A stretch of DNA of 20,790 bases from a virus. Location of the stretch: IMG/VR virus record IMGVR_UViG_3300048927_000514, positions 1 through 20,790 of that record. The stretch is one strand, 5' to 3'. This document shows, piece by piece, positions 1-20,790 of this stretch (position 1 is its first letter; each line of letters opens with the position of its first letter). Below the pieces are notes generated by a model. That model saw nothing but the letters and a program-made list of their open reading frames with translations, did not search any database and had not been told where the DNA came from. The translations under genes were made by a program, and so were the position numbers.

Positions 1-2
1 GA

Positions 3-149
3 ACCGTTCGGAGTGACGTAAGTCGGCGCGCGCTGGCGGATGTAATCGCGGGGAAAACGGCCAGGCTCGCAAAAGAAACGGCTGCGCTCGAAAAGTGGGC
101 CGAAGCCAAGGCGCGGGGCATCGAGTCTGTAGCGTGGGATTATATTTAG
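3..149 (+). CDS. C-terminal fragment of an unknown protein
   Basis: An open frame enters from the left edge of the window and ends at TAG 147-149, giving 48 visible residues. The fragment is rich in Ala, Arg, Lys and Glu (for example ARLAKETAALEKWAEAKARG), so it is probably a charged helix or coiled coil at the end of a longer protein. The next gene's SD (GGGGAGG, 153-159) follows at once, as in the rest of the operon, which supports this as a real gene end. The start and most of the protein lie outside the window, and no family can be named. Confidence 0.6.
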   Translation, partial: TVRSDVSRRALADVIAGKTARLAKETAALEKWAEAKARGIESVAWDYI

Positions 150-166
150 TTTGGGGAGGCGATTGT

Positions 167-394
167 TTGGTACGGAAGATTTTTTACGGGGCATTAAACG
201 GAGTTATGGCGGCTGGGCTTATTATTGCAGGGACCTTCGGGCTGACCGCGTTAGTTATGTTAGCGCTCAGCAACGAATATAGCTGGCCGGAGCGGTCGTT
301 TGCAATGCTGATACTTGCCGGATCGGCCGCGATTGGGATTACGCACGAATTCGTCAGCAAACGGAAGGAGGCCGACGCCGTTGACGAAGCCTGA
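167..394 (+). CDS. Small two-helix membrane protein, 75 aa
   Basis: The start chosen is TTG 167, seven bases after GGGGAGG (153-159). An upstream ATG at 95 lies inside the preceding gene and has no SD. The protein opens MVRKIFYGALNG and has two hydrophobic segments, about residues 8-30 (ending LTALVMLAL) and 40-56 (FAMLILAGSAAIGI). The tail is short and charged (SKRKEADAVDEA). This is the usual form of a small phage inner-membrane protein with both ends on the same side. It overlaps the next gene by 14 bases. I do not recognise a family. Confidence 0.6.
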   Translation: MVRKIFYGALNGVMAAGLIIAGTFGLTALVMLALSNEYSWPERSFAMLILAGSAAIGITHEFVSKRKEADAVDEA

Positions 395-629
395 CGAAAT
401 GTTCCGCGTAGGCTACTTCGCCTCAGACGCATGGTTTGGCGGTGGGTTTGATGATTTTCTCTCGTGGCTGGCGGCCGAACAACGAGAATGTCAGCCGAAG
501 GGGTACGCGCCGCAGTCGATGTGGTATACGACGGGCTCAGCAGGTCTCAACGCAAAATACCCAACGTTCACAGACGCTTATGAGGCATGGAAGAAGGAGG
601 CGGAATCCTACGGCAACGAAACGAAGTAG
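381..629 (+). CDS. Unknown 82-aa phage protein
   Basis: TTG 381 is preceded by AAGGAGG (365-371) at nine bases, so translation probably starts here and not at the ATG at 315 inside the previous gene. The protein is soluble and aromatic-rich (FRVGYFASDAWFGGGFDDFL, then MWYTTGSAGLNAKYPTFTDA) and ends in a charged helix. Its 3' end carries the AAGGAGG (594-600) that serves the RuvC-like gene, so the two are probably translationally coupled. No function can be given from the sequence. Confidence 0.6.
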   Translation: MTKPDEMFRVGYFASDAWFGGGFDDFLSWLAAEQRECQPKGYAPQSMWYTTGSAGLNAKYPTFTDAYEAWKKEAESYGNETK

Positions 630-1137
630 TAACGAACCGGCGGACATTTACTTCGGCCTGGACATTTCGTTAACCTCGCCGGGCTTTGCGGCAATTTCCG
701 TTAAAAACCGCCGGCCCGCGCTGATTAAAACGGAGGGGATCGTCACGGACGCCAAGCAGCCGGACGGCCTCCGGTTCAGTCTCGTTGAGGCGCGTACGGT
801 TACTTTCGTCAGCCAGTTTCCAGGGCCTACCGGAGTTATACGTGAGGATTACAAAAACCCGGCCTCGAAACGGCAGGGTCAGACGATATTCGGCGCGTGG
901 GCAGCGGTGGATACGGGACTGCAGCGGTGCGGGCTCCGCGTTACGGCCGAGGTTAACGCGTCAACAGTTAAGCGGTTAGTCGGCGGGCATGGCCGCGCGG
1001 AAAAGGACGAAGTTGCCGCGGGCGCTAAACGTATTCTCCGGCTACCGGAGGATTACGAGTTCGCTACGAATGACGAGAGTGATGCGTGTGGGATCGTTCT
1101 GGCGTACCTTATCGAAAAGGAGCTGATTGACGTATGA
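610..1137 (+). CDS. RuvC-like Holliday junction resolvase
   Basis: The frame carries the RuvC/RNase H-fold acidic residues in order. There is an Asp in YFGLDISLTSPG near the N terminus, a Glu in GVIREDYKNP after a central strand, and a C-terminal acidic helix NDESDACGIVLAYLIEK. In this family these residues bind two metal ions and cleave branched DNA; in phages the enzyme resolves junctions before packaging. At about 175 residues it is of normal length. The start is a problem: AGGAGG (595-600) is a perfect SD, but the in-frame codon nine bases on is ACG (610) and no ATG/GTG/TTG lies within reach. The only in-frame ATG nearby (580) is upstream of that SD and has none of its own. The resolvase fold is a good call; the start is uncertain. 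Confidence 0.72.
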   Translation, partial: TATKRSSNEPADIYFGLDISLTSPGFAAISVKNRRPALIKTEGIVTDAKQPDGLRFSLVEARTVTFVSQFPGPTGVIREDYKNPASKRQGQTIFGAWAAVDTGLQRCGLRVTAEVNASTVKRLVGGHGRAEKDEVAAGAKRILRLPEDYEFATNDESDACGIVLAYLIEKELIDV

Positions 1138-1295
1138 CTGATGTCCTGACGATGTTACGACGCGAACGTGACGAAATTGAACGCGCAATCATTGCCCAGT
1201 CTAGGCGGCTTACGGATTTAATCGTACGGCGCGACGACCTGGACCGTCGGATTGCGGCTGCCGAACGAAAGCAGGGAGGTGCGTACTCGTTTTAA
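1134..1295 (+). CDS. Small coiled-coil protein, 53 aa
   Basis: ATG 1134 overlaps the stop of the RuvC-like gene (ATGA) and follows AAAGGAG (about 1116-1122) at 11 bases. The product is almost entirely charged helix with heptad-like spacing (MLRRERDEIERAIIAQSRRL, then DLDRRIAAAERK), consistent with a short coiled coil. It ends seven bases inside nrdI. Its last codons contain the GGGAGGT (1274-1280) that would serve nrdI. It could be a small accessory or regulatory protein; the role is unknown. Confidence 0.55.
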   Translation: MTDVLTMLRRERDEIERAIIAQSRRLTDLIVRRDDLDRRIAAAERKQGGAYSF

Positions 1296-1660
1296 TCGTA
1301 TATTATTCGCTCACCGGTAACATCAGGAGGTTCGTTCAAAAGACGAGTCTCCCTTACCGGGAGATTACGGACCCATACGTTGTAATTGACGAGCCTTATA
1401 TTATCGTGACGCCTACGACCGGATTCGGCCAGATACCGCGCATCGTTGACGAGTTTTTACGGTACAATTCCGATGAGCTCCGCGGCGTCGCGGTATCCGG
1501 CAACGCGAATTGGAAGGGGAACTACGGAAAGGCCGGCGATTTGATTGCGGAAGAATACGGCGTACCGCTACTGCTCCGGTTTGAACTGGCGGGTACGGAT
1601 GCTGATGTAGCGAACTTTAGAGCGGAGGTCGATCGGATATCAAGTCACATATCGAATTAA
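1289..1660 (+). CDS. nrdI: Class Ib ribonucleotide reductase flavodoxin NrdI
   Basis: NrdI is a small flavodoxin that supplies the oxidant for assembling the dimanganese-tyrosyl radical cofactor of NrdF. The N-terminal FMN phosphate loop YYSLTGNIRRFV matches the family (S-x-T-G-N), followed by VTPTTGFGQIP and GVAVSGNANWKGNYGKAGD, both typical NrdI flavin-binding segments. It lies directly before nrdE and nrdF, the usual order. Known NrdI proteins begin about ten residues before the TGN motif. The codon at that place is GTT (1289), exactly nine bases after GGAGG (1275-1279), and no ATG/GTG/TTG lies between the SD and the motif. Family assignment is strong; GTT as start is an inference. Confidence 0.88.
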   Translation, partial: VLIVYYSLTGNIRRFVQKTSLPYREITDPYVVIDEPYIIVTPTTGFGQIPRIVDEFLRYNSDELRGVAVSGNANWKGNYGKAGDLIAEEYGVPLLLRFELAGTDADVANFRAEVDRISSHISN

Positions 1661-2409
1661 ACAGCGAGATTATGCAACGGGACGAGTCCGGCTTCTTCAA
1701 ACTAGAGGCGGACCAGGCGGCACTAACCGTATTCTTAGACGAAGTTACATCGAAGTCAAAACGGTTCCCGAATACGAAAACACGCGTCCATTGGCTTGTT
1801 GACAACGGGTATTACTACGACGTGTTCGCGCAATATTCAGACGATGCGATTAAAGGTGTACATTCCGAATGTTATTCGTACGGGTTCCGTTTCGCTTCGT
1901 ATATGGCCGCGTCCAAGTTTTACAAGGACTACGCGCTGAAGACGGACGATAAGGCGGAATACCTCGAAGATTACGCGCAGCACGTCGCAATCGTGGCGCT
2001 GTACCTCGGGCAAGGTGACGCGGAGATGGCGTTGAGCCTGGCGCGCGGCATGATGGAACAGCGGATTCAGTCCGCGACGCCTACGTTTATGAATGCGGGC
2101 CGGGCGCGGCGTGGCGAGCTAGTTTCGTGCTTTTTGCTGGAAATGGACGATTCGCTTAACTCGATCAATTACGTGTTAGGAACGTGTATGCAGCTCTCGA
2201 AGATCGGCGGCGGCGTGGCGGTTAATCTATCGAAGCTTCGGGGCCGGGGCGAACCGATTAAAGGCGTGGCCGGCGCGGCAAAAGGCGTCCAGCCCGTAAT
2301 GAAGCTGATGGAGGACGCGTTCTCCTACGCCGACCAAATGGGACAGCGGAAAGGCAGCGGCGCGGCGTATTATAACGTGTTTGGAGCGGACGTCGTCGAA
2401 TTTCTCGAT
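1639..2409 (+). CDS. nrdE: Ribonucleotide reductase class Ib large subunit NrdE, exon 1
   Basis: This is the first 257 codons of the catalytic subunit, which reduces ribonucleoside diphosphates to deoxy forms. Exon 1 has the class Ib N-terminal region (no ATP-cone), the active-site cysteine in RRGELVSCFLLEM (about residue 164) and QLSKIGGGVAVNLSKLRGRG. It stops at EFLD, where the frame would run into TGG TAA inside the intron. The homologous N terminus (HIELNSEIM) starts upstream of the first ATG (1672), which has no SD. GGAGGT (1624-1629) is followed nine bases later by ATC (1639), the likely start. Exon 1 joins exon 2 at 3258, restoring a protein of about 696 residues, close to the roughly 700 of Bacillus NrdE. 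Confidence 0.93.
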
Positions 2410-3257
2410 TGGTAAACAGTCGCCTCGCACAGCAATGTACGAGTGAAAACCGCGTGAACGCAAGCAAAAGCGGTGTGCTTCCTTAGTGGAAGTGCTAACG
2501 GTGGAACCTAAGGCGTTTAGCTATGGCAATACCGTGCCAAGACGGCAATAGAAAGGAGGGGAAATTATTGAGCGGTATTTACTGCATTTTTAATGAAGCA
2601 GACAGGCGTATGTATATAGGAAGTACAAATAACTTTGCTCGTCGAAAGAGCGAACATATAAGTGCCCTAAAACATGGGAGACATAGTAACAAGCATTTGC
2701 AATTAGCATACATTTCTGGAGACGCACGCGACTTCCAGTTCATTGAGCTAGTGCGATGTAATCGAGAGGAGGCGTCATTGCTTGAAGAAAAGGTATTAAC
2801 GGACTTGTATTCATCTGGCCTTTTGTATAACTCAAGCCCATACGCTTCCGGAGGCGGTAATCAAGCACGGATGTGCAAAATGCGTGAGAAAATTGTACAC
2901 CGCGGAAGGACCGGCGTTCCGGTAAGCATAAACACGCGTGCTAAAATGTCGAAGGCGCACACGGGAGGTAAAAGAAGCGCTCAGACAAAATCGAAGATGA
3001 GCGAGCGGAACGCGAACAACGTTAAAATAAGGGTCTATGGCAAGGTGTATCGTTCGATGTCGCAGGCCGCCTCGATGTTGGGGATTAGTCGTACGACAAT
3101 TAATAGCCGGGTTAACTCGGATAATTTCCCCGACTATTCTCGTGAGCCGTAAGGTGTAGAGACTAATTGTAGGGCGGAGATTAGCACCGTCCGAAGCGCG
3201 CGGCATCCTTATGGATGATGATATAGTCCGGTCTGGCGGGAAACCGTCAAGTAACCG
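2410..3257 (+). ncRNA. Group I self-splicing intron in nrdE
   Basis: The nrdE frame is interrupted after EFLD and resumes with CKKINADEKVRIK, the expected next residues. Splicing after T2409 and before T3258 restores the frame and leaves an exon ending in U and an intron ending in G (3257), as group I introns require. A short P1 can form between CGAT (2406-2409) and GTCG (2419-2422). Core-like sequences include GCTAACGGTGGAACCTAAGG (2494-2513), GTGTAGAGACTAA (3154-3166) and GATATAGTCCG (3220-3230), all of the kind found near P3/P7 and P9. The intron is 848 nt, mostly taken up by the endonuclease gene. Exact ends are inferred from protein alignment by eye. Confidence 0.87.
2568..3152 (+). CDS. 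Intron-encoded GIY-YIG homing endonuclease
   Basis: TTG 2568 lies eight bases after AAAGGAGG (2552-2559), so the protein begins MSGIYCIFNEADRRMYIGST and has 194 residues. GIY (residues 3-5) and YIG (16-18), an Arg in NFARRKSEH and a Glu in LLEEKVL form the GIY-YIG nuclease domain. NUMOD3-like repeats follow (SINTRAKMSKAHTGG, then SAQTKSKMSERNANN), with a C-terminal helix-turn-helix of the NUMOD1 type (SMSQAASMLGISRTTINSRV). This is the I-TevI/I-BmoI architecture, an N-terminal nuclease with a modular DNA-binding tail. It would cut intron-less nrdE and drive homing. Base use is clearly more AT-rich than its neighbours, as expected of a mobile intron. Confidence 0.92.
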   Translation: MSGIYCIFNEADRRMYIGSTNNFARRKSEHISALKHGRHSNKHLQLAYISGDARDFQFIELVRCNREEASLLEEKVLTDLYSSGLLYNSSPYASGGGNQARMCKMREKIVHRGRTGVPVSINTRAKMSKAHTGGKRSAQTKSKMSERNANNVKIRVYGKVYRSMSQAASMLGISRTTINSRVNSDNFPDYSREP

Positions 3258-4577
3258 TGTAAAAAAATAAATGCAGATGAAAAAGTCCGTATCAAAACGT
3301 TATCTATCGGCTTAATCGTTCCAGACAAATTTTACGAATTAGCAGAAGCCGGCGAGGATTTACACGTATTTGGACCGCATTCCGTCCGTAAGGCCTACGG
3401 TCAGCATCTCGATGATATGGACATGACGGAAATGTACGACATGCTGCTCGAAAATCCCGCCGTTACAAAGCGGAACCTCGGGCCAGCCCGTAACATGTTG
3501 ACGAGGATCGCGCAGACGCAGCTTGAGTCGGGCTATCCGTACATCTGTAACGTGGATAATGCGAACAGGCAGCACGCATTAAACGGACTCGGTCGCATAA
3601 AAATGTCGAATCTCTGCACGGAAATTTTTCAGCTCCAGGAAACGTCGACTATCGCGGACATCGGCGAGCCCGGAACGGAGTATAAACGTGATATTTCGTG
3701 CAACCTCGCCAGCCTGAACATTGCAAACGTAATGGCGACCGGTAAGCTCCGCGAGTCTGTCCACGAAGGTATGCGCGCGCTGACGGTCGTTTCCGATATA
3801 TCTCGCATTCCGAATGCGCCGGGTGTCCAGCGAGCAAATTCCGAATTACACTCCGTCGGGCTCGGCGTCATGAACCTTAACGGATTCCTCGCGAAAAACG
3901 GCATACCGTATGAAAGCGCCGAGGCCCGCGACTTTGCTCGGACATTCTTCGCGGCCATGAACTATTATTCGTTGGAGGCTTCGGCGGCGATTGCGAAAGA
4001 GCGCGAGCAGACGTTTGAGGGATTCGAGCAAACGGATTATGCGAACGGGACGTACTTTGAGCGTTACCTGTCGGAGGACTTCGTTCCGAAAACGGAGCGT
4101 GTCCGAGAGTTGTTCGCCGGCATTACGTTACCGTCCCGCTATGAATGGGCAGCACTATCCGCTGATGTCTGTAATTACGGGCTCTATCACGCGTACCGGC
4201 TCGCGATTGCACCAACGCAGTCCATTTCCTATATTCAAAATGCCACGCAATCCGTTATGCCTATCGTTGAGCATATCGAGACGCGAACGTATGCTAACGC
4301 CACGACGTATTATCCGATGCCGTTCCTAGCTCCGGAAAACTTTTTCGTATATAAATCGGCGTACAACGTCGACCAGTTTAAGTTAATCGACATGATTGCG
4401 GAAATTCAGCCGCACATTGACCAGGGTATTTCGACGGTGCTGCACGTTAATAGTACGGTGTCGACGCGGGAGCTGGCGATGCTATACGTTTACGCGTGGA
4501 AGCGCGGGCTGAAGAGTCTTTACTATACCAGGACGAAGCGGTTATCGGTCGAGGAGTGTACGAGCTGCGCGGTTTAA
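3258..4577 (+). CDS. nrdE: Ribonucleotide reductase class Ib large subunit NrdE, exon 2
   Basis: The remaining 439 codons of NrdE begin CKKINADEKVRIKTLSIG. They include the catalytic N-x-C-x-E motif SNLCTEI, whose Cys (about residue 377 of the spliced protein) forms the thiyl radical. RDISCNLASLN carries the second redox cysteine, and IAPTQSISYIQ and YYPMPFLAPENFF are conserved NrdE segments. The tail ECTSCAV has the C-x-x-C that accepts electrons from NrdH or thioredoxin; no nrdH is seen here. The first 31 codons are strikingly AT-rich (about one third G+C by hand count, against well over half at the end of exon 1), which may be a co-conversion tract from intron homing. Confidence 0.95.
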   Translation, partial: CKKINADEKVRIKTLSIGLIVPDKFYELAEAGEDLHVFGPHSVRKAYGQHLDDMDMTEMYDMLLENPAVTKRNLGPARNMLTRIAQTQLESGYPYICNVDNANRQHALNGLGRIKMSNLCTEIFQLQETSTIADIGEPGTEYKRDISCNLASLNIANVMATGKLRESVHEGMRALTVVSDISRIPNAPGVQRANSELHSVGLGVMNLNGFLAKNGIPYESAEARDFARTFFAAMNYYSLEASAAIAKEREQTFEGFEQTDYANGTYFERYLSEDFVPKTERVRELFAGITLPSRYEWAALSADVCNYGLYHAYRLAIAPTQSISYIQNATQSVMPIVEHIETRTYANATTYYPMPFLAPENFFVYKSAYNVDQFKLIDMIAEIQPHIDQGISTVLHVNSTVSTRELAMLYVYAWKRGLKSLYYTRTKRLSVEECTSCAV

Positions 4578-4598
4578 CTACGAAAGGAGGCTGATTAT

Positions 4599-5600
4599 TT
4601 GATCGCTGTTAACTGGAATCAACCGGAAGACTACGTTTCAACGTTTTGGGAACAGAACATAGCCCAATTCTGGACAGACACGGAGTTCCCCGTTTCCGAC
4701 GACTTAGCGGATTGGGCCGCTCTAACGGACGCCGAACGCGACGTCTATAAACACGTCCTTGCTGGCTTGACCGGACTGGATACGCTACAGGGCTCCGAAG
4801 GGATGCCGCTAATTGCCGCGCATACGGAAGACCGACGAAAGGCCGCGGTCCTCACGTTCATGGGCGCGATGGAACAAATTCACGCCAAGTCGTACAGCAC
4901 GATATTCACAACGCTGATTTCTTCTGCGGAAACTTCCCGCCTGCTCGACGAATGGGTTCCGGCCAATCCGCGGCTTACGTTTAAGGCGGACGCAATTTCC
5001 CAATATTACCGCTCGCTGTTAAAGCCGGACCCGACGCCGAGGGAGCGATACATGGCGAAGGTTGCGTCCGTCTTTCTCGAAACCTATTCGTTCTATTCCG
5101 GATTCTACTATCCGTTGTGGCACGCAGGGCACGGCCGTATGACGGCATCCGGCGAAATTATCGACATGATCGTGCGCGACGAGAGCATCCACGGTCTATA
5201 TGTCGGGCTTCTGGCGCAGGAGGATTTTGCCGTACTTTCGCCGGAGGAACAGGCGGCCGTGCTTACGGAATCGGACGAGCTGCTGGCGGAGCTGCACGCG
5301 AATGAAGTCGTGTATACGCGCGAAATTTACGGTGCGCTCGGGCCGGATTTCGTAGCGGACGTCATTCGTTACGTGGAGTATAACGCGGACAAGGCGCTTA
5401 TGAACCTCGGTAGGGAACCGCAGTTTAATCCGGCCCCGTTCAGTCCGATTGTTCAAAACGCAATCCGGACGGATACGAAGAATCACGACTTTTTCTCGAA
5501 AAAGGGGAACGGCTACGTCAAGTCAACAAATGTTGTACCGATCCGGGACGAGGACTTTGCGGCTCTTAACGAAAAAGTTTCCGCAATGTGTGCGAAATAG
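4599..5600 (+). CDS. nrdF: Ribonucleotide reductase class Ib small subunit NrdF
   Basis: TTG 4599 follows AAGGAGG (4584-4590) at eight bases. The 333-residue product has the class Ib metal ligands in order: Asp61 in GLTGLDTLQG, Glu92 and His95 in AMEQIHAKSYS, Glu161 in FLETYSFYSG, and Glu195 and His198 in DESIHGLY. The radical-bearing Tyr99 sits in HAKSYSTIF. NrdF carries the dimanganese or diiron tyrosyl radical and passes it to the Cys of NrdE. Length and residue spacing match cellular NrdF, so the enzyme appears intact. It is 21 bases downstream of nrdE and surely co-transcribed. Confidence 0.96.
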   Translation: MIAVNWNQPEDYVSTFWEQNIAQFWTDTEFPVSDDLADWAALTDAERDVYKHVLAGLTGLDTLQGSEGMPLIAAHTEDRRKAAVLTFMGAMEQIHAKSYSTIFTTLISSAETSRLLDEWVPANPRLTFKADAISQYYRSLLKPDPTPRERYMAKVASVFLETYSFYSGFYYPLWHAGHGRMTASGEIIDMIVRDESIHGLYVGLLAQEDFAVLSPEEQAAVLTESDELLAELHANEVVYTREIYGALGPDFVADVIRYVEYNADKALMNLGREPQFNPAPFSPIVQNAIRTDTKNHDFFSKKGNGYVKSTNVVPIRDEDFAALNEKVSAMCAK

Positions 5601-5658
5601 CCTCCGCCCGTGGTTATATACGTGAAGCACGAAATCATACGAAGGAGGTTGACGAATA

Positions 5659-6012
5659 GTGAGCGATAAATTGACGGGACTTGACGTTCTGAATACGACA
5701 GGCGGCGGAATTGTTTCGGAACCGTACGAGTGGGCCGCAATCATGGCTGCGGTATTCACAATCATGGCGTTTATATCCGCTGTAGTGTGGCTGGGCAGTC
5801 GCTGCTCTACGTGGCGCTCCGCGACTACAACAGTAGCCTCGATAGCGGTAGTTACCGTAACGATAATCTTCGGCCGATATGACGTGACGGTCCCGATCGA
5901 GTACGAAGTAACCGTTCAGCCCGGACACGTTATTGATGCGGCCCGGTGGGAAATCGTTGAGCAACGTGGGCAAATTTACGTGATTGCGGAAAGGGAGGCG
6001 GAAGGCGAATGA
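5659..6012 (+). CDS. Two-helix membrane protein, 117 aa
   Basis: GTG 5659 follows AAGGAGG (5642-5648) at ten bases. The protein has an N-terminal soluble stretch (MSDKLTGLDVLNTTGGGIV), a first hydrophobic helix (WAAIMAAVFTIMAFISAVVW) and a second (TVASIAVVTVTIIFG). The soluble C-terminal part is strand-like (YDVTVPIEYEVTVQPGHVI) and acidic at the end. It resembles small phage membrane proteins with a beta-rich domain, but I do not recognise a family. It overlaps the next gene at ATGA. Confidence 0.6.
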   Translation: MSDKLTGLDVLNTTGGGIVSEPYEWAAIMAAVFTIMAFISAVVWLGSRCSTWRSATTTVASIAVVTVTIIFGRYDVTVPIEYEVTVQPGHVIDAARWEIVEQRGQIYVIAEREAEGE

Positions 6013-6209
6013 AGCACGTATTTATTGCGGAAATAACCGTTAAACAACCGCTCGATGACGAGCTGGAAGAGTTGTACGCGGAGGCTACGGAAGAAAAGCG
6101 CGCGGAAGTAGCGGAGCATGCGCGCCAGGCATTCACGGGTTGGGCCAGTGAGACGGTCGAGGATGACGGCGAGGTTACAGTGAGCGTACGAATCGAGGAG
6201 GTCGTTTGA
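6009..6209 (+). CDS. Unknown acidic protein, 66 aa
   Basis: ATG 6009 overlaps the upstream stop by four bases (ATGA) and follows GGGAGGCGG. The product is small and acidic, with a first strand (HVFIAEITVKQPL), a glutamate-rich helix (DDELEELYAEATEEKRAEVA) and a final strand (GEVTVSVRIEEVV). The compact alternating layout suggests a small folded domain. It has no recognised family; its place in the operon with nrd and thyX is the only clue. Confidence 0.55.
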   Translation: MKHVFIAEITVKQPLDDELEELYAEATEEKRAEVAEHARQAFTGWASETVEDDGEVTVSVRIEEVV

Positions 6210-6439
6210 TGCCGAAATTATACGTACTTGCTACCGTCGATGGCAGCGGAAATATCATTTCGTTCATACGCAAAGGCCGGAACAACGCTATAAGCGGTTA
6301 CGACGATTTGGCATCGGCCAAACGCGGACTGGCGCAGTCCCGAGGATTATTCGCTCGATACTTGCCCACCGTAAAAGTCCGGATTGTTGAGGCGTCGTCG
6401 TTAAGCGTTATTCACACGGAGGAGGTGCCCGACAATTGA
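6209..6439 (+). CDS. Unknown basic protein, 76 aa
   Basis: Two starts are possible, TTG 6206 and ATG 6209. ATG is preferred because GAGGAGGT (6195-6202) then lies six bases away; TTG would be only three. The ATG overlaps the previous TGA. The protein starts MPKLYVLATVDGSGNIISF, contains a basic middle (RKGRNNAISGYDDLASAKRG) and ends in a strand (VKVRIVEASSLSVIHTEEV). The layout is like a small alpha/beta domain. Function unknown. Confidence 0.55.
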   Translation: MPKLYVLATVDGSGNIISFIRKGRNNAISGYDDLASAKRGLAQSRGLFARYLPTVKVRIVEASSLSVIHTEEVPDN

Positions 6440-7239
6440 ACGTTAAGTTAATCGCTCACACAGCGTTATCAGAAGACTTTCGGGATTCATTCGATTACGC
6501 AGACGATAACGGCTCGATCATTCGTAACCCGTACGATGACGGTCGCTACAACGAGAGGGCAGCAGTCGCCCTTACCGCAATCCGAACGTGCTACTCTCCG
6601 CTGAAGCCGACGGAAATCTTACCGGCCGAGGGCGCTAAGTATTTCGGTCAAGCTGCGTCCGATGGCGGGCCCGGTGCGGAATCCGACCGACTATTCCGGC
6701 ATATCATACGTTCCAAACACGTCTCAACTTTGGAGCATATCACGTACACATTCGCCGTCGAGGGCGTTTCCCGTTCGTTACTGGCGCAGCTCACACGTCA
6801 CCGGATCGGATTCAGCTATTCCGTTCAATCGCAACGTTACGTCCGGTTCGGCTCCGGCGACAAGTCCGGCGGAATGGACAGCGTAAAACCGCCGTCGTGC
6901 AGCGCAGACAAATACGAACCTCCCGGCGATTTTGGCTCGTCGGATGCGTCGGAGTTATTCGACTTTGCGATGGAGTATGCGCAAGAAATATACGACAAAT
7001 TGCGGTCATGCGGCGTGCCTGCTGAAGACGCGCGCTATGTCCTGCCGAATGCCGCAACGTGCAATCTCGTAATGACTGTCAACCTCCGCGCGCTGCTCGA
7101 ATTTTACGGGAAGAGGCGGGCCGGTTCCGGTGCCCAATGGGAAGTGTCGGATTTGGCCGAGCGGCTGCGTGAAGAAGTAACGAAAGTTGACGCTTGGACA
7201 ACGAAATTCTTTACATCAGAAACGGAGGAATCGGAATAA
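6436..7239 (+). CDS. thyX: Flavin-dependent thymidylate synthase ThyX
   Basis: ThyX makes dTMP from dUMP with methylene-tetrahydrofolate and NADPH, using FAD. The signature is present as LTRHRIGFSYSVQSQRYV (residues about 119-136), with the conserved SKHVSTLEHITYTF before it and VLPNAATCNLVMTVNLRALLEF after it, which carries the second half of the active site. Compared with the usual RHR-x7-S motif, one extra residue lies between RHR and the Ser. TTG 6436 overlaps the previous stop and follows GGAGGT (6421-6426). At 267 residues it is a little longer than typical ThyX, because of an N-terminal insertion (NGSIIRNPYDDGRYN). It complements NrdEF by making phage dTTP. Confidence 0.94.
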   Translation: MNVKLIAHTALSEDFRDSFDYADDNGSIIRNPYDDGRYNERAAVALTAIRTCYSPLKPTEILPAEGAKYFGQAASDGGPGAESDRLFRHIIRSKHVSTLEHITYTFAVEGVSRSLLAQLTRHRIGFSYSVQSQRYVRFGSGDKSGGMDSVKPPSCSADKYEPPGDFGSSDASELFDFAMEYAQEIYDKLRSCGVPAEDARYVLPNAATCNLVMTVNLRALLEFYGKRRAGSGAQWEVSDLAERLREEVTKVDAWTTKFFTSETEESE

Positions 7240-7853
7240 TGGCGAAATTAGCGAACGTTTTGGTGGCGGCGGATTTAACGTCGATTATGCACGGCGGGGA
7301 AACGTATTATCGGCTGGCTGAAGGAGAGAAGGCGCAGGAGGGCGACTTGTTTTACGTTACGAAGCATCGTTTAGCGCGGTACGTTGAGGTAAACAGAGTA
7401 TACCGCGTTTGTGAGTACGAAAGGTTTGTAGACGAGGATGGGGACACGCTTGAATGTGTAATTAGCGGCGTTAGGGACGGGTTATTCTACCGAAAAGCTC
7501 CCGCAAAGCCTGCGTCTACAACTGAACTCCTCGCAGTCAAGCGCGCCGAGGTTGCGGAACTAGAGGCGAGATTGCGCGCTGAAATAACGGCGGGAGCCGT
7601 TGCAGTCGTAGTCGGTCCGGATGGTGACGACGAAACCGGCTCGATAGGTAAACTTGTCCGCATTGAACACGTAGACGAATCCGATTACGAAGGGCTGCCG
7701 TATCGGTGCGGGGAAATAGTTGGCGGAGACTCTAACTGGTATCCGTTCGCTTCGATTGAACCAGTCACGTACGAATCCGCCCGCGCCCGCTTAATTGCCG
7801 ATGTTGACCGCCAGCTCGCAGCCGCATTTCCTGACGCTAAGGTGGCCGCATAG
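7239..7853 (+). CDS. SH3-like/coiled-coil protein, 204 aa
   Basis: ATG 7239 overlaps the thyX stop (TAATG) and follows GGAGGAAT. The N-terminal half has a small beta-barrel-like segment (EKAQEGDLFYVTKHRLARYV followed by EVNRVYRV). A helix follows (ELLAVKRAEVAELEARLRAE), then a second beta module (GSIGKLVRIEHVDESDYEGL through GDSNWYPFASIEPV). The same order of an xEGDLxxVTK module then a coiled coil appears in the 505-aa protein at 8304, so the two genes are probably diverged copies. Such KOW/SH3-like modules are common in phage proteins of unknown role. No enzyme motif is seen. Confidence 0.65.
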   Translation: MAKLANVLVAADLTSIMHGGETYYRLAEGEKAQEGDLFYVTKHRLARYVEVNRVYRVCEYERFVDEDGDTLECVISGVRDGLFYRKAPAKPASTTELLAVKRAEVAELEARLRAEITAGAVAVVVGPDGDDETGSIGKLVRIEHVDESDYEGLPYRCGEIVGGDSNWYPFASIEPVTYESARARLIADVDRQLAAAFPDAKVAA

Positions 7854-8281
7854 TTAACGTCATAATTGCGCTCATTACGTTACTAATCGCAATGTCAGCA
7901 GCAGCTCCGTCAGAAATGGTTCCGCTGGAGCCCGAATGGGAGGTGTACGAGGCTACGGCATACACGGCCAAGTGCGCCGGCTGCTCCGGAATCACGAAAA
8001 CGGGTATCAACGTCCGGCAGTCGATCGTTGACGATAAGGGCCGCCGGATTATAGCGGTCGATCCCGAAGTGATTCCGCTAGGCTCGACGTTAGAGATTCG
8101 AATAGGCAACAACCTTGATAAGCCCGTGATTTCCATCGAAGGCGTGGCGGCTGACATCGGCGGTGCGATTAAGGGACGCAAAATCGACGTATTAATGGCG
8201 AGTTACGACGAGGCAATCGAGTTTGGGCGGCAGGACGTAGAGGTGCGGATATTGGGCGAGGCGGTAACGTTTGAAAAATAA
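7850..8281 (+). CDS. Secreted 3D-domain protein (SPbeta YorM-like)
   Basis: The 3D domain is clear: YEATAYTAKCAGCSGITKTG, then AVDPEVIPLGSTLEI, then GVAADIGGAIKGRKIDV with the three aspartates typical of this MltA/Rpf-related fold, which acts on or binds peptidoglycan. The first in-frame ATG (7892) falls in the middle of a hydrophobic stretch. Reading upstream gives VNVIIALITLLIAMSAAAPS, a complete signal peptide with an AAA/AP cleavage region. That stretch starts at ATA 7850 or GTT 7853, five to eight bases after AAGGTGG (7839-7845); no standard start is available. The mature protein would be exported and may help in lysis or cell-wall turnover. Family confident, start inferred. Confidence 0.8.
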   Translation: MVNVIIALITLLIAMSAAAPSEMVPLEPEWEVYEATAYTAKCAGCSGITKTGINVRQSIVDDKGRRIIAVDPEVIPLGSTLEIRIGNNLDKPVISIEGVAADIGGAIKGRKIDVLMASYDEAIEFGRQDVEVRILGEAVTFEK

Positions 8282-8303
8282 TATTCAATTGGAGGAATGA
8301 CGA

Positions 8304-9821
8304 ATGGTAAACGGAACAGAACAGGCGGTAACGGTATTAAAGGACGAAGTCCTCGGAATTGAGCGTGAGTATGTCGAGGTTAAGCGGGCAGCAGCGGTGG
8401 GCGAGCGGATTAAGATCGTTAGCGTAACAGAGTGGGATCAATACGATAAGGGCGATGTTTTTATGGTTGACCGCATAGATAATGACGAAGGGTTTGTGGG
8501 GTTCGTCGAATCCGATGCTGCTGCCAGTGTCAGAAATCCGGAAGGGTATATTACTCCGCCTGAGTACGTTGTCCTTGAACCGTCGGATATTGTCCGGATT
8601 AATGGCAATAGGTATTGTCTGCTTGACCGGGAAGCAGCGGAAGGCGACCTCGTAATTGTTACGAAGGTTAGCGCGGGTTACGCTTTCTTTACGGTAGGCG
8701 ATATCGGAAGGGTGATTGACAATAAGTACGGAGGCGTGCACGTCAATTTTAACGGACAAGGTAACAGTCGCGTGTACGAATATGGGGAATGGCACGTAGG
8801 GATGTTGAACGGGAATAGCGCTTGTGCTGTACTCGAACCGGTAGCTCCGGCCAACACGCTAACTCCGCCGGCCGCTGAATCCGATATCGCGCTGCTTCAG
8901 CGTCAAGTCGGCGATATCCTGGCGAGAGTAACGAAGCTCGAACTCGACGTAAAAGTTGCACGGGAAGATATTGCACTGGTCGAAGAAGGCGTTACGGCGG
9001 ATATTGAACGGTTAAAGCCGAAACCTGCTCCGGATAGTCGCGACAAAATCGTAGCCCGTGCGAAGGCTGACGTTGAGAAGCTTTCTACCGCACGTACCCG
9101 CAACGTTCCGGTAAATGGTTCGGCCACGAAAGCGGTGTTTAACCTGGGCCCCGGCCAAGACTACGTAGATTTTGTGGTGGACCGCGTTAAACGTACCGTT
9201 GTCGCGCTCTTGCGAACAGCTAGAGGGAATACCGTATGGGCGCGCGGCATCGCAAAAGCGGCCCCCGGCGATTGCTTCAACGTTCATATCGGCAAAGCGA
9301 TTGCACTCCGTCGAGCGCTGGCGCTACCGATCCAAGCCGATTACGTTAATGCACCGCAGCCGACGGAGCCGCGCGTTGGTGATGTCGTAACGAGCAACGA
9401 CGAGGCGCACGCAACCGCAACTGCCTCATACGTACCTATTGCGACAACAACGCTAATTAAACGCGCTCCCGAGTGCGACAACCGCTTCATACACGGAGTT
9501 GAGTGCGGCTTAGCGTGGCGTCACACGCATGATTCCGGGTGGATCGGCGATAAGCAATTCCGCATTATTGACGATAGCCGGGACGGTGCCGAAGCGGAGG
9601 TCTCGCCGAAATCTACCGGATTCAAGCCGGGCGACCGCGTACGGATAACGGGGAACAACGGTGTCAACGGGAACGGAGGGGGTACCGTCTGTCACGGCTA
9701 CAAAAAAGGAGACATAGGTGTCGTTAAAGCAGTCTCGTCATCCGGCAACTACGAGGTTCATAGTGAAGAACGCGCGTATTATTACCAGTACGTAAGCCCG
9801 CAGAACGTGGAGGCTGCGTAA
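8304..9821 (+). CDS. Multi-module SH3-like protein, 505 aa
   Basis: ATG 8304 follows TTGGAGGAATGA. Three beta-barrel (SH3/KOW-like) modules can be seen: residues about 29-75 (VGERIKIVSVTEWDQYDKGD), about 110-165 (AEGDLVIVTKVSAGYAFFTV plus GDIGRVID), and a C-terminal one from about 435 (FKPGDRVRITGNNG, then HGYKKGDIGVV). A coiled coil (about 195-240, LQRQVGDILARVTKLELDV) follows the second. A central segment (ARGIAKAAPGDCFNVHIGKA) looks like a conserved phage domain of unknown role. Cys and His residues near 400 (ECDNRFIHGVECGLAWRHTH) could bind metal. It shares its layout with the 7239 gene. It may be structural or nucleic-acid binding; neither is shown. Confidence 0.68.
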   Translation: MVNGTEQAVTVLKDEVLGIEREYVEVKRAAAVGERIKIVSVTEWDQYDKGDVFMVDRIDNDEGFVGFVESDAAASVRNPEGYITPPEYVVLEPSDIVRINGNRYCLLDREAAEGDLVIVTKVSAGYAFFTVGDIGRVIDNKYGGVHVNFNGQGNSRVYEYGEWHVGMLNGNSACAVLEPVAPANTLTPPAAESDIALLQRQVGDILARVTKLELDVKVAREDIALVEEGVTADIERLKPKPAPDSRDKIVARAKADVEKLSTARTRNVPVNGSATKAVFNLGPGQDYVDFVVDRVKRTVVALLRTARGNTVWARGIAKAAPGDCFNVHIGKAIALRRALALPIQADYVNAPQPTEPRVGDVVTSNDEAHATATASYVPIATTTLIKRAPECDNRFIHGVECGLAWRHTHDSGWIGDKQFRIIDDSRDGAEAEVSPKSTGFKPGDRVRITGNNGVNGNGGGTVCHGYKKGDIGVVKAVSSSGNYEVHSEERAYYYQYVSPQNVEAA

Positions 9822-10429
9822 TGACCGATCTCCCCAACATCGCCATAACCGGTCATCTCCGTAGTGGAAAAGACGAAATAGGCAATCGTCTTTCCCAACG
9901 TTACGGCTACGTACGATTCGCGTTTGGCGACGGAATCAAGGACGTATGTCGACGGCTATACCCAGACCAGTTTACGGACGCGGCCGGCAACGACGTAAAG
10001 CCCCGCAGCCTTCTTCAGGGCGTGGGGCAGGCGCTCCGGCAATTCGATCCGGACGTATGGGTACGACAATGCTTCGATAAAATTGCGGATCACAGCGCAT
10101 ACTCGCCCGGAGGTTATTACGGCGATACCGCACCTCGTCCCGTAGTAATCACCGACCTTCGCCAGCCGAACGAGTTTGAGCGTTGTAAACGTGAAGGCTT
10201 CGTCATCATTCGCGTAAAGGCTCCGTCGGCTCTCCGTATTCACCGAGCGGCGTCCGGCGGGGATACGTTTAAGCTCGCCGACCTGACGCACGAAACGGAA
10301 TTGCACGTTGACGGATTCGCGGCCGATTACGAAATCGTGAACGACGGAACGCTGGACGAGTTACATGCGAAGATTGACGAGATTATGACGGAGTTAACGA
10401 ATAGGCAACAGCACTTCGGCCCTCGTTAA
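9821..10429 (+). CDS. Deoxynucleoside monophosphate kinase
   Basis: The start ATG 9821 overlaps the upstream TAA. The P-loop is IAITGHLRSGKDEIG (residues 7-21), of the G-x4-GKD form typical of phage dNMP kinases. It is followed by FAFGDGIKDVCRRLYPD, GVGQALRQFDPDVWVRQCFD and the DxRxPNE motif VVITDLRQPNEFERCKREGF, all features of the T4 gp1/AAA-type dNMP kinase family. The enzyme phosphorylates dNMPs to dNDPs, linking ThyX and NrdEF products to dNTPs. It ends this operon. The next gene converges from the minus strand only three bases on, and no clear terminator hairpin lies between. Confidence 0.88.
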   Translation: MTDLPNIAITGHLRSGKDEIGNRLSQRYGYVRFAFGDGIKDVCRRLYPDQFTDAAGNDVKPRSLLQGVGQALRQFDPDVWVRQCFDKIADHSAYSPGGYYGDTAPRPVVITDLRQPNEFERCKREGFVIIRVKAPSALRIHRAASGGDTFKLADLTHETELHVDGFAADYEIVNDGTLDELHAKIDEIMTELTNRQQHFGPR

Positions 10430-10432
10430 CTC

Positions 10433-10765
10433 CTACGTAGTCTCAGCCACGAATACGAGCCAGCCGTCTTGTTCCGCCGCAAATACGTACTTGCCCGGCC
10501 GCGCTTCGAGCTTTGCACGGTTATAGAAACGGCTGGCCGAGATATACCCGCGCTTATCCACGTTAGCAGCCGTTGGGTCCGCTGCATTCGCGGCCTGGCG
10601 GACGGCTATCGCGCGTTTCGTAGCGTCAAAGCCGAGCGCGACCCGGTTTCCCGCGTCAAGTCCGTACATTTTTACGATATCAGCCGAGAGCCGAAGCCGC
10701 TTCTGCGCGTCCGTGGCGATGTAAAGCGAAACTAACGGTATTTTTTCGATATTAAATTGATTCAC
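10433..10765 (-). CDS. Unknown protein, possibly AbrB-like regulator, 110 aa
   Basis: This minus-strand gene starts at GTG 10765, with GGGGGAT a few bases upstream. The first half contains RLRLSADIVKMYGLDAGNRV followed by ALGFDATKRAIAV. The pattern resembles the strand-turn-strand of AbrB/SpoVT swapped-hairpin DNA-binding domains (R-x-x-hydrophobic, then LGL-x-G-x-x-V). The second half is YISASRFYNRAKLEARPGKY with aromatic strands. It is transcribed away from the methyltransferase operon, with an extended -10 box in between, so it may regulate one or both. The family is only a suggestion. Confidence 0.6.
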   Translation of the reverse strand: MNQFNIEKIPLVSLYIATDAQKRLRLSADIVKMYGLDAGNRVALGFDATKRAIAVRQAANAADPTAANVDKRGYISASRFYNRAKLEARPGKYVFAAEQDGWLVFVAETT

Positions 10766-10819
10766 CGTAATCCCCCGATCATGGACGGATTCTCAACGGA
10801 ACCCGTCGATTTTGAAACG

Positions 10820-10828
10820 ATTATATCA
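10820..10828 (-). promoter_or_regulatory. Extended -10 promoter for the 110-aa minus gene
   Basis: On the minus strand the sequence reads TGATATAAT, which is a TGnTATAAT extended -10 element. No good -35 box is visible upstream of it, as is common for extended -10 promoters. Transcription would start around 10813 and give a leader of about 45 bases before GTG 10765. The same bases lie in the control region of the plus-strand methyltransferase operon, for which I see no matching promoter. Confidence 0.5.
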
Positions 10829-10847
10829 CGAAAGGACGGCGGTAGCT

Positions 10848-10910
10848 ATTAAGCAATACAACGTAACACCGGCGCGGCTGGCTGCTATTGACGCAAAGGA
10901 GGCGGCTTAG
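10848..10910 (+). CDS. Possible 20-codon leader peptide, non-ATG start
   Basis: An open frame from ATT 10848 to TAG 10908-10910 encodes (M)KQYNVTPARLAAIDAKEAA. AAAGGA (10831-10836) lies 11 bases upstream. It ends a few bases before the GTG start of the methyltransferase gene, and its last codons contain that gene's AAAGGAGG, so it might couple translation. An upstream in-frame TTG (10812) gives a 32-codon version without a clear SD. It is listed because the ATT start would match others in this window, but it may be chance. Confidence 0.22.
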   Translation: MKQYNVTPARLAAIDAKEAA

Positions 10911-10912
10911 TA

Positions 10913-12460
10913 GTGATATACACGGATAACAAGGACTTTTACCCGACGCCGCGCGAACTATTCAATAATTTAACGGAGGGCTCCCGCCTCTACGGCCGCA
11001 TACTAGAGCCATCAGCGGGTAAAGGCGACATTATCCAGCACATTCGAAATAGATACAGGCACGCGGAAATGCGGATTGACGCTATTGAGAATGACCCCCG
11101 GCTCGTAGACATATTAGTAGGCGCTGGCATATCGGTAGTTTGGGACGATTTTTTAACGTACGAGACGTACAAAGAGTACGATTTTATCGTTATGAATCCT
11201 CCGTTCTCAAATGGCGTTGACCACGTATTGAAGGCGCTGGAAATTGCAGAAAATCAGCTCTCGTATTGTGAGATTTTTGCGATAGTGAATAGGGAGACGA
11301 TTGATAACGCATTTTCGACGAAGCGGCAGGAATTACTCCGAAAGTTAGAGTTATATAACGCTGAAATACGTTATGTAGACGGGGCGTTTTCTGATTCGGA
11401 ACGAAAAACGGACGTAGAAGTGGCGTTAATTCACGTCAAAATCCCGAAGGATGGTGGCGGGAAATCCATTTACGACAAGATTCCGTTTTTCGCCGCGCAG
11501 GAGCCGTCGGCAGCCCTGACGGAGCTTGGAACAGCGCTGTCTACGCACGTCAAACCGTCGGAGCTGACAGAACGGCTGCGGGATATCGAGCGGCTAGTTG
11601 TCGAGTACGAGACGGCGGTAACTTTGGTAAGGGACGCGCACCGTACATCAGTCGCTAAGCAATCGTTTCTGCGTTATGTTTCTACCGTAAACGGTGGGCG
11701 GTCAAACTCGCTTGCCTATGTTGTTGAGACGCGCAAAGCGGTTGACTCCGGTGACTTGCGAGACGAACTCGATAAACTGCGGAGCGAGTATTGGAAGCTG
11801 ATTCTCGGCACTGATGATTTCCGCAAAATGCTGACGAACGACGCCGTGGAGAAGCTGAACCGGAGACTAGAGTCGGTGGGCGAGATGGAAATCAACCTTA
11901 CAAACATTCGTACATTGCTAATGGCGTTGGGCGCAAACCGGCGGGATATCCTTATCGATAGCATTGTGTCTATTTTCCAGCGTATTACAGATCGCCATAT
12001 GACGAGTTATTCCAGTAACGTCCATTACTACAATGGCTGGAAAACAAACAGCTCATACAAAATCAACAAAAAGATCGTAATCCCTATTAAGTATTCAGCG
12101 TTTGACCGGTGGGATTTTAACGAGGATTATTTGCGAATTAATTACGCGGTGCGCTCGTGGGTAGACGACATTATAAAAGCACTACAACTCATAGACCCGG
12201 AGGTTAGCAGTAATTTCACTTCAGTCAGCCAGGCGGAATTCGCAAACGACACGCTCAGATTCAAAATGTTCGCTAAGGGGACGATTCACGTCTGGTTCAA
12301 GGACGAACGCTTGCTTTCTCGTCTCAACTATATCTGCGGTAGTCATTTCGGGTGGATTCCGTCGGAAGGCGAGCAGAAGGAGAGCGCTGAGGCCCGCGAA
12401 TGGGTGGCGCGCGAGTTCGGCGATTTAGGCGAAGTTAGACTACTGAAGGAGGCGGCTTAA
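10913..12460 (+). CDS. SAM-dependent DNA methyltransferase with DUF4942-like tail
   Basis: GTG 10913 follows AAAGGAGG (10895-10902) at ten bases. Residues 8-40 (FYPTPRELFNNL, then ILEPSAGKGDI) hold the SAM-binding loop, and VMNPPFSNG (about 93-101) is the catalytic (N/D)PP(Y/F) motif of N6-adenine methyltransferases. The rest, about 300 residues, is helical (KLRSEYWKLILG, INLTNIRTLLMALGANRRDI) with a C-terminal aromatic part (TIHVWFKDERLLSRLNYICG), resembling the DUF4942 region often fused to such domains in phages. No restriction gene is present, so it probably modifies phage DNA as an anti-restriction measure or regulates packaging. Target sequence unknown. Confidence 0.85.
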   Translation: MIYTDNKDFYPTPRELFNNLTEGSRLYGRILEPSAGKGDIIQHIRNRYRHAEMRIDAIENDPRLVDILVGAGISVVWDDFLTYETYKEYDFIVMNPPFSNGVDHVLKALEIAENQLSYCEIFAIVNRETIDNAFSTKRQELLRKLELYNAEIRYVDGAFSDSERKTDVEVALIHVKIPKDGGGKSIYDKIPFFAAQEPSAALTELGTALSTHVKPSELTERLRDIERLVVEYETAVTLVRDAHRTSVAKQSFLRYVSTVNGGRSNSLAYVVETRKAVDSGDLRDELDKLRSEYWKLILGTDDFRKMLTNDAVEKLNRRLESVGEMEINLTNIRTLLMALGANRRDILIDSIVSIFQRITDRHMTSYSSNVHYYNGWKTNSSYKINKKIVIPIKYSAFDRWDFNEDYLRINYAVRSWVDDIIKALQLIDPEVSSNFTSVSQAEFANDTLRFKMFAKGTIHVWFKDERLLSRLNYICGSHFGWIPSEGEQKESAEAREWVAREFGDLGEVRLLKEAA

Positions 12461-12805
12461 TTGAAATTAACGAAATTTCCCGTAACCAGCCCGTCCGGTA
12501 ACGATTATCGCGTGACGATTACGCTGGGCCATAGCGTTTGGCACCACAGTAAATACCTCGTTTCCGTATACGTAAAACGTGAGGGCTTTTTAGCCATACT
12601 CTCTCCGTTTAAGTCAGTAGGCGAGTATAAGCACCGTTTTGACGACGGTATTCCTGATTACATTGCGGTCGCCTCTGATGTAATCCGTTATCACGAAGAA
12701 CAAGTCGCGGAAGAAATGGCGAAGACTGAGGCGGAGAAAGCCTTTGCGGTATGGGACGGAGTTATCACGAAAACAAACGAGGAGGGCGCGAATGGGTCAC
12801 GTTAA
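12461..12805 (+). CDS. Unknown protein, 114 aa
   Basis: TTG 12461 directly follows the methyltransferase stop and is eight bases after GAAGGAGG (12445-12452). The protein starts with strands (MKLTKFPVTSPSGNDYRVTI, then KYLVSVYVKREGFLAILSPF) and ends in a glutamate-rich helix (YHEEQVAEEMAKTEAEKAFA). It looks like a small single-domain protein. It overlaps the next gene by 14 bases. I do not recognise it. Confidence 0.58.
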   Translation: MKLTKFPVTSPSGNDYRVTITLGHSVWHHSKYLVSVYVKREGFLAILSPFKSVGEYKHRFDDGIPDYIAVASDVIRYHEEQVAEEMAKTEAEKAFAVWDGVITKTNEEGANGSR

Positions 12806-13211
12806 AATCGACACGGAAAAGCAGTCCCGTAAATATTCGGAAACTTACTCGTTGTCCACGGCGGCCGGTGTTAAACGGCTGCTCCGTGACCGGCACCGGA
12901 TAGCGGCGCGGCGTTTTAAGGGTGACGTGGCGGCCTCCGACATTCTTATCGACCTACACTCCGCTATTAATTCGGCTGGCCTAACGGATCGGCAGACGGA
13001 GGCGGTCGCGTGGGTTTACGGGGCAGACGTAACGCAGGCGAAGGCGGCCGAGATTATGGGGATTACGCGAGAAGGCGTTAAAGCACACCTTGAGGACGCT
13101 ATATCAAAAATTTCCGTAGTCTACGAACGCTGGGAATACGAAGAAGTCACGGTAGAACTGGAAGGAGACGCAGCAGATGAAGAAACAGACACTAGCGGCA
13201 ATCGTGACTGA
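12792..13211 (+). CDS. Sigma-70 region 4-like HTH protein, 139 aa
   Basis: ATG 12792 follows GAGGAGGGCGCGA. A basic N-terminal half (VKRLLRDRHRIAARRFKGD) precedes a clear sigma-region-4-type helix-turn-helix: GLTDRQTEAVAWVYGADVTQ, then AKAAEIMGITREGVKAHLED. An acidic tail follows (VTVELEGDAADEETD). Phage proteins of this form act as late-gene activators or sigma-like factors. No sigma region 2 is present, so it could not act alone as a full sigma factor. It overlaps the following gene by 35 bases. Confidence 0.72.
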   Translation: MGHVKIDTEKQSRKYSETYSLSTAAGVKRLLRDRHRIAARRFKGDVAASDILIDLHSAINSAGLTDRQTEAVAWVYGADVTQAKAAEIMGITREGVKAHLEDAISKISVVYERWEYEEVTVELEGDAADEETDTSGNRD

Positions 13212-13734
13212 AATTGAACAAAATGTAAAGGAACGTAAACAAGACGCTGGGCTTAGGTTTCATTACGCCGGAGCCTCGTACGACCTCGCCGACCGGGCGG
13301 AGCGAATGGCGGCGATACAACGCGTGACTGACGATTACGTAAACAGCCCCGATCCGGAATTACTCGAAAGGCTGACGGACGCTATACTTGACGAAGAGTT
13401 GACGGACACGCATCCGGATAAGGTTACGAATACGGAGTACCCGTTCATGTCGGAATGGCAGCTTGATTTGCGCCGCGACCGCGAAACCGGGCTGAAAGCG
13501 GCCGAGGAAACGGGTGCCGACGGTCGAAATCACCGGAAACCAACGCGACGCCGCCGGACGAATTACGAGAACTGGCGCGTAGATAGGGACGCTAAGGGTC
13601 GGAATAGGGCGCGCCAGGAGCAGTATAAGCGGGATACAGCGGCCGGGCCAGTTGTGCGGGAGGCTACGGAACCTTTCGTCAACGCGCGAAGTCAAACGGC
13701 CCGCTGGCGGGATACGTTGAGTCTCGTTCAATAA
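13177..13734 (+). CDS. Basic unknown protein, 185 aa
   Basis: ATG 13177 follows GAAGGAGA at nine to ten bases and lies inside the preceding HTH gene. The N-terminal two thirds are helical and charged (LAAIVTEIEQNVKERKQDAG; PELLERLTDAILDEELTD). Then comes a strongly basic stretch (HRKPTRRRRTNYENWRVDRD; GRNRARQEQYKRDT), which suggests nucleic acid binding. It is the last gene before the inverted repeat at 13747. No family is recognised. Confidence 0.58.
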   Translation: MKKQTLAAIVTEIEQNVKERKQDAGLRFHYAGASYDLADRAERMAAIQRVTDDYVNSPDPELLERLTDAILDEELTDTHPDKVTNTEYPFMSEWQLDLRRDRETGLKAAEETGADGRNHRKPTRRRRTNYENWRVDRDAKGRNRARQEQYKRDTAAGPVVREATEPFVNARSQTARWRDTLSLVQ

Positions 13735-13746
13735 TTCCAATAACTA

Positions 13747-13792
13747 CCGCCTCATTACGATTGGGCCGCGCGCTATAATCGTAGTGAGGTGG
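13747..13792 (+). promoter_or_regulatory. Inverted repeat with TATAAT that can mask the ligase RBS
   Basis: The left arm 13747-13762 (CCGCCTCATTACGATT) pairs with the right arm 13777-13792 (AATCGTAGTGAGGTGG) over 16 positions in RNA, with two G-U pairs and no mismatch; the loop is 14 bases. The right arm contains GAGGTGG, the SD of the ligase ATG at 13798. TATAAT (13774-13779) sits at the loop/right-arm border. A transcript arriving from the operon to the left would fold and hide the SD; one starting just after the TATAAT would lack the left arm. The -35 region is poor, so the promoter may need an activator. Confidence 0.6.
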
Positions 13793-13797
13793 TTTTT

Positions 13798-14646
13798 ATG
13801 TTCGTTGAACCGATGTTACTCGGAAAACGTGAAGAACCGTTTGACGACAGCCGTTTCGTTTTTCAACCGAAAATAGACGGCCATCGCCTTATATTATCGC
13901 GGACAGCCGGGGTAGCTCGTTTGTATACGCGACACAATAACGACGTAACACGGCAATACCCGGAATTGCATAGCGTTCCAATTGCTGGCGGGGTCGACGT
14001 CGTTTTGGACGGCGAGGTTGCGCGGCTCGATGATACGGGATGGGTCGATTTTGAGGCGGTTATGGAGCGGTTTCGGCTCGCAAAGCAGGCGCGAATTAAT
14101 GCGGCAGCTCTCGCTAAGCCCGTACATTATTACGTATTTGACGTGCTACGGTACGCGGGCGAGGACGTTCGAGGTTGGCCGCTAACGGAAAGGCTTGCGT
14201 TGCTAAATCGGATTATTACGCTGAACCCATATTACTCGGTCGTGCTGACGCTGCCCGGCGCGGGCAAAGCGCTGTTTGAGACGATTAAGGCGCATCGCTT
14301 GGAAGGTATCGTAGCTAAACGGAGCGATAGTTTGTACGTTGGCCGGCGGTCCGATAATTGGCTGAAAATTATTAACTACGAATACGCCGACGTTACGATC
14401 GCGGGCTGGCGTAAAGGGGATTTTGGCTGGCTCGCGAATATAGACGGACGGTCAGCGGGCATAATCGAATTAGCTGTTCCGGCGGCGCACCGAAAGGCGT
14501 TTTATAACATTGCCCGTCCGCTGGTAACGGGTGAGGATCGAGATTACGTTTACGTGGAGCCACGCATAAAGGCGCGCGTAAGGTTCCGTAATTTTTATAA
14601 AAGCGGAATGTTGCGGACGCCAGAATTCGTCAGCTTCGTGATCTAA
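13798..14646 (+). CDS. ATP-dependent DNA ligase (catalytic core only)
   Basis: The protein of 282 residues has the nucleotidyltransferase motifs in order. Motif I is FQPKIDGHR, with Lys25 as the adenylated residue. Motif Ia is YTRHNNDVT, motif III is LDGEVARLDD, motif IIIa is YYVFDVLRYAG, motif IV is LEGIVAKR and motif V is NWLKIIN. A short OB-fold follows (VTIAGWRKGDFGWLANI to IKARVRFRNF). There is no N-terminal DNA-binding domain, as in LigD-type ligases and the SPbeta YoqV protein. It seals nicks in phage replication or repair. ATG 13798 is preferred to GTG 13789, which overlaps the SD. Its stop overlaps the convergent minus gene by four bases. Confidence 0.93.
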   Translation: MFVEPMLLGKREEPFDDSRFVFQPKIDGHRLILSRTAGVARLYTRHNNDVTRQYPELHSVPIAGGVDVVLDGEVARLDDTGWVDFEAVMERFRLAKQARINAAALAKPVHYYVFDVLRYAGEDVRGWPLTERLALLNRIITLNPYYSVVLTLPGAGKALFETIKAHRLEGIVAKRSDSLYVGRRSDNWLKIINYEYADVTIAGWRKGDFGWLANIDGRSAGIIELAVPAAHRKAFYNIARPLVTGEDRDYVYVEPRIKARVRFRNFYKSGMLRTPEFVSFVI

Positions 14647-15128
14647 GTGGTTTTGCTCGGCTTGTTACGAAGTTGAGCGCCTATTTCGTCGACGTAATTT
14701 GTAAGTCGCGCTGAGATTTCGTTCCGCAGCGCTTCCCGTGCAATACCGAACCGTTCGTTATAACCGCGGCAAGTGTAGCGAAAATAAAGAATCCCGTCGC
14801 CGGCTTCTTCGTTCTGAACCTTAATGCTACGTTTTCGCAAGTCACGTTTTAGTGCGAACTGGTCATCGGATACACTGTTCATTAGAACTTCGAGGCAGCG
14901 CGTCAGTAGGCTCTTTAGCGGAAGCCGGGAAGCCTCAACATTATCAATACCGTTCTGTAACATCATAACAATGTACGGATACATGACGGCGTCCCGGATC
15001 ATCGTTAACTCGTCGATTGTCGGCCGGCCTGTCGTGGGGATTCCGGCCTTCTTCGCGTCGTATTGCTCCTGATGCTCCGTTAACAACATTTTTCCGGACC
15101 AGCGGTTATTATCGTCTAGTTTACTCAT
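14643..15128 (-). CDS. Unknown conserved-looking protein, 161 aa
   Basis: The start ATG at 15128 (minus) lies eight bases after GGAGGTG (15143-15137). An upstream extension of the frame runs through the inverted repeat and is not credible. The protein begins MSKLDDNNRWSGKMLLTEHQ and contains a helical centre (IRDAVMYPYIVMMLQNGIDN; LPLKSLLTRCLEVLMNSV). A basic segment follows (ALKRDLRKRSIKVQ), then a strand-rich end (GDGILYFRYTCRGYNERFG). It may bind DNA, but no known domain is evident. It converges on the ligase gene with overlapping stop codons. Its expression is probably limited to its own promoter (see the inverted repeat at 15126-15191). Confidence 0.65.
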   Translation of the reverse strand: MSKLDDNNRWSGKMLLTEHQEQYDAKKAGIPTTGRPTIDELTMIRDAVMYPYIVMMLQNGIDNVEASRLPLKSLLTRCLEVLMNSVSDDQFALKRDLRKRSIKVQNEEAGDGILYFRYTCRGYNERFGIAREALRNEISARLTNYVDEIGAQLRNKPSKTT

Positions 15129-15191
15129 AAAACGGGCACCTCCGTAATAAGAACGTATGTTCCTATTATACGTAGAGGTGCCCGTTTTATG
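15126..15191 (-). promoter_or_regulatory. 17-bp perfect inverted repeat enclosing a promoter and masking an RBS
   Basis: CATAAAACGGGCACCTC (15126-15142) is repeated as its exact reverse complement at 15175-15191. Read on the minus strand, the promoter-distal arm contains both GAGGTG of the SD and the ATG of the 161-aa gene. A minus-strand TATAAT (15170-15165), with TTGCAT (15194-15189) 18 bases upstream, would start transcription near 15158, inside the loop. Transcripts from that promoter lack one arm and leave the SD free. Read-through from the regulator gene (15205-15411) would form a 17-bp stem that hides SD and start codon. A weaker inner dyad (GAAC/GTTC, 15151-15162) may be an operator. 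Confidence 0.72.
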
Positions 15192-15204
15192 CAATAGGTA
15201 ACGT

Positions 15205-15411
15205 TTAGGCTTCGACCAGCGTAAGTAATTCCGCTGGAGAGACGTCAAAGTAAGCACACAGCTTCGCTAATAAGTCGCGCGGATACCGTTCCATTTCGTC
15301 GTTGTACAGTTGACGCACACTCTCGAAACGGTAATCGATATCACGCGCAATTTCTCGTATAGATACGCCGCGAGTATCGGCCAGGGCGCGTAAGTTTGAA
15401 CGGATAATCAT
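15205..15411 (-). CDS. Cro/CI-family (XRE) transcriptional regulator, 68 aa
   Basis: The start ATG at 15411 (minus) follows CGGAGGTG at seven bases; a GTG nine bases upstream overlaps the SD. The protein MIIRSNLRALADTRGVSIRE is a single helix-turn-helix domain with IARDIDYRFESVRQLYNDEM as HTH core and YPRDLLAKLCAYFDVSPAEL as the last helices, typical of short YozG/Cro-like regulators. It sits beside a divergent promoter pair with three related operators and is the natural candidate to bind them. Its own promoter has perfect -35 and -10 boxes. Lacking a dimerisation domain, it is more Cro-like than CI-like in size. Confidence 0.88.
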   Translation of the reverse strand: MIIRSNLRALADTRGVSIREIARDIDYRFESVRQLYNDEMERYPRDLLAKLCAYFDVSPAELLTLVEA

Positions 15412-15434
15412 CGCAAACACCTCCGAATAACGCT

Positions 15435-15463
15435 ATTATACGTTGACTCGAAAAAAGTGTCAA
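15435..15463 (-). promoter_or_regulatory. Consensus promoter for the XRE regulator
   Basis: On the minus strand TTGACA (15463-15458) is separated by exactly 17 bases from TATAAT (15440-15435). Both hexamers are perfect sigma-A consensus. Transcription would begin near 15428 and give a short leader with CGGAGGTG before the regulator's ATG. Operator copy 15446-15460 covers the spacer and part of the -35, suggesting autorepression. Confidence 0.88.
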
Positions 15464-15527
15464 ATAAGTATTGACTCGCAAAAGGAGTCGTGTTATTATT
15501 AAGTTGTGGATGACACGATAAGCGAGT
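15446..15527. promoter_or_regulatory. Three related 15-bp operators of the divergent switch
   Basis: Three 15-bp elements with partial dyad symmetry were found by eye: ACTCGAAAAAAGTGT (15446-15460), ACTCGCAAAAGGAGT (15474-15488) and ACACGATAAGCGAGT (15513-15527). Half-sites are ACTC and GAGT with an A-rich centre; read in reverse the third begins ACTCGC like the second. The first covers the regulator's promoter, the second the rightward promoter, and the third lies just after its start site. This is a lambda-like three-operator layout. Binding by the XRE protein is inferred from position. Confidence 0.65.
15471..15499 (+). promoter_or_regulatory. Rightward early promoter
   Basis: TTGACT (15471-15476) and TATTAT (15494-15499) are separated by 17 bases, a strong sigma-A promoter reading right. 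The start would be near 15506, giving a leader of about 50 bases before ATG 15557. Operator copy 15474-15488 overlaps its -35 and spacer, so bound regulator should block it. Confidence 0.82.
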
Positions 15528-15556
15528 CGGAAGCAGGTCGGAGGTGAAAATAAGCA

Positions 15557-15691
15557 ATGCAAGATTGGGAACCGCTCTTATCCTCGATAATCAACTTACT
15601 AGCCGCGTGCATCGCATTCGCAGCCGCAGGGAGAGAAAAGAGCAAGAAAAAAGGAACCAAAAAACGTCGCCGTCCGGGCAAACGAAAATAG
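15557..15691 (+). CDS. 44-aa hydrophobic/basic peptide, toxin-like
   Basis: ATG 15557 follows CGGAGGTGA (15539-15547) at ten bases and is the first gene of the rightward promoter. The peptide MQDWEPLLSSIINLLAACIA continues as FAAAGREKSKKK and ends in a tail of mostly Lys and Arg. One short hydrophobic helix plus a very basic tail is the form of membrane-acting type I toxins such as YonT of SPbeta. It could instead be a small regulatory or holin-like peptide. No antisense RNA promoter was identified. A hairpin follows the stop. Confidence 0.55.
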   Translation: MQDWEPLLSSIINLLAACIAFAAAGREKSKKKGTKKRRRPGKRK

Positions 15692-15699
15692 GTTCCATT

Positions 15700-15726
15700 G
15701 GAAGGTCGGTCACGACCCGGCCTTCC
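15700..15726 (+). terminator. Hairpin after the 44-aa peptide gene
   Basis: GGAAGGTCGG (15700-15709) pairs with CCGGCCTTCC (15717-15726) over ten positions with one G-U pair, around a seven-base loop. The sequence after it (TCCCAATCTT) has only a weak T tract. It could be an inefficient terminator or an mRNA-stabilising hairpin ending the 44-aa peptide transcript. Confidence 0.45.
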
Positions 15727-15793
15727 TCCCAATCTTAACATAAAGTAAGGCGGATATAAAGATGCTGGCGAGCTTACGCGGGAGGTATTTAAG

Positions 15794-16093
15794 ATGGCAA
15801 AGAAGGTATACAAGTCGTTACAACTGCCGAGCAGTATTGATAAAACACGCATGGAATGGTCTGGAGATGACTGGAACATTTGGATCGAGAGATTGGAGAA
15901 TGGAAAAGTGAAATTGCATGGCGAGTTGTTAGAGTGGCAAGAAGACGGTAACGGCGATGGTGATTGGGAAGGTATCCCAATGTGCCGGGATGAAATATTG
16001 GATATTGCCGATAGGTTGGAACTCGTCATTCCTGGCAACGAGAACAGGAAACTGTCGGACGTGTTTAAACGGAAATCAACGGCAGGCAAGTAA
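15794..16093 (+). CDS. Unknown acidic protein, 99 aa
   Basis: ATG 15794 follows GGGAGGTATTTAAG. The product is rich in Trp and acidic residues (MEWSGDDWNIWIERLENGKV, then LLEWQEDGNGDGDWEGIP) with two Cys-free halves and a basic end (LSDVFKRKSTAGK). It looks like a small soluble beta/alpha domain. It lies between two hairpins and so may be its own transcription unit; a TATAAA at 15755-15760 lacks a well-spaced -35. Function unknown. Confidence 0.6.
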   Translation: MAKKVYKSLQLPSSIDKTRMEWSGDDWNIWIERLENGKVKLHGELLEWQEDGNGDGDWEGIPMCRDEILDIADRLELVIPGNENRKLSDVFKRKSTAGK

Positions 16094-16096
16094 TAC

Positions 16097-16112
16097 AGGC
16101 CCTTCGGGGCCT
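16097..16112 (+). terminator. UUCG-loop hairpin, possible terminator
   Basis: AGGCCC (16097-16102) and GGGCCT (16107-16112) form a six-base-pair stem closed by a TTCG tetraloop directly after the 99-aa gene's stop. The following TTTC is a short T tract, so termination may be partial. The SD of the next small gene starts only five bases later. Confidence 0.5.
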
Positions 16113-16129
16113 TTCGGGGAGGTGACGTC

Positions 16130-16219
16130 ATGCAAACGGCAGCTACGGTAATATCCGCAATCGCCGCGCTCATTCTCATTGCGGCCGCGGTCCGATTTTG
16201 GCGAAATAGACGGAGGTAA
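16130..16219 (+). CDS. 29-aa single-helix membrane peptide
   Basis: ATG 16130 lies six bases after GGGGAGGTGA (16116-16124 region), a very strong SD for so small a frame. The peptide begins MQTAATVISAIAALILIAAA and ends VRFWRNRRR, a single membrane-spanning helix with a short basic cytosolic tail. The SD and the clean hydrophobic/basic pattern make it likely to be real. It could be a small membrane regulator, a holin-like peptide or a toxin; the sequence cannot decide. Confidence 0.55.
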   Translation: MQTAATVISAIAALILIAAAVRFWRNRRR

Positions 16220-16256
16220 AACGTAACAGGCACGTGAGTTTATGGTAATATATAAC

Positions 16257-16262
16257 TATAAT
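16257..16262 (+). promoter_or_regulatory. TATAAT box before the ParB-like gene
   Basis: TATAAT (16257-16262) lies 21 bases before ATG 16284. The -35 at 17 bases is poor (GTGAGT), and a start near 16269 would put the SD at the very 5' end. An overlapping alternative is TAATAT (16246-16251) with GTAACA (16223-16228) at 17 bases. One of the two probably drives the ParB-like gene. Confidence 0.35.
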
Positions 16263-16283
16263 ATGAGCGGAGGGAATGGCGAA

Positions 16284-16628
16284 ATGACGATTGTTACGAT
16301 TAATCCGGTAAACGAGGAACATATACTCGGCGTCATGGCGTATGCCAAAACGGTCGGATACGTGGAGGCCCGGGTATACGATTCAGGCGACGTCATTTAT
16401 GCGTTAGAAGCCTCGCACCGTGTCGAAGCCGCTAAGCGTCTCGGCCTTCCGCTCCGCCTCGTCTCAATGGAATGGGATGACGTAATGGAAACGGACTGTG
16501 ACGTAGATACCAACGAATACGGTACAGCACAAGTTTCAACCATTTTCGAGTATGCTTACGACAATATGGCGCGACATAAAGGCGGCGTCTATTCCGAAGA
16601 AGATTTCGAAAGCGTGGAATTTTTATGA
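16284..16628 (+). CDS. ParB/sulfiredoxin-like domain protein, 114 aa
   Basis: ATG 16284 follows GCGGAGGGAATGGC; earlier in-frame ATGs lie in the promoter region. The centre IYALEASHRVEAAKRLGLPL matches the G/A-S-H-R-x-x-A-A-x-x-L-G motif of the ParB N-terminal/sulfiredoxin fold, which binds nucleotide. Upstream strands (TIVTINPVNEEHILGVM) fit the same domain. The C-terminal part is acidic (TIFEYAYDNMARHKGGVYSE). Stand-alone domains of this type occur in many phages near DNA-modification or partition genes. There is no ParB HTH, so plasmid partition is unlikely. Confidence 0.75.
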   Translation: MTIVTINPVNEEHILGVMAYAKTVGYVEARVYDSGDVIYALEASHRVEAAKRLGLPLRLVSMEWDDVMETDCDVDTNEYGTAQVSTIFEYAYDNMARHKGGVYSEEDFESVEFL

Positions 16629-17116
16629 TTAAAGCGTGCCCCGTATGTGGAGGTCCGCTCGGTCGAAACAAAAACGCCTGCTCTCACACATGCTACTCGG
16701 CCCTACGGCAGAATTTGCGGAATTGCGCTGTCTGCGACACTCCGTTTCCCGCAGCGCCCAGCAGTACAAAGGTTACGTGCGGGCCTGCCTGCTCCAAAAC
16801 TCTCCGACAGAGCCTCGTTGCTGACGGAAGAAGCGGCGATTTGCAACACGCTCACGAGGTCGCGACGAATCATCCGCTAACCGGGCGCTTTGAGACACAT
16901 ATGCACGCGAAAGAATGGGTTATACAGTCGCCGGACGGAAAAACGTTTCGATGCCGTAACCTGAAGCTTTGGCTCCGGGAGCATGAGGATATGTTGGAGG
17001 GGACAGTTAAACAGGCGTGGGATGGGATTACTAAAATCAAATATTCGATGCAAGGAAAAAGAAAAAATATGTCGCATCAGTGGAAGGGATGGCGGCTGCT
17101 TGAATGGGGAGACTAA
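16625..17116 (+). CDS. Double zinc-finger DNA-binding-type protein, 163 aa
   Basis: ATG 16625 overlaps the upstream stop (ATGA). Two Cys clusters open the protein: CPVCGGPLGRNKNACSHTC, then CAVCDTPF with a later CGPACSKT, each able to bind one zinc. The C-terminal half (ETHMHAKEWVIQSPDGKTF, NLKLWLREHEDMLEG, then KGWRLLEWGD) resembles the module found at the ends of intron-encoded endonucleases and other phage DNA-binding proteins. No nuclease motif is seen, so this may be a free-standing DNA-binding protein. A terminator follows directly. Confidence 0.68.
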   Translation: MIKACPVCGGPLGRNKNACSHTCYSALRQNLRNCAVCDTPFPAAPSSTKVTCGPACSKTLRQSLVADGRSGDLQHAHEVATNHPLTGRFETHMHAKEWVIQSPDGKTFRCRNLKLWLREHEDMLEGTVKQAWDGITKIKYSMQGKRKNMSHQWKGWRLLEWGD

Positions 17117-17145
17117 CCCGCTATCCAATCGGACGGCGGGTTTTT
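17116..17145 (+). terminator. Rho-independent terminator after the zinc-finger gene
   Basis: ACCCGC (17116-17121) pairs with GCGGGT (17136-17141), with further CC/GG pairing in the loop, followed by TTTTT (17141-17145). It ends the rightward 16284-17116 unit and lies just beyond the end of the converging minus-strand genes. Confidence 0.82.
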
Positions 17146-17146
17146 A

Positions 17147-17347
17147 CTATTTTGCGTAAACGAACGTACAAACGTCCTGCACGTAGAATTCCAGGCCGTC
17201 CGGACCGGCCAGCACGACGGTTCCTTCTCGCACCTCAACAACTCGCCCGGAGCCAAGCAATTCCCCGTCCTGGAACACGTCGACCGCCGCATTATCGAGC
17301 GCAGCCGTGTGAAAATGGACCGGCGACGTTAATGTGCGAAGCTTCAA
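17147..17347 (-). CDS. Small beta-rich protein, 66 aa
   Basis: TTG at 17347 (minus) follows GCGAGGTGAACTACG. The protein is strand-rich: MKLRTLTSPVHFHTAALDNA, FQDGELLGSGRVVEVREGTV, then GLEFYVQDVCTFVYAK. This looks like a small barrel (SH3/KOW-like) domain. It overlaps the upstream minus gene by four bases, so they form a two-gene operon. Function unknown. Confidence 0.58.
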   Translation of the reverse strand: MKLRTLTSPVHFHTAALDNAAVDVFQDGELLGSGRVVEVREGTVVLAGPDGLEFYVQDVCTFVYAK

Positions 17348-17589
17348 CGTAGTTCACCTCGCAGCCAGCGGTTAAAATCGGACGACTCCACGAACTTCTT
17401 AACGTTATAGGCCGCGCCTTCCAACGTATTAGAACCGTCAACACGGTGCGCTGGCGATGCTGAAATGGTATTTCCGGTAGGCAAACGCATGATAAGGCCG
17501 TACATTTCGCCGCCGCTCCGATAATAATCGACCTTACATTTGATATCGCCGGGACCAATGATTGTTTGCGATGATATAGCGTTACTCAT
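17344..17589 (-). CDS. Unknown protein, 81 aa
   Basis: ATG at 17589 (minus) follows AGGAGTTGGTATA. A longer frame to 17652 has no SD. The protein MSNAISSQTIIGPGDIKCKV continues with VDYYRSGGEMYGLIMRLPTG and ends in a helix (AAYNVKKFVESSDFNRWLRG). It looks like a compact alpha/beta domain. No promoter was identified upstream with confidence. It overlaps the 66-aa gene downstream. Confidence 0.55.
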   Translation of the reverse strand: MSNAISSQTIIGPGDIKCKVDYYRSGGEMYGLIMRLPTGNTISASPAHRVDGSNTLEGAAYNVKKFVESSDFNRWLRGELR

Positions 17590-17691
17590 TATACCAACTC
17601 CTATCGGACATATTACGAAGATATTCGACAAGTTGGCGGAAATTTCCTGCAATAAGGCACCTTTTTACCCCTTTAGTTACCTATACGTTAT

Positions 17692-17724
17692 AGACGGCGC
17701 TTCCATACGGAGGCGTCTTTTTTT
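17692..17724 (+). terminator. Orphan rightward terminator
   Basis: AGACG (17692-17696) pairs with CGTCT (17714-17718) and CTTCC (17700-17704) with GGAGG (17709-17713), with a three-base bulge and an ATAC loop, followed by seven T. It works only in the rightward direction. No rightward gene lies between 17147 and here, so it may end read-through, an unseen small RNA antisense to the 81-aa gene, or an attenuated leader. Confidence 0.7.
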
Positions 17725-17745
17725 ATTTTCGCTAATAAACGAATG

Positions 17746-17795
17746 AGGCGGCCTAAACTCCGCCTGATTAGCGCACTTTTTGATAGGAGGCGCTA
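17746..17795 (+). promoter_or_regulatory. Structured leader of the rep-like gene
   Basis: Two short hairpins precede the rep-like gene: AGGCGG (17746-17751) with CCGCCT (17760-17765), and TAGCGC (17769-17774) with GCGCTA (17790-17795). The second encloses the SD TAGGAGG (17784-17790), so it could limit initiation. The orphan terminator lies just upstream. No promoter with good boxes was seen between terminator and gene. Confidence 0.4.
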
Positions 17796-17797
17796 CT

Positions 17798-18631
17798 ATT
17801 ACGAACAAGGTACGAAACAACACAGACACGGTACAGACCGTAACGATAAAGTTAAATCCCGGCGAGGAAGCACGCAAGACAACCGCCAGGCAACGGAGAA
17901 GCTTCCGCGAACGCGAGGAGCACACCGGCCGGACTAAGGAGTTTACGTTCGCTGACATTAGCGAATTAGACGCCGTAATCAGCGCGTTAACGACGGCACA
18001 ATGCGGTTATCTTCTCGTGCTACAGTGTTACGTTGGTTACGATGACGGACGTCTTGTTGACGTAGATAAACGGGCGTTAACTACGGCGCAGATGATGGAC
18101 GTTCTCCAGCTTAAACGTAAGCGGCAGACGTTCTACGACTTCCTGACGGTAACGCTTGATAACGGAATACTTACGAAAAATGATGACGGCTCTTATTGCG
18201 TTAATCCTCGGTACCATTTCCGGGGCGCGACGCAGAATAGGGCTGTCATTCGTTCGTATACGGCGAAAGTCCGGCACATTTACCGTGAGGTGAACGCGGC
18301 CGATATCGGGCTTATGTACCGGATGCTGCCATATGTCCACTACGGAACTAATGCGCTCTGCGCCAATCCAACGGAAACCGATCCGCTGAAGATTCGGTGG
18401 CTTAACGGTAAGGAGCTAGCGGAGGTAATCGGCGTACATGAGAAATCGCTTAGCCGAAGCTTGCCACACATGAAATTCGGCGGCGAGTACGTGATTGCCC
18501 GGCTGAAGTTCGGTTCGGGTAACGAGCCGGCCCGCTACTTCTTCAATCCGAACGTATTTTACCGGAAGAGTACGACGCCGGATGATACGTTACTGGCGAT
18601 GTTTAACGTCGGCTATCGGACAAAAAGGTAA
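17798..18631 (+). CDS. Replication-initiator-like winged-helix protein, 277 aa
   Basis: The central part (FTFADISELDAVISALTTAQ, then RALTTAQMMDVLQLKRKRQT) and NGILTKNDDGSYCVNPRYHF have the winged-helix form and the closing 'xxNP-x-Y-x-x-x-G' of RepL-type plasmid and phage replication proteins. A second HTH-like segment follows (WLNGKELAEVIGVHEKSLSR, then FFNPNVFYRK). A basic N-terminal stretch (KTTARQRRSFREREEHTGR) may also contact DNA. A tandem 31-bp repeat begins inside its last codons, which fits an origin next to a rep gene. Start: AGGAGG (17785-17790) is followed by ATT (17798) at seven bases or ACG (17801) at ten; the TTG at 17780 is upstream of the SD. The replication role is inferred. 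Confidence 0.62.
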   Translation: MTNKVRNNTDTVQTVTIKLNPGEEARKTTARQRRSFREREEHTGRTKEFTFADISELDAVISALTTAQCGYLLVLQCYVGYDDGRLVDVDKRALTTAQMMDVLQLKRKRQTFYDFLTVTLDNGILTKNDDGSYCVNPRYHFRGATQNRAVIRSYTAKVRHIYREVNAADIGLMYRMLPYVHYGTNALCANPTETDPLKIRWLNGKELAEVIGVHEKSLSRSLPHMKFGGEYVIARLKFGSGNEPARYFFNPNVFYRKSTTPDDTLLAMFNVGYRTKR

Positions 18632-18676
18632 CCTTATTCGTACAAATCGGACAAAAAGGTAACCTTATTCGTACAA
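18615..18676. repeat. Two tandem exact 31-bp repeats, possible iterons
   Basis: Copies at 18615-18645 and 18646-18676 are identical and abut. Each holds the near-palindrome AAGGTAACCTT and then ATTCGTACAA. The first copy includes the last four codons and the stop of the rep-like gene. Position next to a rep-like gene and direct orientation suggest iterons or a replication origin. Only two copies exist here, so simple duplication is also possible. Confidence 0.8.
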
Positions 18677-18682
18677 CGAAAA

Positions 18683-18898
18683 ATGCCGAAATCCCGCGTG
18701 GCTCTAAGTGAGTCGGCGATTTGGGGTCGAAATTATTTCTTAGTCTTCTACTTGGACGGAAAAGGCCACGTTTGGAGAGTCGGTATTAACGTAATGCTCC
18801 TGTTAACTCGGATCGAGTTGCGCGAGCGGGGCGGGATATCAAAATATTACCGTCCTCTTTTAAAAGCAAAAGAGGCCGGGATCAATAGAGATTATTAA
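18683..18898 (+). CDS. Possible small protein, 71 aa
   Basis: ATG 18683 gives MPKSRVALSESAIWGRNYFL, then VFYLDGKGHVWRVGINVMLL and a basic end (KYYRPLLKAKEAGINRD). The strand-like pattern FLVFYLDGKGHVWRVGI is protein-like and the frame fills the gap after the rep-like gene. No SD precedes the ATG (the second 31-bp repeat does), so expression is doubtful. A perfect 8-bp inverted repeat, CCTCTTTT/AAAAGAGG (18853-18874), lies near its end. Confidence 0.4.
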   Translation: MPKSRVALSESAIWGRNYFLVFYLDGKGHVWRVGINVMLLLTRIELRERGGISKYYRPLLKAKEAGINRDY

Positions 18899-18908
18899 TA
18901 CATCTGGA

Positions 18909-19000
18909 TACGTGATGATCTTTCACGTAGACAGGGCAAGGCCGGAAGGCCGCGGCAGGCACTTAAGCTCCCGCTCAATCAATGTGATTGGACGTGAGCT
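18909..19000 (+). other. Three consecutive hairpins in an intergenic region
   Basis: Between the 71-aa frame and the next gene three stems can be drawn. TACGTGA (18909-18915) pairs with TCACGTA (18923-18929). GGCC/GGCC (18940-18951) closes a GGAA tetraloop of the GNRA type. A long one runs from AGCTC (18966-18970) to GAGCT (18996-19000), with CG/CG and CAATCA/TGATTG inside and an ATG loop. No T tract follows, so they are not terminators. This could be a small structured RNA or the leader of the 19029 gene. Confidence 0.45.
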
Positions 19001-19028
19001 AACGTATAAGGGACGGAGGTAGATACGA

Positions 19029-19223
19029 TTGTTAACATTAATTCTCGTTATCCTCGGCGCTCACCTTACGTTGTTCCTTACCGCATGTGTACTCGTTAGG
19101 GAAGCGCTAATAGAAGCGAGTTGGATCGATAGATTACGTGGGATAGGCGCTATACTGGCGCTACCATCGTTGTTTATCGTACTTTACTTCGCATGCAGGC
19201 GTCATCCAGGCGGGATATTGTAA
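19029..19223 (+). CDS. Small two-helix membrane protein, 64 aa
   Basis: TTG 19029 follows GACGGAGGTAG. The protein begins MLTLILVILGAHLTLFLTAC, a hydrophobic helix, then has a short polar link (REALIEASWIDRLRG) and a second helix (IGAILALPSLFIVLYFACR), ending in a basic tail (RRHPGGIL). A hairpin-type small membrane protein next to a packaging-type region might be a holin or superinfection protein, but nothing specific supports that. Confidence 0.55.
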   Translation: MLTLILVILGAHLTLFLTACVLVREALIEASWIDRLRGIGAILALPSLFIVLYFACRRHPGGIL

Positions 19224-19250
19224 CGTCTAAGAAACGGAGGTTAACGAAAT

Positions 19251-19655
19251 ATGGCGAAGACACTAACAACGGAGCAGTACGTAGCAATCCGCTACCTAGC
19301 GCTGCCGAAATCGGAGCGTCCTACGGTAGACGAAATAGCGCGCGAGTGCGGCGTACATCGATCGACTATATTCGAGTGGAAGAAGCATCCGTTATTCGAG
19401 GCGGAGCTGAAACGTCAAATGGTACGGAACAGTACGGACATGCTGCCGGACTTGATCGAGTCATTGCCGAAGATTGCGATACGGGACGGCAATGCGGCCA
19501 TGGCGAAGCTGGCGTTACAGATTAACGGGTTGCTTACGGATAAGGTCGAGGTAGAGACGAAGGGTGACGCTGGTACGGATATAGAGGCGTTAAGGGCACG
19601 GTTAGAGGCGATGAAAGCCGTAGGCTCGTTAAGGAAACGTGAGGAGTCGGATTAA
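19251..19655 (+). CDS. phBC6A51-like HTH protein, possible small terminase
   Basis: ATG 19251 follows ACGGAGGTTAACGAAAT. Residues about 8-52 (QYVAIRYLALPKSERPTVDE, then IARECGVHRSTIFEWKKHPL) form a helix-turn-helix of the type found in transposase- and terminase-associated proteins. The rest is helical (MLPDLIESLPKIAIRDGNAA) with a coiled-coil end (TDIEALRARLEAMKAVGSLR). HTH plus oligomerising helices is the layout of phage small terminase subunits, and this family (phBC6A51) is commonly found beside terL. The large subunit is not in the window. Confidence 0.68.
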   Translation: MAKTLTTEQYVAIRYLALPKSERPTVDEIARECGVHRSTIFEWKKHPLFEAELKRQMVRNSTDMLPDLIESLPKIAIRDGNAAMAKLALQINGLLTDKVEVETKGDAGTDIEALRARLEAMKAVGSLRKREESD

Positions 19656-20100
19656 CAGAGGAGAGGCGTTGATAATCCGTCAATTAATGTAGGGATACGT
19701 AGAAGGGTAGCGTTAGGGGTACGTTCGATTATCGGACTAATGCCGACTTATAGCGTAATTACCTGCAACGCGCCATTTTTGCGGACCCGCCCGGAAATTT
19801 TCGGAGCAGGCCGCCAACAGCGGAAATTGACCGTATTTTTTCGTGTTGATACGTAAAATAGTGCAAATTTGGCGTTGGGGAAGCGGACTCTTAATGTAAG
19901 AAAACGATAGGAAATCGTAGAAAACAGCGTAGCGGCGCGGGTTTATCGTGTTCGTATCGTATGCGAACGGATATGAATAAAATCCGTGTTTTACGCATAT
20001 GTAGGTCGCGTTAACGCGTTAAAGTAGTTACCCCCAAGGGGTATATCGATATTTTCCGGTTCAGGTGCCAGAAAAATCGGCATATCAAAATAAACTTCCG
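19656..20100. other. Non-coding, hairpin-rich stretch of about 445 bases
   Basis: No frame with a credible SD was found on either strand. Several inverted repeats crowd its right part: ACGAT/ATCGT (19904-19918), GTTCGTAT/ATGCGAAC (19950-19968), ACGGAT/ATCCGT (19967-19987), overlapping perfect palindromes CGCGTTAACGCG and TTAACGCGTTAA (20007-20022), and ACCCC/GGGGT (20030-20042). Lying between a terminase-like HTH gene and an HNH gene, it is a candidate cos/pac site or control region. Confidence 0.45.
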
Positions 20101-20113
20101 GAGGTTGATTCGT

Positions 20114-20764
20114 ATTCGTACGTGTACAGAGTGTCAACAAACGGAGGGCAACGTAAAGTTTAGCGGCCATCACCGCAGATGTAATAGGTGTCGTAGCATT
20201 GCTCAACGTGAATACAGCGCAGAGTATCAGCGTAATCGTCGCGCTAACGAGCCGGAATTTGTTGCTTATCAACGGGGAAAGACGCGTGAGTACCGACAAC
20301 GTAACCCACATGCCGCCTTCTATACGACATCGCGATACCTAGCGGGAAAGGCTGGTGTCTTCTCCGATTTATCGTTAGAGGACGCGTTCGATATTTATCA
20401 CACGTCGGACATCTGCGGATACTGCGGAAAAGAGCGCAGTCCAGACGATCCATACGAGGGTAAGCGAGCGTTTCATATCGATCACGTTATCCCGATGGTG
20501 CAGGGCGGTCCGAATAGTCGATGGAACCTCGTTAAAGTCTGCATCAGTTGTAATACGTCAAAAGGTTCGGCATCGCTCGTAGACTTCCGCTCTCGCACGC
20601 CAGACCTCACCACCGAGCGTTACGAGATTATTACCGGAAAAATGGCGGAACTATCCGGTAAGTCGGCGGCCCAAGTTGAAGAACTTTTGACGCAATCGCA
20701 CGAATTTGAACTCGCACATCAACGGGAACGGGCGCGGCTTATGATGTTGCTTAACGCTGCTTAG
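20114..20764 (+). CDS. HNH endonuclease with N-terminal zinc ribbon
   Basis: The nuclease core is ICGYCGKERS, then FHIDHVIPMVQGGPNSRWNL and VKVCISCNTSKGS: the His-Asp-His, Asn and paired Cys-x-x-Cys of HNH enzymes. An N-terminal CTECQQTEG with CNRC after it forms a second zinc site, joined by a basic helix (AEYQRNRRANEPEFVAYQRG). Such proteins are common beside terminase genes, where they can assist cos cleavage, and also occur as free homing nucleases. GGAGG (20100-20104) abuts TTG 20105, which is too close. ATT 20114 is nine bases away and directly precedes the RTCTEC zinc ribbon, so it is the likelier start. About 216 residues, complete. Confidence 0.87.
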   Translation: MRTCTECQQTEGNVKFSGHHRRCNRCRSIAQREYSAEYQRNRRANEPEFVAYQRGKTREYRQRNPHAAFYTTSRYLAGKAGVFSDLSLEDAFDIYHTSDICGYCGKERSPDDPYEGKRAFHIDHVIPMVQGGPNSRWNLVKVCISCNTSKGSASLVDFRSRTPDLTTERYEIITGKMAELSGKSAAQVEELLTQSHEFELAHQRERARLMMLLNAA

Positions 20765-20790
20765 TTTAACCCGTCTAAAATCCGCTCTAA

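Follow-up and report, generated by a model that had tools for sequence, protein, structure and literature searches.

A predicted fold-back hairpin around a LexA-box promoter between a phage repressor gene and an SOS gene

In the window, the whole 20,790-base stretch of viral DNA analysed here, a perfect inverted repeat spans the promoter and start codon of a 161-aa gene located behind a probable repressor gene. This hairpin probably acts as a read-through insulator around a LexA-controlled promoter, so that an SOS gene is not expressed from RNA reading through from the repressor. The repeat, the promoter, the LexA box, the missing terminator and the comparative pattern are read from sequence, and from them we infer the transcription start, LexA binding, the translational block and the benefit.

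The inverted repeat and its predicted RNA folds

The repeat consists of two arms, at 15126-15142 and 15175-15191, that are complementary at 17/17 positions across a gap of 32 nt, as originally predicted. No second repeat of at least 12 bp with a gap of at most 60 was found in the window, where about 0.0001 repeats of length 17 are expected by chance. The whole 66 nt forms a near-palindrome (83% match between the region and its own reverse complement), and its minus-strand RNA is predicted to fold at -42.1 kcal/mol (z -8.85). Zero Rfam families were matched at the gathering threshold in the window. Elsewhere, a group I intron match below that threshold (3103-3250; 30.3 bits, E 1.6e-5) was observed in a region where the ribonucleotide reductase large-subunit gene is apparently split (1672-4577, plus strand; ORFs 1672-2415 and 3417-4577), with a GIY-YIG endonuclease ORF (2523-3152) between the halves.

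On the minus strand, the order of elements is the regulator gene (stop codon 15207-15205), 13 nt, the upstream arm, the -10 TATAAT, the LexA box, the Shine-Dalgarno sequence (SD) GGAGGTG and ATG. The downstream arm (GAGGTGCCCGTTTTATG, 15126-15142) carries the ribosome-binding site (RBS), spacer and start codon of the 161-aa gene (14643-15128), in line with the earlier claim for this arm, the SD lying at 15143-15137 and the ATG at 15128-15126. The upstream arm (CATAAAACGGGCACCTC, 15175-15191, minus strand) is an anti-RBS sequence within the inner promoter's -35/-10 region and occurs in read-through RNA only. It takes in the final three bases of the -35 TTGCAT (15194-15189) and most of the 18-nt spacer, with the -10 (15170-15165) between the arms. 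The proposal that TTGCAT-18-TATAAT (15165-15194, minus strand; predicted start near 15158) lies between or across the arms is thus borne out by position, and this promoter type is recurrent. Promoters tolerate almost any sequence between -35 and -10. Because the anti-RBS arm lies in this spacer, only read-through RNA is able to form the stem, and because the region is sequence-tolerant, the device would exclude its own transcript by construction.

Comparing the predicted folds of read-through and inner-promoter RNA, the check proposed along with the original prediction, gave the expected difference. In read-through RNA from the window, the predicted unpaired probability is 0.01 for the SD and 0.01 for the ATG (~99% paired), versus 0.32 and 0.76 in native RNA starting near 15158, in which the SD is predicted to remain partly paired with the coding sequence. 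For L003, the window's one close relative, which also carries the repeat, the corresponding predictions are 0.01 and 0.01 in read-through RNA and 0.71 (SD) and 0.40 (ATG) in native RNA. In silico, the stem is therefore restricted to read-through RNA, as had been claimed, the inner-promoter RNA being devoid of the upstream arm.

The two promoters and the SOS gene

Directly upstream, and in the same direction, lies a gene for a Cro/CI-type HTH regulator (15205-15411, minus strand; HTH_26, E 2.3e-12), the probable repressor. It was claimed to have a strong promoter, and TTGACA-17-TATAAT at 15463-15435 (minus strand) indeed matches the consensus at 12/12 positions, making it the proposed source of read-through RNA. 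No terminator was detected by scan between the regulator and the 161-aa gene, the sole candidate in the window being located inside the regulator coding sequence. Judged from sequence alone, transcription toward the 161-aa gene therefore has a strong promoter and no terminator found on the way. In the same region (15435-15499), divergent promoters, TTGACA-17-TATAAT on the minus strand and TTGACT-17-TATTAT on the plus strand, share TTGACTC-N7-GAGTCAA operator-like repeats and represent a probable lysis/lysogeny switch.

A perfect Firmicutes LexA box (GAACN4GTTC), GAACATACGTTC, lies in the hairpin loop and was absent from the original prediction; the exact match, GAACGTATGTTC, occupies 15151-15162, directly downstream of the -10 and over the predicted transcription start. 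Since 33/100 whole-window shuffles contain a perfect match, a lone box may be due to chance, and it is the placement and the recurrence in homologous promoters that carry weight. With the 106-nt junction as query, a search of 396 Paenibacillaceae genomes recovered the -10/LexA/RBS core in 22 of them, with matches falling nearly all on TATAATAGGAACATACGTTCTTATTACGGAGG and the repeat itself absent; by visual inspection, the genes behind this core comprise, among others, one ORF like a Y-family polymerase (L229) and several 161-aa-like proteins. Among 132 collected LexA-box promoters, TTGCAT-18-TATAAT occurs in 11 (window and L003 included), and TTGCAT is the commonest hexamer exactly 18 nt before the -10. 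SOS promoters of Paenibacillaceae genomes and phages thus repeatedly show this arrangement with a LexA box. LexA boxes also precede homologues of the 161-aa gene, with perfect matches in L003 and L024 and two near matches in L025; the L024 and L025 copies stand alone, neither behind the regulator nor with the repeat. In L024 (3163-4471), a gene for an SRAP (SOS response associated peptidase) protein is divergent from the 161-aa homologue over the perfect LexA box. On the evidence of the recurrent core and TTGCAT spacing, the inner promoter is an SOS promoter with predicted LexA control.

The window arm is the longest anti-RBS arm among the 132 promoters. A general anti-SD tendency of LexA promoters was considered and dropped: in folds of 106 of them, each computed with its upstream sequence and without it, the SD of read-through RNA had a mean accessibility of 0.32 vs 0.36 with shuffled upstream sequence, and CCTC/CTCC was only slightly enriched.

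The 161-aa protein matches phrog_34234 (E 6e-7), with zero Pfam and zero transposase matches, and its homologues (36-89% identity) are found in phages, Paenibacillus, Cohnella and related genomes. Genes of this family usually come immediately after one for a Y-family DNA polymerase: at 74 of the 90 homologue loci the gene directly follows an ORF with a C-terminal IGGH-type motif, and all three upstream ORFs checked are Y-family polymerases (Pfam IMS domain, E 7.8e-40 to 2.8e-42). The window copy has no adjoining Y-family polymerase and stands alone behind the repressor. Gram-positive Y-family polymerases pair with YolD proteins, both being SOS-induced (PMC6511836). The N-terminus of the 161-aa protein, RWxxKMLLTEH, resembles the YolD start; a YolD identity was not adopted, however, because the YolD Pfam (PF08863) gave 0 matches among 10 family members and the AlphaFold2 model (pLDDT 80) is mostly helical, with long helices and three strands. 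The SH3-like beta-barrel of YolD was not seen in this model, and a PDB search with it returned nothing at E <= 0.001. Compared with the LexA-regulated UvrX/YqjW and YolD operons (PMC6511836), the phage gene likewise belongs to a LexA-linked small gene family usually found beside a Y-family polymerase, but it stands alone behind a repressor and lacks a YolD Pfam match. The SOS gene product is probably an accessory of translesion synthesis.

Comparative evidence and competing explanations

The order of repressor, LexA promoter and SOS gene is found in other phages too. In L171, L162, L182, L137 and L181, the scan placed an intrinsic terminator between a repressor-like upstream gene and the LexA promoter, the upstream genes of this comparison having mostly been recognised by eye, without domain search; that of L171 is a homologous regulator. 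In L152, the sequence shows a terminator-like stem (AAAAAAATCCCTTATT...AATAAGAGATTTTTTT), which the scan left unscored. In the window and L003, the terminator is absent from the junction and the stem is present instead. Relatives of the L003 regulator have a terminator behind them in many phages, and the genes behind relatives of the window regulator are different ones, mostly convergent, with the SOS gene in 0/11 loci seen.

In the L003 phage, the cassette and repeat recur behind an unrelated regulator, and identity with the window begins at AAGCCTAAACG, the end of the regulator. Between the two phages, 1/84 positions differ in the leader and 74/486 in the gene (P 1.5e-5), and the 18-nt spacer shows 0/18 changes against 32% divergence at fourfold sites (P 9e-4). 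The upstream arm is identical; the sole leader change lies in the downstream arm, where TTTT of the window reads TATT in L003; it costs the stem one pair, and 11 contiguous pairs still cover the RBS. No compensatory covariation was found in the arms between the window and L003, the two related phages carrying the repeat. The L003 regulator (1621-1910) has different operator-like repeats and is joined exactly at its end to the same SOS cassette, so that the swap, as read from the two sequences, is a clean immunity-module exchange. An exact scan of viral contigs for the arms found only the L003 phage besides the window, a phage collection search for the repeat gave 0 matches, and matches in a plasmid search were confined to a short part of the leader.

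These comparisons bear on what the hairpin does. It might insulate mainly by terminating transcription from the repressor, and perhaps convergent ligase-side transcripts, with RBS pairing being secondary: a GC-rich stem followed by TTTTATG would stop polymerase arriving from the repressor gene, at the very site where other phages have a terminator behind the repressor. A d'Aubenton-Carafa-type score is slightly positive in the window's sense direction (+3.4), but the T-run is poor, the scores are -22.3 for the L003 sense direction and -4.3 for both antisense directions, the terminators of L171, L162 and L137 score +9 to +31, and the region scan gives no terminator at the hairpin. In addition, the TATT change in L003 spoils the T-run needed by a terminator while sparing the RBS pairing, which weakly favours RBS hiding over termination. 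A primarily terminating role is thus considered unlikely, although termination at the hairpin may contribute.

The palindrome could also act as DNA, as an extended operator that would bind LexA, the phage regulator or some other protein, with the RNA fold being incidental. Palindromes are typical of operators, and the centre of this one coincides with the LexA box. The centre of the arms is nevertheless ~2 nt off the box, the arms are absent from other LexA promoters and remain unchanged where the regulator is exchanged (L003), and the two regulators have operator-like repeats at their own promoters that match neither the arms nor one another, which makes such a role quite improbable. Confinement of the repeat to one lineage would fit a functionless repeat that arose by chance or by recent duplication, a hardly more probable account given that the spacer arm is unchanged amid the fourfold-site divergence, that the repeat falls exactly over the SD and ATG, and that it is present where no terminator separates repressor and SOS gene. 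Counting against the insulator itself are the limitation of the repeat to two related phages, the single uncompensated change that breaks a pair between them, the partial pairing of the SD that persists in the window's native RNA, and the lack of marked read-through pairing in LexA promoters generally.

Under the preferred insulator reading, transcripts from the repressor promoter that run past the repressor stop would hold both arms and fold into a long hairpin (the 17-bp outer stem plus an inner stem), in which the 161-aa gene's RBS and ATG are predicted to be hidden. Upon DNA damage, LexA would leave its box and RNA polymerase would start near 15158, in the hairpin loop, yielding a short mRNA that should be translated because the anti-RBS arm is missing. 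With read-through silenced and the inner transcript open, constant repressor synthesis in a lysogen would be compatible with an SOS gene that stays off until damage. A LexA-controlled promoter before an SOS gene of a polymerase-linked family would explain why insulation matters. Insulation of a phage gene from the regulator transcript, as first suggested, is thus partly supported, by in silico folding and the missing terminator, while the SOS/LexA control had been overlooked.

A possible second case was observed in L188 (2045-3118, minus strand), in which a gene for an ImmA-like peptidase (Peptidase_M78) lies behind a CI-like repressor gene and has a LexA promoter of its own. A 10-bp arm there is complementary to the SD region and no terminator was found; its GGAGG is predicted to pair only weakly in read-through RNA (unpaired probability 0.56), and a search for relatives that might show covariation yielded none beyond L188 itself. 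The proposal that LexA-gated fold-back insulators are a recurring alternative to terminators at repressor/SOS-gene junctions of Firmicutes phages, placing the anti-RBS in the otherwise unconstrained -35/-10 spacer and with L188 as an independent second case, is tentative and rather doubtful. Two further candidates were rejected: L199 has striking arms (GCTTGCCTC/GAGGCAAGC) with a strong terminator upstream and little change in predicted pairing, and the arm of L134 merely extends the LexA box palindrome.

Relation to known fold-back systems

In the IS10 and IS50 transposase genes, transcripts entering from outside fold back on the RBS, while the transcript from the element's own promoter does not. 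The window resembles them in that its read-through RNA is predicted to fold on the RBS and its own-promoter RNA is not; it differs in that the gene is no transposase or insertion sequence and the arms are not element ends. The original comparison with these elements is therefore a fair analogy, although T4 gene e and I-TevI are closer.

If the insulator exists, a promoter spacer may double as an anti-ribosome-binding-site, a simple rule for screening any constitutive gene that has a regulated gene behind it. The literature searched, which was not exhaustive, gave no account of a fold-back case under LexA control. In phage T4 gene e (lysozyme), soc, 49, I-TevI, I-TevII, I-TevIII and segB, as well as in Aeh1 mobE, the RBS or start is hidden in long transcripts, and a nearby internal promoter gives an RNA without the 5' arm that is translated (PMC3014915, PMC2988022); for gene e, the reduction is ~100-fold (PMC3014915; PMC2988022). 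The window shares with gene e and I-TevI the predicted pairing of SD and ATG in the long transcript and an inner promoter whose RNA lacks the 5' arm. Its host group, gene and sequence are unrelated to those of the T4 systems, and it is known from sequence alone. Whereas the internal promoters there are phage late or middle promoters that set timing, with late ones at gene e and I-TevI, that of the window has a host LexA box, which would tie it to DNA damage. By this analogy, the T4-type principle is already known, and the LexA/SOS control is what differs here. If correct, this would be the T4-style fold-back trick under bacterial SOS control, in which a single hairpin would allow constant repressor transcription in a prophage and keep the neighbouring DNA-damage gene silent until LexA is cleaved.
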